A DNA stretch of 64,000 nucleotides, taken from contig NZ_LDSL01000051.1 of the NCBI RefSeq assembly GCF_001476815.1, positions 124,001 through 188,000 on the forward strand, read 5' to 3'. The position numbers and the translations under genes were made by a program. Each line of letters begins with the position of its first letter. Positions within the stretch are counted from its first letter, which is position 1. Under the pieces are notes generated by a model. That model worked only from the letters and a program-made list of their open reading frames with translations, did no database searches and was not told the DNA's origin. Positions 1-64,000 of this stretch are shown in pieces. Source of the stretch: Pseudacidovorax intermedius. Its GTDB lineage: Bacteria > Pseudomonadota > Gammaproteobacteria > Burkholderiales > Burkholderiaceae_C.

Positions 1-209
1 GGCGGCCCAAGCCCGCCAAGGTCCGCGAGGAGGACGAAGACCGCATGGCCGGTCCGCGCGACGTCAAGATCCTCAAGTACAGCAAGCGTGGCGGCCAGCG
101 TCCCGAGGTGAAGATGCTGCGCGTGCTGGGCAACCAGCGGCTCACGCCCGGCGGCATCGTCAAGCGCGCCAAGCCCAAGCAGAAATCGATCAAGAAGCGG
201 CAGGACTGA
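1..209 (+). CDS. 3' end of an unidentified gene with a basic C-terminus
   Basis: An open frame enters from the left edge and stops with TGA at 207-209, four bases before the next gene. The 68 visible residues are very rich in Lys, Arg, Gly and Pro, and the end is strongly basic (KSIKKRQD). Such tails are common on RNA- or DNA-binding proteins, for example helicases and pseudouridine synthases, but nothing visible identifies the family. The start and all catalytic parts are outside the window, so no function is assigned. Close spacing suggests co-transcription with the glycosyltransferase that follows. Confidence 0.55.
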   Translation, partial: RPKPAKVREEDEDRMAGPRDVKILKYSKRGGQRPEVKMLRVLGNQRLTPGGIVKRAKPKQKSIKKRQD

Positions 210-212
210 GGC

Positions 213-1004
213 GTGAGCGCCCCTGTGGCCAAGCGCCCCACCGGCACCGACGCGGCGGGCCGGCAGCGGCACATCCTGTGCATGAAGTGGGGCACCAAGT
301 ACGGGCCCCACTACGTCAACCGCCTCTATGCCATGGTGCGCCGGCACCTCACCGGCGACTTCAACTTCGTCTGCCTGACGGACGACGACACCGGCATCCG
401 CCCCGAGGTGCAGTGCCTGCCCATTCCGCCGCTGTCGCTGGAACTCAAGCCCGGCCAGCCGGACCGGGCCTGGCGCAAGCTCACCACCTTCGAGCAGGAC
501 CTGTACGGCCTGCGCGGCACCGCCCTCTTCCTGGACCTGGACGTCGTGATCGTGGGCGGCCTGGATGCCTTCTTCGAGCAGCCGGGCGAGTTCCTCATCA
601 TCCACGACTACCCGCGCTTCTGGCGCTTCGGCCAGCGGGTGACGGGCAATTCCTCGGTCTACCGTTTCGAGTTGGGCGCGCATGCGGACGTGCTGGCGCA
701 TTTCCGCAGCCACATGGACGAGGTGCCGCGCCAGTACCGCAACGAGCAGGCCTACCTGTCGGCCTTCCTGCACCGCCAGGGCAAGCTCGGCTACTGGCCG
801 GCGCCATGGTGCCCGAGCTTCAAGTACCACAGCATCCCGCCATGGCCACTCAACCTGTGGAAGCCGCCGGTGGTGCCCGAAGGGGCGCGCGTGGTGATCT
901 TCCACGGCGAATGCAACCCGCCGGATGCACTCGAAGGCCGGCGCAACCGGCGCTTCCGGCACATCGAGCCGGCGGCCTGGGTCGCCGAGCACTGGCGCGA
1001 ATAG
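213..1004 (+). CDS. putative glycosyltransferase (GT8/GT-A-like fold)
   Basis: 263 residues if read from GTG at 213; an internal ATG at 282 gives a 240-residue product beginning MKWGTKYG, so the start is uncertain. The conserved core is ILCMKWGTKYGP near residue 21, a TDD segment near 56, and a DxD-type motif, FLDLDVVIVGG, with DLD at 108-110. DxD motifs in GT-A enzymes hold the metal and sugar nucleotide. The protein has no signal peptide or membrane segment and is probably cytoplasmic. It follows the preceding gene by four bases. A Kdo-modifying enzyme lies just downstream on the other strand, so a role in surface glycan or LPS decoration is possible but only inferred. The acceptor and donor are unknown. 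Confidence 0.75.
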   Translation: MSAPVAKRPTGTDAAGRQRHILCMKWGTKYGPHYVNRLYAMVRRHLTGDFNFVCLTDDDTGIRPEVQCLPIPPLSLELKPGQPDRAWRKLTTFEQDLYGLRGTALFLDLDVVIVGGLDAFFEQPGEFLIIHDYPRFWRFGQRVTGNSSVYRFELGAHADVLAHFRSHMDEVPRQYRNEQAYLSAFLHRQGKLGYWPAPWCPSFKYHSIPPWPLNLWKPPVVPEGARVVIFHGECNPPDALEGRRNRRFRHIEPAAWVAEHWRE

Positions 1005-1040
1005 CGTCCCGCGCTGCCGGCGGGCCGTATCCGGAGCGGC

Positions 1041-1928
1041 TCAGGCTGCCGCTTCGGCACCCACCAGCGGCCGGCCCTTGAGGCGCGTGAGGATGCCCAG
1101 CGGGCTGGCGGCGGGGTCGTACTCGCCGCCGGTCTGCAGGAAGAGCGTCTGCTCCATCATGTACTGGCCCGACATGGCGGCATGCGAGGTCTGGTCGGAG
1201 AAGCACACCCAGGTCGAGCCCGCCGGGAAATTCACGGTCTGCTGCGGCGCGTTGCGCTGGTAGTCCAGGTCGCGCTTCATGCCGTCGTGCAGCTGCAGCA
1301 TCAGGTGGTCGTATTCGCTGCGCAGCGACTTGGTGACGTGCAGCGCCGCCAGCGCCTTGGCCTGCCACAGCGAATAGGGCTTGGCCTTCGGCAGGAAGGT
1401 TCGCGCCACCGTTTCGAAGGGCTCGCCCACGCGCCACACACGGTCGCCGCCGGCCGGATGGATGTTGGTGAAGACACGCAGGATGCGCTCGCCCCGGTTG
1501 GGCCGAGACGGGAAGGCATCGACGTGCAGCCGCCGGTCGTCGGCGCGCCAGGACTGCACCCGGCTTTCCACTTCCGACGGCCGCAGGCTGGTCGGCGCCA
1601 TCCGCAGCTTGCCCTCGTAGCCGGGCAGCAGCCGTGCGATCAGCGCCTGGGACTGGGTGCGGAAGCGCTGAATCCAGGCGGTGACCGTCGCCTGCGTGGC
1701 GGCGTCGCCGGCCAGGCCCTTGAGCCGGCCCTGCGCATCCAGGCTGATGTTGCGGGACTTGGGGTCGCGCATCTCGGGGTGCAGCAGGGCCTGTTCGGCA
1801 TCGCTCAGGGCGAAGCCCAGGTTGGGAAAATACAGCACCTTGCCCGCTTCGAGGCCGGCGGTCCATGCCGGGTCTTCGTGCAGCTCGGCCACGCCGGCAG
1901 CGGGAATGCGGATGATCTGGGAGGCCAT
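1041..1928 (-). CDS. kdoO: Kdo hydroxylase family Fe(II)/2-oxoglutarate-type oxygenase
   Basis: 295 residues from the ATG at 1928; an upstream in-frame ATG at 1997 would add a low-complexity Arg-rich stretch unlike the family. The sequence matches the Kdo hydroxylase family (KdoO, PF11004 type), which hydroxylates Kdo at position 3 to give Ko in the LPS inner core of Burkholderia and relatives. A probable iron site is visible as an HVD motif (RRLHVDAF, middle of the protein) with a distal His in TSHAAMSG. LQLHDGMKRD is a further conserved block. It is transcribed towards the glycosyltransferase, which ends 36 bp away. Assignment is by family resemblance read by eye. Confidence 0.8.
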   Translation of the reverse strand: MASQIIRIPAAGVAELHEDPAWTAGLEAGKVLYFPNLGFALSDAEQALLHPEMRDPKSRNISLDAQGRLKGLAGDAATQATVTAWIQRFRTQSQALIARLLPGYEGKLRMAPTSLRPSEVESRVQSWRADDRRLHVDAFPSRPNRGERILRVFTNIHPAGGDRVWRVGEPFETVARTFLPKAKPYSLWQAKALAALHVTKSLRSEYDHLMLQLHDGMKRDLDYQRNAPQQTVNFPAGSTWVCFSDQTSHAAMSGQYMMEQTLFLQTGGEYDPAASPLGILTRLKGRPLVGAEAAA

Positions 1929-2028
1929 GGTCGCTTCTCGGTGTTGTTGTTGCCGACGATGGTGCCACCTTCGGACGCGGCGTGCAGGCGACGCCAAGCG
2001 GTGGGGCGCGGGGCTGGAGTTCAGCCGC

Positions 2029-2433
2029 TCAGGCCCGTCGCCACAGGTTCAGGCCCGCGCACAGCCACTGCAGCGCATACATGGCGGTGCCCACGCCGTG
2101 CCACAGCCGCAAATTCTCGCGCGCGACGATGCGTGGCGCCACGGCATATTCGACCAGCAGGGCCATGAGCAGGCCGCCGAGCACCAGCATCACCATGCCC
2201 GGCCGGGCGGCGGGCTCGTCGTCGCCATGGCGGCCCATCGCCATGAGCAGCACCAGCGCGCAGCCGATGGTCACCCAGGTCTGTGCCGAGAACAGGTGCG
2301 CCGCCGTCGTGCCCGCCAGCGCCGCCGGCTGCAGGTGGACGAACAGCTGCGGCACGGCCACGAAGCCGATGGCCGTCAGGCTGCCCCACCACAGGGCAGC
2401 GGCCATGAGCGCGATGCGCTGGCGGACTCGCAT
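2029..2433 (-). CDS. DUF4149-type small membrane protein
   Basis: 134 residues from the ATG at 2433. Four hydrophobic segments are visible: about residues 6-28, 40-62, 72-95 and 105-128. This matches the DUF4149/TMEM205-like family of four-helix inner-membrane proteins of unknown function. The gene follows greA by eight bases on the same strand, which is the usual betaproteobacterial arrangement and suggests co-transcription. No catalytic residues are recognisable. A role in membrane or copper handling has been suggested for relatives, but nothing here tests it. Confidence 0.75.
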   Translation of the reverse strand: MRVRQRIALMAAALWWGSLTAIGFVAVPQLFVHLQPAALAGTTAAHLFSAQTWVTIGCALVLLMAMGRHGDDEPAARPGMVMLVLGGLLMALLVEYAVAPRIVARENLRLWHGVGTAMYALQWLCAGLNLWRRA

Positions 2434-2441
2434 GCCGCCGG

Positions 2442-2918
2442 TCAGGCGTAGCTGACGCCCACGATCTCGTAGCGCTTGACGCCGCCGGGCGCCTGCACCT
2501 CGGCCACGTCGCCCTCTTCCTTGCCGATCAGCGCGCGGGCGATGGGGCTGGAGATGTTGATGAGGCCCTGCTTCAGGTCGGCCTCGTCCTCGCCGACGAT
2601 CTGGTAGCGGACGGTGTCGCCGCTGGACTCTTCCTCCAGCTCGACGGTGGCGCCGAAGACCACCTTGCCGCCGCCGTCGATCTCCGACGGATCGATGACC
2701 TGGGCGGCCGACAGCTTGCCTTCGATTTCCTGGATGCGGCCTTCGATGAAGCCCTGGCGGTCCTTGGCGGCGTCGTAGTCGGCGTTCTCGCTCAGGTCGC
2801 CCTGGGCACGGGCCTCGGCGATGGCATTGATCACGGAGGGGCGCTCCACCGTCTTCAGGCGGTGCAGTTCTTCGCGCAGCTTCTCGGCGCCGCGCTTGGT
2901 GATGGGAATGGTGGCCAT
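2442..2918 (-). CDS. greA: transcription elongation factor GreA
   Basis: 158 residues, the normal GreA length. GreA binds the secondary channel of RNA polymerase and stimulates cleavage of backtracked transcripts. The N-terminal coiled-coil tip carries the acidic pair in [13 protein letters not shown] (about residues 40-53), which coordinates the catalytic Mg; the C-terminal part is the FKBP-like domain ending [11 protein letters not shown] strong terminator lies between this gene and the hydrolase upstream, so greA has its own promoter in the interval 2919-3015. The DUF4149 gene follows at once. Confidence 0.97.
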
Positions 2919-3016
2919 GTCCGTCGTCGTTCTGGTCTGTCAAAAAAGCCCTTACAGCCGCTTGCGGGCGGGCTGCGGCATTGCCGCGCCGGGGCGCAGC
3001 AAGGTGGGCCGGCGGC

Positions 3017-3057
3017 AAAAAAGAACGACACCGCCGGGCCGGAGCCGGGCGGTGTCG
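3017..3057 (-). terminator. rho-independent terminator upstream of greA
   Basis: A perfect 10-bp inverted repeat (CGACACCGCC at 3026-3035, GGCGGTGTCG at 3048-3057) with a 12-base loop. Read on the minus strand it is followed within a few bases by a run of six T (3017-3022). It lies after the hydrolase stop at 3147 and would end transcription coming from the hydrolase side. Confidence 0.85.
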
Positions 3058-3146
3058 GTGAAGCGATTATGCCGGCTGTTGCGCGGCAGGCCAAACCCGC
3101 ACGCGCGATGCAGGCAGCCGTGCTCGCCGGACGCGGCGCGAGGACC

Positions 3147-3875
3147 TCAGTCCCGGCCCGCCTCCTCGAGCTTGCGGGCCAGCAGCTCGGGGTTGGAGAA
3201 GCACAGCTCGTGGCCGCCCTCGCACTCCACCAGCCGGAACAGGCCCAGCCGCTCCGACAGGCGCGGATGCCACGGCAGGCTGTGCGGCAGCGCCGTGTCC
3301 TGCCGCGCGTTGAGGTAGCTCTTGCCGATCTCCAGCGCGGCCAGCGGCTGCGGCAGCACGGCCGCCTCGGTGAAAGTGCGGTAGGGATGCGGATTGAGCA
3401 TCGCGTAGGTACTGCGTGCCAGGGCTTCGTCGGCATCGTTCATGAACGACTCGCGCCAGATCGGGTATGGCAGCATCACCGCCTGGCCATTGGCCGCCGC
3501 CACGCCATCGAAGAGCGCGCGGTAGTGCGGCGGCACCAGGTCGTTCAGGCACTCGCCGTCCAGCGGAACGAAGGCATTCCAGTAGACGAGGCGGCGGACG
3601 CGCCCCGGCAGCCGGCGCGGCATGTGGCTGATGACCATGCCGCCATAGCTGTGGCCGACCAGCCGGACCTGCTGCAGGTCGTGCTGCTCCAAGAAGGCGG
3701 CCAGCGAGTCGACCGCCTCGGCCAGGCCGATGGCGTCGCGCTTGTCGTCGGGTCGGTTGCCGGCCAGCGTCGGACAGTGGACGGTGTGGCCGCGCTGGCG
3801 CAGGTGCTGCGCCGTGGCTTCCATTTCGGCGCCGGTGTGCCAGGCGCCGTGAACGAGAACGTAGGTGTCTGCCAT
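3147..3875 (-). CDS. alpha/beta hydrolase (esterase/methylesterase-like)
   Basis: 242 residues. The fold is recognisable from the N-terminal strand YVLVHGAWH (oxyanion-hole region), the nucleophile elbow GHSYGG with Ser76, and the late catalytic His in CEGGHELCF near residue 222. An acid in the segment between them completes the triad but cannot be named with certainty. The short form with HGAWH places it with the EstC / hydroxynitrile lyase / plant methylesterase-like group; the substrate is unknown. No signal peptide is seen. The AraC regulator lies 163 bp upstream on the same strand and may control it. A terminator follows. Confidence 0.85.
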   Translation of the reverse strand: MADTYVLVHGAWHTGAEMEATAQHLRQRGHTVHCPTLAGNRPDDKRDAIGLAEAVDSLAAFLEQHDLQQVRLVGHSYGGMVISHMPRRLPGRVRRLVYWNAFVPLDGECLNDLVPPHYRALFDGVAAANGQAVMLPYPIWRESFMNDADEALARSTYAMLNPHPYRTFTEAAVLPQPLAALEIGKSYLNARQDTALPHSLPWHPRLSERLGLFRLVECEGGHELCFSNPELLARKLEEAGRD

Positions 3876-4038
3876 GTCGAATCCTCCATCGTTGGGGCGG
3901 CCGGGGCGCGGGGTCTGCGCTGCGGCACGGGTCGTACCTTAGGCCACGAAGGAAGGTCGGAATGGCGCAGGCGTGCCACGCCCATGGCGCGTGCGTGCCA
4001 CGCGCTCGACAGAATCGATGTGAGGCGGTGCGCCGCCC

Positions 4039-5001
4039 TCAGGCCTGGCGCCGTCGCGCACCGGGCGTGATGCCGCGCTGGCGCTGGTACTCGCGCACGA
4101 AATGCGAGGCATCGGCAAAGCCGCAGCGCCGGCCGATCTCGGCCACGCTCAGGTGCGCCAGCCGCGGCTGGGCAAGCAGCGATTCGGCGCGCGCGATGCG
4201 AAGGCGCCGCAGCGTGCCGGCGAAGGTCGCATCCGCCGCCGCAAAGGTGCGATGCAGCGTGCGCAGCGACACGCCCACCTCCTGCGCCAGCGCCTCGGCG
4301 CGCAGGCCGTGCTGGTCCAGCTGCTCGGACATCAGCGCCAGCAGACGTTGATGCAACCGCCGGTCGCGGCCATCGGCAGCGGGTGGTGGCTCCAGGGCCG
4401 CGGCCAGCAGAGCGCCCAGGTGCTGCGTGAACGTCTCGGCCGGCATGGCCGCCGCGCTGTCCGGATCGCGCGCCAGCTGCGCGGCCAGCGCCGACAGGCT
4501 CTGCCCCCAGCCCTGGTCACGCCACGCCATGCGCGGCCCCACCGACTCGGGTGTGCGCAGCCATTGCATCACCCAGGCGCGCGGCAGCTGCAGCGACATG
4601 CAATGCACACCGTGCGGAAAGTGCAGTTCGTAGGGTTCGGCCGCATCCACCAGGACCACGTCGCCCGGCCGCAGGTGCGCCACCTGGCCGCCCTGGCGCA
4701 CGTGCCAGGCCCGGTCGGCCTGGCCGATCAGGTAGAAATGAGAACGCCGGCTGCGGGCAATGCCGGCCGGCGTTCGATAGACATCCTGCGTGGAGGCGAT
4801 GACCTGGTTGACCGCGATGTCCTCGACATCGCGGCTGGCCAGCCGCCCGTCGAAGACTTCGGCCTCGCGCGAGCTGCAGTCCATCTCCAGGAAAGCCTCG
4901 CAGATGGCGCCGACCCAGTAGTCCAGCCGCTCACCGCTGCCCACGGCCTCGGTGCTCCAGAGGCGTCGGGGCGCGGCGATGGCGGGCTGGGCGGCGGGCA
5001 T
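4039..5001 (-). CDS. AraC-family transcriptional regulator
   Basis: 320 residues from the ATG at 5001 (an in-frame ATG at 5037 is possible but adds a poorly conserved extension). Residues about 20-200 form a cupin-like sensing domain of the AraC_binding_2 type, with a conserved pattern around HLRPGDVVLVDAAEPYEL. The C-terminal 100 residues hold two helix-turn-helix units: VGVSLRTLHRTF and the typical IGRRCGFADASHFVREY. It lies upstream of and parallel to the hydrolase gene, which is the most likely target. The effector is unknown. Confidence 0.88.
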   Translation of the reverse strand: MPAAQPAIAAPRRLWSTEAVGSGERLDYWVGAICEAFLEMDCSSREAEVFDGRLASRDVEDIAVNQVIASTQDVYRTPAGIARSRRSHFYLIGQADRAWHVRQGGQVAHLRPGDVVLVDAAEPYELHFPHGVHCMSLQLPRAWVMQWLRTPESVGPRMAWRDQGWGQSLSALAAQLARDPDSAAAMPAETFTQHLGALLAAALEPPPAADGRDRRLHQRLLALMSEQLDQHGLRAEALAQEVGVSLRTLHRTFAAADATFAGTLRRLRIARAESLLAQPRLAHLSVAEIGRRCGFADASHFVREYQRQRGITPGARRRQA

Positions 5002-5071
5002 GGGCGCATTCTGGCGAACCGCCTTGCCGCTTCGCAAGCGGGCCAGCCCCAGGGCCGGCCCACCGCTGCCG

Positions 5072-8291
<3,220 letters not shown>

Positions 8292-8299
<8 letters not shown>

Positions 8300-9476
8300 T
8301 CGCGGCCTCCGCCTTGTGTTTTTCGATGAGTGCCGTGAAGCGGTCGAAGAGGTAGCCGATGTCGTGCGGGCCGGGCGAGGCCTCGGGGTGGCCCTGGAAG
8401 CAGAAGGCCGGCTTGTCGGTGCGGGCCAAGCCCTGCAGCGTGCCGTCGAACAGGCTGACGTGCGTGGCGCGCAGGTTGGCCGGCAGCGTCTTCTCGTCCA
8501 CCGCGAAGCCGTGGTTCTGGCTGGTGATGGACACGCGGCCGCTGTCCAGATCCTTGACCGGATGGTTGCCGCCGTGGTGGCCGAACTTCATCTTGAAGGT
8601 CTTGGCGCCCGAGGCCAGGGCCATGATCTGGTGGCCCAGGCAGATGCCGAAGGTCGGAATGCCCGTCTCGATCAGCTCGCGGCTGGCCGCGATGGCGTAG
8701 TCGCAGGGCTCCGGATCACCGGGGCCATTGGCCAGGAACACGCCGTCCGGCTTGAGCTTGAGCACGTCGGCCGCCGGCGTCTGCGCCGGCACCACCGTGA
8801 TGCGCGCGCCACGCTGGGCCAGCATGCGCAGGATGTTCTTCTTGACGCCGAAGTCGAAGGCGACGACATGGAAGCGCGGCGTGATCTGCACGCCGTAGCC
8901 TGCACCCAGCTTCCACTCGGTCTGCGTCCATTCGTAGGTCTGGCGAGTGGAAACCACCTTGGCCAGGTCCAGTCCGGCCATCGAGGGCGCCGCCTTGGCG
9001 GCGGCGATGGCGGCGTCGATGCGTTCCTGCGTGGGCGTCTCGCCGGCGGCCAGGCCGACGATGGTGCCGTTCTGGGCACCGTGGGTGCGCAGGTGGCGGG
9101 TGAGGCGGCGGGTGTCGATGCCGGCGATGGCGACGGTGCCATTGGCGGCGAGGTACTCGCTCAGGCTGCGGGTCTTGCGGAAGTTGGACGCCAGCAGCGG
9201 CAGGTCCTTGATGATGAGCCCGGCGGCCTGGATCTTGTCGGCTTCGATGTCTTCCTCATTGACGCCGTAGTTACCGATGTGCGGATACGTCAGCGTGACG
9301 ATCTGCTGCAGGTAGCTGGGGTCGGTGAGGATTTCCTGATAGCCGGTGATGGCGGTGTTGAACACCACCTCGCCGACTGTGGTGCCGGGGGCACCGATCG
9401 ACTTGCCGAGAAAGACCGTGCCGTCAGCGAGCGCCAGGATGGCGGGCGAAAAAGACCCTTGGAGGGACAAAAGCAC
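8292..9476 (-). CDS. carA: carbamoyl-phosphate synthase small (glutaminase) subunit
   Basis: 394 residues starting with GTG at 9476; a GGAG Shine-Dalgarno seven bases upstream supports this start. The class I amidotransferase domain shows the triad Cys279 (GICLGHQIM), His363 and Glu365 (QGHPEASPG). It hydrolyses glutamine and passes ammonia to CarB. A TACAAT hexamer around 9590-9596 overlaps the stop codon of the upstream cyclase gene and could be the -10 of the carAB promoter, although no good -35 is evident. Confidence 0.97.
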
Positions 9477-9590
9477 TGGGTTCTCCGGATAAGACGGTCG
9501 CCCAAGGTTCGTGGCCGCGCAGGCTGCGAACGGTGCTAGGGAATTTTCTGGCGAAGAAAAGAATCGGGCGACGCTGTTGCGAAAAGCCGC

Positions 9591-11390
9591 CTATTGTAGC
9601 CTCGCCGCCTCATCCTCGAGCCGGCTGGCGTAGGCCGACACGTCGAAATCCGCGAGTTCGCACCGATTGCGCCCTGCCCGCTTCGCACGGTAGAGCGCCT
9701 GGTCGGCCCGCCGCAGCAGGTCCTGCGCCTGCAGCTTGCCGCTCTGGCGGGTGAGCGCCACGCCGAAGCTGGCCGTCACGGCGATGGTGCCGTGGTCGGG
9801 AATCGAGAAGGGCCGGCTGAGCGCCAGGCGCAGGTTCTCGGCCATGGCCATGGCCTCGGCCGGCCGCGCCACCGCCTGGAAGACGACGAACTCCTCCCCG
9901 CCGATGCGTGCTGCCTGCTCGGGGCGGTGCAGCGTCGAGCGCAGCCGGTCGGCCATCTGCCGCAGCAACTGGTCGCCCACCTCGTGGCCGTGCTGGTCGT
10001 TGATCTGCTTGAAATGGTCGACGTCGAACATCACCAACGCCAGCATGCTGCCGCCGCTCTCCGCCCCCGCCTGCAGCAGCCGCTGCTCGAAGGTACGCCG
10101 GTTGGGCAGGCCGGTGAGGTGGTCGGTGCCGGCCAGCACATGCAGCCGGGCGATGAGTGCATCGCGCTCGCGGCGCACGTGGATGGAGCGGTGCAGCAGC
10201 TCCTCCAGATGGCGCAGCGCCGCGAAGATCATGCGCAGTTCCCGCCCATAGCCCCCGCGCCGCCTGGCAGGCGCAGTGGGCGTGAAGGTGGTGTCTTCCT
10301 GCGTCAGCCCGATCAGGCGGTGCACGGTGTCCAGCAAGGGCGACAGCAGCCGACGCTTGAGCATCACGACCCCCACCGACAGCAGCGTGACGACCACCAG
10401 GCTCACCGCCAGGATGCCTGCCAGCGCCCACCAGGCCTTGTCCTTGAGCCGATCCAGCCGCAGCTGCGCGACGCGGAGTTCGGCGTCGCGCAGCGCCACG
10501 ATGGCGGCCATGGGCGGCACGTACGCCTCGGCGAATGCCGCGGGCGTGGGGCCGTCGCCGCGCGCCATGCGCTCCAGCGTGGCATCGAAAAAGGCCATGC
10601 TCTGGCCGAAATAGCTTTCGGCCACTCTGTTGAAGGCCTTGGCCTCCTCGCTGTCCACACCCGGCACGATGGCGGCCTGGAGCAACTCGCTGAGCTGGCG
10701 GATGCGGCCGAGCGTCTCCGACACCCGCTGGCGCTCGAGGTTGGTGAGATCCCGGTCGGTGGCCAGGCCGACCGTCAGCAGCGAGCCCAGGCGGCCGGCG
10801 TTCTCCCGCAGCTTGGCTGCCAGCCGGGCATTGTTGACGGGAACCGCGATCTCGGGTGACAGCCGCTGGATGTCCTGCCCCAGCTGGTCGACGAGACGGA
10901 ACTCCTGCTCCACCACGCCGAACATGCGCGCCACGGCCAGCGCCATCTGCGCGGGGTCGCGCTGCGCCAGCGGCTGCCCCAGCAGCGTCTGCACCAGCAG
11001 TCGCGCCTGCTGCAGATCGCTCTCCACCGCGGCAAAGGCGTAGGGTTCTAGCCGGCAGGCGGCGCAGGCCAGCGCCCCGTGTCGCAAGGCCTCGAAAGCC
11101 ACGTCGGTCCGGCGTCGTGCGGCATCCAGCGCAGGGGCCGACTGGCTGGGGCGGCCGAGTGCGCCATTCATCGGCCCGCGTTCCGCCGACACCTGCTCCA
11201 CCGCACTCAGGGCCAGCTGGTAGACCGCAAGCTGCTCCTCGACCTCATGCAGCGCATGCAGCCGCTGCAGCGACCAGGCGAAAAACAGCGCAGCCAACAG
11301 CGCAGCCACCAGAAGTATGGCTGCGACGGCTGCATTGACCAGGTGATTCAGCACGCGAAGCGCCGCACCGTTCCCGCTGTTCTGCTGCAT
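9591..11390 (-). CDS. membrane-anchored GGDEF diguanylate cyclase
   Basis: 599 residues. Two membrane segments (about 17-39 and 320-345) enclose a periplasmic helical sensor region that contains a CxxC pair at 109-112. A HAMP-like linker leads to the GGDEF domain at about 415-580. The active-site loop is GGEEF at 497-501, so cyclase activity (two GTP to c-di-GMP) is expected. The allosteric I-site RxxD is replaced by HRPE, so product inhibition through that site is unlikely. The gene is parallel to the upstream methylase, 170 bp away, with carA beginning 114 bp downstream. The signal sensed is unknown. Confidence 0.93.
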   Translation of the reverse strand: MQQNSGNGAALRVLNHLVNAAVAAILLVAALLAALFFAWSLQRLHALHEVEEQLAVYQLALSAVEQVSAERGPMNGALGRPSQSAPALDAARRRTDVAFEALRHGALACAACRLEPYAFAAVESDLQQARLLVQTLLGQPLAQRDPAQMALAVARMFGVVEQEFRLVDQLGQDIQRLSPEIAVPVNNARLAAKLRENAGRLGSLLTVGLATDRDLTNLERQRVSETLGRIRQLSELLQAAIVPGVDSEEAKAFNRVAESYFGQSMAFFDATLERMARGDGPTPAAFAEAYVPPMAAIVALRDAELRVAQLRLDRLKDKAWWALAGILAVSLVVVTLLSVGVVMLKRRLLSPLLDTVHRLIGLTQEDTTFTPTAPARRRGGYGRELRMIFAALRHLEELLHRSIHVRRERDALIARLHVLAGTDHLTGLPNRRTFEQRLLQAGAESGGSMLALVMFDVDHFKQINDQHGHEVGDQLLRQMADRLRSTLHRPEQAARIGGEEFVVFQAVARPAEAMAMAENLRLALSRPFSIPDHGTIAVTASFGVALTRQSGKLQAQDLLRRADQALYRAKRAGRNRCELADFDVSAYASRLEDEAARLQ

Positions 11391-11560
11391 GTGGAAGCGC
11401 CGGACTCATCTGCCCCCTCCGGATGGGGAGGCAATTGGAAGCGTTTGACACGAAAGTTAACAATTCTGCCGCAAACGCAGGAAAAAGCACAGCGGAATGA
11501 TTAACAAGCGTGAAAAACGCACGCTGCTGACGCAAAAGATACGGGAGCGCGGGGTGCGAT

Positions 11561-12349
11561 TCAGCGCTGGCCGGCAAGCTGCGTCGCCGCGCTGGCATGC
11601 AAGCAGACGGCAGCAGCGGCAGCGACGTTGAGCGACTCTTCGCCGCCCGGCTGGGCGATGCGGATGTGCATGGCGGCCAGGGCGTCCAGACCGGCGTCCA
11701 GGCCCTGCCCTTCGTGGCCCATCATCCAGCCGCAAGGCCAGGGCAATGCCGCGCGGTGCAGCCAAGTGCCCTGGTGCGAGCTCGTGGCCAGCAGCGGCAG
11801 GCCGAGAGACGCCACGTCGGCCGACGACGCGCCCTCCACCAGCGACAGCGCGAAATGCGCGCCCATGCCGGCACGCAGCACCTTGGGCGACCACAGCGCC
11901 ACCGTGCCTTTCAGCGCCACGACCTGCCGGAAGCCGAAGGCCGAGGCGCTGCGCAAAATGGAGCCCACGTTGCCCGGGTCCTGCAGGCGGTCGAGCACGA
12001 CGCTCGGCTGGCCCGGCGCGGCCTCGGACACCGGTGGCAGCGGCAGCACGAAGCCCATCGGCGCCGGCGACTCCAGGCCGCTGGCTTCCGCCATCAGCGC
12101 ATCCGGTACCAGGTAGACGCGCGGGCAGGCCTCGGCGAGCCGCTGGGGCGCCGTCGGCCAGAAGGATTCGGCAAACACCGCGGCCGCCGGCTGCATGCCG
12201 CGATCGAGTGCCGCCACGCACAGGTGGTCGCCCTCCAGCCACAGGCGGCCCATGCGCCGGTAGGCCGCGCCGTCGCGCGCCAGGCGCCGCAGATCCTTGA
12301 GCAGCGGGTTGTCGCGCGAGGAGACGCGCACGGGTTCGATGCGGCTCAT
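11561..12349 (-). CDS. SpoU/TrmH-family RNA 2'-O-methyltransferase
   Basis: 262 residues from the ATG at 12349, which overlaps the rnhB stop as ATGA. The N-terminal 90 residues resemble the SpoU substrate-binding domain. The C-terminal SPOUT domain carries the three knot motifs: [22 protein letters not shown], and the end block [14 protein letters not shown]. These enzymes methylate the 2'-OH of a tRNA or rRNA ribose using S-adenosylmethionine. The exact target nucleotide is not readable from sequence. It is the last gene of the lipid A/rnhB operon. Confidence 0.9.
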
Positions 12350-13044
12350 GGCAGTGCCGCCCCGCTGGTCGCCATCTGCGGGCCGACCCGGCTTTTGACG
12401 TGCACCACCACCGGGGGCACCCCCGCCAGCGCCAGCGCCTGCGCCACGGGTGAGAAACTGCGGCGATGGTGCACGCAGGCGCCATGGGCGCGCAGCGCCG
12501 CCAGGTGCTCCGGCGTGCCGTAGCCCTTGTGGGTGGCGAAGCCGTACTGCGGAAATTCGTCGTGAAGGTCCAGGCACAGCCGGTCGCGGTGCACCTTGGC
12601 CAGGATCGACGCCGCCGAAATGGCCTTCACCCGTGCGTCGCCCTTGACGATGGCCTCGGCCAGCACGTCCAGCGGCGGCAGCCGGTTGCCGTCCACCAGC
12701 ACCTTCGCCGGGCGCAGCCGCAGGCCCTGCACCGCGCGGCGCATGGCCAGCATGGTGGCCTGCAGGATGTTGTGGGTGTCGATCTCGTCGACGGTGGCGA
12801 CCGCGATGGAGCAGCACAGGGCCTTGGCAAGGATCTCGTCGCGCAGCTTCTCGCGCTTGAGCGGCGTGAGCACCTTGGAATCGGCCAGGCCCTTGATGGG
12901 GCGAAGCTCGTCCAGGATCACTGCCGCGGCCACCACGGGGCCGGCCAGGGGCCCGCGGCCGGCCTCGTCCACGCCGGCGAGCAGGCCCGGCGCATCCCAG
13001 GCCAGGGGCACCTGTTCAGGCTTGGAGGACTTTCTCGATCGCAT
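12346..13044 (-). CDS. rnhB: ribonuclease HII
   Basis: Removes RNA from RNA-DNA hybrids, including single ribonucleotides. The active site is recognisable from [12 protein letters not shown] near the N-terminus (Asp and Glu metal ligands), the later KVLVDGN block, and the conserved SILAKVHRD and [11 protein letters not shown] segments. The start is uncertain: ATG at 13044 overlaps the lpxB end by 29 bases without a clear Shine-Dalgarno, while GTG at 13011 lies just after the lpxB stop and gives a product 11 residues shorter. Both leave the catalytic core intact. Placement between lpxB and the methylase fits the usual lipid A operon. Confidence 0.95.
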
Positions 13045-14164
13045 TGGCACACAGGGTGGAGGTGTCGCGTTGCAGCTCGGCATGCAGGCGCGCGAACCGG
13101 TCCTGCAGGGCCGCCACGCGTTCGGGCGCGTCCAGCCAGGCCAGGGTGGCCTCGGCCAGCGCCTGCGGCGTCGCGGCGTCCTGCAGCAGTTCGGGCACCA
13201 CGAAGTCGTTGCACAGGATGTTGGGCAGGCCGACCCAGGGCTGCAACTGCTGGCGGTGCATCAGGTGCCAGGACACGCGGTTCATGTTGTAGGCGATTAC
13301 CATCGGCCGCTTGAACAGCGCCGCCTCCAGTGTGGCCGTGCCGCTGGCGATCAGCGTCACGTCGCAGGCGGCCAGCACCTCGTGGGACCGGCCGTCCACC
13401 AGCCGGATGGCATCTGCCATGCCGCTGGCGGCCAGCAGCGCCTCGGCGTCGGCGCTCAGGCTGGGGATGATGGGCGCCACGAACTGCAGCGTGGGCCGGG
13501 CCTTGCGCATCTGCGCCGCTGCGCCGAAAAAGCGCGCGGCCAGGTAACGCAGCTCGGAGCGCCGGCTGCCGGGCAGCAATGCGACCACGGGGCGCCCTTC
13601 GTCCAGGCCCAGCGCGCGGCGCGCCGCGGCCTGGTCGGCCTGCATCGGAATCACGTTGGCGAGCGGATGGCCCACATAGCTGGCCGACACGCCCTGCTCC
13701 GCCAGCAATGCCGGCTCGAAGGGAAAGATGCACAGCACATGGTCGGCCGCCGCGCGGATCTTCTCGATGCGGTCCGCCCGCCAGGCCCAGATGGAGGGGC
13801 AGACGAAATGCACGGTGCGGATGCCGCGGCCACGCAAGGCGGCCTCGAGGTCAAGGTTGAAATCGGGCGCGTCGATGCCGATGAACAGCTGCGGCCACTC
13901 CTGCAGCAGCCGCGCGCGCAGCTGGCGGCGGATGCCCGCGATCTCGGCATAGTGGCGCAGCACCTCGATGTAGCCGCGCACCGCCAGCCTCTCCTGCGGC
14001 CACCAGCTCTGGAAGCCGCGCGCGATCATCTGCGGGCCGCCGATGCCGACCAGCGCGGCATCGGGAAAGCGCGGCCGCAGGCCGTCGATCAGCAGGCTGG
14101 CGAGCAGGTCGCCGGAGGCCTCGCCCGCGACCATCGCGAACTGGCGTTGAGTGGGAAGCTGCAT
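13016..14164 (-). CDS. lpxB: lipid A disaccharide synthase
   Basis: 382 residues from the ATG at 14164, four bases after the lpxA stop. LpxB (GT19) joins UDP-2,3-diacylglucosamine and lipid X to the tetraacyl disaccharide at the inner membrane. The N-terminal [16 protein letters not shown] block and the GSRRSEL segment in the second domain are typical. An upstream in-frame extension exists in the reading frame but overlaps lpxA and is not conserved, so it was excluded. Confidence 0.97.
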
Positions 14165-14168
14165 GCGC

Positions 14169-14957
14169 TCAGCGGGCCACACCGGCCTGGGCGCTGCCGA
14201 GGAACTGGTCCATGAGGGCAGCGTCCGCGGCGCAATCCGGGCGCGTGTCGGCCAAGACGCGTACGGCCTCGCGCGACTGATCGAGCGTGAGGCCCTGGCG
14301 GTAGATGAGCTTGTGCATCTCGCGAATGCCTGCGATCCGCTCGGCCGAAAAATCGCGGCGGCGCAGCCCCACGAGATTGACGCCGCGCACCGTGAGCGGA
14401 TTGCCATCCACCACCATGAAGGGCGGGATGTCCTTGCCCACGTGGCTGGCAAAACCGATCATCGCGTGGTCGCCCAGGCGCATGCGCTGGAGCACGCCCG
14501 TGAGGCCGCCCACCGTCACCCAGTCACCCACCTGCACATGGCCGGCCAGCGTGACGCCATTGGCCATGGTGATGTTGTCGCCTAACCGGCAGTCGTGCGC
14601 CACGTGCACGTACGCCATGATCCAGTTGTCGTGGCCCACGCGGGTCACGCCGGCGTCCTGGACGGTGCCGAGATTGAAGGTGCAGAACTCGCGGATCGTG
14701 TTGCGATCGCCAATCTCCAGCGCGGTGTCCTCGCCCGCGTATTTCTTGTCCTGCGGCATGGCGCCGAGCGACGCGAACTGAAAGATCTGGTTGTCGCGGC
14801 CGATGGTCGTGCGGCCCTCGATCACGCAATGCGGACCGATGCGCGTGCCGGCACCCACGCGCACCTTGGGCCCGATGACTGTGTAGGGCCCGACGCTGAC
14901 CGACTCGTCCAGCTCGGCGGCCGGGTCGACCAGCGCTGTCGAATGGATCCGTGTCAT
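14169..14957 (-). CDS. lpxA: UDP-GlcNAc 3-O-acyltransferase
   Basis: 262 residues, the same length as E. coli LpxA. First step of lipid A synthesis: transfer of a 3-hydroxyacyl chain from ACP to UDP-GlcNAc. The left-handed beta-helix is seen as many hexapeptide repeats over residues 2-190. The catalytic His is His121 in VHVAHDC. It is three bases from fabZ and four from lpxB, which implies one transcript. Confidence 0.97.
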
Positions 14958-14960
14958 GCC

Positions 14961-15413
14961 TCAGGCGTCGATGCGGCGCATGGCACACATCAGCTCGGCC
15001 TCGCAGGCCAGCTCGTCGCCCACGCGGGCCCGGCCGCGGAATTTGGAGATGCCGGCCTTCATGCGGTCGATCTCGACCTCCAGCGTCAGCTGGTCGCCCG
15101 GCTCCACCGGCCGCTTGAAGCGCGCGCCGTCGATGGCGGCGAAGTAGTACACGGTGTTGTCGTCCGGCACGATGTCCAGCGAGCGGAAGGACAGCAGTGC
15201 CGCCGCCTGCGCCATGGCTTCGAGCATCAGCACGCCCGGCATCACCGGACGGTGCGGGAAATGGCCGTTGAAGAAGGGCTCGTTCATCGTCACGTTCTTC
15301 AGCGCCGTGATGCGCTTGCCCTTTTCCATGTCCAGCACCCGGTCAACCAGCAGGAAGGGGTAGCGATGGGGCAGGAGCTTCAGGATCTGGTGGATGTCGA
15401 GCGTGTTCGTCAT
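14961..15413 (-). CDS. fabZ: (3R)-hydroxyacyl-ACP dehydratase FabZ
   Basis: 150 residues from the ATG at 15413, which overlaps the lpxD stop as ATGA. The hot-dog fold active site is His51 in FNGHFP and Glu65 in MLEAMAQ. It dehydrates 3-hydroxyacyl-ACP during fatty acid elongation and competes with LpxA and LpxD for the same hydroxyacyl-ACP pool, which explains its place between the two genes. A longer reading frame upstream lies inside lpxD and is not used. Confidence 0.97.
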
Positions 15414-16396
15414 GGTGTCTGGCCGGAGGCCGCGTTCTTCTCGAGGGCCCGCAGGCGCTCGCGCAGCTGATGCAGATGCCGCAGCGTGGCGGCATTGCGC
15501 TCCCATGCTGCGTTGTCATCAAAGGGAAACACGCCAGTGTACTGCCCTGGCTTCAGAATCGAGCGGGTCACCACCGTGGCCGCCGAGACATGCACGCCGT
15601 CCACCAGCTTCAGGTGGCCCAGCACCACGGCGCCCCCGCCGATGGTGCACTGCGCGCCGATGTCCGCACTGCCCGCCACCCCCACGCAACCGGCCATGGC
15701 CGTGTTGCGGCCGACACGCACGTTGTGGCCGATCTGGATCAGGTTGTCGAGCTTCACGCCGTCCTCGATGACGGTGTCCTCGAGCGCGCCGCGGTCGATG
15801 CAGGTGTTGGCGCCGATCTCGACGTCGTCCCCGATGCGCACGGCGCCGAGTTGCTCGATCTTGACCCAGGCGCCCTGGTGCGGTGCGAGGCCGAAGCCGT
15901 CCGCCCCGATCACCACGCCGGGATGCAGCAGGCAGCGCGCCCCGATCGTGCAGTCCTCGCCGACGGTGACGCGCGACTTGAGCACCGTGCCGGCGCCGAT
16001 GACTGCGCCGCGCTCGACCACGCACAGCGGCCCGATCGTGGCCGTCGGGTCGATGCGCGCCTCTGCGTCCACCACCGCCGTGGGATGGATGCCCGGCGGC
16101 ACCGCCCGCGCATGGCGGGCCTTCCACAGCTGCGTCAGCCGCGCGAAATACAAGTACGGATCGTCGACGACGAGGCAGGCGCCGCGAGCGGCGGCTTCGT
16201 CGCGCATGGCGGGCGCCACAATGACACAGGCCGCCCGGGTGGCGGCCAGTTCCTTGCGGTAGCGGGCATGGCTCAGGAAGCTGATCGCCTCCGGCCCGGC
16301 GGACGTCAGGGGCGCCAGCCGGTCCACCACGAGCGCCGCGTCGCCGAGCAGTTCGCCACCCAATGCGGCGGCGATCTCCCCCAGTGACAGGCTCAC
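15410..16396 (-). CDS. lpxD: UDP-3-O-acylglucosamine N-acyltransferase
   Basis: 328 residues. The N-terminal domain (about 1-100) binds the uridine and the acyl chain; the hexapeptide-repeat beta-helix spans about 100-300; the C-terminal helix is coiled-coil-like ([16 protein letters not shown]). The catalytic His is His224 in IGHNVRVG. It performs the third step of lipid A synthesis. Ten bases separate it from the Skp gene upstream. Confidence 0.97.
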
Positions 16397-16406
16397 GGCG
16401 CGGTCG

Positions 16407-16952
16407 TCACTTGCCGGCCGTGCCGCCGGTGGCGTTGCCGGCGCCGGCGTTCAGGGCCTTGATCACCTTCTCGGTGATGTCGTGCTTGGGGTTCACGTAG
16501 ACGGCATCCTGCAGGATCACGTCGTACTTCTCGGCCTCGGCCACCTGCTTGATGGCGCGCTGCGCGCTTTCGTAGACCTTCTGCAGTTCTTCGCTGCGGC
16601 GCAGGTTCAGGTCCTCCTGGAACTCACGGCGCTTGCGCTGGAAGTCGCGGTCCTGATCGACCAGTTGGCGCTGGCGCTGCGTGCGCTGGCTCTCCGACAG
16701 CGTGGGCGCGTCGCGCTCGAGCTTGTCCGAGGCGGCCTTGAGCGCCGCTTCCTGGTCCTTGAGGTCCTTCTCGCGCTTGAGGAATTCCTGCTCCAGCCGC
16801 GTCTGCGCGGCCTTGGCGGCAGGCGCCTCGCGCATCACGCGGTCGGGGTTGACGACGCCGAAACGGAAAGTCTCCTGGGCCTGTGCGGCGCCGGCTGCCA
16901 GCATGCCGGCGGCCAGCAGCAGTGCCCCGGACCACGAATACATCTTCTTCAT
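16407..16952 (-). CDS. skp: periplasmic chaperone Skp/OmpH
   Basis: 181 residues with a clear signal peptide (cleavage after AAGAAQAQ, around residue 26). The mature part is dominated by a long charged coiled coil (about 55-140), the tentacles that hold unfolded outer-membrane proteins. It starts eight bases after the bamA stop, so chaperone and insertase are coupled in one transcript, as in most Proteobacteria. ATG at 16952 is used because it begins the signal peptide (MKKMYSW). Confidence 0.95.
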
Positions 16953-16960
16953 TGACTGAC

Positions 16961-19441
16961 TCAAAATGCCGTCCCGATCTGGAACTGGATGCGCTGCGTG
17001 CGGTCGGCAGGCACGATCGGAACGAAGGGGTTGTTGGGATCCGGCACTTCCTTCTGCTGGCGGATCGGCACCGCATAGGCGATGCGCAGCGGGCCCAGCG
17101 GCGAGATCCAGCTCACGCCGAGGCCGAAGGAGGCACGGATGCGCTGTTGCGCCTTCCATTGCTCGTCGGTCTGGCCCGCGCGGCGGTCGGCAAACACGTT
17201 GCCGGCGTCCAGGAAGGTGTACAGGCGCAGCGTGCGGTCGTTGCCGGCGCCGGGGAACGGCGTGCTCAGCTCGATGTTGAACACGGCCTTGCGCGTGCCG
17301 CCCAGCGCCGCGGTGGTGACGGAATCGCGCGGGCCGAGCGAGTTCTGCTCGAAGCCGCGGATCGAGCCCAGGCCGCCAGCGTAGAAGTTCTTGAAGATCG
17401 GGAAGTCCTTGCCGCCGAAGGCCTTCGCGTAGCCCAGTTCGGCATTGAAGGCCAGGGTGTACTGCTTGGACAACGGCACGTACTGCTGGAACTGGTAGCT
17501 CGACTTGCCGTAGCTGAAATCGCCGCCCACACCGACTTCGAGGTTGGCGCGCTGCACGCGGCCCTTGGTCGGCACCAGCGCGCTGTCGCGGTCGTCGCGG
17601 GCCCAGCCCACGGTGAGCGGCACGCCCCACACGGAGTCGCGGTTGCAGGTGAGCGCACCCGGGTAGCCGCTGGCGGTGTTCGAGAAGCCGCAGCGGAAGT
17701 AGTCCAGGTAGGCCTGCGGCACCGACTTGCCGTACTGCGCACGATAGAAGTTGGCCAGCGTCGGGTTGATCAGCTGCAACAGCGAATAGTCGGGCACCTC
17801 GCCCGGCTTGAAGCGGTAGCGCTCCAGGCCGGCACCGAAGAACACCGTGTCCACCTCGCTGAAAGGCACGCCGAAGCGGATCGAGCCGCCTTCGGCCACC
17901 AGCGAATAGTCGCCATCGGTGCTGTAGTACGGCCGGCTGGTCTGGTGGAACAGGCTGATCGACCGCGAGATGCCGTCCTGCGTGAAGTACGGGTCGGTGG
18001 TCGTGACCGAGATCGTGCGGTTGTACTTGCTGGTGTTGACGTTCAGGCCCAGATAGTTGCCGGAGCCGAAGACGTTTTCCTGCGTGATGCCGAAGTTCAG
18101 CGAGATCTTGTCGGCACTCGAGAAACCGGCGCCCAGCTGCAGCGAGCCGGTGGGCTTCTCGACCACGCTGTAGGTCAGATCGACCTGGTCGGGCGAGCCC
18201 GGCACTTCCTGCGTGTCGACGTTGACTTCAGTGAAGTAGCCCAGACGGTCCACCCGCTCGCGCGACAGCTTGATGCGGTCGCCGTCGTACCAGGAGGCTT
18301 CGAACTGGCGGAACTCGCGGCGGATCACCTCGTCGCGCGTCTTGTTGTTGCCGGCCACGTTGATGCGGCGCACGTACACACGGCGCGACGGGTCGGCCTG
18401 CAGCACGAGCTCGACCCGGTTGTTGGCCCTGTCTACCTCCGGCTTGGCCTGCACGCGCGCAAAGGCGTAGCCGAAGCTGGCGAAGTAATCGTTGAAGGCC
18501 TTGGTGGTCTCGGTCACCTGGTCGCCGTTGTAGGGCTCGCCGGGCTTGATGGAAACGAGCGACTTGAACTCGTCGTCGCGGCCCAGGTAGTTGCCCTCGA
18601 GCTTGACGCCGGAGACGACGTACTTGGGGCCTTCCTGGATGTTGACGGTAATCGAGAGGTCCTGCCGGTTGGGCGAGATCGCCACTTGCGTGGAATCGAT
18701 CCGGAAGTCCATGTAGCCGCGCGTCAGGTAGTACTGCTTGAGCGTCTCGAGGTCGGCATTGAGCTTGGTGCGCGAGTACTGGTTGGACTTGGTGTACCAG
18801 GACAGCCAGCCGCCCGTGTCCTGGTCGAACAGGCCGAGCAGCGTGGATTCGCTGAAGGCGTTGTTGCCCACGATGCGGATGTCGCGGATGCGCGCGGGCG
18901 CGCCTTCGGTGACCGTGAAGGTCAGGTTGACGCGGTTGCGCTCGATGGGCGTGACGGTGGTGACGACCTCAGCGTTGTACAGGCCACGCGAGATGTACTG
19001 GCGCTTGAGTTCCTGCTCGGCCCGGTCGGCCAGCGCCTTGTCGAAAGGACGGCCGTCGGTCAGGCCGACCTCGCGCAGCGCCTTCTTGAGCGCGTCCTTG
19101 TCGAATTCCTTGGTGCCGGCGAAGTCGACGTCGGCGATGGTGGGACGCTCCTCGACGATCACCACGACCACGTTGCCGTTGACGTCGATGCGCACGTCCT
19201 TGAACAGGCCCAGGTCGAACAGCGCACGGATGGCGGCGGAGCCGCGGTCGTCGGTGTAGGTCTCGCCCACGCGCAGCGGGATCGACGCGAACACCGTGCC
19301 GGGCTCGACGCGCTGCAGGCCTTCGATGCGGATGTCACGGACGGTGAAGGGCTCGATGGCCCAGGCGGCCGTCGCGGCCAGCGCGCTGGTGAGCACGGCT
19401 GCCACGCTGCGCAGGCGGAAGCGACTGATCTGTTGGTTCAT
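16961..19441 (-). CDS. bamA: outer membrane protein assembly factor BamA
   Basis: 826 residues from the ATG at 19441, which gives a normal signal peptide (MNQQISRF, cleaved near AAWA). An alternative start at 19492 would place 17 extra residues ahead of the signal and was rejected. Five POTRA repeats cover about residues 30-430; the rest is the 16-strand beta-barrel, ending in the typical terminal Phe (IQFQIGTAF). BamA inserts beta-barrel proteins into the outer membrane. It sits between rseP and skp, 43 and 8 bases away. Confidence 0.97.
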   Translation of the reverse strand: MNQQISRFRLRSVAAVLTSALAATAAWAIEPFTVRDIRIEGLQRVEPGTVFASIPLRVGETYTDDRGSAAIRALFDLGLFKDVRIDVNGNVVVVIVEERPTIADVDFAGTKEFDKDALKKALREVGLTDGRPFDKALADRAEQELKRQYISRGLYNAEVVTTVTPIERNRVNLTFTVTEGAPARIRDIRIVGNNAFSESTLLGLFDQDTGGWLSWYTKSNQYSRTKLNADLETLKQYYLTRGYMDFRIDSTQVAISPNRQDLSITVNIQEGPKYVVSGVKLEGNYLGRDDEFKSLVSIKPGEPYNGDQVTETTKAFNDYFASFGYAFARVQAKPEVDRANNRVELVLQADPSRRVYVRRINVAGNNKTRDEVIRREFRQFEASWYDGDRIKLSRERVDRLGYFTEVNVDTQEVPGSPDQVDLTYSVVEKPTGSLQLGAGFSSADKISLNFGITQENVFGSGNYLGLNVNTSKYNRTISVTTTDPYFTQDGISRSISLFHQTSRPYYSTDGDYSLVAEGGSIRFGVPFSEVDTVFFGAGLERYRFKPGEVPDYSLLQLINPTLANFYRAQYGKSVPQAYLDYFRCGFSNTASGYPGALTCNRDSVWGVPLTVGWARDDRDSALVPTKGRVQRANLEVGVGGDFSYGKSSYQFQQYVPLSKQYTLAFNAELGYAKAFGGKDFPIFKNFYAGGLGSIRGFEQNSLGPRDSVTTAALGGTRKAVFNIELSTPFPGAGNDRTLRLYTFLDAGNVFADRRAGQTDEQWKAQQRIRASFGLGVSWISPLGPLRIAYAVPIRQQKEVPDPNNPFVPIVPADRTQRIQFQIGTAF

Positions 19442-19484
19442 GTGAGAAGAAAAAACCCGGCGCCGCCAAGGCTCGGTAGGAAGG

Positions 19485-20855
19485 TTAGCCAAAGAGCCGA
19501 TTCACGTCGTTGAAGAGCGCGATCGACATCATCACCAGCAGCAGCGCGACTCCCCCGCGCTGCAGGCGTTCCATCCAGGCGTCAGACACGCTCCTGCCGG
19601 TGAGGCCCTCCCAAAGATAATACATCAGGTGCCCCCCATCGAGGACGGGCAGCGGCAGCAGGTTGAGCACGCCCAGGCTCACGCTGATGAGGGCGAGGAA
19701 CACCAGGTACTGCGTCAGGCCCAGGCTGGCGGATTTGCCCGCGTAGTCGGCAATGGTGAGCGGACCGCTGATGTTCTTGATCGAGGCTTCGCCGACGAGC
19801 ATCTTGCCCATCATCTTGAGCGTGAGCGCCGAGACCTCCCAGGTGCGCTGCACCCCCTTGGCCAGGCCGTCCAGCGGGCCCTGGCGCACGGTGACCATCT
19901 CCGGGGCAGAGCCCACGTAGGCGCCGATGCGGCCCACCGCCGTCCCGCCGTCCTCGCGCACATCGGGCCGAACATCCAGGGTCAAGGCCGAGCCGCCGCG
20001 TTCGATGTGCCAGGCCTGCGTGCGCGGCTCGCGCCCGTCGACCGAGGCGCGGATGAGTTCGCGCAACTGCGCGCCATCGGCCACCGGCCTGCCGCCCACG
20101 GACAGCACCAGGTCGCCAGCCTCGAGGCCCGCGCGGTGGGCGGCGCCGTCGGGCATCACCTCGCCGAGCACCGGGCGGGTGAAGGGCGCGGCCAGGCCGA
20201 TTCTGGCGAACATCTGCGGGTCGGCGTCCCGGGTGCCCAGGCGGCTCAGCGGCAGCAGCACCTCGCGGCCGCCGCCACCCTGCACGGCCACCTCCAGCGT
20301 CAGGTCGCGGCCGTCGAGCGCGGCACGCGTGGCCTGCCAGCGCAGGTCCTCGAAGGAAGCCACGGGCGAGAGCGATTCGGCGCTGTCGCCGGCACTCAGC
20401 ACCCGCTCGCCGCCGCGCAGCCCGGCCTCGGCGGCCAGGGACGTGTCGGCCGGCTTGCCGATGACGGCGGCCGGCTCCTGCACGCCGATCCAGCCGACCA
20501 CGGCGTACAGCAGCACCGCCAGCAGCAGATTGGCGATGGGCCCCGCGGCGACGATGGCAGCGCGGGACTTGAGCGGCTGGGTGTTGAAGGCCCGGTGGCG
20601 CTCCTCGGCGGCGACCGGCGCCTCCCGCTCGTCCAGCATGCGAACGTAGCCGCCGAGCGGCAACGCGCCGACGACGAACTCGGTGTCCTGCCCCGGATGC
20701 TGACGCCGCGGCTTCCAGCGCAACAGCGTGGGGCCGAAGCCGATGGAGAAACGCAGCACCCGCACGTTGCACGCCACTGCCACGCGGTAGTGGCCGTATT
20801 CGTGGACGGCGATCAGCAGCCCGAGCGCGACGACGAAGGCAACGACAGTGAGCAT
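19485..20855 (-). CDS. rseP: RIP-type zinc metalloprotease RseP
   Basis: 456 residues from the ATG at 20855. The first membrane helix contains the HEYGH zinc motif (His18, Glu19, His22); the third zinc ligand is in the late LPLPVLDGGHL helix. Two PDZ domains lie between about 115 and 310. RseP cleaves the membrane-bound anti-sigma factor RseA and clears signal peptides. Its location upstream of bamA links it to envelope stress control. Confidence 0.96.
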   Translation of the reverse strand: MLTVVAFVVALGLLIAVHEYGHYRVAVACNVRVLRFSIGFGPTLLRWKPRRQHPGQDTEFVVGALPLGGYVRMLDEREAPVAAEERHRAFNTQPLKSRAAIVAAGPIANLLLAVLLYAVVGWIGVQEPAAVIGKPADTSLAAEAGLRGGERVLSAGDSAESLSPVASFEDLRWQATRAALDGRDLTLEVAVQGGGGREVLLPLSRLGTRDADPQMFARIGLAAPFTRPVLGEVMPDGAAHRAGLEAGDLVLSVGGRPVADGAQLRELIRASVDGREPRTQAWHIERGGSALTLDVRPDVREDGGTAVGRIGAYVGSAPEMVTVRQGPLDGLAKGVQRTWEVSALTLKMMGKMLVGEASIKNISGPLTIADYAGKSASLGLTQYLVFLALISVSLGVLNLLPLPVLDGGHLMYYLWEGLTGRSVSDAWMERLQRGGVALLLVMMSIALFNDVNRLFG

Positions 20856-20877
20856 GGCGGCAAAATAGGAAGGCGGG

Positions 20878-22056
20878 TCAGGACGACATCCGGCCGACCG
20901 CCTGCTCGGCGGCACGCCGGGACTGCGCATCCAGCGCCAGCAGGTCGGCCAGGAACTGCGGGTTGGAGGGCGTCACCGCCGCCAAAGTTTCGACATTGAC
21001 CGCATGGATGCGGTCGAAGCGCAGCCGCCCTTCCAGGAAGGCTGCCACGGCGACCTCGTTGGCGGCATTGAGCACCGCCGGCGTGCCGGGGGCCGCCTCG
21101 AGCACCTGCCACGCGAGTTGCAGGCCCGGAAAGCGCACAGGGTCCGCTTCCTCGAAGGTCATGGCGGCCATCTGACGGAAGTCGAGCCGCCGGGTGCCGC
21201 TTTCCACCCGCTCCGGCCAGGCCAGGCCGCAGGCGATGGGCACGCGCATGTCGGGCGTCCCCAACTGCGCCAACACCGAGCCGTCCACGAACTGCACCAT
21301 CGAATGGATGATGCTCTGCGGGTGGATCGCCACCTGGATGCGCGAGGACGGCAGCCCGAACAGGTGCCGCGCCTCGATCACCTCCAGGGCCTTGTTCATC
21401 ATCGTGGCGGAATCGACCGAGATCTTGCGACCCATCACCCAGTTGGGATGGGCGCAGGCCTGTTCCGGCGTGACATCGCCCAGCGTCGCGGGATCGCGCT
21501 GCCGGAAAGGCCCGCCGGAGGCGGTGAGGATGATCTGGTCCACCCGCGCCGGCCAGGCGGCCGGGTCTTCGGGCAGGCACTGGAAGATGGCCGAATGCTC
21601 GCTGTCGATGGGCAGCAGCGTGGCGCCGCCCTGGCGCACCGCGGCCATGAACAACTCGCCGCCGACCACCAGCGCCTCCTTGTTGGCCAGAAGCAGGCGC
21701 TTGCCGGCCGCCGCGGCCGCCAGGCAGGAGGCCAGGCCGGCGGCGCCCACGATGGCGGCCATGACGGCATCCACCTCGGGATGCGCCGCGACTTCGTCGA
21801 GTGCGGCGGCACCGCTCCGCACGCGCGTCGGCAGTTGCGCCCCCTCCAGCCGGGCCGCGAGTTCGCGCGCCGCGGCCTCGTCGGCCATGACCGCGAAGCG
21901 CGGCCGGAAGCGCAGGCACTGCGCCGCGAGCTCATCCACCCGCCGGGCGGCGGTCAGCGCAAAGACTTCGTAACGCTCGGGGTGGCGCGCGACCACGTCC
22001 AGGGTGCTGGTTCCCACGGAGCCGGTGGCCCCGAGGATCGTCACGCGTTGTCTCAC
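20878..22056 (-). CDS. dxr: 1-deoxy-D-xylulose-5-phosphate reductoisomerase
   Basis: 392 residues. The NADPH-binding N-terminus is [11 protein letters not shown] (residues 9-19). The metal and substrate site includes the DSEHSAIFQ and ASGGPFR segments. It makes 2-C-methyl-D-erythritol 4-phosphate in the non-mevalonate isoprenoid pathway, which supplies the precursor for UppS encoded two genes upstream. Spacing of 16 bases to cdsA and 22 to rseP supports an operon. Confidence 0.97.
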
Positions 22057-22072
22057 CGGAATACCTTGAGGA

Positions 22073-22921
22073 TCAGGCCAGGGACGCCAGCATCATCGCC
22101 AGCGGAAGGGTCGGCAGCAGCGCGTCGATGCGGTCGAGCACGCCGCCGTGGCCGGGCAGCAGGCCACTGCTGTCCTTGGCGCCGGCGCTGCGCTTGATGA
22201 GCGACTCGACCAGGTCGCCCACCACGCTCATGGCGGCCAGGAAGACCACACCCAGCAGCAGCAGCCACCAGCCCCGCCCCGCCAGATGCGAGTAAAGGCT
22301 CGGCACCGCGGCAGCCGCCGCGCGGTCGGCCCAGACCCAGCACAGGGCCAGCACCACCACGCCGATCATGCCGCCCCACACGCCTTCCCAGCTCTTGCCC
22401 GGGCTGATGGCCGGCGCCAGCTTGTTGCGCGTGAAGCGCAGGCCGAACGCCCGCCCGGCGAAATAGGCGAACACATCGGCCACCCACACGAGCACGAGGA
22501 TGGACAGCAGGAAGTTGATGCCCACCATGCGGGCCTGCACCGCCGCCAGCCAGGCGGCCCACAGGGCGAGCAGCCCGCCGACGACCCGGAGCGCCTTGGG
22601 AATGTGCGGCCAGCCGGGCACCGCCAGCTTGAGCAGCGCGGCACCACCGAGCACCCACGCCGCCCCCGCCACCGACCACAAGATGGGCAGCGGCCGCGAC
22701 AGCAGGCCGAGCCACCACGACAGCCCGCACAGCAGCACCATCTCGGCGCCGAACAGCACGGCGATGCCCTGGCGGTAGCCGTTGAGCCGCCCCCATTCCC
22801 AGCCCGCCGCGGCCACCAGCACCAGCATGACGACGGCGAAGGGTTCGGGCGACGGATAGAACAGTGCCGGCAGCAGGATGGCCAGCAGGACCAGCGCCGT
22901 GATGATGCGTTGCTTGAGCAT
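22073..22921 (-). CDS. cdsA: phosphatidate cytidylyltransferase
   Basis: 282 residues with about eight membrane helices. The CdsA signature is seen near the C-terminus ([19 protein letters not shown]), with the [12 protein letters not shown] segment upstream. It converts phosphatidic acid and CTP to CDP-diacylglycerol in the inner membrane, the branch point of phospholipid synthesis. It lies 12 bases after uppS. Confidence 0.96.
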
Positions 22922-22933
22922 GTCGGTGCTGGG

Positions 22934-23671
22934 TCAGGCTACCTGGCTTTGAAGCGGTAGCGGCTGCGCGCCCCCGACCTGCTCCGAGGTCTTGCCGAAG
23001 CGCCGCTCGCGGCTGCGAAAGGCCTCGATCGCATGGTCCAGCGCGGCCTCGTCGAACTCGGGCCAGAGGCAGTCGGTGAAGTACAACTCCGAATAGGCGC
23101 TCTGCCACAGCAGGAAGTTCGACAGCCGCTGCTCGCCGCCGGTGCGGATCACGAGGTCCGGGTCCGGGCAATGCGCCAGCGCCATGGCCCGGTTCAGGTT
23201 GACTTCGGTGATCGGCAGGCCTTCGCGCACCAGCCGCTCGGCGGCTTGGGCAATGTCCCAGCGGCCACCGTAGTTGAAGCAGATGTTGAGCACCAGCCGG
23301 GTGTTGGACGCCGTGTCGCTCTCGGCCTTGGCCAGGCCCGAGACCAGGCGGGCCGACAGGCCCGTGCGGTCGCCGACGAAATGCAGTTGCACCCCGTCCG
23401 CGGCCAGCCGCGGCACCTCGCGCTGCAGCACCAGCAGCAGCAGGTCCATGAGGCCGGACACCTCGTCCTTGGGACGGTTCCAGTTCTCCGAGGAGAAGGC
23501 GAACACCGTCAGGGCCTCGATGCCCCGCTCGGCGCACGCACGCACGCAGCGGCGCAGGGATTCGACGCCTTGCCGGTGGCCCGCCACGCGGGGCAGGAAA
23601 CGGCGCGTCGCCCAACGCCCGTTGCCGTCCATCACGATGGCGACATGGCGCGGCAGACCTTGGGCTTTCAT
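22934..23671 (-). CDS. uppS: undecaprenyl pyrophosphate synthase
   Basis: 245 residues from the ATG at 23671. The cis-prenyltransferase signature is near the N-terminus: IVMDGNGRWA with catalytic Asp15. Further conserved blocks are FAFSSENWNRP, FNYGGRWD and IRTGGEQRLSNFLLWQ. It builds the C55 lipid carrier for peptidoglycan and O-antigen from farnesyl diphosphate and isopentenyl diphosphate. Confidence 0.97.
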   Translation of the reverse strand: MKAQGLPRHVAIVMDGNGRWATRRFLPRVAGHRQGVESLRRCVRACAERGIEALTVFAFSSENWNRPKDEVSGLMDLLLLVLQREVPRLAADGVQLHFVGDRTGLSARLVSGLAKAESDTASNTRLVLNICFNYGGRWDIAQAAERLVREGLPITEVNLNRAMALAHCPDPDLVIRTGGEQRLSNFLLWQSAYSELYFTDCLWPEFDEAALDHAIEAFRSRERRFGKTSEQVGGAQPLPLQSQVA

Positions 23672-23747
23672 GGGCGGGGCAGTTCCTGGGCCCGGCGGCG
23701 CGGGCAAGGCGGTGAACGACGGCAGCGAGCGGCGGGTGGACGCTGCT

Positions 23748-24308
23748 TCAGACGGCCAGGATGTCGGCCTCTTTGGCCGCGACCAGCTTGTCGATCTCCG
23801 CGATGTAGCGGTCGGTCATCTTCTGGATCTCGGCCTCGGCGCGCTTCTGGTCGTCCTCGGAGGCGGCCTTGTCCTTGACGAGCTTCTTGACGGCCTCGTT
23901 GGCATCGCGGCGCAGGTTGCGGGTGGCGACCTTCGCGCTCTCGCCTTCGTTGCGCGCCAGCTTGGTCATTTCCTTGCGGCGCTCCTCGCTCATCGGCGGC
24001 ATCGGCACGCGGATCAGGTCGCCCATGCTGGCCGGGTTCAGACCCAGGTCGCTCTCGCGGATGGCCTTCTCGATCTTGGCGCCCATGCCCTTTTCCCAGG
24101 GCTGGACGCTGATGGTGCGGGCGTCGAGCAGCGACACGTTGGCCACCTGCGACAGCGGCACCGGCGAGCCGTAGTAGTCCACATGGATGCTGTCCAGCAG
24201 CGCCGGGTTGGCGCGGCCGGTGCGGATCTTGGCCAGATGGCCCTGCAGCGCCGTCAGCGTCTGCTTCATCTTGGCTTCGGTCCCGCTGCGAATGTCGGCA
24301 ATGGTCAT
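23748..24308 (-). CDS. frr: ribosome recycling factor
   Basis: 186 residues, standard length. The tRNA-like shape is formed by a long three-helix bundle and a small beta domain; the conserved [11 protein letters not shown] and IPMPP-like [12 protein letters not shown] segments are present. With EF-G it splits the post-termination ribosome. It follows pyrH by 17 bases and precedes uppS by 76. Confidence 0.98.
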
Positions 24309-24325
24309 GATGTCTTCTCTTGTTC

Positions 24326-25048
24326 TCAGACGTGCACCAGCGTGCCCTCGTCTTTACCCAACACCACGCGCTTGAGCGCGCCCGGCTTGAAGATGGAGAA
24401 CACCTTGATGGGCAGTTTCTGGTCCCGGCACAGCGCGAAGGCGGTCGCATCCATGATGCCGAGGTTCTGGGAGATCGCCTCGTCGAAGGACAGCGAGGAA
24501 TAGCGCGTCGCCGACGGGTCTTTCTTGGGATCGGCGCTGTACACGCCGTCGACCTTGGTGGCCTTGAGCACCAGTTCTGCGCCCACTTCCGCACCGCGCA
24601 GCGCGGCGGCCGTGTCGGTGGTGAAGAAGGGGTTGCCGGTGCCGGCGGCGAACACCACCACCTTGCCCTCTTCGAGGTACTGCAGCGCCTTGGGCCGCAC
24701 ATAGGGCTCGACCACCTGGTCGATGGCGATGGCGGACATGACGCGGGCGGTCAGGCCCTGCTTGTGCATGGCATCGGCCAGGGCCAGCGAATTCATCACC
24801 GTGGCCAGCATGCCCATGTAGTCGGCCGTGGCCCGGTCCATGCCGACGGCACCGCCTGCGACGCCGCGGAAGATGTTGCCGCCGCCGATGACCACCGCCA
24901 CCTCGACGCCCAGGTGCACCACTTCCGCCACTTCCTCGACCATGCGCACGATGGTGGCGCGGTTGATGCCGAAGGCGTCGTCGCCCATCAGCGCCTCACC
25001 CGACAGCTTGAGAAGAATGCGCTTGTGGGCGGGGGCGGCGTCGTGCAT
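24326..25048 (-). CDS. pyrH: uridylate kinase
   Basis: 240 residues from the ATG at 25048; the frame remains open upstream but that part overlaps the terminator after tsf. Conserved amino-acid kinase motifs are [10 protein letters not shown] at the N-terminus and [10 protein letters not shown]. It phosphorylates UMP to UDP and is normally hexameric, activated by GTP and inhibited by UTP. A terminator lies between tsf and this gene, so pyrH may have its own promoter. Confidence 0.97.
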
Positions 25049-25103
25049 AGGCAATTGGTGCAGAAAGTGAAGGCGGGAAGGAGTGTACGTGGTGGGGCGC
25101 AAG

Positions 25104-25146
25104 AAAAAAGCGGTGGCACGCCCCGTTACAGGGCACGCCACCGCTT
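25104..25146 (-). terminator. rho-independent terminator after tsf
   Basis: A 10-bp perfect stem (AAGCGGTGGC at 25108-25117, GCCACCGCTT at 25137-25146) whose minus-strand reading runs into a T run at 25104-25109. It lies just after the tsf stop and 56 bases before the pyrH start, so the rpsB-tsf transcript ends or is reduced here. Confidence 0.85.
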
Positions 25147-25156
25147 GCGCGGGCAA

Positions 25157-26080
25157 TCAGGCGCCGGCCTTGGCGGCAGCCACCTGTGCAGCGACTTCGG
25201 CCGCGAAGTCGTCGACCTTCTTCTCGATGCCTTCGCCGACCACGTACAGGGTGAAGCCCTTCACGGTCGTTGCCTTTTCCTTGAGCATCTGCTCGACGGT
25301 CTGCTTGTCGTTCTTGACGAAGGCCTGGTTGAACAGCGAGACCTCCTTGAGGTACTTCTGCACGCCGCCTTCGATGCGCTTGGCGACGATGTCCTCGGGC
25401 TGCGGCTTCTTGCCGGCGGCTTCGGCGGCCTTGCGGTCTTCCTCGGCCTTGCCCGCGGCCACGGCGCGTTCCTTCTCGATCAGCTCGGCGGGCACGTCGT
25501 TCGACGACAGCGCGACCGGCTTCATGGCGGCCACGTGCATGGCGACGTCCTTGGCGGCGGTGTCGTCACCTTCGTACTCGACGACCACGCCGATGCGGGT
25601 GCCGTGCAGGTAGGAAGCCAGCTTGGCGCCGCTGTCGAAGCGCTTGAAGCGGCGGATCGACATGTTCTCGCCGATCTTGCCGATCAGGCCCTTGCGCACG
25701 TCTTCCAGCGTGGGGCCGAAGCCGTCCTGGCTGTACGCCAGCGCGCCCAGGGCGGCCACGTCGGCCGGGTTGTGCTTGGCGACCAGCTGGGCCGCGGCCT
25801 GGGCCATGGCGATGAAGCTGTCGTTCTTGCTCACGAAGTCGGTTTCGCTGTTGACTTCGACCAGCGCGCCGACATTGCCTTCGATGCTGGCGGCGACCAC
25901 GCCTTCCGCGGTGATGCGGGCGGCAGCCTTGCCGGCCTTGCTGCCCAGCTTGACGCGCAGCAGCTCTTCGGCCTTTTCCATGTTGCCTTCGGCCTCGGTC
26001 AGGGCCTTCTTGCACTCCATCATGGGGGCATCGGTCTTGGCGCGCAGCTCGGCGACCATGCTTGCGGTAATTGCTGCCAT
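25157..26080 (-). CDS. tsf: translation elongation factor Ts
   Basis: 307 residues, slightly longer than E. coli (283). The UBA-like N-terminal domain and the conserved [12 protein letters not shown] segment (about 15-28) are followed by the core that contacts EF-Tu, with the TDFVSKND block near 80. It releases GDP from EF-Tu. It is downstream of rpsB with a small hairpin between the two. Confidence 0.98.
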
Positions 26081-26120
26081 GTCTTAACTCCGTAGATCGT
26101 TTTCAGTAGCCAGAGGAACG

Positions 26121-26143
26121 AAAAAGGGGCCACGAAGCCCCTT
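26121..26143 (-). terminator. hairpin with T-tract between rpsB and tsf (partial terminator)
   Basis: Stem AAGGGGC (26124-26130) and GCCCCTT (26137-26143) with a six-base loop; on the minus strand it is followed by five T (26121-26125). The stem is short, so partial read-through is expected. An attenuating signal in the rpsB-tsf gap is known in other bacteria; the same role here is inferred. Confidence 0.65.
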
Positions 26144-26162
26144 CTCCGGACCGCCTTGGAAA

Positions 26163-26924
26163 TCAGGCCGAGGCGGAAGCGTTGTCTTCGACTTCGACGT
26201 ATTCGTCGCCTTCGCCTTCGGCGACGGCCTTGACCACGTCGGCAGCGGCATTGTTGCGGCCGTCGATGACAGCATCGGCGATGCCGCGGGCGTACAGGGC
26301 GACCGCCTTGGAGGAGTCGTCATTGCCGGGGATCACGTAGTCGATGCCTTCGGGCGAGTGGTTGGAGTCGACCACGCCGATCAGCGGGATGCCCAGCTTG
26401 CGGGCTTCGGACACGGCGATCTTGTGGAAGCCCACGTCGATCACGAAGATGGCGTCCGGCAGGGCGTTCATGTCCTGGATGCCGCCGATGTCCTTCTCGA
26501 GCTTCTCGATCTCGCGGGTGAAGGTCAGCTGTTCCTTCTTGGACATGCCTTCCAGGCCGGTTTCCTGCTGGGCCTTCATGTCCTTCAGGCGCTTGATGGA
26601 GGTCTTGACCGTCTTGAAGTTGGTCAGCATGCCGCCGAGCCAACGGGTCTCGACGAAGGGCATGCCGGCGCGGCGGGCTTCGTCGGAGACGATTTCACGG
26701 GCCTGGCGCTTGGTGCCGACAAACAGGATGGTGCCGCGATTGGCAGCCAGCTGCTTGGCGTACTTCTGCGCGTCCTGGAACATCGGCAGCGACTTTTCCA
26801 GGTTGATGATGTGGATCTTGTTCCGGTGGCCGAAGATGAACGGTGCCATCTTGGGGTTCCAGAAACGGGTCTGGTGGCCGAAGTGGACGCCGGCTTCCAG
26901 CATCTCACGCATGGTGGTGGACAT
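26163..26924 (-). CDS. rpsB: 30S ribosomal protein S2
   Basis: 253 residues from the ATG at 26924, with a GGAG Shine-Dalgarno eight bases upstream. Typical S2 blocks are visible: [21 protein letters not shown] at the start (residues 6-26), [10 protein letters not shown] and the [13 protein letters not shown] segment. The longer open frame upstream has no S2 similarity and was excluded. The acidic C-terminal tail is normal for betaproteobacterial S2. Confidence 0.98.
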
Positions 26925-27288
26925 TGCAGTTCTCCAAAGGTTGGGTCTTGAAGCCAGCCCGCATATCGCGACCGGCAGCAAAAGGGCCGGGCGGCGAACA
27001 CCTTGAATGGGCTGGTTCGCGGATGAATTCCGCCGGCAGGCCCGCCACCGGGGGTGGCAGGCGCTCGGCAGGTCGTCAAGAAAGGCGAAGACCTTGGCCG
27101 GCGAAACCGCGGGAGTGTACCACGGCGGCGCGGCCGCGCCTTTCGACGTCCGGCCGCCACACTCTTGACGCTGTCGCAACATTTCATGCGACGCGGCGTC
27201 CGCCGGGCCGGGCGGCTGCACGTTGCTGCACTATGCTCCGCTCATCGGCGCGTCGTCAGGGGCGCCACCGCCCTCCTCTCCGCCTCCA
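26925..27288. promoter_or_regulatory. 364-bp divergent intergenic region (rpsB leader and dadA-like promoter region)
   Basis: No gene is seen here. On the minus side it carries the rpsB untranslated leader, with several G+C-rich inverted repeats (for example around 26971-26990 and 27047-27058) that could form the S2 autoregulatory leader structure; this is inference from position only. On the plus side a TTGACG hexamer at 27165-27170 is -35-like but has no good -10 at the right spacing. Promoters for rpsB and for the dadA-like gene must both lie in this interval or the coding edges. Confidence 0.4.
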
Positions 27289-28545
27289 ATGAAAATCGCG
27301 ATCGTGGGCGCCGGCATCATCGGCGTCACCACTGCCTGGGAACTGGCCTGCGACGGCCACGAAGTCGACGTCTTCGAACGCCGCCAGGCGGCCGCAGAGG
27401 AATCCAGCTTCGCCAATGCGGGCGTGGTCGCGCCCGGCTACGTCACACCCTGGGCGGCGCCCGGCATGCGCATGAAGGTGCTGCGATCGCTGCTGTCCGC
27501 CCACGGGGCGGTCAAGCTGCGCTGGCCGCTGGCGGGGCGCGACTTCGCCTTCATGCGCGCCTGGCAGCGCGCCTGCCGCCTGGAGACCTACCTGGCCAAC
27601 CGTGGCCGCATGCAGCGCCTGGCCTTCTACAGCCGGCTGCGACTGCACGGCATCGTCGATGCCTGCGAACTGGTCTACGAGCGCAGCGACGGCTACCTGG
27701 TGCTGCTGCGCGGCGCCCGCGAGCAGAAGCTGGTGCAGCCCGGGCTGGAACTGCTGCGGGAGGCCGGGGCCGTCTTCGAACTGGTCGACGCCGATGCCGC
27801 ACGCGCGCTCGAACCCGGGCTGTCCACCCAGACCCCGCTGGCCGGCGCCATCCACCTGCCGCAGGACGAGGTGGGCAACTGCCGACAGTTCACCATGCTG
27901 CTCAAGCGCCATGCCGAGTCGCTGGGCGCACAGTTCTACTTCGGCTGCGACATCGCGCCGCTGTCGCGCGCCCAGCCGCGTTCGCTCAGCCTGTCGGCCG
28001 GCTCGCCCGCCGTGGCCTACGACGCCATCGTGGTCTGCGCCGGCCTGGGTTCGGCCCATCTGCTCGCGCCGCTGGGCATCGACCTGCCGATGGCGCCGGT
28101 CTACGGCCATTCGATCAGCGCGCCGATCCGCGAGCCGCTCAACGCGCCGCGCAGCGCCGTCATGGACGAACGCTACAAGGTTGCCATCTCCCGGCAGGGC
28201 CAGCGCCTGCGGGTGGCGGGCGGCGCCGAACTGGGCGGCCATGCGGACCGCATCCACCCGGCCGCCCTGCCCACGCTCTACAAGGTGCTGAGCGACTGGT
28301 TTCCCGGCAGCGCGAACCTGTCCATGGGCGTGCAGCAGTGGAAAGGCGCGCGGCCCATGCTGCCGGACGGCCCGCCCGTCGTCGGCGCGAGCGGCGTGCC
28401 GGGCGTCTGGCTGAACCTGGGGCACGGCTCCAGCGGCTGGGCCTTGTCCTGCGGCAGCGCGCGCGTGCTGGCCGACCAGATCGCCCGCCGCGAGCCCGAA
28501 ATCGACATCGACGGCCTGGGCATCGAGCGCCTGCTGCGCCGCTGA
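27289..28545 (+). CDS. D-amino acid dehydrogenase-like FAD oxidoreductase
   Basis: 418 residues from the ATG at 27289. The N-terminal FAD dinucleotide fold is IAIVGAGIIGVTTAWEL with a following Glu (VFERR) for the ribose. The DadA-type blocks ESSFANAGVVAPGYVTPWA (about 38-56) and the C-terminal WLNLGHGSSGWAL are conserved. DadA enzymes oxidise D-amino acids to keto acids and pass electrons to the respiratory chain. The start at 27289 is chosen because it directly precedes the Rossmann motif. No alanine racemase gene is adjacent, so the substrate is left open. Confidence 0.88.
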   Translation: MKIAIVGAGIIGVTTAWELACDGHEVDVFERRQAAAEESSFANAGVVAPGYVTPWAAPGMRMKVLRSLLSAHGAVKLRWPLAGRDFAFMRAWQRACRLETYLANRGRMQRLAFYSRLRLHGIVDACELVYERSDGYLVLLRGAREQKLVQPGLELLREAGAVFELVDADAARALEPGLSTQTPLAGAIHLPQDEVGNCRQFTMLLKRHAESLGAQFYFGCDIAPLSRAQPRSLSLSAGSPAVAYDAIVVCAGLGSAHLLAPLGIDLPMAPVYGHSISAPIREPLNAPRSAVMDERYKVAISRQGQRLRVAGGAELGGHADRIHPAALPTLYKVLSDWFPGSANLSMGVQQWKGARPMLPDGPPVVGASGVPGVWLNLGHGSSGWALSCGSARVLADQIARREPEIDIDGLGIERLLRR

Positions 28546-28641
28546 CGGCCTGTTGTCCGACGCGACGTGCCGGGCAGCGCCGCCCTGCCGACGACCGCCC
28601 GGCACTGGGCCGCGGCGCCCGGACGCGGTAAGTTCGCCGGC

Positions 28642-30114
28642 ATGGGACTGCATCGCCTCGACCTCACCCTCCCCCAACCGCTGCACGGCACGGCCGCCTC
28701 GCGCGCCATCGAGCGCGCGGCGGCCGGCGCCTTGCCCTCGCACACGCTCATGCGCCGTGCCGGCGTGGCGGTCGCGCGCCTGGCGATGGCACTGGCGCCG
28801 CATGCACGCTGCATCTGGATCGCCTGCGGCCCGGGCAACAACGGCGGCGACGGCTTCGAGGCGGCCCTCGAACTGCACCGGCTGGGTCGCCCGGTCGCGG
28901 TGAGCTTCAACGGCGACGCTGCGCGGCTGCCGCCCGACGCGGCCGACGCCGGCCAACGCCTGCGGCAGGCCGGCGTGCCGCTTGCCGCGCAGGCGCCCGC
29001 GCAATTCGACCTGGCCATCGACGCCCTGCTGGGCCTGGGCGCCACGCGCCCCCCCGAAGGCCCCCTGCTCGCCCATCTGCGGCGCATGCACGCCGGCACC
29101 GCCCCGGTGCTGAGCGTCGACCTGCCCAGCGGCCTGGATGCAGACACCGGCCAGTTCGCCGCCGAGCTGGGTGCCGCAGGCGCCGCTGCGCGCCATTGCC
29201 TGAGCCTGCTGACCGTCAAACCCGGCCTCTTCACCGCCAAGGGCCGCGACCTGGCCGGCGAGGTGTGGTTCGACGACCTGGGCATCGACCCGTCATCGAC
29301 GCCGCCGGATGCCTTCCTGTCGGGCCGTCCGGCGCCGGCCGCCCGGCCGCACGACAGCCACAAGGGCAGCTTCGGCGACGTGGCGGTGATCGGCGGTGCG
29401 CCGGGCATGACTGGTGCCGCCCTGTTGGCCGCCACCTCGGCGCTGCATGCGGGGGCGGGCCGGGTCTTCGTCGGCCTGCTGGAGGCGGACGCCCCCGCCT
29501 TGGCCTCCGAGTATGCGCTGATGCTGCGGGCGCCCGGCACGCTGCCGCTGGACCGGCTGACCGTCGTGTGCGGCTGCGGCGCGGGGACGGCGCTCGGCGA
29601 CCTGCTGCCCACGGCCATCGACCAGGCCGCCGCGCTGGTGCTCGATGCGGACGGACTCAACGCGTTGGCGGCGGACCGGCGACTGCACGATGCCCTGCGC
29701 GCGCGGGCGGCCACCGGCCGCCCGACGGTGCTCACCCCCCATCCGCTGGAAGCCGCGCGCCTGCTGGGCACCGACACGCCGGCGGTCCAGGACGACCGCC
29801 TTGGCGCCGCCCGCCGGCTGGCGGATGCCTTCCGCTGCACCGTCGTGCTCAAGGGATCGGGCTCCGTCATCGCCAGCCCGGATTCGACGCCGCGCATCAA
29901 CCCCACCGGCAACGCACGGCTCGCGACCGGCGGAACGGGCGACGTGCTGGCCGGCATGGTGGGCGCCGCCCTCGCCTCCGGCCTGGCGGCGGCCGACGCG
30001 GCCGCCCATGCCGTGTGGTGGCATGGCGCGGTGGCCGATGGCTGGCCGGCAGGCCGGCCCTTCAGTGCCACGCAGCTCGCACGGGAAGCCGGCCGGGGCC
30101 TGGTGCAGCGCTGA
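28642..30114 (+). CDS. nnr: bifunctional NAD(P)H-hydrate epimerase / ADP-dependent dehydratase
   Basis: 490 residues from the ATG at 28642. The N-terminal YjeF_N domain (epimerase) shows GPGNNGGDG at 63-71 and DALLGLG near 132. The C-terminal carbohydrate-kinase-like domain (dehydratase) opens with HKGSFGDVAVIGG and ends in the GGTGDVLAGM signature near residue 433. Together they repair hydrated NADH and NADPH. It lies 96 bp after the dadA-like gene on the same strand, convergent with the SDR gene. Confidence 0.95.
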   Translation: MGLHRLDLTLPQPLHGTAASRAIERAAAGALPSHTLMRRAGVAVARLAMALAPHARCIWIACGPGNNGGDGFEAALELHRLGRPVAVSFNGDAARLPPDAADAGQRLRQAGVPLAAQAPAQFDLAIDALLGLGATRPPEGPLLAHLRRMHAGTAPVLSVDLPSGLDADTGQFAAELGAAGAAARHCLSLLTVKPGLFTAKGRDLAGEVWFDDLGIDPSSTPPDAFLSGRPAPAARPHDSHKGSFGDVAVIGGAPGMTGAALLAATSALHAGAGRVFVGLLEADAPALASEYALMLRAPGTLPLDRLTVVCGCGAGTALGDLLPTAIDQAAALVLDADGLNALAADRRLHDALRARAATGRPTVLTPHPLEAARLLGTDTPAVQDDRLGAARRLADAFRCTVVLKGSGSVIASPDSTPRINPTGNARLATGGTGDVLAGMVGAALASGLAAADAAAHAVWWHGAVADGWPAGRPFSATQLAREAGRGLVQR

Positions 30115-30166
30115 CCCGCATCCGTTGGGCCGTGCCGTGCCGCAGCAGGTGCGGTGACGCCCGGCC

Positions 30167-30946
30167 TCAGCCTCGCCCGACGAAGGGCATCTTGGTCGCC
30201 ATCACGGTGTGGAAGAGCACATTGGCCTCCAGCGGCAGGTTGGCCATGTAGAGCACCGACTGGCCCACCACGTTCACGTCCATCGTCGGCTCGACCGCGA
30301 TCTCGCCCGTGGCCTGCGGCACGCCGCGCTGGAACTTGGCGGCCATCTCGGTGAGGGCGTTGCCCACGTCCACCTGGCCCACCGCGATGTCGTACTTGCG
30401 GCCATCCAGCGCCGCGGTCTTGGTCAGACCGGCCACGGCATGCTTGGTGGCCGTGTAGGCCATGGAGTTGGGCCGCGGCGTGTGGGCAGAGATGGAGCCG
30501 TTGTTGATGATGCGGCCGCCACGCGGCGTCTGGTCGCGCATCGCGCGGAAGGCGCGCTGCAGGCAATAGAACATGCCGTTGAGGTTGATGTCCACCACGC
30601 CCTTCCACTGCTCGGGCGTCCAGTCCTCGAACGGGCCGGGCGGGTTGCTCACGCCGGCGTTGTTGAACAGCAGGTCGACGCGGCCGTAGCGCTGCAGCGT
30701 GGCGGCGAAGAGCGCGTCCACCGATTCGGGCCGGGTCACGTCGGTGGGCACGGCGAACACGCGCGCGCCGGCGCCGGACTCGTCGGCCACCGACTCCAGC
30801 GGCTCGGGCCGGCGACCGGCCAGCACCACGGACCAGCCGTCGGCCAGCAGCGCCAGCGCCGCGGCCCGGCCGATGCCGGTGCCCGCGCCGGTGACGATGG
30901 CGATGCGCGGCGCGCGGGCCGCGGAAGAGGATGTCTTGTCGTTCAT
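30167..30946 (-). CDS. short-chain dehydrogenase/reductase
   Basis: 259 residues. Classical SDR motifs are all present: cofactor loop [10 protein letters not shown] (about 19-28), the NNAG motif near 94, catalytic Ser in NNGSIS, and YTATK as the YxxxK pair. The Rossmann fold therefore looks intact and active. The substrate is unknown; the region after the second beta-strand (AGRR) favours NADP. It follows rnr on the same strand by about 120 bp with no terminator seen. Confidence 0.9.
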
Positions 30947-31068
30947 GGCATCGGCGCCCGCGTGGTCCGCCCGCCACCTGCGCCACCCGCAGGCGGCGAA
31001 GATACGAGCGCATGACGGGCGTTCAGTCTCTTGAAAGGATTGGACGGAAAGCGAACTGGGCTCAGGGC

Positions 31069-33381
31069 TCAGGGCCGCGGCGGCCTGCGCTTCTTCTTGA
31101 CCTTGCCCGCCGCGTTCTTGACGGCCGACTTCAACGCCTGGATGGGCGAGGTGACCGGATTGGTGCGCGTGGCCGAGCGCGATTCCGCCCGCTGCCGGGA
31201 CTGCCGCTTGTCGGACGCCTTGGCCGGCACGCCCTGCGGCGCCACGCCCTTGTCGCGCATGGCGCGGGCCGTCAGGTCGTCACCCTCGCGCACGAGGCGG
31301 AAGTCGATCTTGCGACCGTCCAGGTCGACGCGGCTCACCTGCACCCGCACGCGCGTGCCGATGGAATAGCGGATGCCGGTGCGCTCGCCGCGCAGTTCCT
31401 GCCGGGCCTCGTCGAACTTGAAGTATTCGCCGCCCAGCTCGGTGATGTGCACCAGGCCCTCGACGTACATCGCGTCCAGCGTGACGAAGATGCCGAAGGT
31501 GGTGGCCGCGGTGACCACGCCGCCGAATTCCTCGCCCAGGTGCTCGCGCATGTACTTGCATTTGAGCCAGGCCTCGACGTCGCGGCTGGCCTCGTCGGCG
31601 CGGCGCTCGTTGGCACTGCAATGCAGGCCGGCGGCCTGCCAGGCCTGCGTCTCCTTGGTCTGTGCGGCCGGCAGCTTGGCCGGCGCCTGCGTCGGCGCCT
31701 TCACCCGCGAGGCGAGGCGCTTGGCCAGCTTGGCATGCGCCTCGCCCGGCGTCGGCAGGGCCGGCAGCTGGTAGCGCGAACCGCCCAGGATGGCCTTGAT
31801 CACGCGGTGCACCAGCAGGTCGGGATAGCGCCGGATCGGGCTGGTGAAGTGCGTGTAGGCCTCGTAGGCCAGGCCGAAGTGGCCGCTGTTGATCGGCGTG
31901 TAGATCGCCTGCTGCATGGAGCGCAGCAGCATGGTGTGGATCTGCTGCGAATCGGGCCGGCCCTTGGTGGCCTCGGCGATGGCCTGGAATTCGGAGGGAT
32001 GCGGCTCGTCGGTGATCGACATGCCCACACCCATGGCGCGCAGGTAGTTGCGCAGGATCTCCTTCTTCTCCGGCGTGGGGCCTTCGTGCACGCGGAACAG
32101 GCCCGGGTGCTTGCTCTGCGCGATGAAGTCGGCGCTGCAGACGTTGGCGGCGAGCATCGCCTCCTCGATCAGGCGGTGGGCCTCGTTGCGCGTGCGCGGC
32201 ACGATCTTCTCGATGCGTCCCGATTCGTCGCAGACGATCTGCGTCTCGGTGGTCTCGAAGTCCACGGCGCCGCGCTTGCTGCGCTGGGCCAGCAGCGCGC
32301 GGTACACGTCGGCCAGGTTCAACAGGTCCTGCACCCGCTCCTTGCGGCGGCCGGCCTCGGGGCCGCGCGTGTTCGCCAGGATGGCCGCTACCTCGGTGTA
32401 GGTGAAGCGGGCATGGCTGTGCATCACGGCCGGATAGAACTGGTAGGCGTGGATCTCGCCGTCGGCGGTGATCACCATGTCGCACACCATGCACAGGCGG
32501 TCGACGTCGGGATTGAGCGAGCACAAGCCGTTGGAGAGCTTCTCCGGCAGCATCGGGATCACCCGGCGCGGAAAGTACACGCTGGTGGCGCGGTCGTAGG
32601 CATCGATGTCGATGGCCGAGCCGGTCTTCACATAGGCGCTGACGTCGGCGATGGCGACCAGCAGGCGCCAGCCGGTCTTGGCCGTCTTGCCGCGGCCCAT
32701 CTTCATGGGCTCGCAGTACACCGCATCGTCGAAGTCGCGTGCGTCCTCGCCGTCGATGGTGACCAGCGGCACGTCGCGCAGGTCGATGCGGTTGCGGCGG
32801 TCGGTGGGCCGCACCTTGTCGGGCAGCGCCTTGGCCTCGGCCAGGCATTCGTCGGAGAACACATGCGGCACGCCGTACTTGCGCACCGCGATCTCGATCT
32901 CCATGCCGGGGTCGTCGATCTCGCCCAGCACCTCGGAGACGCGCCCCACCGGCTGGCCGAACAGCGCCGGTGGCTCGGTCAACTCGACCACCACCACCTG
33001 GCCCGTCTTGGCGGTGCCGGTGGCGCCTTTGGGAATCAGCACGTCCTGACCGTAGCGCTTGTCCTCCGGCGCCACCAGCCACACGCCGCCTTCGTTCAGC
33101 AGCCGCCCGATGATGGGCTGGGCCGGACGCTCCACGATCTCGACCACCCGCCCCTCGGGGCGGCCCCGCCGGTCGGTGCGCACGATGCGCGCCTTGACCC
33201 GGTCCTTGTGGAGCACCGCCCGCATCTCGTTGGGCGGCAGGTACACATCGGCTTCTCCATCGTCGCGTTGCACGAAACCGTGGCCGTCACGGTGGCCTTG
33301 CACCGTTCCCTCGAACTCTTCCAACAGGGGGTTGGCAACTGCGGGATTTTTGATATGATCTCCTTCTTTCCTGAAACGCAT
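31069..33381 (-). CDS. rnr: ribonuclease R
   Basis: 770 residues in the longest frame. The order is two cold-shock domains, the RNB catalytic domain with the Asp cluster in [13 protein letters not shown] (near residue 210), and a C-terminal S1 domain (about 615-700) followed by a Lys/Arg-rich tail ending KKKRRPPRP. It is a processive 3'-5' exoribonuclease that degrades structured RNA. The short N-terminus lacks the helix-turn-helix region found in E. coli RNase R. The start is doubtful: ATG at 33381 has no Shine-Dalgarno, while GAAGGAG (33360-33366) precedes an in-frame ATC at 33354. The first tRNA promoter overlaps this end. Confidence 0.94.
33332..33359 (+). promoter_or_regulatory. sigma-70 promoter of the first tRNA-Leu
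   Basis: TTGGCA (33332-33337), a 16-base spacer and TATGAT (33354-33359). The predicted transcript starts near 33366, at the first base of a 13-base box, CTTTCCTGAAACG, that recurs at the same distance from the second tRNA promoter. It overlaps the 5' end of rnr on the other strand. Confidence 0.7.
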
Positions 33382-33425
33382 ACGAAATTTTTGACGTTAA
33401 CCCCTCTAGGGTACGACAGAAATTG

Positions 33426-33510
<85 letters not shown>

Positions 33511-33519
33511 ACACACAGC

Positions 33520-33550
33520 AAAGCCGCCGGCAACCCCGGCGGCTTTCTTA
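33520..33550 (+). terminator. terminator of tRNA-Leu copy 1
   Basis: An 11-bp perfect stem (AAAGCCGCCGG at 33520-33530, CCGGCGGCTTT at 33536-33546) with a five-base loop and a T-rich tail. It starts ten bases after the CCA end, so the two tRNAs are separate transcription units. Confidence 0.88.
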
Positions 33551-33639
33551 TTTGTGAGAGCCTCTGCGGCGCTCGACGGCCCAGGCGGTTCGCTGCCAGG
33601 CCACTTCGAATGGCACCGCAGATGATCGACGGCGCAGAG

Positions 33640-33669
33640 TTGCTTACCGCTTCAAAATGCTGTTATGAT
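33640..33669 (+). promoter_or_regulatory. sigma-70 promoter of the second tRNA-Leu
   Basis: TTGCTT (33640-33645), an 18-base spacer and TATGAT (33664-33669). CTTTCCTGAAACG follows at 33676-33688, exactly seven bases after the -10 start-site side, as in copy 1. Confidence 0.68.
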
Positions 33670-33720
33670 CGCAGGCTTTCCTGAAACGGATATGTTTTTC
33701 GCGAAAGCGAAGAATATTGA

Positions 33721-33805
<85 letters not shown>

Positions 33806-33814
33806 AGACACAGC

Positions 33815-33847
33815 AAAAAGGCCACCTTCGGGTGGCCTTTTTGTTTT
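33815..33847 (+). terminator. terminator of tRNA-Leu copy 2 (UUCG loop)
   Basis: A 12-bp perfect stem (AAAAAGGCCACC at 33815-33826, GGTGGCCTTTTT at 33831-33842) closed by a TTCG tetraloop and followed by more T. The symmetric A/T ends mean it could also act for rimO transcripts coming from the other side. Confidence 0.9.
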
Positions 33848-33914
33848 GGCGCTCAAGGCGTTCGACGCGCAAGGCATCGGGCAAGGGGCTGCACCGCCCC
33901 GCCCTGCCGGCGCC

Positions 33915-35303
33915 TCAGATTGGCAGCGCCACCAGGTCGTGGCCTTCGGCGGCGACGATGCGCGCCTTGGTGAACTCGCCCACCTTCATCGTCTTGCTGA
34001 CCTTCTCCGGCGGCAGCAGCCGCACCACGCCGTCGATCTCGGGCGCATCGGCATAGCTGCGGCCCACGCCGCCCTTGCGGCCCAGACCCGGCGCGGAATC
34101 CACCAGCACCTGCATCGTGGCGCCCACGCGGCGCTGCAGCCGCTGGGCCGACACGGCCTCGGCCACCGCCATGAAGCGGGCGCGGCGCGCCTCGCGCTCT
34201 TCGGCGGGCAGCATGCCCGGCAGGTCGTTGGCCGTGGCGCCCTCCACCGGGCTGTAGGCAAAGCAGCCGGCGCGGTCGATGCCGGCGGCGCGCACGAAGT
34301 CCAGCAGGTGCTCGAACTCCGCTTCCGTCTCGCCCGGGAAGCCCGCGATGAAGGTGCTGCGGATCACCAGCTCGGGGCACATCTCGCGCCAGCGCGCGAT
34401 GCGCTCCAGGTTCTTCTCGCCACTGGCGGGACGCTTCATGCGGCGCAGCACGTCCGGATGGCTGTGCTGCAGCGGCACGTCCAGGTAGGGCAGCACGCGG
34501 CCTTCGGCCATCAGCGGGATGATCTCGTCCACGCTCGGGTACGGGTAGACGTAGTGCAGCCGCACCCAGGCGCCGTAGGGTTCGGCGATGTCGCCCAGCG
34601 CCGCCACCAGGTCCAGCATGCGGGTGCGCACCGGCTTGCCGTCCCAGAAACCGGTGCGGTACTTGATGTCAACGCCATAGGCCGAGGTGTCCTGGCTGAT
34701 CACCAGCAGTTCCTTGACGCCGCCCTCGAACAGCGCCTTGGCCTCCTTGAGCACGTCGCCGATGGGCCTCGACACCAGGTCGCCGCGCATGGACGGGATG
34801 ATGCAGAAGGTGCAGCGGTGGTTGCAGCCCTCGCTGATCTTCAGGTAGGCATAGTGGCGCGGCGTGAGCTTGATGCCGGCCGGCGGCACCAGGTCGACGA
34901 AGGGGTCGTGCGGCTTTGGCAGGTTGGCATGGACGGCGTCCATCACCTCCTGCGTGGCATGCGGGCCGGTGACGGCCAGCACCGCAGGATGCAGTTCCCG
35001 CACCAGGTTGCCGCCGCTGCCGCCGCTCTTCGCGCCCAGGCAGCCGGTGACGATCACCCGGCCGTTCTCGGCCAGCGCCTCGCCGATGGTGTCCAGGCTT
35101 TCCTTGACCGCGTCGTCGATGAAGCCGCAGGTGTTGACGATCACCAGGTCGGCGCCCTGGAAGGTCTTGGAGGTCTGGTAGCCCTCGGCGCTGAGCTGGG
35201 TGAGGATCAGCTCGGAGTCGGTCAGGGCCTTCGGGCACCCGAGCGATATGAAACCTACACTCGGGGCGCGCTTCTGCTCGTCGGTCATCGTTGGGGTGTT
35301 CAT
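33915..35303 (-). CDS. rimO: ribosomal protein S12 methylthiotransferase RimO
   Basis: 462 residues. The N-terminal MTTase domain has the three cluster cysteines Cys23, Cys59 and Cys88 ([23 protein letters not shown]). The radical-SAM site is Cys160, Cys164, Cys167 (CNHRCTFC). A TRAM domain ends the protein. RimO methylthiolates Asp88 of S12. ATG at 35303 gives 462 residues; the in-frame ATG at 35288 (MTDEQKRAP) is an equally plausible start. The integrase gene begins at this very point on the other strand, so the phage has replaced whatever lay upstream of rimO. Confidence 0.96.
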
Positions 35304-35330
35304 TGTCAGGACTGGTATATAGCTACACGC
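35285..35330. other. probable left attachment site (attL) of the prophage
   Basis: Chromosomal rimO and the phage integrase gene meet here with their start codons touching. Large serine recombinases commonly insert at the 5' end of a conserved gene and lie next to their own attachment site, so the crossover should be within a few tens of bases of 35303. The exact core dinucleotide cannot be set because the other junction is outside the window. A TATATA at 35317-35322 could serve as a -10 for rimO but has no -35 partner. Confidence 0.6.
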
Positions 35331-36925
35331 GTTTTTCGGACCCGCGCCAAGCTAAGGGCACGAGTGCAGAGCGTCAGGCGGCCTATGCGGCACGTTGGGC
35401 CGCAGAGCACGGTCTGCGGCTCGACGAATCGTTGACGCTGCAAGATGAGGGGCTCTCGGCCTACCACCAACGGCACGTGAAGTCGGGTGCGCTTGGGGTG
35501 TTTCTGGCCGCTGTCGAGTCTGGCAAGGTGCCGGCCGGCTCCGTGCTTGTGGTGGAAGGCCTGGACAGACTCTCCCGGGCCGAGCCGATCCAGGCCCAGG
35601 CCCAACTGGCCCAAATTGTAAATGCCGGCATCACCGTGGTGACGGCCAGCGACGGGAAGGCCTACAGCCGGGAACGACTCAAGGCCAACCCGATGGACCT
35701 TGTCTACTCGCTGCTGGTCATGATTCGCGCACACGAGGAATCCGACACGAAGAGCAAGCGCGTCAAGGCAGCGATTAGCAAGCAGTGCGAGGGCTGGCTC
35801 GCTGGCACCTTCCGCGGCATAGTGCGCAACGGGAAGGATCCGGCATGGACGCGGCTTGTCGATGGCAAGTTTGAATTGGTCCCTGAGCGGGTAGAAGCCG
35901 TTCGCACTGCGTTGGACCTGTACCGCCGCGGCTACAGCCCCCGGCGCATCACACTGCACCTTGCGAACGAGGGCCTACAGATGACGGACTCGGGGCCGCA
36001 GTCGCTGCAGATCTACCGCCTCATACAGCAGCGCGCCTTGCTGGGCGAGAAAGAGATTGCGGTCGATGGAACCACATACCGACTGCCTGGTTACTACCCC
36101 GCTCTGTTGACTCCGGCGGAATGGGATGACCTTCAGGCGGTAGCTCACTCTCGCGTGCGCCGGGCTGGCAAGTCCGTTGTGCCGCACCTCATCACAGGCC
36201 TTCGCATTGCTGTATGCGGGTACTGCGGCCATGCAATGGTCGGCCAGAACATCGGCACCCGTAACCGCCGAGCCGACGGCGGCATTCACGATGGGCACCG
36301 ACGGTTGAACTGCATCACGTACAAGAACGCTGACTGCACCATCAAACCTATGACCATTTCGGTTGCACCGATTGAGCGCGCCCTGATGACTTACTGCAGC
36401 GACATGCTCAACCTTCAGGCGCTGTACGGCGGTGATCGCTCCAGCGGCCCCAGGGCTCGCGTGGCAGCCGCCCGCGCAAAGCTCGCCGAACTGACTCAGC
36501 AAATTGAACGGCTCACCGACGCGATCTTGCAGGCTGGGGCGGATGGCGGCGCGCCACTAACTTTCGCCCGCCGCGCACGATCATTAGAGGCCGAGCAAGT
36601 AGAGGCAGAGAAAGATTTGAGCGCCGCCGAGCGTGAACTGGCCGCGCTGGCGCGCGTTGACTTGGCGGGGGCGGATGCCGCCTGGCAACGACTAGCTGAG
36701 GGCGTCGAGGCACAGGATTACGACGCTCGCGTTCGGGCTCGTCAACTGGTCGCGGATACCTTTCAACGGATCGTCATCTATCGCGCCGGGGTGCGGCCGA
36801 CAGAAACTCCAAAAGGCATCATAGAGATCATGCTGGTGGCAAAGGGCGGCGTGGGTCGCCTGCTCCAAATAAATGCTCAGGGCCAGCTGCTCGCAGCGGA
36901 GGCAACTAAGCAGCAGTGGGAGTAA
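35303..36925 (+). CDS. int: large serine recombinase (phage integrase)
   Basis: 540 residues from TTG at 35303, which has GGGG six bases upstream; TTG at 35291 in the same frame is an alternative. The N-terminal resolvase domain shows YTRFSDPRQ with nucleophile Ser12 and Arg10, then VEGLDRLSR with the active-site Arg residues near 91-94. The recombinase domain (about 165-290) is followed by a zinc ribbon ([10 protein letters not shown], later Cys in NCITY and ADC), and a coiled-coil insert (about 380-460). This is the layout of phiC31-type integrases. It lies at the rimO junction and reads into the prophage. Confidence 0.93.
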
Positions 36926-37061
36926 TTGCTGGTAGCGTGTCTGTGCTGTTGATTCCCGCGGATGAGAACGTTGTGAGACCATCTGACACGCCACCTACAT
37001 GGCCGCAATCGGCCACAAGCGGTCGACCGCCTGCGTCCGCTGTCGAGCAGCAGTTTTGGCG
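36926..37061. other. short convergent gap between int and arsH, no gene
   Basis: The interval between the integrase stop and the arsH stop holds no supported gene, terminator hairpin or clear repeat. Because the two flanking genes converge, it could mark one edge of the arsenic cassette. Confidence 0.4.
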
Positions 37062-37799
37062 TCAGATGCTGCGAAGATTGACCCGTTTGGACAGCGCCTC
37101 AGCGCTCTCGCGCCGCTCGCTGTAGCGGTCGACCAAGTAGCTCGCGCAGTCGCGCGTCAGCAGCGTGAACTTCACCAATTCCTCCATCACGTCCACCACG
37201 CGCTCGTAATAAGGCGAGGGCTTCATGCGGCCATCTTCGGCGAACTCGGCGAAGGCCTTGGCCACGGACGACTGGTTGGGGATGGTCAGCATACGCATCC
37301 AGCGGCCGAGCACGCGCAGTTGGTTTACCGCGTTGAAGGACTGCGAGCCGCCGGACACTTCCATGACAGCCAAGGTCTTGCCCTGCGTGGGTCGCACCGA
37401 TCCGTTGGAGAGCGGAATCCAGTCAATCTGCGACTTCATGATGCCGGTCATGGCCCCGTGGCGCTCGGGCGAGCACCACACCATGCCCTCGGACCACTCC
37501 GCCAAGTCGCGCAATTCCTGCACCTTAGGATGGTCCTCTGGCGCGCCATCGGGCTGCGGCAGGCCGCGCGGATCGAAGATGCGCGGCTCGGCGCCCATGG
37601 CCTGCAGCAGCCGCGCCGCTTCCTCGATCACGAGCCGGCTGTAGGAGCGCTCACGGACCGAGCCGTACAGCAGCAGGATGCGCGGTGGATGGGTCGCGCG
37701 CTCGGCCGGCAGCAGCTGGGCCAGGTCGGGCCTGCGGAAGTGGTCCGCTTCGATGTTGGGCAGCTCAGGGCTTTGCAATGCGTGCTCCCTTGGCGTCAA
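37062..37799 (-). CDS. arsH: ArsH NADPH-dependent FMN reductase
   Basis: 245 residues in the longest frame; a TTG at 37778 would remove most of the 35-base overlap with arsC. The flavodoxin-like FMN phosphate site is [13 protein letters not shown] (about 43-55). Further ArsH blocks are [20 protein letters not shown] and [17 protein letters not shown]. ArsH proteins oxidise trivalent methyl- and aryl-arsenicals to the less toxic pentavalent forms and reduce other compounds with NADPH. It is the last gene of the ars operon. Confidence 0.94.
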
Positions 37800-38196
37800 T
37801 GACGGCCTGGCCGTCTTCCTTGGTGAAGGCGCCTTGCTGCGGCTGCGGCAGCAGGTCCAGCACGGCCTCCGAAGGCCGGCACAGGCGCGTGCCCAGCGGC
37901 GTGATGACGATGGGCCGGTTGATGAGAATGGGCTCCTGCACCATGAAGTCGATCAACTGCGCATCGGTCCACGAGGTGCTGTCCAGGCCGAGTGCTTCGT
38001 AGGGCGTGCCCTTCTTGCGCAGCAGCTCGCGCGGCGTGATGCCCATGGCGCCGATCAGCCGCACCAGCGTGGCGCGGTCGGGCGGCGTCTTCAGGTACTC
38101 GATGACCTGAGGTTCAACGCCGCTGTTGCGGATCATCGCCAGCGTGTTGCGCGAGGTGCCGCAGGCAGGGTTGTGATAGATCGTGATGTTGCTCAT
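37765..38196 (-). CDS. arsC: glutaredoxin-dependent arsenate reductase
   Basis: 143 residues from the ATG at 38196. It is the E. coli plasmid R773 type: [17 protein letters not shown] with the arsenate-binding Cys12, and the later Arg residues in LINRPIV and RLCRPSE. It reduces arsenate to arsenite using glutathione and glutaredoxin, giving the substrate for ArsB encoded just upstream. It is 41 bases after arsB and overlaps arsH. Confidence 0.96.
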
Positions 38197-38237
38197 GGTC
38201 GGTTTCTTGTTGATTGGTGCAAGCGCTCGGCCCAGGC

Positions 38238-39524
38238 TCAAGCCACACTGAGGCGCAGGGCGAGGGCCGCCAGCGTGACCAGCAGCACGGGCAACGTAAG
38301 CACGATGCCCACGCGCAAGTAGTAGCCCCAGGCGATGGTGGTCCCCTTCTTCTGGAGCACGTGCAGCCATAGCAGCGTGGCCAGGCTGCCGATCGGCGTG
38401 ATCTTGGGGCCGAGGTCGCAGCCGATGACGTTGGCGTAAACCATGGCCTCTTTGACCAGGCCGCTGGCTTGCGAGGCGTCGATGGACAGCGCCCCAATGA
38501 GCACCGTGGGCATGTTGTTCATGACCGAGGACAGTAGGGCTGTAAGCACGCCCGTGCCGATGGCCGCGCCCCAAATGCCGCCCTGCGCGAACACATCCAG
38601 CAGCGCGGCGACGCGGTCGGTCAGCCCAGCGTTGCGCAGACCGTAGACCACCAGATACATACCCAGCGAGAAGACGACGATCTGCCAGGGCGCGCCGTGC
38701 AGCACCTTGCGTGAGCTGATAACGTGGCCCCTGGCCGCAACGGCCAGCAGCACCACGGCGGCCACGGCTGCGACCGCGCTGACCGGCACGCCCAGTGGCT
38801 CCAGACCGAAGAAGCCGACCAGCAGCAGGATCAGTACCACCCAGCCGGCTCGGAACGTGGCCGGGTCGCGGACGGCTTGGGCTGGCGTCTTGAGCTGGGC
38901 CAGGTCGTAGCGCGCCGGCACACGCCGGCCGAAGTACAGCAGCAGGACCAACAGGCTGGTCAGCACGGCGGCGACGTTGACCGGCACCATCACAGCCGCA
39001 TACTGGTTGAAGCCGATATCGAAGAGGTCGGCCGACACAATGTTGACGAGGTTGGACACGATCAGCGGCAGGCTGGCGGTGTCGGCGATGAACCCGGCCG
39101 CCATGACGAACGCCAGGGTTGCGGCCGGCGAGAACCCCAGCGCGACCAGCATCGCCATGACGATGGGCGTGAGGATCAGCGCGGCGCCATCGTTGGCGAA
39201 CAAAGCCGCCACCGCTGCGCCCAGCAGCACGATGAAGGCGAACAGCCGGCGGCCGTTTCCGCCGCCCCAGCGCGCCACGTGCAGCGCGGCCCACTCGAAG
39301 AAGCCGGCTTCGTCCAGCAGCAGGCTGATGATGATGACGGCCACGAACGTGGCAGTTGCGTTCCAGACGATGCCCCACACCACGGCAATGTCGGCCAGGT
39401 GCACCACACCGAAGACCAGGGCCAGCAGCGCGCCCAGCGATGCGCTCCAGCCGATGCCCAGGCCTCGCGGTTGCCAGATGACCAGCACCAGCGTGAAGAG
39501 AAAGATCAGGATAGCCGCGAGCAT
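38238..39524 (-). CDS. arsB: arsenite efflux transporter ArsB
   Basis: 428 residues, matching the 429-residue E. coli ArsB along its whole length. About twelve membrane helices are visible. Conserved blocks include [50 protein letters not shown] and [15 protein letters not shown]. It expels arsenite and antimonite across the inner membrane, alone with the proton gradient or with an ArsA ATPase. No arsA or arsD is present here. Confidence 0.97.
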
Positions 39525-39592
39525 GGCAGGGGCCTCTTAAGGGGACGGGGCTTCGGCCCGGCAGGGCCGCAGGAGAGGTTAGCCGCGCGCGA

Positions 39593-40105
39593 TCAGCGCT
39601 TGGCCAGATCGCGTGCGGACCGCTGGAGCGACAGCTTGTCGATGGCGGCAGCAGGCAGGTTGATGAACAGCTCGACGCGGTGGCGGATGGCGTGCAGCGT
39701 CTTGCGGAACGCGGCCTGTTTCTCCTCCGCGCTGCCCTGCACCTCGGACGGGTCGGCGTAGCCCCAATGGGCCATAGCGGGGTGGCCTGGCCAGATCGGG
39801 CACACCTCGCCGGCCGCGTTGTCGCATACGGTGATGATGAGGTCCATGTGGGGTGCGTCGGGCTTGGCGAACTCGTCCCAGCTCTTGCTGCGCAGGCCTT
39901 CGGTGGACATGCCGACCCGTTGCAGCGCCTCCAGCGCGAGCGGGTTGGGCCGCTGGTTGTTGCGCGGGCTGCTGCCGGCCGAGAAGGCGCGGAAGCGGTC
40001 GCCGGCCATGCCGTTCAGCAGGGCTTCGGCCAGGATGCTGCGGGCCGAGTTGTGGGTGCAGAGGAACAGGACGTTCAAAGGGCGCACGGTTGCGTTCATG
40101 GTCAT
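39593..40105 (-). CDS. arsC: low-molecular-weight phosphatase-type arsenate reductase
   Basis: 170 residues from ATG at 40105; the in-frame ATG two codons later (40099) is equally possible. The P-loop is FLCTHNSARS (CX5R with Cys16 and Arg22 region). Additional cysteines in TVCDNAAGEVCPIWPG fit the intramolecular disulfide cascade of thioredoxin-coupled enzymes. The HWGYADPS segment supplies the acid. It therefore differs in fold and reductant from the other arsC of the operon. It lies between arsR and arsB, with spacings of 12 and 68 bases. Confidence 0.93.
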   Translation of the reverse strand: MTMNATVRPLNVLFLCTHNSARSILAEALLNGMAGDRFRAFSAGSSPRNNQRPNPLALEALQRVGMSTEGLRSKSWDEFAKPDAPHMDLIITVCDNAAGEVCPIWPGHPAMAHWGYADPSEVQGSAEEKQAAFRKTLHAIRHRVELFINLPAAAIDKLSLQRSARDLAKR

Positions 40106-40117
40106 CGTTAGGTGTGA

Positions 40118-40444
40118 TCAGCAGCGGCAGGAAGCTGCCGCGTCGGTGGTGGAGCACGCCTCGCCCCCACAGCAGTTCTCGCTGAGATACTCCATAAGTT
40201 CGTTCATCGTGTTGAACGAGGTTCGATAGATCAGGTTGCGGCCCTGCCGCTCCTGCGTCACCAGGCCGGCATGCGTCAGCTCCTTGAGATGGAACGACAG
40301 CGTGTTGCCGGCTACGTCCAAGTGGTCGGCCAGTGCACTTGGGGTCAGGCCTTCGGGCCCGGCGACGACCAACGCGCGGAACAGGCGCAGGCGCAGGACT
40401 TGTGCCAAGGCGGCGAGAGATCGGACGGCGTCAGCTTCTTCCAT
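40118..40444 (-). CDS. arsR: ArsR-family arsenic-responsive repressor
   Basis: 108 residues with a winged helix; the recognition helix is near SALADHLDVAGNTLSFHLKELTHAG. It lacks the CxCxxC sensing motif in that helix used by E. coli ArsR. Instead five cysteines cluster at the C-terminus (Cys91, 92, 97, 106, 108), as in the Acidithiobacillus ferrooxidans type of ArsR, where a C-terminal triad binds As(III). It heads the arsR-arsC-arsB-arsC-arsH operon and should repress it until arsenite binds. Its ATG lies six bases after a -10-like TATAGT, so the message may be leaderless. Confidence 0.94.
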   Translation of the reverse strand: MEEADAVRSLAALAQVLRLRLFRALVVAGPEGLTPSALADHLDVAGNTLSFHLKELTHAGLVTQERQGRNLIYRTSFNTMNELMEYLSENCCGGEACSTTDAAASCRC

Positions 40445-40450
40445 AGATCA

Positions 40451-40476
40451 ACTATACAACGATCATTGAATCGTTG
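40451..40476 (-). promoter_or_regulatory. ars promoter -10 and ArsR operator candidate
   Basis: A perfect inverted repeat CAACGAT-N6-ATCGTTG spans 40457-40476. TATAGT on the minus strand (40451-40456) abuts it as an extended -10 (TGTATAGT). The repeat covers the -10/-35 spacer, a normal place for a repressor site. The -35 is poor. Confidence 0.7.
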
Positions 40477-40742
40477 AGTGACAGCTTCCGGTTTATCCCG
40501 CCCTCCGAGCGAAAGACCGAGTTGGGCCCAAAGTGGCCGGTCAGGCTGCGTTCGGAGCAGACGCAGACCAACTCGCTCACAAAGAGCTTCAGCTTTCCCC
40601 GCGACTTCAGGAATCACAATCTAGAGGCGCAACCCAGCATCCATGCGGGTTTGCGGCGTGTTCGTGGGAATTTTTGGCTGCATTCCGAGCGCGTCCGCAT
40701 GCGCCCTGGCGGACTCTCATTCCCGCAGCCGGAGGCGTCCTT
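40477..40742. other. non-coding interval upstream of arsR
   Basis: About 270 bases between the ars operator and the stop of the 96-residue gene. Open frames here have no convincing composition, start site or recognisable product. It may be the remains of older sequence at the right border of the arsenic cassette. No terminator hairpin was seen. Confidence 0.4.
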
Positions 40743-41033
40743 TCACCGCTCCACAAAGTCGAGTGTGACGACCTCGCCATCCGAGACGCCGAGCACCGAA
40801 TTCGCTGCCATCTGCGCGCGCGAATGCAGATCCATCAGCCGGCGCGCGTTGTCGCTGGGGCGGTACGCGTCATCGCAGCCGCACTCCAGCCACCTCAGTT
40901 CTTCGGCCCACGCCAGCCACGCGTTGTAGGGATCGACGTCGGCTGCTCCAAAGACCGCCAGCGCCGCCGCGCGCGCCGCCTCCAGTTGCGCGGGCGGCGC
41001 CGGCGGATAGAAGACATCGAGCTGCATATTCAT
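40743..41033 (-). CDS. small unknown protein downstream of the SRAP gene
   Basis: 96 residues from the ATG at 41033, which overlaps the SRAP gene stop as ATGA. It is acidic and soluble, begins MNMQLDVFYPPAPP, and has an Ala-rich helix with a conserved-looking core WLAWAEELRWLECGCDDAYR. No family is recognised. The tight overlap and shared strand suggest coupled expression with the SRAP protein under the same SOS-like promoter. Confidence 0.7.
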   Translation of the reverse strand: MNMQLDVFYPPAPPAQLEAARAAALAVFGAADVDPYNAWLAWAEELRWLECGCDDAYRPSDNARRLMDLHSRAQMAANSVLGVSDGEVVTLDFVER

Positions 41034-41698
41034 GCTGATTCCTCTGCTGGTCGTGCATCGAAGACGTCGACGGGCGCCAGGCGCAGCAGGGCGCGCGCAT
41101 CGGCCGTGGTGCCGGCGAGCCACTGGTCCCAATCGCTCGCCTCAAGAGGGATCACGCTTCGCTTGTCCTGTTGGTCCGGCGGCAGCTTGGGGTCGGGCTT
41201 GTGCATGCGGCTCATCAGCGGATGGGCGTCCGCGTTGATGGTCAGCATCGTGTAGCTTTCATGGACTTCGCCCGTGGACCGATCTGTCCAGATGTTCCAC
41301 AGTCCAGCCAGGCCCCACGGCGCGCCATCGGCGCGGCGAAACGTCCACCACTGGTTTTTGCCCGTCTCCCAGTTCGGCTCGTCGAAGGTCAGGGCCGGGA
41401 TGACGCAGCGCTGTCCACGCTTCCACGGGTCGCGAAAAGTGGCCTTGGCTTCCAGCTCTTCGCTGCGCGCGTTGTTGGTCGAATACTTCAACCGTGGCTC
41501 CTTGGCGAACCATGGGATCAGGCCCCACTGCCCTACGACCAGTTCGCGGGAGTAGCCGGCGTCCTCGCGGGTCCGCCGAATGAAAGGGCCAGGGCTGCGC
41601 GGGAAGATCGTCCGAGGCCAGGGGACGGGATTGGCGCGGCCGATGTGAAAGAGCCGTTCCATTTCCAGTTCAGTGGGCGCGACGTATCGATTGCACAT
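41030..41698 (-). CDS. SOS response-associated peptidase (SRAP, YedK/HMCES-like)
   Basis: 222 residues. The essential N-terminal Cys2 is present (MCNRY); after Met removal it forms a thiazolidine crosslink with abasic sites in single-stranded DNA. The Asn in STNNARSE (near 75) and His159 (INADAHPLM) match catalytic residues of E. coli YedK. The usual GFYEW segment is replaced by TFDEPNW with Glu107. It protects DNA damage sites on single strands. The gene heads a four-base coupling with the next and follows a small membrane gene by three bases. An SOS-like box lies upstream of the cluster. Confidence 0.93.
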   Translation of the reverse strand: MCNRYVAPTELEMERLFHIGRANPVPWPRTIFPRSPGPFIRRTREDAGYSRELVVGQWGLIPWFAKEPRLKYSTNNARSEELEAKATFRDPWKRGQRCVIPALTFDEPNWETGKNQWWTFRRADGAPWGLAGLWNIWTDRSTGEVHESYTMLTINADAHPLMSRMHKPDPKLPPDQQDKRSVIPLEASDWDQWLAGTTADARALLRLAPVDVFDARPAEESA

Positions 41699-41701
41699 TC
41701 G

Positions 41702-41947
41702 TCACATTCTGCGGCGCAGCGCCGGCCGCAGCCAGTAGGACCATGCTCCGCGCGCCCATGCCGCCGTATACAGCAAAGCCAGAGCGAACATGCCCAGCTG
41801 ACCGGCCTGCCAAGTGGCGGCCAGGAAAAAGGGTTGTGAGGCCAGACCGAACACGCACGCCCAACGCGCCCGGGCCCGGCTCATGTCCTGTGACAGCCAA
41901 GCGGCCAGCGCGCCACAGACGAGGATCAGCGCCTGGTCAATGCCCAC
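41702..41947 (-). CDS. small membrane protein of unknown function
   Basis: 81 residues. Two to three hydrophobic segments are visible: about 4-18, 31-44 and 48-66, ending in a basic tail (RPALRRRM). No family is recognised. It overlaps the 65-residue gene upstream by 11 bases and ends three bases before the SRAP gene, so it is part of the same transcript. Confidence 0.68.
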   Translation of the reverse strand: MGIDQALILVCGALAAWLSQDMSRARARWACVFGLASQPFFLAATWQAGQLGMFALALLYTAAWARGAWSYWLRPALRRRM

Positions 41948-42134
41948 GCGCCGGCGCCTCCACGGGCGCGAGCCAACGCGCCGCGGCGGTGCTGGGCGCC
42001 ATGGCGCGCAGCTCAGGGTCGTCGGCGATCTGCCTTGCCGTGGCCGCCAGCTCGCTTGACTCGACCGTGCGCCAGTGCTGCTGCAGGCGGTGGGCGCACG
42101 CCGCGATCCAAATTTCGTCGTCTCGTTTGTCCAT
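41937..42134 (-). CDS. small unknown phage-type protein, first gene of the SRAP group
   Basis: 65 residues, soluble and helical, starting MDKRDDEIWIAACAHRLQQ. It resembles short hypothetical proteins that accompany SRAP genes in Burkholderiales prophages, from memory of the pattern only. Its ATG is 21 bases from the SOS-like box, so it is the first gene controlled by it. Confidence 0.65.
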   Translation of the reverse strand: MDKRDDEIWIAACAHRLQQHWRTVESSELAATARQIADDPELRAMAPSTAAARWLAPVEAPARGH

Positions 42135-42154
42135 GGCGCCAGTCTAGCGAACTA

Positions 42155-42170
42155 CTGTATATTTGCCCAG
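42155..42170. promoter_or_regulatory. LexA-like SOS box between divergent genes
   Basis: CTGTATATTTGCCCAG fits the CTGT-N8-ACAG LexA pattern with one mismatch in the right half. It sits in the 71-bp gap between the SRAP group (minus) and the 111-residue gene (plus), overlapping -10-like TATATT and TATACAG hexamers on the two strands. Binding by LexA is inferred. Confidence 0.6.
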
Positions 42171-42205
42171 TGTTCTGCGAAATCCGCACTCTACGTTCGA
42201 AAGGC

Positions 42206-42541
42206 ATGCGCCTGCGACGGTCCGAATACCCGGCACCCGTGCGAGGACGCGTGGAGGTGGCCGTCTGGCCGCACAACAACTTTCAGCGCTTCATCCGGCG
42301 CATTGAGGTTCGCGTAGGGGTCGGCATCAGCACACACCGAACGCCGCTGATGATGGCTGACCCTGTCCTGCTGCCTTGCCCGGCCAGTCTCGGCCTGCTA
42401 ATCGCCGGCATAGAGCTGGAGGCGATCGAGAACCGGGTTCACGAGTTCTCCCAGCTATGGCTGCTGCGTCCGTGCCAAGGGGACGAAGAGCTAGATCCGG
42501 TGCAGTGGACGCAGCTCGCGAAGTTCATCCCTACACCTTGA
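42206..42541 (+). CDS. unknown 111-residue protein, divergent from the SRAP group
   Basis: Starts at the ATG at 42206; the longer frame to the left overlaps the promoter region and the opposite gene. It is soluble, with a basic N-terminus (MRLRRSEYPAPVRGRVEVAVWP) [22 residues described in two parts: MRLRRSEYPAP then VRGRVEVAVWP] and an acidic end. No family is recognised. It begins 36 bases after the SOS-like box and is the first of three short plus-strand genes. Confidence 0.65.
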   Translation: MRLRRSEYPAPVRGRVEVAVWPHNNFQRFIRRIEVRVGVGISTHRTPLMMADPVLLPCPASLGLLIAGIELEAIENRVHEFSQLWLLRPCQGDEELDPVQWTQLAKFIPTP

Positions 42542-42544
42542 ACC

Positions 42545-42757
42545 ATGACCCTCGGCCACCCGACCCTGCTCCGCGTCCCTGCCTGGTACAGCGACCGCAT
42601 CAAAGATGAAATCGTGCTGCCTCTGGCGCCCGAGGATTACGACATCGCGCCCGGCGAGGGCATCAATGAGCGGTGGATCGTCACCAGTTCCAGCGGCGTC
42701 GTGGTGTACGACGGCATCGGGCCCGTCGACGTTGTCCGTTCCCCCGCCCCCTTCTGA
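42545..42757 (+). CDS. unknown 70-residue protein
   Basis: Begins three bases after the preceding stop. The product is acidic, with the central stretch LPLAPEDYDIAPGEGINERW and a beta-rich end (IVTSSSGVVVYDG). No family is recognised. The spacing implies co-transcription with its neighbours. Confidence 0.6.
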   Translation: MTLGHPTLLRVPAWYSDRIKDEIVLPLAPEDYDIAPGEGINERWIVTSSSGVVVYDGIGPVDVVRSPAPF

Positions 42758-42768
42758 TCGGAGGTTTC

Positions 42769-43059
42769 ATGTCCATCACTGCCCGTCTCAACGACACCCC
42801 TGTCGGCACGCCTGTCGACATTCTGCAAAGCGCAGAAGGCCGCTTCGCGCGCGAGTTGGAGAAGCTGCTTGGCGATGACTTGGCGCCCGCCCTGCGCGCG
42901 TTCGAGGCCGCGCAAGACAGCAGCGCCGAAGACCTCAGCAAGGAAGAGATTCGCTTGGCCGGCCTCTGGGCCGCGGCCTTCGATAAAGCCAGGCTTTTTA
43001 GCCTGCGAGAACTGGGCGACGTTGGAGAGGCCCATTTCAGCGTCAGTATGCGAGGATGA
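42769..43059 (+). CDS. unknown 96-residue protein
   Basis: ATG at 42769 with a strong GGAGG Shine-Dalgarno seven bases upstream decides the start over the longer frame. The product is largely helical, with several acidic patches (SAEDLSKEEIRLAGLW). No family is recognised. It ends 30 bases from the convergent NTPase gene. Confidence 0.68.
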   Translation: MSITARLNDTPVGTPVDILQSAEGRFARELEKLLGDDLAPALRAFEAAQDSSAEDLSKEEIRLAGLWAAAFDKARLFSLRELGDVGEAHFSVSMRG

Positions 43060-43089
43060 GAAAATCAGTCTGTGACCGCAACTTCTACA

Positions 43090-44337
43090 TTAATCCTTCC
43101 ACCGAAGGAAAAAGAGAAGATAGGGGTCACGAATGTCCAGCACGTCGTTTTCGCCATCCCACTCGATCACATTTCTGCCTTCTGCAGAATTTGCGATGTT
43201 CGCAATGTGCGAACACGCTCCTGTCACACTTGAACCACTAGGATTTCCGGCTATGCAAATAGCCTGAATTCTTTTCTGCAGATTAGAGTATCTTTGAGTC
43301 AACTCAGGGGGATCAGAAGCGACTGCACGAAGTATCAGCGGATAAACATCCACTATCTCATTGCCTGCAATCAAATATGAGTTTCGATCGGTGCCCCGTG
43401 TCTTAGGACCCTCAATCATTTTCGCAACGGTAGAAGAATAGTCTGCCGTTGCCGCAGTGCGAGTACAGACCGACTTGATCGCTTCTCTGTTAGAGGATAG
43501 CTGCTTGAATGAACCCTTCTCGCGGACATCGTTTTCGAAGCACGTGTTCAGGCACAAGGTTTGCATGAGCTGGGGAGAACCAGCCGCCTCCTTTGAAAGT
43601 GCTTCAACGTAAGCCGGGGAGGCTGCCGTATTTAACGCGGCAAATCCTTTGTTTGCAATTTTTGCCAGCTCTTCTGGCCGCCAGTAGTCAAAATCAAGTT
43701 TTACTATTCGACCCCGGAGGTCAGAATTTGCACGAACCGCGTCATCCGAATGATAAGGAACCGACGCCACAACAAATACAACGCCATGTCGTATTGCCTC
43801 CTTAATCTGATTTGATACTTCGGTTTGTACGTCCTTCGGAATGTAGTGAAAGTCATCGATAAAGACGACAAGACCGGTCCCCGAAAGCTCTCTAATGAGA
43901 AGTTGCAGATAGTCTACCGCGATATCCACTTTATCTGCTGTAGATCCCGAGGTCTTAAATGCGGCGTTTATCTCGCCGGAGCCCTTTGCAAGAAACGGCA
44001 CCCCCGCTTCCCCACCGAGTTTCCCACCTATGGCGGACTCCTTTCCGTCGGTGGTGGTTGTACTTTTCGAAACGGGCGTGCCGATGATGTCGAAAACGCG
44101 GTCCCAAAGAATTTTGGGGCTAGTCACGCCGGCGCCGGTCACAGTGACAAGAGCTGCGTGGCCGACATTTTTTTCGATAAAAACAGTCTTGCCAGATTTA
44201 GATGGACCCGAAAGAGAAATTACTGCCGCACCAGCATCCAAAGCATCTCGCAAAATGCGCGCATGCTCTTTCAGGTGGTCATCCGTATACGTGACTTCCG
44301 GCTCTTTGCCGGGCGTGAATACTTGGGTTGCCTTCAT
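43090..44337 (-). CDS. A+T-rich P-loop NTPase (AAA+/STAND-like), candidate defence gene
   Basis: 415 residues. Walker A is GPSKSGKT (44-51); Walker B is LVVFIDD (156-162); a sensor-1-like segment is FVVASVPYH (188-196), followed by NSDLRGR as a possible Arg finger. Between Walker A and B is a Gly/Thr-rich stretch (about 92-135) of low complexity. AGSPQLM near 252 resembles the sensor-2 region of ORC/CDC6-type ATPases. The C-terminal part ends LDIRDPYLLFFLRW. There is no nuclease, TIR or transmembrane domain visible, so the effector, if any, is unknown. Hand counts of sample lines give about 38-48% G+C against roughly 65-70% nearby, which points to separate acquisition. Confidence 0.82.
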   Translation of the reverse strand: MKATQVFTPGKEPEVTYTDDHLKEHARILRDALDAGAAVISLSGPSKSGKTVFIEKNVGHAALVTVTGAGVTSPKILWDRVFDIIGTPVSKSTTTTDGKESAIGGKLGGEAGVPFLAKGSGEINAAFKTSGSTADKVDIAVDYLQLLIRELSGTGLVVFIDDFHYIPKDVQTEVSNQIKEAIRHGVVFVVASVPYHSDDAVRANSDLRGRIVKLDFDYWRPEELAKIANKGFAALNTAASPAYVEALSKEAAGSPQLMQTLCLNTCFENDVREKGSFKQLSSNREAIKSVCTRTAATADYSSTVAKMIEGPKTRGTDRNSYLIAGNEIVDVYPLILRAVASDPPELTQRYSNLQKRIQAICIAGNPSGSSVTGACSHIANIANSAEGRNVIEWDGENDVLDIRDPYLLFFLRWKD

Positions 44338-44459
44338 CTGCTGATACCTCGCATGTCAAGGCATTGTGAGGCACAAGCTCAGCCAAAACAATGAGGACAG
44401 CGATGCGCTGTGATAGCAAATATCTGTGAAGTCCGCCAACTCCGCAAGCCACATTGACG
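44338..44459. other. gap between the late operon and the NTPase gene
   Basis: It is 122 bases and A+T-richer than the late genes. It contains a six-bp inverted repeat with a three-base loop (ACAGCG/CGCTGT, 44397-44411), too weak for a terminator. The NTPase promoter should be here; TTGACA-like sequence occurs near 44355 on the minus strand but with no spaced -10. Confidence 0.4.
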
Positions 44460-44723
44460 TCAGCGAACAGGCTCGACGCATTCCGCCAGCGCGGCGCGTA
44501 GCTCCCCCTCGTAGCCTTCACGTAAAAGCAACTCGGCCTGTGCGGCGGCGACCCAGCGGTCCACGTCGACGCCGAGCGAAAGGGCCTCGGTGGGCATCGC
44601 TGGCCGCGCAGGCTCCGTCGCACCGCATTCGACAGGGACAGGCACGTTCGCGCGCGCCGACGGGCCCGCCGCACATCCCGTCAGCAGGGCCGCAGACAGG
44701 CCCAGGAGCGCCGCCCGCATCAT
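44460..44723 (-). CDS. outer-membrane spanin lipoprotein (Rz1-like)
   Basis: 87 residues. A short signal ends in a lipobox, LLTGC, so Cys17 should be lipidated. The mature part is small and Pro/Ala-rich at its start. Outer-membrane spanins pair with an inner-membrane spanin to fuse the two membranes at lysis. Here the gene overlaps its partner by ATGA instead of being nested inside it. It is the last gene of the late operon. Confidence 0.78.
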   Translation of the reverse strand: MMRAALLGLSAALLTGCAAGPSARANVPVPVECGATEPARPAMPTEALSLGVDVDRWVAAAQAELLLREGYEGELRAALAECVEPVR

Positions 44724-45076
44724 GGCGCCGTCCTTCCCCGCATCCAGCTGTCAACGCGCGCCTGAGCGCTCGCGCACACGTCGCCGGGCACGGCGGCCGG
44801 CGTGGACAGGATGAGCTGCGCCATGGCTTCCTGCTGCCGGCGCCGCTCCGCGGCCGCGGCCTGCGCCGCCTTCGCACGCCGGGCGCGCTCGTCGGCCAGG
44901 TCGCGCAGGTCGGCGACACCGTCGCTACAGGCCGAGGCGTCGGCACGGGCACTGTCCCGCTCGCCCGTCGTGCGCGTGACCGCATCCCGGGCGCGCAGCC
45001 AGGCCCAGCCGAGGCCGGCATTGCCGGCCACGCTCAGCACCAGCGCGAGGGCGAGCGCCTGCGTGGCCGCGGTCAT
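44720..45076 (-). CDS. inner-membrane spanin (Rz-like)
   Basis: 118 residues from the ATG at 45076. One N-terminal membrane segment (about 5-28) is followed by a charged coiled coil (about 30-90) facing the periplasm, the Rz layout. It overlaps the endolysin start and the lipoprotein gene by four bases each, giving a coupled lysis cassette. Confidence 0.8.
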   Translation of the reverse strand: MTAATQALALALVLSVAGNAGLGWAWLRARDAVTRTTGERDSARADASACSDGVADLRDLADERARRAKAAQAAAAERRRQQEAMAQLILSTPAAVPGDVCASAQARVDSWMRGRTAP

Positions 45077-45687
45077 GGAAACGCCGCCTCTCCAGCCGCG
45101 ATCGCCTTCCCGACTGGCCAGCCCAGGAACACCAGCCGCGTGGCGGCCCGCCGGCGCTGCAGGCCCTTGAGAACCTGGCCCGCCGCCCTCACCCACTTCG
45201 GCAACTCATCCGCGGCGCCGGTGTAGTCGCCGGCGTTGAGCTTGCGCAGGAACGTGCTGGGCCGGCCATCGGCCAGGTACAGGATGCCGTCCCGCCCTCG
45301 CCCGCCCGGCCCCGTGTTGTAGACCGTGGAGACGATGGCGTCCCACTGGCACTGCGACACAGGCACGCGGACGGCCTCGCGCGCCGGCGGCTCGAAGTCC
45401 CGCGCGAGGCGCCGCGCGTAGCGCACGTCCGCCTCCAGCTGCGTGATGACCTGGCCGGGCCGCACATCGAGCGTGTCGCCCCATCCGATGGTCCACGGCG
45501 CGCCGCTCAGCCGCGCGAACGGCGCCGGCACGGCCGGCAGGTTGTACGGGTCGAAGCCTGCCCGGCGCAGCGCCGCAAAGAGCGGCGAGGCCGGATCGGG
45601 GTACGCGAGCAGCTTGCACGCCTCGTAACAGTGGTTCAGCGCGTGGCAGGCCGGGCCGGCGCGCATGACGTCGACGGCGCTATCCAT
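45073..45687 (-). CDS. phage endolysin, GH24 lysozyme
   Basis: 204 residues. The GH24 catalytic set is Glu22 (CYEACKLLAYPD), Asp31 and Thr72 (WTIGWGDT). About 35 extra residues lie between the Asp and the TIG segment, unlike short lysozymes such as T4. The later IVSTVYNTGPGG and FLRKLNAGDY blocks are typical of phage GH24 proteins. No cleavable signal is evident, so export depends on a holin. ATG at 45664 (MRAGPAC) is an alternative start. Confidence 0.88.
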   Translation of the reverse strand: MDSAVDVMRAGPACHALNHCYEACKLLAYPDPASPLFAALRRAGFDPYNLPAVPAPFARLSGAPWTIGWGDTLDVRPGQVITQLEADVRYARRLARDFEPPAREAVRVPVSQCQWDAIVSTVYNTGPGGRGRDGILYLADGRPSTFLRKLNAGDYTGAADELPKWVRAAGQVLKGLQRRRAATRLVFLGWPVGKAIAAGEAAFP

Positions 45688-45973
45688 GCTGCCCCCTCAC
45701 CTGCGCATCACGCGGCGCACACCCGCGCCAGTGCTTGCGGGACGCGCCCAGGTGCATGAGCAGGCCCGCAAGGCCGGCGGCTTCGTACCAGTCCAGATCC
45801 GCACCGCGCAGCAGCTCCAGCAGCACGCCGAAGGCGAAGACCGCCCACAGCAGGTAGACGCCGAAGACGCTCACGCGATGTTCGCCGGCACGCAGGAGGT
45901 CGACGCGCAGCACGCACACGACGAGCACCACGAGCGCAGCCACCACGCCGGTCAGTTGCATGGCGGCGGTCAT
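45680..45973 (-). CDS. small membrane protein, putative holin component
   Basis: 97 residues with two hydrophobic helices (about 7-24 and 37-58) and a basic C-terminus. Size, topology and position next to the endolysin fit a holin or antiholin. The start overlaps the neighbour upstream as ATGA and the end overlaps the endolysin by eight bases. Confidence 0.65.
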   Translation of the reverse strand: MTAAMQLTGVVAALVVLVVCVLRVDLLRAGEHRVSVFGVYLLWAVFAFGVLLELLRGADLDWYEAAGLAGLLMHLGASRKHWRGCAPRDAQVRGQHG

Positions 45974-46320
45974 GGCTTGCTCTCCAGGCGTCCAACGTGG
46001 CTCAGCAGCGCGCGCAGGAGCGCGGTGACGAGCACCTGCGCACCGAAGCCGGCGATCAGCGACAGCACGATGAGCGCCGGCCGCGAACTGCCGATGAACT
46101 CGGTTGCGGCGGTGCCGCACGCAGCACCGACGAGCGTGGACAGGGCCACGAACACCAGCGAGCGGATGCGGCCCATCCGCTCGGCCTGGAAGAGCGCGAG
46201 CAGCGCACCGATGAGGCCCCAGATCAGGGCGTAGTAGTCGACGCCGAGCATGGCCATCACGAGCGTGGAAGCGGTAGCGGCAATGCCGGCGATTGCATTG
46301 GAAGCGGGCTCAGGCGGCAT
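45970..46320 (-). CDS. putative phage holin
   Basis: 116 residues from the ATG at 46320, with four hydrophobic stretches (about 6-25, 29-44, 53-75 and 80-103). Such multi-helix proteins beside the endolysin are usually holins. Which of the two membrane genes makes the lethal hole cannot be told from sequence. Confidence 0.68.
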   Translation of the reverse strand: MPPEPASNAIAGIAATASTLVMAMLGVDYYALIWGLIGALLALFQAERMGRIRSLVFVALSTLVGAACGTAATEFIGSSRPALIVLSLIAGFGAQVLVTALLRALLSHVGRLESKP

Positions 46321-46633
46321 CGGCTTGCGTCGCCTCGTCGGCAGCCAGCACGGCGGTCGCGCCTGCGAGGTCGCCGGCCTCGATCTTGAGCAGCTCGCCG
46401 TAGAGCCATTGCAGCGTGTCGCCCTCGGGCGTGCCGGCGACGTCCTGCGCGATGTGCGCAAGGGGCCGCTTGCCGGCGGCCTTGGCCTCGGCGCTTATGT
46501 AGCCCTGCAGCACGGCCTGGCTCTTCGTGCCATCGACCACGACGGTGTACTGGCTGATGACGAAATGGGTGACGGGTGCCCCGGTGGCCGCGTCGGTCAG
46601 CGGCTTGTGCAGGGCGATGATCTTGTGAGTCAT
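46310..46633 (-). CDS. small phage protein of unknown function (fibre-lysis boundary)
   Basis: 107 residues from the ATG at 46633, overlapping the putative holin by 11 bases. The N-terminal half is beta-rich (HFVISQYTVVVDGTKSQAVL) and the rest is helical and acidic. The position suggests a tail accessory protein. No family is recognised. Confidence 0.6.
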   Translation of the reverse strand: MTHKIIALHKPLTDAATGAPVTHFVISQYTVVVDGTKSQAVLQGYISAEAKAAGKRPLAHIAQDVAGTPEGDTLQWLYGELLKIEAGDLAGATAVLAADEATQADAA

Positions 46634-46688
46634 GGTGTCTTGAAGATGGAAAGGAAAAGAAGCGGGAGAGGATGAGAAGGGCTGTTCG

Positions 46689-47279
46689 CTACGTACCCCC
46701 TTCCCAGCTGATGGCAGCGATGGCGTCCACCGTCTGCGCATCGGCGATCAGGTCGCGCAGCTGCTGCCGACGGCCGATCAGCTGCTGACTCGCGGCCATC
46801 CACGCCTGCACGTTGGCGAGCGTCTTGGCGCGAAGGTCCGCGGCGTCGATGCCGCGCGCGAGCGCGAGGCCGTCAAGGTAGGGTGTCGGCGCACCGGTGG
46901 CGGCCCACGCGAGGGCTTCACCCTGCTGGATGGGCCAGGTCAACCGCTCCGATGTCGGATAGCCTTCGGTGAGCAGTGCCGATGCGGACTCGAATGCGTC
47001 ATTGACCTGGGCCAGCTTCTGGTCGCGCAAGTCCTGCAGCGTCTGCACGCATCGCCAGACCTTCGCCACCGGGTCGAGGTCGAAGCCGCGCCCGGGCGAC
47101 GCCGGCAGCGCGTAGAAGCATCGCGCTGCGAAGTCCCACCAGCAATTGACGTCCAGCGGCTTGACGCCCACCAGCACGCGCCAGCCCTGTGGCGTCGACA
47201 GGTACTGCGGCTCGGCCGTCTGGCCGAACGAGCGCACGAGCCCGTGCGCATCAACGATCGTGTAATCCTGAATCTGCAT
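46689..47279 (-). CDS. tail-fibre-associated protein (DUF4376-like)
   Basis: 196 residues from the ATG at 47279, whose last base is shared with the J-gene stop (TGATG). The C-terminal region with LTWPIQQGEALAWAA and RAKTLANVQAWMAAS resembles DUF4376-type proteins found after tail fibre genes. A chaperone or tip role is likely from position. Confidence 0.68.
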   Translation of the reverse strand: MQIQDYTIVDAHGLVRSFGQTAEPQYLSTPQGWRVLVGVKPLDVNCWWDFAARCFYALPASPGRGFDLDPVAKVWRCVQTLQDLRDQKLAQVNDAFESASALLTEGYPTSERLTWPIQQGEALAWAATGAPTPYLDGLALARGIDAADLRAKTLANVQAWMAASQQLIGRRQQLRDLIADAQTVDAIAAISWEGGT

Positions 47280-50200
47280 CACGCTCTCTTGCACACGTGG
47301 AGAACGGCCGTCAGATAGCCGCGGTTCTGGTATGCGCCGTCCTGCGTGTAGAAGGCTGGAGGCCCCCAATCCGCGTAGTAGCCGGCGTGCCCGTTCTGAC
47401 GCTCGTTCCCCGTGCCGATGCCGCCCCAGAAGTTTTTGACCGACACCTGCACGCCGTAGCTGCCCGGGCCCAAGTCCCACAGCCGCAGGTTGCCGCGCTC
47501 GGAACCCGAGTACTGCAGCGCCGCGCCGTCGTTGTGCCGCCGCAGCAGAACGAAGTGGCTACCGTCACCGTTGAGCGCGAGCGTGTGGCAGGCCACGCGC
47601 CAGGTCTGGCCGGCTGGCACGCTGAAATTCACCTGCAGGTAGTCCGTGCCCTCGGACCCCATCGCCGTTGTGATGGCGCCACCGCGCACCGTCAGCGTGT
47701 CGATGACGTCCACCGCGTTGATCGTGAGGCCTGACCACGAGTTCAGTTCGAACCCAGGCCCAAAGAATCGGAAGTGATTCGCCCAAGTGAACATCTGCAA
47801 GCCCATGTTGGGCCCGGTAATGTCCACACCCACCGCGCCATCCGTGCCACGGCGACCGAAGACGAAGCCCCACTGCCCATCGTTGAACCACTTTCCGGGC
47901 GTGCGGAACGTGCCCCAGTACTCGCCGCCGCCGTCTGTTCCACTCTGCAGGACGATGCTCGCGGAGTAGATCGTGCCGAGATTGCCGGTGATGGCCGACA
48001 GCTGCTGCACGCTCAGCGACCGCGCCGTGATGGAGCCATCGAGGTACATGTCCCCGCGGAAGCCCAGCGCACCGGCGCCGCCGACCGTGCCCACGGTAAA
48101 CACGGGCTTGTCGGCATAGCCGGGCGACGTGATCGAGAACACGTCGGTCAGGAAGGCCATGCGGCTGGTCTGCCCGTCGTTGTCGTTCACCATGCCGCTG
48201 ATGCGGCCGTCAACATCGAGGCGGAAGGTGTAGCGGGCCAGCGCCTTCCCCGCCGTCGTCGCCGTCACGGAAAGGCTTTGCTCGATGGTGGCCGCCTTGC
48301 TGTCGAACCCGTCCGCGCGGGCCTTCAACGTCGTCACGCTGGCGGCCTGCGCTGCGAGGTCGCTACCCTGCTGGTCCACCCGGGCGCTCGTCGCCTGATT
48401 GGCCGTGGCCTGGGCCTGGATGGCGGCCTTGGTCACAGACTGACTGGAGATGTTGCGCGCGTCGACATCAGTGACGTACCAGCCTTCGCCGGACAGGTCG
48501 CCGCCGCCGCCGATCTGCATCCACAGATCCGCACTGACTGCCCAATCCGGCACCGGCACTTCGCCCTCCAGGCGCTTCCACTGACCGGCGGTGGTGTACG
48601 TCGCATCGGCCGCGTGCCAATGGTGCTGATTGGTCTGCGGGTTGTAGAAGTGAAAGCCCAGGGTGAACGGCAGCGCGGCCTGGCTGGATGCAACGGTCGC
48701 GGCAGCCCAATACCGCTCCCCGCGCTTCACGTAGAAGCCTTGCCCGTGTTCGTAGGAGTCGCGGCCGACCTTGAAACCTACGAAGGGCGTTGGCGCCCCG
48801 GGCGGCACGCCGGCGGCATCGCGCGGCGTGCGGATCAGGTCGGTCCACGTGCCCGCACGATCCATTCGGCCATCGCGCACGAGGCTGCCGAGATCGAGCC
48901 GCGTGAGTGCCTGCAGGTTGACCACGTTGTCGGCCGTGCTGATGAGCCGGCCATTGATGTCGGTGGTGCTGGCCTGCAGCACGCCGATGGCGGCCGAATT
49001 CGACGCCTCTTTGCCTTCGACCGTCCCCACCCGGGACGCAAGCCCGTCATACCGCTGCGACTGCGCCGCGATGTCCGCGCCCTGTTGCTGGACCGACTGC
49101 TGCACCGACTGCAGGGCGCTGCTATCGGCCTTGCCCGCCACCTGCCCTGCCAGGCTCACGAGCTGCCCGCTTTGCGCAGTGTCGGCGTCCGCCCGCGCCT
49201 TCGCCTCGGCGATCAGCCGCGCATCAGCAGCCGACAAGTCGCCAGGCGAAGGCGTCCAGTCCGTTGCGACCGTGCCGCGCTCGAGCTTGAGCCCCGCGAC
49301 CCACACCGGCCGGTCGCCAGCGGCGTCCCAGGGCTCGATGCGCACATAGACGTCAGCTAGCTGTGAGCGCCTAAATGCCCAGCTATAGCGCTTCCACTCA
49401 CCAGTGAGCAGAAATGACTGTTCATCGTGGCCCGTGAACCAGAAGATGCCCACGTGATTGTTCGCCCCGGGCAGGCAGCGTCCCCAGAAGCTGAAAACGT
49501 AGGGCTGGTCTGCCTCGATCCGCGCGGCGAATGACCGGTACGCCCAATTGCCATCCGAGCGCAGCACCTTGAGTCCGTGGACCTCACCGTCAAGGGCGTT
49601 CGCGCCCCACGAGAAGGCGGCGCCGCTCCAATCCTGGGTTCCTGTCAGCAGGTTGGCGGCGCCCACTGCCAGGTTGTCCATCCGAGCCGTCAGCGCCGTG
49701 GTGCGCGCCGCTTCACTGCCGAGCTGGGTCGAGAGGTTGCCCACCGTCACATTCGTGGCGTCCAGCGCGGAGGCGCTGGCCTTGGTGCCGATGGCGGCCT
49801 GTTGCTGGTCAAGGCGCTGCGTATGCGCCGTGAGCTGGCCGCTGATGCTGCTGACGTTGGACTGCAGCTCGCCGATCAGACCCGCCTGCGCTGTGCTGGT
49901 GCCCTCGGCACCCGTCATTCGGTTCGTGAGGCTCACGAGCTGGCCGGACTGGCTGGCGATGTCGCTGCCCTGCTGATCGAGTCGGGCTGTGGTCTGCTGC
50001 AGCGCCTGGGCCTGCGCGGCGAGCGTGCCACGCACCGCGGCCGTAACGGACGCGCTGCGGAACTCGGGCAGCGCGGCAAATACCCTCTGAGCTGCATAGT
50101 CGGAGAACGTGCCGATCTGGAACCACCCGCGCGCGGCCACGGCACCGGCCGGCACGTCGACCTCGCCGGCAACAAATTCCCATTGGCCCACGGCGCCGCC

Positions 50201-53200
50201 CAAGCCCCCGACCGCGCGGAAGTCCATCACGATGCCATTGCGGTCGAGGAACGCAAAGCCCACCGCGGCGCCGTAGGTTGCCGGCGCGCCGCGAGCCATC
50301 CAGGCGCTCGCATACAGCCTGCCCCCCGGACTAACCGTCACGCTGCGACCCACGAACACGTCGCGGTTCTGCAGGTGAGCCACGTAAGCGCTGGGCGCGC
50401 CCGCCGGCACATCGGCGTCAGTGGCGGCCCGGCGCTCGGTGAGCGACCAGCCGTCTGCTGTCGCGATCAGCGCAGGGTTGTCGATCCAGTTCGCGCCGTC
50501 GTTGCTGGTCCTGCGGTCGTACTTTGCATCGAGGACCACCACGTCCTGTGCCTGGGCGTTCAGGCGGCCATCGAATTGCGTGGCACCGGCCTGCAGCTGC
50601 GAAATGGCGCCGGCGTTGGTGGCCTCTTTGCTCTCGACGGTGCCAACGCGGGCAGCGAGGCCGTCGTAACGAGTGGATTGGGCGGCAATGTCGCTGCCGT
50701 GCTGCTGGACGGTCTGCTGCACCGCCTGCAGCGCGCTGCTGTCGGCTTTGCCTGCCACCTGGCCGGCCATGCTCACGAGCTGGCCGCTTAGCGCGGAATC
50801 CGCGTCGACGCGGGCGCTGGACTCGGCGATCAGCCTAGCATCGGCCGCCGACAGATCGCCCGCAGACGGCGCCCAATCAGTCACGACATTGCCGCGCTCC
50901 ACCTTGAGGCCAGCGATCCAGATGGGATGCGCCGGCGAGGCGTTGTGGGACTCGATGCGGACCTGAACATCCACCGTCTCACCGGGCGTGAAGAGCCAAG
51001 CGTAGCGGCGCATTTCGCCCGTCAACACCCAATCGACCTCCTTGGTGCCGTTGAACCAGTAGACGCCGCCGCTGGCCGGGTTCTCTGCGGTTGAACGGCC
51101 CCAGAAGCTCAGGGCGTAGGTCTGCCCGGCGTCCACGCGCAGCGGGAATGTGCCGTACTGCCACGCCCCATCCGAGCGCAGCACCTTGAGGCCGCGGAAC
51201 TCCCCGTCCAGCGTGGTGCCACCGGAGCGCAGGCCCAGCGATGTCCAATCGCGCGTTCCCGTCAGCAGGTTGGCTGCGCCCACTGCCAGGTTGTCCATGC
51301 GGGCTGTCAGCGCCGTGGTGCGGGCAGCCTCGCTGCCGAGCTGGCCGGTCAGCGTTCCCACCGTCACATTCGTGGCATCCAGCGCCGAGGCGCTCGCCTT
51401 GGTGCCGATGGCGGCCTGCTGTTGGTCGAGGCGCTGCGTATGCGCCGTGAGCTGTCCGTTGATGCTGCTGACGTTGGACTGCAGCTCGCCGATCAGGCCC
51501 GCCTGAGCTGCAGTGGTGCCCTCCGCGCCCGTCATGCGGTTGGCTAGGCTGACCAGTTGGCCCGACTGCGTAGTCAGGTCCGCGCCGTGCTGCTGCACCG
51601 TCTGCTGTATCGACTGCACCACGGTGGCATCCGCCTTGCCGGCGACGTCGCCCGTGAGCCGCAGGATGTCGCTCGAATGGCTGGCGAGCGTGCTGCCCTG
51701 CTGGTCGACGCGGGCGCTGGTCGCTTGGTTGGCCGTCGCCTGTGCCTGAATCGCCGCCTTGGTGACGCCCTGGCTGGCGATGTTGCGCGCGTCGATGTTG
51801 GTGACGTACCACCCTTCGCCGGACAGGTCGCCGCTGCCGTTGATCTGGAGCCACACCTCGCCCACGGTTGCCCAATCCGGGGCAGGCACCTCCCCCTCCA
51901 AGCGTCTCCAAGCCCCGGCGGTCGAATAGATGGCGTCTGCGGCGTGCCAGTGGTGCTGGTTCGTCTCGGGGTTGTGGAAGTGGAAGCCGACGGTGAAAGG
52001 CAGGGCCGCGCTAGCGCTGGCGGCCGTCGCCGTCGCCCAATAGCGATCCCCGCGGCGCACGTTGAACGCCTGGCCGTACTCGTAGGAATCGCGGCCGGTC
52101 AGGAAGCCGACATAGGGTGTCGGCGCTCCTGCCGGCACGCCGGCGGCGCTGCGCGCAATGCGCGCGACGCCCAGCCACGTCCCCGCGCGATCCATCTGCC
52201 CATCGCGCACGAGCCCGCCCAGGTCAAGGCGGGTCAGCGCCTGCAAGTCGAGAACGTTTTGCGCGGCGCTCGTGAGGCGGCCGTTGATGTCTGAGGTGAA
52301 GGACTGCAGCCCGACGATCGCACCGCTGTGCGCGGTGCTGTCGCGCTCCACGGTCTGCAGGCGGCTCGCGACGCCGCCGATCTGGCTGGCTTGGGCGGTG
52401 AGGCCCTCTTCCGTCTGCTGGATGCGCGCGCTGTGGTCCTCGGTCTGCGCTGCCAGCGCCGCGACCGCCTCGCCCAGCGAGTCGTAGTTGCCGACCAGCT
52501 GCCAGTAAACAGCATTAGGTGGGGCGTTGCCGACCGTGGCGGCGATCGAGCGGTACAGCTTGCCGCCGGACTTGACCAGCTCGCCCACTTCGTAGGCTTG
52601 CGCCGGGTCGTACTCGGCGGCGCCGATGATGTCGCCCAGCTGCACATGCAGTGCGTCAATACTGGCCTGCAGGGCCGCGGCAGACTGCTGGATGGCAGCG
52701 TTACGGGCCACCACAGCGGCGGCCATGTCGGCGGCGCGGGCCTGCGCCTCGGCTCCGATGGCTGCCGCGCGCTGCTGCGCCTCGGCCGCCGATGCCGCCG
52801 TGATCGCCGCCGCGCGGGCCTGCGCTTCGATCGCAAGATCGCCCGCAGACTTCTGCGCGGCCTGCAGCACTGCCGCGGCGCGGTTCTGCGCCTCGGCAGC
52901 CACGGCAGCCGCCCAATCCCGGTTCGTGTCGGTCAAGTCTTGCTGCAGCAGCTCGAAGGCATCGCCGAGCTGCTTGTCCAGCACCTCTAGCGCGCCCTCG
53001 ATCAGCTGATCCACCGTCACATTGACGGCGCCAGGCGCGCCGGCGTTGCCGGCGACGTCGACGGCCGCAACCCAATAGGTCGATGCGCCCACGCGACCCT
53101 GCAGGGAGAACGACGTGCCCGTGGCCTGGCCGACCGTCTCGGCCGTCTCCCAAGCGGCCCCCTGGCGGATGACGTAGTGCGACACGGGCTGCGTGGTGCG

Positions 53201-55504
53201 GCAGTCCGCCCACGTGAGCTGCACGAATTGCATCGTCAGTTCAAACCGCGGCACCGCCGCCGCCGGCGGCAGGATCGCGATCCCGGCGGAAATGGGCGAG
53301 GACCACCGGCCCGTCATGGAGCGATGGGCCGCCCACACGCTCTGCGCACCGGCAGGGAACCAGCCGAGCGACGCCGTGAGGGCGCGGCCGTCAAATCGCA
53401 CGTCGGCCGCGCCGGCGGGCCAGGTCGCGCCGCGGCGCACCTGCGTGCCGTCCCACTCGATCTGATCGACGCCCACCGGGGCACCCCAGCGCGCACGAAT
53501 GCCGTCCTCGGCCACCCACAAGGCCAGGCCCTGCACCTCGGCCGGGTTGCCGGTGTTGCCCTCCAGCGTATGGCCGGCGTAGGCCCATGCCGAGGCCGTG
53601 AAGGTCGTTTCAAAGCGAACGCGGACCGTGTAGTCCTCGCCCACGTCCAGGCCCAGCAGGAACGTTTCTACGGCGTCGCCAGCCAGCTCGACGTCGTTCC
53701 AGGGCGGCGCGTCCGGCGCGTCCGCCTGGCCCGGGTCGGTCGCCCCGGTGCGCCATTGCACGCGCACACGGCCGCCGAACAGGACGTAGCTGCTGGCCGA
53801 CTGCGCCCAGCTGACCCGGGCGCGCACCATCGCGCTGCCGACCTGCATCGCCAGCTGGTCGCGCCCGCTCTCGACCTTGAGGCTGTGCGGCGGCGCCGGC
53901 GGCGCGTAGGGGTTGGGCAGGTTGGAATTCGGCGCGGCATCGGCCAGCACCTCGTCGGCCGTGTCGTAGAAGGCGGACTCATCCTCTTCCACCTCCAGCG
54001 TCAAGGGCGCGGCACCGCCGTACAGCCAATCCGTCACGGTGAACGGCTTGTTCTCGAACCCGAGGAAGTCGCTCGAAAGCAAGATGCGATCGCCCGGCTG
54101 CAGGTGCCATGCGAGCATCTTGGGATAGATCCGCAGCACCAGACCGCCACGGCTGCGCTCGACCCGCACGCGCGCGAGCTGGTGGCAGCGCACGTGCGCA
54201 CCCGTGAAGGCCAGCGCCATGTCGCAAATCTTGGCGCGCGGGTCAAGGGCGAGGAACGTCGCGTTCTGGTACTGCGCGAAGTCCGAGCTGACGCCGTTCT
54301 GCGCGGCGTTCACGTAGGTGCCGCGTGCCGTGTTGTAGACGCGCTCGCCCGGGTTGGCCGTCTGCACCACCTCGGAAGGCTGGAGCATGTCGACATCGCC
54401 CAAGGACAGGACCGGCGTGGTCCAGGCGCCGGCGTGGATGCGCCAGACGCCGCCGCTCTGCATGCTGAATCCCGCCATGGACTCTTCCAGCTGCTGGCGA
54501 GTGCTGTCACGGTCCTGATCGCTGCGGAACATGCCATCGCACACGTACAGGGCACGGCTGTTGCCGTAGTTCTCCGCGTCGCCGTCGGCCTCGCCGCCGT
54601 AGACCTCGACGTCGCACGCGTTGGCGGCGGCGATCAGGGCGGCTGCGTCGATCTGGTCCCAGCTCGCGCCGTAACCCTGCTCCGACGTGATGAAGTCGGC
54701 CAGGCACAGCGCCGGATTGCGCGAGTAGCCGCGCAGGCCCGTGCGAATGTCCAGAATGGACGCTTTGCCTCGCACCTTCGCCGTGATCGTCGGCGGGCCA
54801 CCTTGGAAGCGGTCCATGATCTTGTTGACGGACACGATGGCATAGGTGAAGCCGGACAGCTTGTGATCGGCGGTCCACATGCCAGGCGCACCGCCGATCG
54901 CACCATTGCACTGGTCGATCAGCCACTGATCCGCCACGTCCACGCCGCCCGGCGACAGGTGGATGCCGACGTGCACCATCGGCCCGTGGTCGAAGTCCAT
55001 GAAGCCGCCGGGCTGCTTGAACAACGCTTCGTTGGTCGTCCAGCCGTCGGCGCCGGCCAGCACCGCGTCGTCATCGATGTAGATTTCTTCGATGGCCTCG
55101 CAGGGATGGGCAGCGAACACCATCACGATGTGCGTCCACTGCGCACCGGCGCCCGTCGTGACCATGCCCACGATGGCGCCGCCAATGCGCCCGGGCGAGC
55201 CATAGACCACGGCATGCGGCGAATCGCTCTGCAGGAGCGTGACGCGACGGTCCGCGAGGTTGGCGATGTCCTGCTGTAGCTTGCTGGCGGCCTCCTGCCG
55301 GGCACGGCGCTTTTGCTGAGCGGTGGAGTAGGCCGTGCTGGCGATGCTGACCACCGTCAGCGCCGCGGAAATGATGGTGCCCCAGGAAGCCGCGGCGACC
55401 GCGGAAGCCGCCCAGGAATAGATGCTGCCGACGATGGCCGACACGGGCTCGGCCCGCGCCGGCAGCGCCGCCACCGCCAGGGCGAACAGGAGCAGCGCGC
55501 GCAT
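47279..55504 (-). CDS. J-like host specificity / tail tip protein
   Basis: 2741 residues from the ATG at 55504 (an ATG at 55516 adds four). It is the central tail-tip protein that recognises the host, as lambda gpJ. Parts in order: a hydrophobic signal-like start (MRALLLFALAVAALPARA), the TipJ-type core to about residue 620, fibronectin-like beta modules (about 620-860), an Ala-rich coiled coil (about 865-960), a repeated region of glycan-binding-like modules (about 1090-2390), and a C-terminal fibre domain. The module order is A-B-C-B'-A' with coiled-coil linkers. Length is more than twice that of lambda J (1132). Confidence 0.93.
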   Translation of the reverse strand: MRALLLFALAVAALPARAEPVSAIVGSIYSWAASAVAAASWGTIISAALTVVSIASTAYSTAQQKRRARQEAASKLQQDIANLADRRVTLLQSDSPHAVVYGSPGRIGGAIVGMVTTGAGAQWTHIVMVFAAHPCEAIEEIYIDDDAVLAGADGWTTNEALFKQPGGFMDFDHGPMVHVGIHLSPGGVDVADQWLIDQCNGAIGGAPGMWTADHKLSGFTYAIVSVNKIMDRFQGGPPTITAKVRGKASILDIRTGLRGYSRNPALCLADFITSEQGYGASWDQIDAAALIAAANACDVEVYGGEADGDAENYGNSRALYVCDGMFRSDQDRDSTRQQLEESMAGFSMQSGGVWRIHAGAWTTPVLSLGDVDMLQPSEVVQTANPGERVYNTARGTYVNAAQNGVSSDFAQYQNATFLALDPRAKICDMALAFTGAHVRCHQLARVRVERSRGGLVLRIYPKMLAWHLQPGDRILLSSDFLGFENKPFTVTDWLYGGAAPLTLEVEEDESAFYDTADEVLADAAPNSNLPNPYAPPAPPHSLKVESGRDQLAMQVGSAMVRARVSWAQSASSYVLFGGRVRVQWRTGATDPGQADAPDAPPWNDVELAGDAVETFLLGLDVGEDYTVRVRFETTFTASAWAYAGHTLEGNTGNPAEVQGLALWVAEDGIRARWGAPVGVDQIEWDGTQVRRGATWPAGAADVRFDGRALTASLGWFPAGAQSVWAAHRSMTGRWSSPISAGIAILPPAAAVPRFELTMQFVQLTWADCRTTQPVSHYVIRQGAAWETAETVGQATGTSFSLQGRVGASTYWVAAVDVAGNAGAPGAVNVTVDQLIEGALEVLDKQLGDAFELLQQDLTDTNRDWAAAVAAEAQNRAAAVLQAAQKSAGDLAIEAQARAAAITAASAAEAQQRAAAIGAEAQARAADMAAAVVARNAAIQQSAAALQASIDALHVQLGDIIGAAEYDPAQAYEVGELVKSGGKLYRSIAATVGNAPPNAVYWQLVGNYDSLGEAVAALAAQTEDHSARIQQTEEGLTAQASQIGGVASRLQTVERDSTAHSGAIVGLQSFTSDINGRLTSAAQNVLDLQALTRLDLGGLVRDGQMDRAGTWLGVARIARSAAGVPAGAPTPYVGFLTGRDSYEYGQAFNVRRGDRYWATATAASASAALPFTVGFHFHNPETNQHHWHAADAIYSTAGAWRRLEGEVPAPDWATVGEVWLQINGSGDLSGEGWYVTNIDARNIASQGVTKAAIQAQATANQATSARVDQQGSTLASHSSDILRLTGDVAGKADATVVQSIQQTVQQHGADLTTQSGQLVSLANRMTGAEGTTAAQAGLIGELQSNVSSINGQLTAHTQRLDQQQAAIGTKASASALDATNVTVGTLTGQLGSEAARTTALTARMDNLAVGAANLLTGTRDWTSLGLRSGGTTLDGEFRGLKVLRSDGAWQYGTFPLRVDAGQTYALSFWGRSTAENPASGGVYWFNGTKEVDWVLTGEMRRYAWLFTPGETVDVQVRIESHNASPAHPIWIAGLKVERGNVVTDWAPSAGDLSAADARLIAESSARVDADSALSGQLVSMAGQVAGKADSSALQAVQQTVQQHGSDIAAQSTRYDGLAARVGTVESKEATNAGAISQLQAGATQFDGRLNAQAQDVVVLDAKYDRRTSNDGANWIDNPALIATADGWSLTERRAATDADVPAGAPSAYVAHLQNRDVFVGRSVTVSPGGRLYASAWMARGAPATYGAAVGFAFLDRNGIVMDFRAVGGLGGAVGQWEFVAGEVDVPAGAVAARGWFQIGTFSDYAAQRVFAALPEFRSASVTAAVRGTLAAQAQALQQTTARLDQQGSDIASQSGQLVSLTNRMTGAEGTSTAQAGLIGELQSNVSSISGQLTAHTQRLDQQQAAIGTKASASALDATNVTVGNLSTQLGSEAARTTALTARMDNLAVGAANLLTGTQDWSGAAFSWGANALDGEVHGLKVLRSDGNWAYRSFAARIEADQPYVFSFWGRCLPGANNHVGIFWFTGHDEQSFLLTGEWKRYSWAFRRSQLADVYVRIEPWDAAGDRPVWVAGLKLERGTVATDWTPSPGDLSAADARLIAEAKARADADTAQSGQLVSLAGQVAGKADSSALQSVQQSVQQQGADIAAQSQRYDGLASRVGTVEGKEASNSAAIGVLQASTTDINGRLISTADNVVNLQALTRLDLGSLVRDGRMDRAGTWTDLIRTPRDAAGVPPGAPTPFVGFKVGRDSYEHGQGFYVKRGERYWAAATVASSQAALPFTLGFHFYNPQTNQHHWHAADATYTTAGQWKRLEGEVPVPDWAVSADLWMQIGGGGDLSGEGWYVTDVDARNISSQSVTKAAIQAQATANQATSARVDQQGSDLAAQAASVTTLKARADGFDSKAATIEQSLSVTATTAGKALARYTFRLDVDGRISGMVNDNDGQTSRMAFLTDVFSITSPGYADKPVFTVGTVGGAGALGFRGDMYLDGSITARSLSVQQLSAITGNLGTIYSASIVLQSGTDGGGEYWGTFRTPGKWFNDGQWGFVFGRRGTDGAVGVDITGPNMGLQMFTWANHFRFFGPGFELNSWSGLTINAVDVIDTLTVRGGAITTAMGSEGTDYLQVNFSVPAGQTWRVACHTLALNGDGSHFVLLRRHNDGAALQYSGSERGNLRLWDLGPGSYGVQVSVKNFWGGIGTGNERQNGHAGYYADWGPPAFYTQDGAYQNRGYLTAVLHVCKRA
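50815..51575 (-). repeat. J-protein module B, first copy (second copy 49198-49955)
   Basis: Shared landmarks are NRMTGAEGT, GLIGELQSNVSSI, HTQRLDQQQAAIGTKASAS, AVGAANLLTGT, GLKVLRSDG and TDW-PS-GDLSAADARLIAE. The linkers are almost identical; the central jelly-roll-like part has diverged more. Confidence 0.85.
51690..52250 (-). repeat. J-protein module A, first copy (second copy 48358-48930)
   Basis: Both copies run from QALTRLDLG through LVRDG-MDRAGTW, GFHF-NP-TNQHHWHAAD and LSGEGWYVT to the linker QATANQATSARVDQQGS. They are alike at protein level throughout but differ at many codons. The second copy begins near 48930 and ends near 48358. Confidence 0.85.
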
Positions 55505-55938
55505 CACAGCGACCATGCGGCCTCCGCACTGGTGATCGGCAGGAACTCCAGGCGATCCGTGCCCGGCGCCACGATGTGCGAACCCGTGCAGACGCCGAAG
55601 CTGTAGCCAGACACCCGGCCCACTCTGCCGCCGCTGCGGGCCAGCACCACGTCGCCGCGGCGAGCGGTCAGGCCATGGCGCGACGGGCCAAGCAGGAACT
55701 CACCCGCCGCAATGAACGACTCCCGCGCAGGCGCGCCGGCGCCGGCCTGGCGCACGAAACGCAGCGCGCGCAGCAGACTGCCGCCATCGAGCGGCGCGCC
55801 GCTGCCGCGCAGCGGCTCGAGGGCATCGTGCCCCGTGCGCAGCTTCACCCAATCGGCAGCGACATGGGCGCAATCGTGCTGGAAATACTCGAAGGGAACC
55901 GCGCGGCGCGCGTTCACGAAGGCGTCTAACTCTGTCAC
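55504..55938 (-). CDS. tail-tip cell-wall peptidase (NlpC/P60-like, DUF6950 type)
   Basis: 144 residues from GTG at 55938, whose GTGA overlaps the stop of the DUF2163 gene. The Cys nucleophile is Cys23 in FQHDCAHVAADW; a His in TGSHIV near the end completes the pair. Lambda gpK and related proteins at this position cut peptidoglycan during entry. It is small for the family, consistent with a stand-alone peptidase domain. Its stop shares one base with the J-gene start. Confidence 0.78.
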   Translation of the reverse strand: MTELDAFVNARRAVPFEYFQHDCAHVAADWVKLRTGHDALEPLRGSGAPLDGGSLLRALRFVRQAGAGAPARESFIAAGEFLLGPSRHGLTARRGDVVLARSGGRVGRVSGYSFGVCTGSHIVAPGTDRLEFLPITSAEAAWSL

Positions 55939-56552
55939 CGGTAGCCCAGCATGTTTCGGATGTACATATAGGCTTGGAATGCCTTCCCAGCCCAAACCGT
56001 GGGATTGCCCACGAGGCTCTGCAGGTACTCGAACCCACGTTCGCCGGCGAAGCGGCGCACGTGCTGCGTGTGGTTCATGCGCAGGCTGGACGGGTTGCTG
56101 CGCACGTCGTAGCTGACGGTCCGGCACGTCATGCTGATGGCCGCTCCACCGTCCTTGGCGCCGATTCCCATCTGGTCCATGACGCCAGCGAAGCGCAGGA
56201 CCGGCGCGCCGTTGATCTGCAGCGTGTGGGCATCCAGCAGCGCGACCCAGACCCGGGCCGGGCGGTCGCGGTACTCGTGTGGGCTGCTCAGCGCAAAGGC
56301 GCGTAGGTCCAAGGGCACAGGTGACAGCTCGAGCTCCAACTTCTCGCCGGCGCCGTCGTCGCTCTCGTGCATTTCTCCCACCTTGCCGAGGGCGCCGACG
56401 CCCTTCCACGTGTAGCCCATGACTTCGACGTCCATCGGCCACGTCGTCAGGCGCAGCACGCCCGTCGTGGGCCGCAGCTCCACCAGGGCCAGCTCCCCGT
56501 AGGCACCGGCGCCGGCGAGTGCGGCAAAGCTGGCATCAACGCCGACCGTCAT
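55935..56552 (-). CDS. tail-tip protein with DUF2163-like fold
   Basis: 205 residues from the ATG at 56552 (ATGA overlap with the gene upstream). The protein is beta-rich with conserved-looking LALVELRPTTG and WPMDVEVMGYTWKG segments near the start and a cysteine-containing MTCRTVSYDV block. DUF2163 proteins are hub components in siphovirus and gene-transfer-agent tails. It lies between the tail-tip protein and the peptidase as expected. Confidence 0.75.
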   Translation of the reverse strand: MTVGVDASFAALAGAGAYGELALVELRPTTGVLRLTTWPMDVEVMGYTWKGVGALGKVGEMHESDDGAGEKLELELSPVPLDLRAFALSSPHEYRDRPARVWVALLDAHTLQINGAPVLRFAGVMDQMGIGAKDGGAAISMTCRTVSYDVRSNPSSLRMNHTQHVRRFAGERGFEYLQSLVGNPTVWAGKAFQAYMYIRNMLGYR

Positions 56553-57193
56553 TCCCAGCTCTCCGCAAGGTCCAGGCTGTGGCCGCCCTCGAACGGGGCC
56601 CACACGGCGGGCGTCGCCTTCCAGCTCGCCTCGGCGGTCGTGCGCCGCATGAGGCACGAGGGCCGATCCCACACCACGGCCGCACCAGCCGCCACGGACA
56701 GCCGCAGCGGCGGCGCGAACTCGATCGCCATCTGATTTCCGGCAACCACCGTGCTGGCCTGCACGTGCAGCAGCTGGCGGCCTGGGCCTTCGCTGTCCTG
56801 GCCGACCCCGATCCAGTCCCCGATCAGCAGCGTGCGGCCGTTCTGGCCAGCGCTGACCTCGACCAGCATTGAGGACGCGCCGGCGGGCACGCGCGCCGCG
56901 GTGCGCCACTCGCCGCGGGCGGTGCCGCGCGGCTCGGGATTGCCGAAGTCCCACACGGCCAGGCGGTTGACCTGGCCATTCATGGCGTGCTGCAGGGCGC
57001 GCCAGTGCGCGATGACCTCGGGGTCTTCTTCGCGCTCGTTGCTGACGATGGCACACGTGCGGCGCATGGGGCCGCGCACCGCGACCTGGGTTGAGCCGGT
57101 ATCGGGGTTGCTCTTCGTCAGGTCGAAGGACAGCAGGCCCCAGGTGATCGACGCGATGTTGACCAGATCGTCCAAGAGGATGACGCGGCTCAT
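56549..57193 (-). CDS. minor tail protein
   Basis: 214 residues from the ATG at 57193, with four-base overlaps on both sides. It opens with MSRVILLDDLVNIASITWGL and is beta-rich. Position straight after the tape measure is that of the distal tail protein. No close family is recognised, so the role is from order only. Confidence 0.72.
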   Translation of the reverse strand: MSRVILLDDLVNIASITWGLLSFDLTKSNPDTGSTQVAVRGPMRRTCAIVSNEREEDPEVIAHWRALQHAMNGQVNRLAVWDFGNPEPRGTARGEWRTAARVPAGASSMLVEVSAGQNGRTLLIGDWIGVGQDSEGPGRQLLHVQASTVVAGNQMAIEFAPPLRLSVAAGAAVVWDRPSCLMRRTTAEASWKATPAVWAPFEGGHSLDLAESWE

Positions 57194-59466
57194 GACGGCA
57201 TCACCCCCGCGCGCTTGAGTTGCTCGGCGAACTGGCGCAGGGCGTTGTTCACCACGGCTTGCGTCGTGGCGATCACAGATGCGCGGTCCGAACGCGCATC
57301 CACGTTCGTGTGCAGCACGGGCGCGAACGTGACGCCGCCGCCTTGCGCGTCGGGGTCGGCCGCGCGGTTGTAGCGCGCGGGCGTGATCTTCTCGCCCTTG
57401 TGGACCACGGCCAGCATGTCCTGCGGCACGTAGTTGGTGCCGGTGTCCATGCGCGGCGCGTTGATGAGCGCGCTGACGTCGAAGCCCTTCGCGGCGCCGA
57501 GGCCGGCGACGGCGCCGTCCAGCGTGGCCTGAGTGGCTGCGCTGTAGCCGCCCCCGCTGACCAGGCCCAGCACGCCGCCAATGGCCTTCAACGCGGCGCC
57601 GAAGGTGCCCGAGCCCGAACCGCCCTCCACGAGGTCGCCGAACATGGCCCGCGACAGCTTCGCCGCGGCGGCCTCGGCGGCCATGCGCAAGACCAGCTGC
57701 AGCCACGCCTTTCCGATGTTGTCGAACTGGCCTGTGACGGCGTCATACAGGCCCTGGCCGATCTGGTCCTGAATGTTGCCGGCGGCACGCTTGGCGAACT
57801 CGTCCGCCTCGCTGCCGAGGCTCTTAAGGGCCTTCTCACCTTCCTGATAGGCGCCCCACGCGCCGGAAACCGCTCGGGTGTACGTCTCCTGATTGATGGC
57901 ACCGGAGGCCAACAGGCCGTTGAGGCGCTCCACCTCGGCCGTGTAAGCCTCCAGCGGCGTGCGGGTCTGCTCCATGATCCGTCTGCCCTCCTCCAGCTGC
58001 TTTTGCCAGGCGCTTTCGCGCTCTGCGCGCTCCTTCTCTTCCTTCTTGGCGTTCTCTTTGCGCTCGTTCGCCGCATCGACGGCTGCAGACGCGCGCAGCA
58101 CTCGCTGCAGCACCTCTTCCGTGACGACTCCACCTGCGGCGCGGATACGCTGAATCTCAGTCAGCGCCTGCTCCACCTGGCTCAGGTCTTCGGCCCTCTC
58201 CAGCTGCTTGTTGAGCGTTTCCAGGTAGCGCTTCGCCGCGGCCTCGGGGTCTTTCGCCTTCTCGTCCTTTCCGCCCCCGCCCGAGCCGCCGCCGGCGGCC
58301 CTCTTGAGCTTCGGCTCTTCCGCCTTGCGAGTGCGGCGGTCCACCTGATCGGCGTAGTCATCCACCAGGTCCAAAGCCTGCGCGCGCTGCTGCCGCTGCC
58401 AGTAGGCTTTGGTCGCCATCGACTCTTCCAGGTACTTCCGTGCAGCGGCGCGCCGCTCGTCAGTCTGTGCCTCCTTGAAAAAGCGCTCCGCGTGCTCGAT
58501 GTCCTTGTTGGCTGCGACAATGTTCGTGCCTGCAAGCGTTTCGCCCTTCTTCCGGCCACCGATCCCGAACTCCGACGCGACATAGTCATAGAAGATGCGC
58601 CCTTTGGCCGGGCTCGATGCGAAGGCAACGATGTCCGTTCCAGCTTCGATGGCTGCCTTGGACACCTGCGTCATCCAGCCCAAAAGGGTCTGGAACGCAC
58701 GCTTCGTGTCATCCGACTCAAGGGTTTGGTTCAGCTGCTCGACGCTGTCCTTGAGCTGCCGCATGCTGCCGGTGTCGCCGGTCAGCAGGCTGTCGATGTT
58801 GTTCTGCAGCGCGCTGAGGGCACCACCGAAGGTGTCGCGCGCGGCCTTCGCGGCGCCGCCATAGCTGGACTCCAGCGCCTGCAGGATGATCCCCTGCGCC
58901 TCGGCCGTCTTGCCGGTGGCCTCCAGCTGCTTGACCAGCTCTTTCTGGTCGTCGGTGAAGCGAAAACCCTGCTTGGACAGCGCCGTGAGGCCCTGGCTTG
59001 GCACATCGAGGGCCTTGCCAATGGTCTCGGCCGATTGGTTCAGGTCCATGCCGAGGCGGGCCGACATGTCGATGACGGCCTGCATCGCCCTGGGCACCTG
59101 CTCGCCGACCACGCCCGTGTAGCTGAGCAGACGGGTCTGGGCCTTGTTGATGTCGCCGTCGCTGAACACGCTGTTCTTCTGCAGCTCGGCGGCCATGTCG
59201 TTGAGCTGGTCGAGCGACCAGCCGGCCGCCTCGCCCGTGGAGCGCAGCACGGCCGCCAGCTGGGCCTGCTCCTGCTCGGCGTCACGCGTTTCATGGAGAA
59301 ACTTCGTCATGACGCTGGAAACGGACAGGCCCGCAAACGCGCCTGCCAGCACGCCCTGCAGCGACCCGACGCCAGCGATGACGCCGTCCACCTCGCGATT
59401 CAGGGCGTCGAACGCGCCCTTCGTCGCATTCTTCGCCGTCAGCAGGATCGAGATTTCAGCGGTCAT
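57190..59466 (-). CDS. tail length tape measure protein
   Basis: 758 residues. The N-terminal region (about 1-220) resembles lambdoid tape measures, with LLTAKNATKGAFDALNREV and SSVMTKFLHETRDAEQ. The middle is charged coiled coil, interrupted by a Gly-rich hinge (GGGSGGGGKDEK, near 395). Near residue 640-665 a Gly-rich hydrophobic stretch may span a membrane. Length sets tail length; at about 1.5 angstrom per residue this predicts a tail of roughly 110 nm. It is encoded directly after the G/GT genes as usual. Confidence 0.93.
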   Translation of the reverse strand: MTAEISILLTAKNATKGAFDALNREVDGVIAGVGSLQGVLAGAFAGLSVSSVMTKFLHETRDAEQEQAQLAAVLRSTGEAAGWSLDQLNDMAAELQKNSVFSDGDINKAQTRLLSYTGVVGEQVPRAMQAVIDMSARLGMDLNQSAETIGKALDVPSQGLTALSKQGFRFTDDQKELVKQLEATGKTAEAQGIILQALESSYGGAAKAARDTFGGALSALQNNIDSLLTGDTGSMRQLKDSVEQLNQTLESDDTKRAFQTLLGWMTQVSKAAIEAGTDIVAFASSPAKGRIFYDYVASEFGIGGRKKGETLAGTNIVAANKDIEHAERFFKEAQTDERRAAARKYLEESMATKAYWQRQQRAQALDLVDDYADQVDRRTRKAEEPKLKRAAGGGSGGGGKDEKAKDPEAAAKRYLETLNKQLERAEDLSQVEQALTEIQRIRAAGGVVTEEVLQRVLRASAAVDAANERKENAKKEEKERAERESAWQKQLEEGRRIMEQTRTPLEAYTAEVERLNGLLASGAINQETYTRAVSGAWGAYQEGEKALKSLGSEADEFAKRAAGNIQDQIGQGLYDAVTGQFDNIGKAWLQLVLRMAAEAAAAKLSRAMFGDLVEGGSGSGTFGAALKAIGGVLGLVSGGGYSAATQATLDGAVAGLGAAKGFDVSALINAPRMDTGTNYVPQDMLAVVHKGEKITPARYNRAADPDAQGGGVTFAPVLHTNVDARSDRASVIATTQAVVNNALRQFAEQLKRAGVMPS

Positions 59467-59484
59467 CGCGCCCGCCCCCTTCCA

Positions 59485-59850
59485 TTACCGCCGCCTGCCG
59501 GCCTGGCTGGCCCGCGCGAGCGCCAGGACGTCCCGGCCCTTCGTGACGCGCCGCACCTGCCCGGCACCGGGCACGGGCGAATCCGCCCAAGGGTCGGGCG
59601 CCATGAAGTCCGAGGCGAGCCACGGCCGGCGCACACCCTTGCGCGTCGACGGCCCCTGATAGACCGCCGCCAGCAGCTGCGCATGCCGCAACTGCGCCAC
59701 GCGGGGATGCAGCTGCTCCGCTTTCAACATGACTCGCCAATGCTCGAACTCCTGCGCACTCAGATTGCGGCCTGCCAGGCCGGCCAACGTGCACCCCAGC
59801 AACTTCGCGAGCACATAGGCATCGCGAAGTGCGGGGTGCTCCCTCAGTTT
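59485..59850 (-). CDS. T extension of the tail chaperone (made by -1 frameshift)
   Basis: About 120 residues in the -1 frame after gene G, with no convincing start of its own. The first codons after the shift give KKLREHPALRDAYVLAK. Conserved-looking pieces are AGRNLSAQEFEHW and QLRHAQLLAAVYQG, as in T-type tail assembly proteins. The fusion GT would run from 60290 to 59485. The T part is thought to recruit the tape measure to the chaperone G in lambda. Confidence 0.85.
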   Translation of the reverse strand, partial: KLREHPALRDAYVLAKLLGCTLAGLAGRNLSAQEFEHWRVMLKAEQLHPRVAQLRHAQLLAAVYQGPSTRKGVRRPWLASDFMAPDPWADSPVPGAGQVRRVTKGRDVLALARASQAGRRR

Positions 59851-60290
59851 TTTTCCGCGTCCTCCGCCGAGCCATTCAGCCGGCGCGCGACGTTGAACAG
59901 GTGCAGCGCCTCTTCCCGGTGCCGCACGCCGAACACGTTCCATTCGGCATAGGTCTTGAGCGGTGCGCCATCCACGCCCAGCACCTGGCGGGCGAGCGTG
60001 CGCACGGTCTTTTCCACTGCCGCACGAACTGCGGCTTCCCGCTCGTCCTCGCCGGCGCGCGGCTTCTCGCGCGAGGCCATGACGTCATCGGCCAGGACTT
60101 CGGTGAAGAGCGCGCCGCGCACGATGACCTTGCCGAGGGTGGCCGAGGGCACCTCTTCGGCGGGAACGCCATCCGGCACCCCCGCGAAGGCAACGGCACC
60201 TGCGCCGGCTCCGCCGACCGTTGCAAGCACTGCGGGTTGCGCGCCCACCTCGTCACGGAACGCGTTGCTGACCTTGATCGACTTCGTCAT
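59844..60290 (-). CDS. tail assembly chaperone G
   Basis: 148 residues from the ATG at 60290. It is helical, with a Gly/Ala-rich segment (about 20-45) and a C-terminal region WNVFGVRHREEALHLFNVARRL. It ends KN-stop at the slippery site. Lambda gpG and gpGT keep the tape measure soluble and guide tube assembly. It begins four bases after the tube gene. Confidence 0.85.
   Translation of the reverse strand: MTKSIKVSNAFRDEVGAQPAVLATVGGAGAGAVAFAGVPDGVPAEEVPSATLGKVIVRGALFTEVLADDVMASREKPRAGEDEREAAVRAAVEKTVRTLARQVLGVDGAPLKTYAEWNVFGVRHREEALHLFNVARRLNGSAEDAEKN
59847..59853 (-). other. -1 ribosomal frameshift slippery heptamer A AAA AAC
   Basis: The minus-strand zero frame reads GAA AAA AAC TGA, with a run of seven A (59848-59854). 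Tandem slippage by -1 avoids the stop directly after it and enters the T frame. The stop adjoining the site should pause ribosomes and favour slipping. Confidence 0.85.
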
Positions 60291-60294
60291 GGCG

Positions 60295-60948
60295 TCAGGC
60301 ACCCTCACCCGCAATCGTGGCGAGCGGGCCACGCACGTTGATCTTGATCGGCGTGGTCACAGGCTGGCCCGAGGCGCCGCCCGGTGCCATCGAGGCGCTG
60401 GGCATGCCCGCAAACAGCAGCGTGGTGCCGTCGGCCCAGGTGAACCGCACGGCGCAGCTGCTGCGTTTCATCGCTGCGGCCTTGAGGGCCAAGAGCGCCG
60501 GGTCCGTGGGCACCCACAGCGAGCCGAACGAATACACGATCGGCGAGGGCTTGCCCGGGACCGAATGGTCCGGGCGCGGATGGATGGTGTTGATGTTCAC
60601 GTCCGGCGCCTCGCCGCCGCTCGGCGTGATTTCCTGCAGCGTCTCGGCCTCGGCGCCAAAGGTGATGAGCTGCAAGGTGCTGCCATCTGCCAGGGCGCCG
60701 CGGAAGCCCGTGGAGTCCACGCCGCGCAGCTTGAAACCGTCGACGGTGGGGTCGTCAACGATGCCGACGGCGTAGTCCAGCGCACCGATGCCGCGGATGC
60801 GCAGGAAGACGGGCGCGCCCTCCTGCAGCCCATGGCCCACGCACAGAATGATGGTGTCGGCGCCCTTGGTGACGCCGGTGACGGCCTTCGTGGCACCCAG
60901 GACGGTCTGCACCGCCACGCTCACGTCAGCCCAGATTTGCACGTCCAT
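60295..60948 (-). CDS. major tail tube protein
   Basis: 217 residues from the ATG at 60948. It is beta-rich (VQIWADVSVAVQTVLG; GTTLLFAGMPS), with a long central region typical of lambda V-type tube proteins. Position between the tail-completion gene and G/GT identifies it. It ends IAGEGA four bases before G. Confidence 0.85.
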   Translation of the reverse strand: MDVQIWADVSVAVQTVLGATKAVTGVTKGADTIILCVGHGLQEGAPVFLRIRGIGALDYAVGIVDDPTVDGFKLRGVDSTGFRGALADGSTLQLITFGAEAETLQEITPSGGEAPDVNINTIHPRPDHSVPGKPSPIVYSFGSLWVPTDPALLALKAAAMKRSSCAVRFTWADGTTLLFAGMPSASMAPGGASGQPVTTPIKINVRGPLATIAGEGA

Positions 60949-60959
60949 GTGCGCTCCAG

Positions 60960-61403
60960 TCAGGAAGGTTGGTCCGGCGCCTCGCGCCGAAGAAGGAAGT
61001 AAGTGACGGCCCACAGCTGCTCACGCGCAGACATGGGGACTTCGCCACCGTCGAAAGGCATGTGCCGGCTGGCGAGCAGGCGCACACGGTTGGCCTTGAT
61101 GGCCTTGAAGCTGGGCGCGCCCAGAACGCGTTCGATCTGCAGACCGAGCGCGCGGGCCTTGCCGGGCGCCTCGTCCACGTCGGCGACCACGGCACGCAGC
61201 AGCACGCGCAGGCGGCGCTGCTCCGCGCGGCCGGCGACCGGCGGGTCCACTTCTTCGCCCTGCTCGTGCTCGCGGATCAGGATGGCGGGCAGCTGAGTCG
61301 CATCGAGCGCGCGAACGCGATCGAGATAGACGCGGTCGCCGGCGTCGGTGGCGCCGAGCAGCCCCGCGCGCAGCGCCTCAAGAATCTGTTGCTGTGCGTG
61401 CAT
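60960..61403 (-). CDS. tail terminator / minor tail U-like protein
   Basis: 147 residues with a pattern like lambda gpU: helix at the start (QQQILEALRAGLLG), a strand with AILIREHEQGEE, then VLLRAVVADVDEAPGKA. Gp U-type proteins cap the tail tube end. The gene follows the head-tail joining gene by one base. Confidence 0.78.
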   Translation of the reverse strand: MHAQQQILEALRAGLLGATDAGDRVYLDRVRALDATQLPAILIREHEQGEEVDPPVAGRAEQRRLRVLLRAVVADVDEAPGKARALGLQIERVLGAPSFKAIKANRVRLLASRHMPFDGGEVPMSAREQLWAVTYFLLRREAPDQPS

Positions 61404-61404
61404 G

Positions 61405-61713
61405 TCAGAGGCCCTTACTCAGCCGCACCGTGACCCAGCCAGAGGCTTCCGGCATCAGGCCACCCGCCACCAGCCACGTCTCGCCGTCGATCACGATGGG
61501 TGCATCCATCGTGAGTCCGGGCGCCTTCGCCAGGTCGAACTGCACGGTGGGCCCAACCGTCTCGGCCATGCCGTCGAAGACGGCGGGCGAGCGCTCGAAC
61601 ACCACGCCGAAGGGCTCGCCGCCAGCGACCTGGGCGATGGCGTTGGCGAGTAGCGCAGCAGCGCCCGCATTCACCATGCGTTCGATGCCAGCGAAGGGCG
61701 CAACGATGCTCAC
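61405..61713 (-). CDS. head-tail joining protein
   Basis: 102 residues. It is a small beta-rich protein with MSIVAPFAGIERMVNAGAAALL at the N-terminus (a helix) and a C-terminal strand block TWLVAGGLMPEASGWVTVRL. Position and size match lambda gpFII/Z-type connectors. The exact connector class is uncertain. Confidence 0.7.
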   Translation of the reverse strand: MSIVAPFAGIERMVNAGAAALLANAIAQVAGGEPFGVVFERSPAVFDGMAETVGPTVQFDLAKAPGLTMDAPIVIDGETWLVAGGLMPEASGWVTVRLSKGL

Positions 61714-61729
61714 AGCGTCCGGCCTCGGC

Positions 61730-62764
61730 TTAGGTGCGCTTGCCGCGCAGCAGCATGCCGGGGCGAGTGCACATGAACAGCGGATAGCTGTAGATCTCGG
61801 GCCGCACCCACGCCTGGCGTTCGCGGTCCTCCACCACGATGGCGTACACGTCCTGGCCGGGCGTGTTCACGAACGGCAGGAACTCGGCCGGCGAGAACGC
61901 CTGGACGAATGCGCCCGGGGCGTTCACCGGGAAGAACTTCACCTTGTCGGTGCCGACCCCCACCGCGCCGTCGTCGCTGCCGCGGTAGTTGATCCAGGTG
62001 ATGTCGCCATAGGTGAACGAACTGAATACCCGGCCGACTGCGCCGCGCAGGTCGGCGGCTTCCTGCTGGTTGAGGTAGGTGCTGCGGACTTCGGCGTGCC
62101 CGGTGAGCTGGTCGTAGAACGCATCGCCGCACAGGCCGACCACCGACGTCTGCGGGTTCCAGGCACCCTGCGCGGCTCGTTGCATGCCCCGCACGACCTG
62201 ATTGCACTTCGCGCGTACCGCGCCAGACGCGGGCGCGGCGTTGTCGAGGTCGAAGTCGATTTCCGCTGGCTGCGCGATATTGAACGCATCGAACCAGTTC
62301 CACAGCGTGGAGCCGTCCGCATCGACCACCATGCCCTGGATTGCGCCCAGGCGCATGTTCTCGTGCGTCAGGTCGACGGCGGCGCGTAGGCCGGTGTCGC
62401 CGTTCATGATCTCTGCCACCTCGTTCTGCACCATCTGCAGTTCGCTGTCCGTGCCGAAGGCGCGGATGCCGTCGATCTCGTGCGCGTACAGCGTGTGACC
62501 GCGGGCGATCCGAGTGGTGCGGAAGTCGCGCATGTTGCGCTTCTCGCGCTCGCCTTCGCTGATGGGCGCACCGCGCTCGCTGGTCTGGATCAGCGACAGC
62601 ACGCCGCCCTTGTCCTCGACCGACACGGTAGCCGTACGGACGCGCTTCGTGGCGAACAGGTTCAGCGAGCCGAGGAAGTTGGGTTTGTAGGGAGCGCGTT
62701 GCACGGCGGCCGAGAGCTCGACCATGCCGAATGCGCGCTGACGGAAGACGTCCATGTGGGCCAT
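61730..62764 (-). CDS. major capsid protein (lambda gpE family)
   Basis: 344 residues from the ATG at 62764, about the size of lambda gpE (341). The HK97-fold E-type family is recognised from the N-terminal region (SERGAPISEGEREKRNMRDF) and the C-terminal HRP-like end (LFMCTRPGMLLRGKRT). It builds the icosahedral shell. The decoration gene is 43 bp upstream. Confidence 0.93.
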   Translation of the reverse strand: MAHMDVFRQRAFGMVELSAAVQRAPYKPNFLGSLNLFATKRVRTATVSVEDKGGVLSLIQTSERGAPISEGEREKRNMRDFRTTRIARGHTLYAHEIDGIRAFGTDSELQMVQNEVAEIMNGDTGLRAAVDLTHENMRLGAIQGMVVDADGSTLWNWFDAFNIAQPAEIDFDLDNAAPASGAVRAKCNQVVRGMQRAAQGAWNPQTSVVGLCGDAFYDQLTGHAEVRSTYLNQQEAADLRGAVGRVFSSFTYGDITWINYRGSDDGAVGVGTDKVKFFPVNAPGAFVQAFSPAEFLPFVNTPGQDVYAIVVEDRERQAWVRPEIYSYPLFMCTRPGMLLRGKRT

Positions 62765-62807
62765 CTGATTTCCTTGTCGTTGACGGATTGGTTTGCCCCG
62801 CGCTGGA

Positions 62808-63173
62808 TCAGCGCGCGACGATGCCGCGAGCGGCGAGCTGGGCCAGGGCGGCGGCCTTCTCCGGGGCGCCGATGCCATCGGGCCAGGCCAGGGCCGTGCC
62901 CTGGACTTCGGTGTCCCGGCTGTTCACCACGCCCGGCTTGTCGGCCGTGGTGGCGTCGACGGGCGCGAAGAGGACCGCGGCGGCGGCCTCGCTGCCGTCA
63001 TTGGCCGCGGGCGTGAGCAGCTTGAATTTGCCCGAGGCAGTGACCTTGCCGAGCACGGCGCCGGCCGGGTATGCCACGCCGGCCAGCAGCGTGACGACGT
63101 CGCGCGAGCGGGTGCCATTGGCCTCGCTCACGAGGTGTTCGGCCGCGTGGCGGCCTTCTACGAGAGTGGTCAT
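62808..63173 (-). CDS. head decoration protein (lambda gpD type)
   Basis: 121 residues. The N-terminal EGRHAAEHLVSEANGTRSRD is the short tail typical of HDPD proteins, followed by beta structure with AGAVLGKVTASGKF. It trimerises on the expanded capsid and stabilises it. Its start is 42 bases after the scaffold/protease stop. Confidence 0.9.
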   Translation of the reverse strand: MTTLVEGRHAAEHLVSEANGTRSRDVVTLLAGVAYPAGAVLGKVTASGKFKLLTPAANDGSEAAAAVLFAPVDATTADKPGVVNSRDTEVQGTALAWPDGIGAPEKAAALAQLAARGIVAR

Positions 63174-63215
63174 AGGAATGACTCCGATTGGTTGGGAAGT
63201 GGGCGGGGCTCGGAC

Positions 63216-63641
63216 TCAGCGGCTCGCGCCTCCGACGCCGAAGGCGCGGTCCCACGTGGCGGACACCGCGGCGGGCTGCTCGGCCTGGCCCTGGGCGCCC
63301 TCGACGCCGCTGACGCCGGGATTGCCGATGGCGGACATCGCGCGCGCGAACTCACCACCGTTCAGCACGGCGGGAGCAGCCGCAGCGGCGACAGCCGGCA
63401 CCGCGGGGCCTGCCGCGCCGAGGATGGCGGTCGACTGCTCGGCGTTCAGCCCGGTGGCGATGCACTGCAGCGCGAGCGGCATGTGCGCCGCGGCCGAGGC
63501 ATGGCCGAGGATGGCGGTGACGCGGGCGCGCTCGCCCTGCGCACCCTCGGCGCGGGCGCGCTCGACATCGGCAGCGGTTACCGGCGTGGCCGGCGAATGG
63601 GCGGACGGGGCGCCGCCCTGCTCTTTGGAATTGCCGCTCAT
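63216..63641 (-). CDS. nested scaffold protein (lambda Nu3-like), internal start in the protease gene
   Basis: 141 residues from an ATG at 63641, in the same frame as the protease. AGGAG lies six bases upstream. The product starts MSGNSKEQGGAP and is Ala-rich with charged helices, as phage scaffolds are. In lambda, Nu3 arises in just this way from gene C. Independent translation here is inferred from the Shine-Dalgarno and the architecture. Confidence 0.75.
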   Translation of the reverse strand: MSGNSKEQGGAPSAHSPATPVTAADVERARAEGAQGERARVTAILGHASAAAHMPLALQCIATGLNAEQSTAILGAAGPAVPAVAAAAAPAVLNGGEFARAMSAIGNPGVSGVEGAQGQAEQPAAVSATWDRAFGVGGASR

Positions 63642-64000
63642 GGAGACTCCTGTGGTGAGGGCGGTTGCGACGCGGGCACCAGGCCCGGCGGGATACGACC
63701 GCCCGCGAAGGGCGGCCAATTCGGTGATGAGCTGATCGGCCGTGGCGACGCGATCGGCAAGACGCGCGTCCACGGCGGCGGCGCCGCGGAACACGCCGGC
63801 GCGCGTGCCGCGCACCTGCTGGGCGTCGATCCCGCGCTGCTTGGCGACGGCGTCGACGAACATCGTGTAGAGGCCCTCAATGTCGGCCTGGAGCGCGGCG
63901 CGCACTTCCTTGGGCAGCGGCTCGTAGGGGTTGCCGTCCACCTTGTGGTCGCCGGCGAAGATGTGCGTGACGGCCACGCCGTCGTTCTGCAGGGCGCGCG
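63216..64000 (-). CDS. head maturation protease (S49/ClpP-like, lambda C type), 5' end outside window
   Basis: The frame is open to the right edge; upstream residues ALQNDGVAVTHIFAGDHKVDGNPYEPL continue the S49 pattern (shown here in parts: ALQNDGVAV, THIFAGDHKVDG, NPYEPL), so the GTG seen near 63977 is not the real start. The visible part holds the end of the protease domain with RGTRAGVFRGAAAVDARLADRVA and then the Ala/Gln-rich scaffold-like part. The catalytic Ser and Lys are outside the window. An internal start inside this gene makes the scaffold. Confidence 0.85.
   Translation of the reverse strand, partial: RALQNDGVAVTHIFAGDHKVDGNPYEPLPKEVRAALQADIEGLYTMFVDAVAKQRGIDAQQVRGTRAGVFRGAAAVDARLADRVATADQLITELAALRGRSYPAGPGARVATALTTGVSMSGNSKEQGGAPSAHSPATPVTAADVERARAEGAQGERARVTAILGHASAAAHMPLALQCIATGLNAEQSTAILGAAGPAVPAVAAAAAPAVLNGGEFARAMSAIGNPGVSGVEGAQGQAEQPAAVSATWDRAFGVGGASR

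Follow-up and report, generated by a model that had tools for sequence, protein, structure and literature searches.

An alternating array of predicted carbohydrate-binding-module-like heads in the J tail-tip protein of a Pseudacidovorax intermedius prophage

Is the repeated region of a prophage J protein from Pseudacidovorax intermedius built as a mirror image, and what would such a region do? The gene lies in a 64,000-nucleotide stretch of contig NZ_LDSL01000051.1 (positions 124,001 to 188,000), here called the window. The original prediction described two copies each of modules A and B around a single related module C, in the symmetrical order A-B-C-B'-A', on near-identical coiled-coil linkers at which recombination had duplicated the modules, a way to diversify receptor binding.

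Counted from the first ATG, J has 2745 residues and occupies positions 47279-55516 of the window on the minus strand (Table 1); the length of 2741 residues first given corresponds to a start at Met5. Because residues 12-645 match phrog_5616, "tail fiber protein" (E 3e-52), and J also matches the tail protein phrog_2589 (E 3e-68), J has the central tail-tip hub of a lambda-like J/Tal protein. Among the ORFs selected for comparison, the minus-strand order is TMP_2, tail protein phrog_2048, phrog_2134, J, phrog_2618, holin and lysozyme. This places J downstream of the tape measure and small tail genes and upstream of the lysis genes, as is typical of lambda-like J/Tal genes; in lambda, J also follows the tape measure. 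Capsid and tail tube genes complete the prophage setting. The C-terminal region scores 12.7 bits against Pfam PF09327 (Phage_Tail_Tip), under the cut-off of 22. Like J, lambda gpJ has a hub, fibronectin repeats, a helical shaft, a beta-prism fibre and a C-terminal receptor-binding tip; it differs in having 1132 residues and no head array (PMC11101478, PMC7291167). The J array is located about where gpJ has its helical shaft. J is probably the central tail-tip protein of a lambda-like siphoviral prophage, in which it would, by analogy, form a trimer.

Table 1. Features of the J protein and their positions in the window.
Feature	Position	Strand	Evidence
Hub and fibronectin-like zone, aa 1-860	52937..55516	-	phrog_5616 E 3e-52; hub profile in 29 distinct proteins (architecture scan)
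Ala-rich helical-type stretch, aa 861-967	52616..52936	-	Sequence; J2 72% identical; helical periodicity not significant (106/500)
Small CBM_5_12-like motif, aa 968-1010, sub-threshold	52487..52615	-	Pfam PF02839 E 0.003-0.015, under curated cut-off
Coil-like pre-A linker, aa 1011-1099	52220..52486	-	Hydrophobic period 3.50, reached by 0/500 shuffles
Head A, aa 1100-1252	51761..52219	-	A/A' 73%; AF2 pLDDT 81.7; CBM16 Z 14.1
Linker L1, aa 1253-1413	51278..51760	-	L1' 84% over 124 aligned residues; start of mosaic patch aa 1328-1456
Head B, aa 1414-1552	50861..51277	-	B/B' 51%; AF2 pLDDT 86.5; CBM16 Z 13.7; Pfam CBM_4_9 E 0.093, sub-threshold
Linker L2, aa 1553-1673	50498..50860	-	L2' 72%
Head C, diverged A-family, aa 1674-1826	50039..50497	-	A 33%, E 4e-21; z 17 against shuffles
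Linker L1', aa 1827-1952	49661..50038	-	Same linker of J2 92%; period 3.45, 7/500
Head B', aa 1953-2091	49244..49660	-	J2 B' 95%; Streptococcus suis phage protein 35%, E 6e-14
Linker L2', aa 2092-2209	48890..49243	-	Pairwise comparison with L2 (72%)
Head A', aa 2210-2362	48431..48889	-	Self-comparison with A (73%)
Linker after A', aa 2363-2425	48242..48430	-	J2 94%
C-core, aa 2426-2640, weak Phage_Tail_Tip signal	47597..48241	-	PF09327 E 0.11, sub-threshold; J2 88%, RU35E J 71%
C-terminal tip and stop, aa 2641-2745, strongly variable among phages	47279..47596	-	J2 37%, RU35E J 48%

The repeated modules are real, and their likeness extends outside the linkers. In a blastp self-comparison (composition correction and masking off), residues 1100-1270 and 2210-2380 are 75% identical over 171 gap-free positions (E 6e-93) and residues 1414-1565 and 1953-2104 are 55% identical over 152 (E 9e-56); as whole heads, A and A' are 73% and B and B' 51% identical, and positions 48358-52250, first delimited as the repeated region, do span A to A'. 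Module C is related, as had been noticed, and can be refined to a diverged A-family head (29-33% identity to A, E 4e-21; E 4e-20 against A'). Against 500 shuffles each, z was 102 for A/A', 60 for B/B' and 17 for A/C and A'/C, with 0/500 reaching the observed score. Demonstrable sequence homology between A and B was considered and rejected (probability 2.4%, E 0.019): of the five cross-family pairs compared, A/B, A/B', C/B and C/B' score at chance and A'/B' is marginal (10/500). These are two sequence families that, by their predicted structures, share a fold class only. An assembly artefact was excluded, since dS between the copies is 0.6-1.2 and J2, the J protein of a second prophage of this genome on another contig, has its heads in the same order.

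Because C is an A-family head, the array is A-B-A-B-A, alternating head to tail, and the palindrome follows arithmetically from an alternation that starts and ends with A; of the ten ways to order three A-type heads and two B-type ones, two are palindromic. The long DNA repeats are direct, one of 1018 nt (74%) covering L1-B-L2 and one of 640 nt (75%) covering A and its flanks, with ends inside linkers (residues 1317-1652/1856-2191 and 1066-1278/2176-2388), whereas inverted repeats are short and weak (25-51 nt, 71-76%); an inverted duplication was rejected on this evidence. A mirror order functional in itself, as in a symmetric bundle or hairpin fibre, would fit the outer copies being the most alike, both in J (A/A') and in the J of Pseudacidovorax sp. 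RU35E (D1/D4 90% identical, the other five pairs 48-54%), but the linkers run in direct order (L1, L2, L1', L2'), RU35E has a single head family, and gp21 of phage phiKO2 has the non-palindromic order B-M-N-A-B-M. Such a function, or an origin by inverted duplication, is largely refuted and highly improbable, and the tempting reading of mirror symmetry is corrected here to a tandem direct alternation.

In line with the binding role first suggested for the modules, A and B are predicted CBM-like beta-sandwiches, and C follows by homology to A. The AlphaFold2 model of A matches 2zew_B (Z 14.1, rmsd 3.2, 136 residues aligned) and that of B, the one confident model of five (the others have pLDDT 72-75), 3oea_A (Z 13.7, rmsd 2.2, 127 aligned); both match CBM16, CBM4 and CBM22 structures at Z 11.9-14.1. 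Sequence searches gave weaker signals: B reached 13.5 bits against Pfam CBM_4_9, under the curated cut-off of 25.9, A, C, B' and A' had no Pfam match at E 1, a PDB sequence search returned nothing at E 1 for A and five weak matches for B (best E 0.003, mostly CBMs), and the only NCBIfam matches, to SMC, citrate synthase and CcmE, lay far under cut-off. Phage adhesion proteins appear in both fold lists (K2-2 TSP, CBA120 TSP4 and phi812 baseplate), as does the mycobacteriophage Douge central fibre in that of A; because insecticidal toxin domains and meprins are found in the same lists, function cannot be read from a CBM-like fold. Phage records with B'-type heads number 143, mostly from Streptococcus (85) and Lactococcus (47), and many of these, among the matches listed, are annotated as antireceptor or receptor-binding. 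The heads are probable glycan-binding modules on these predictions, and the proposal that the array diversifies receptor binding appears plausible.

The array is of a known kind, seen in the Tal proteins of Streptococcus thermophilus phages and in phiKO2 gp21, here with coil-like linkers; a literature search found no report of the J array itself. In PMC9437275, the Tals are, like J, large tail-tip proteins with an N-terminal hub and linker-joined CBM heads in variable number, in "LEGO-like" combinations; we also count their C-terminal helix and prism as a likeness, and their CBM_3 and CBM_4 matched 3p6b and 2zey, which also match the J head models. According to the same text, they differ in their Gram-positive hosts and in having one to three CBMs against five heads in J. 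At the sequence level, B' has homologues among the heads of S. thermophilus phages. Unlike those of S. thermophilus-type multi-CBM Tals, the J linkers are not collagen-like: proline is absent from all six, and the longest Gly-X-Y run is two triplets. Annotated "similar to lambda J protein", phiKO2 gp21 (AY374448, 3433 residues) shares A-type (E 4e-18) and B-type (E 2e-8) heads and the same family of coil-like linkers; it differs in its head order, its recent duplication and its further head families, for which M and N are labels that we assigned by reading the sequence (M is weakly A-like, E 0.009 in one copy). In the "central tail fiber J" of an Acinetobacter phage (PQ859669), a single A-type head (29%) occurs alongside further heads and coil-like linkers that match L1; it differs in that no B-type head scores significantly.

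Closer relatives vary in head number. J2 has the same head order as J; between the two, divergence peaks outside the array, the C-terminal tip (37% identity) and hub (56-61%) being more diverged than any head (68-95%). In RU35E J, the hub is 86% identical to that of J and four heads belong to a third family, D, which neither the A nor the B profile matches (best 2.5 bits). An architecture scan covered 34 proteins (J and J2, plus a single protein per locus for 32 of 37 loci, the other five yielding no hub ORF), or 29 distinct ones after merging four identical pairs and a truncated pair of 99.9% identity (L188/L189); contig ends truncate L183 and L188. Of the 29, four carry A, B or D heads, as counted with A, B and D profiles, which would miss other heads; four other close relatives have none of the three. 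Among nine distinct relatives matching the C-core, some of them partial, the number of A/B/D heads is 0, 1, 4 or 5, and J therefore has variable heads between conserved ends, as do S. thermophilus-type Tals. A first scan of genome contigs confirmed no relative, and viral-sequence scans with J, A and B returned only the genome's own two prophages; two IMG/VR matches came from the same genome and were not counted as independent.

We consider J to be, with fair probability, a central fibre of the lambda-J/Tal type made longer by an exchangeable row of probable glycan-binding heads. Of this model, the repeats, the variation in head number among relatives, the mosaicism and, as predictions, the folds of A and B are shown here; glycan binding, the trimer and avidity are inferred. 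Five predicted beta-sandwich heads of two strictly alternating sequence families sit between the hub/fibronectin part and the C-terminal fibre and tip. The array would lengthen the fibre and display up to 15 heads per trimer. The heads would bind cell-surface glycans weakly and multivalently, avidity keeping the phage attached until its C-terminal tip reaches the final receptor. Alternatively, the heads may be structural bulk, a CBM-like fold devoid of sugar binding in a spacer that sets fibre length; the linkers, whose 678 residues would span at most about 100 nm as fully straight helices, would suit this, and close relatives lacking an A/B/D array exist. We regard a spacer as unlikely, given another head family in the same slots of a relative (the D heads of RU35E), B' homologues within proteins annotated as antireceptors, and alternating families that a pure spacer does not need.

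Duplication of [head-linker] units in head-to-tail fashion, its ends falling within linkers, is the most likely origin of the array; heads would then have diverged or been replaced, with C, the middle A-type head, diverging most. Whether linkers went on recombining is less clear-cut. They are not near-identical, as was first stated (L1/L1' 84%, L2/L2' 72% in protein, the latter no closer than A/A'), and coil-like hydrophobic periodicity is clear only in the pre-A linker and L1' (Table 1). Identical codons at conserved residues are no more frequent in linkers than in heads, either in J (104/171 against 99/167, p 0.82; L1 and L2 pooled against A and B, omitting the short pre-A coil, 11/25, L1 head, 12/23, and A/C, 18/41) or in J2 (103/159 against 118/178, p 0.82); among J linkers only L1 stands out (65/91), and L2/L2' has dS 1.16. 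In J, linker likeness is therefore mostly protein constraint, and the inference from alike linkers to recombination is weakly supported in J itself.

Support for recombination at linkers comes from elsewhere: J/J2 mosaic patches, hubs and arrays that are discordant from phage to phage, RU35E linkers and phiKO2. At 59 sites against 22, residues 1328-1456 of J match their second copy within J and not J2; for J2 A', 54 sites favour J2 A and 11 favour J A'; and J2 L2' (residues 1545-1639) stands at 28 to 28, each at 0/2000 permutations in eight uncorrected tests (the others p 0.001, 0.0025, 0.027, 0.29 and 0.58) that detect site clustering, with no direction, and to which uneven constraint or a foreign J2 L1 patch could contribute. 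Over L1'-B', J and J2 DNA is 89-91% identical, against 77% and 80% in the flanking segments. Silent sites in RU35E J agree at 216/241 in linkers against 75/130 in head cores (pools D1/D2 and D3/D4), with dS 0.13-0.31 in the linkers preceding heads and 0.45-1.33 in cores; across all six, non-independent pairs the figures are 354/405 (pre-coil), 288/330 (tail) and 267/440 (core), and the heads are not homogenised except D1/D4 (core 86/115). Post-coil comparisons with D4 (dS 0.71-0.89, dN 0.65-0.67) are non-homologous and were set aside. In phiKO2 gp21, a direct duplication of 1567 nt, 97% identical, ends in linkers. Strong coil constraint as the sole cause of linker likeness, with no linker recombination beyond the original duplication, fits the J and J2 codon counts and the L2/L2' dS; we find it rather doubtful in view of the first two mosaic patches, the silent-site homogenisation in RU35E and the ends of the phiKO2 duplication.

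Comparing silent sites separates protein constraint from recombination where linkers look closer than heads. Tentatively, the coil-like linkers may serve as a recombination scaffold, conversion keeping their DNA alike while glycan-binding heads are swapped or diverge, by which Gram-negative temperate phages might reshuffle a row of lectins on the central fibre, also between the two prophages that share a genome. The three arrays in two related genomes, together with phiKO2, open linker-mediated shuffling of host-binding heads to direct testing, because similar hubs carry 0, 4 or 5 heads among close relatives.

The J gene, encoding a prophage tail-tip (lambda J/Tal-type) protein, lies among genes for an S49 peptidase/head protease, capsid protein E, tail tube, tape measure, small tail proteins, a phrog_2618 protein, holin and lysozyme (selected ORFs scanned). 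Because head, tail and lysis genes thus surround J, and the region is present in IMG/VR as a viral contig, it belongs to a siphoviral-type prophage. The window lies in a genome of 5.5 Mb, and the closest named relatives that carry this J are Pseudacidovorax. Residues 12-645 of J match a tail-fibre PHROG (E 3e-52). The adjoining ORF 46689-47480 matches phrog_2618, of unknown function, in its second half (E 1.5e-22).

The J gene and the heads of its repeat array
Feature	Window position	Strand	J residues	Basis
J gene	47279-55516	minus	2745 aa	counted from first ATG
Head A			1100-1252	protein comparison
Head B			1414-1552	protein comparison
Head C			1674-1826	protein comparison
Head B'			1953-2091	protein comparison
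Head A'			2210-2362	protein comparison

The two top DNA self-comparison matches in J are both direct repeats, one spanning 1018 nt (74%) and the other 640 nt (75%). The repeated modules of the original prediction are therefore real, with corrections to one head and to the order, which had been described as a mirror-like A-B-C-B'-A'. Because C is related to A (E 4e-21) and A' (E 4e-20), and a relationship to B was not detectable by protein comparison, C is an A-type head and the array is A-B-A-B-A, with its coil-like linkers L1, L2, L1' and L2' in direct order. The palindrome thus carries little information: alternation forces it, and of the 10 possible arrangements of three A-type with two B-type heads, 2 read as palindromes. 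The long repeats are direct, and the mirror reading is not supported. The outer A heads are the closest A-type pair in J (chance 1 in 3), as are the first and last D heads of the homologue in Pseudacidovorax sp. RU35E (90% versus 48-54%; chance 1 in 6); we note the joint chance of about 1 in 18, simple arithmetic, without a claim. Directly ahead of the array, residues 968-1010 (52487-52615) give a sub-threshold CBM_5_12 match (E 0.003), 67% identical in J2, the counterpart in the second prophage of this genome.

Between copies in J, identity is 84% for L1/L1', 72% for L2/L2', 73% for A/A', 51% for B/B' and 29% for A/C. Since the copies differ at dS of 0.63 (L1), 0.91 (A), 1.21 (B) and 1.16 (L2), the duplications are old. 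Linkers more alike than heads had been taken as a sign of recombination at linkers, and codon identity in J and J2 speaks against this: conserved residues keep the same codon at 104 of 171 linker and 99 of 167 head positions in J (p 0.82), and at 103/159 and 118/178 in J2. Because same-codon use is similar in the two, linker likeness in J mostly reflects protein constraint. Within J, L1 alone stands out, at 65/91 versus 39/80 in L2 (p 0.003) and 35/64 in B (p 0.04).

Support for recombination at linkers comes mainly from relatives. RU35E J (3181 aa) carries four copies of a head D, unmatched by the A and B profiles, on linkers of J's family, and its N-terminal hub (about residues 90-860) is 86% identical to that of J, against 61% between J and J2; because this close hub bears D heads, the hub and array have different histories. 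Linkers before its heads differ at dS 0.13-0.31, versus 1.04-1.33 for head cores (0.45 for D1/D4 cores), and same codons number 216/241 in linkers plus head tails versus 75/130 in cores (p 5e-12; D1/D2 and D3/D4 pooled). Because silent sites are alike in the linkers and not in the head cores, recombination through linkers explains this homogeneity, which protein constraint does not readily do. The coil repeats of RU35E J (L020, ORF from 5402) recur at 79-residue spacing, one motif 11 times, with up to 95% DNA identity; they flank four heads mostly about 50% identical (first and last, 90%).

Klebsiella phage phiKO2 gp21 (L204), like J, has A-type and B-type heads on the same linker family, and offers the clearest case, in a known phage, of the proposed duplication with ends in linkers. 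Its direct duplication of 1567 nt, 97% identical, covers residues 1354-1876 and 2564-3086 (nt 4060-5626 and 7690-9256); two of its ends fall within linker profile matches, the left one in copy one (match 1303-1388) and the right one in copy two (match 3073-3129), and the remaining two ends look like linker by eye. Homologues of about 4200 residues are mentioned in PMC7784688.

A, B or D heads occur in 4 of 29 distinct hub proteins (J, J2, RU35E J and L171, with one A), the same four among 9 proteins matching the C-core (J residues 2426-2640). A hub and a C-core match, with none of these heads between them, are kept in NFM-22, RU35E contig 10, Variovorax EL159 and V. paradoxus ISL-3.

J2 (2727 aa, contig C257) has the five heads of J in the same order, so this order either predates the J/J2 split or was transferred whole. 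Position-matched identity is 56% for the hub (residues 1-560), 84% for A, 72% for B, 76% for C, 95% for B', 68% for A', 88% for the C-core and 37-38% for the tip. Quartet site patterns reveal two mosaic patches (eight tests, uncorrected, direction not given; 0/2000 permutations for both): J residues 1328-1456, in L1 and the first part of B, side with their own second copy against J2 (59 sites versus 22), and J2 A' sides with J2 A against J A' (54 versus 11). DNA identity of 89-91% across L1'-B' (49244-50038), against 77% in flanking C and 80% in L2', hints at exchange between the two prophages, although the post-A' coil (87%) and C-core (84%) show that high identity is not unique to L1'-B'. 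The tip (47279-47596, residues 2641-2745) is the most diverged part, yet follows the conserved C-core. This part probably serves as the final receptor-binding tip.

AlphaFold2 predicts beta-sandwiches for both A (11 rows, pLDDT 81.7) and B (23 rows, pLDDT 86.5; 72-75 in the other four B models). In structure searches that included Foldseek, their best matches are CBM16 (Z 14.1 and 13.7), along with CBM22, CBM61 and CBM4. The match lists also hold insecticidal toxin domains and meprins, so the fold alone is no proof of function. Heads that share 32-35% identity with B' occur in the 30 listed out of 143 phage records, chiefly those of S. thermophilus, S. suis and Lactococcus. For S. thermophilus phages, PMC9437275 describes Tals that combine CBMs, citing binding tests, and PMC5601072 antireceptor domains with collagen-like repeats between them. 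Lambda gpJ starts with a hub and two fibronectin domains, continues into a helical shaft and ends in a beta-prism and tip (PMC11101478); the J array lies about where the shaft does. The linkers sum to 678 residues, which if straight would measure about 100 nm at most. The array would probably serve as a long, multivalent fibre that binds glycans ahead of the tip, and the proposed diversification of receptor binding through its heads is plausible.
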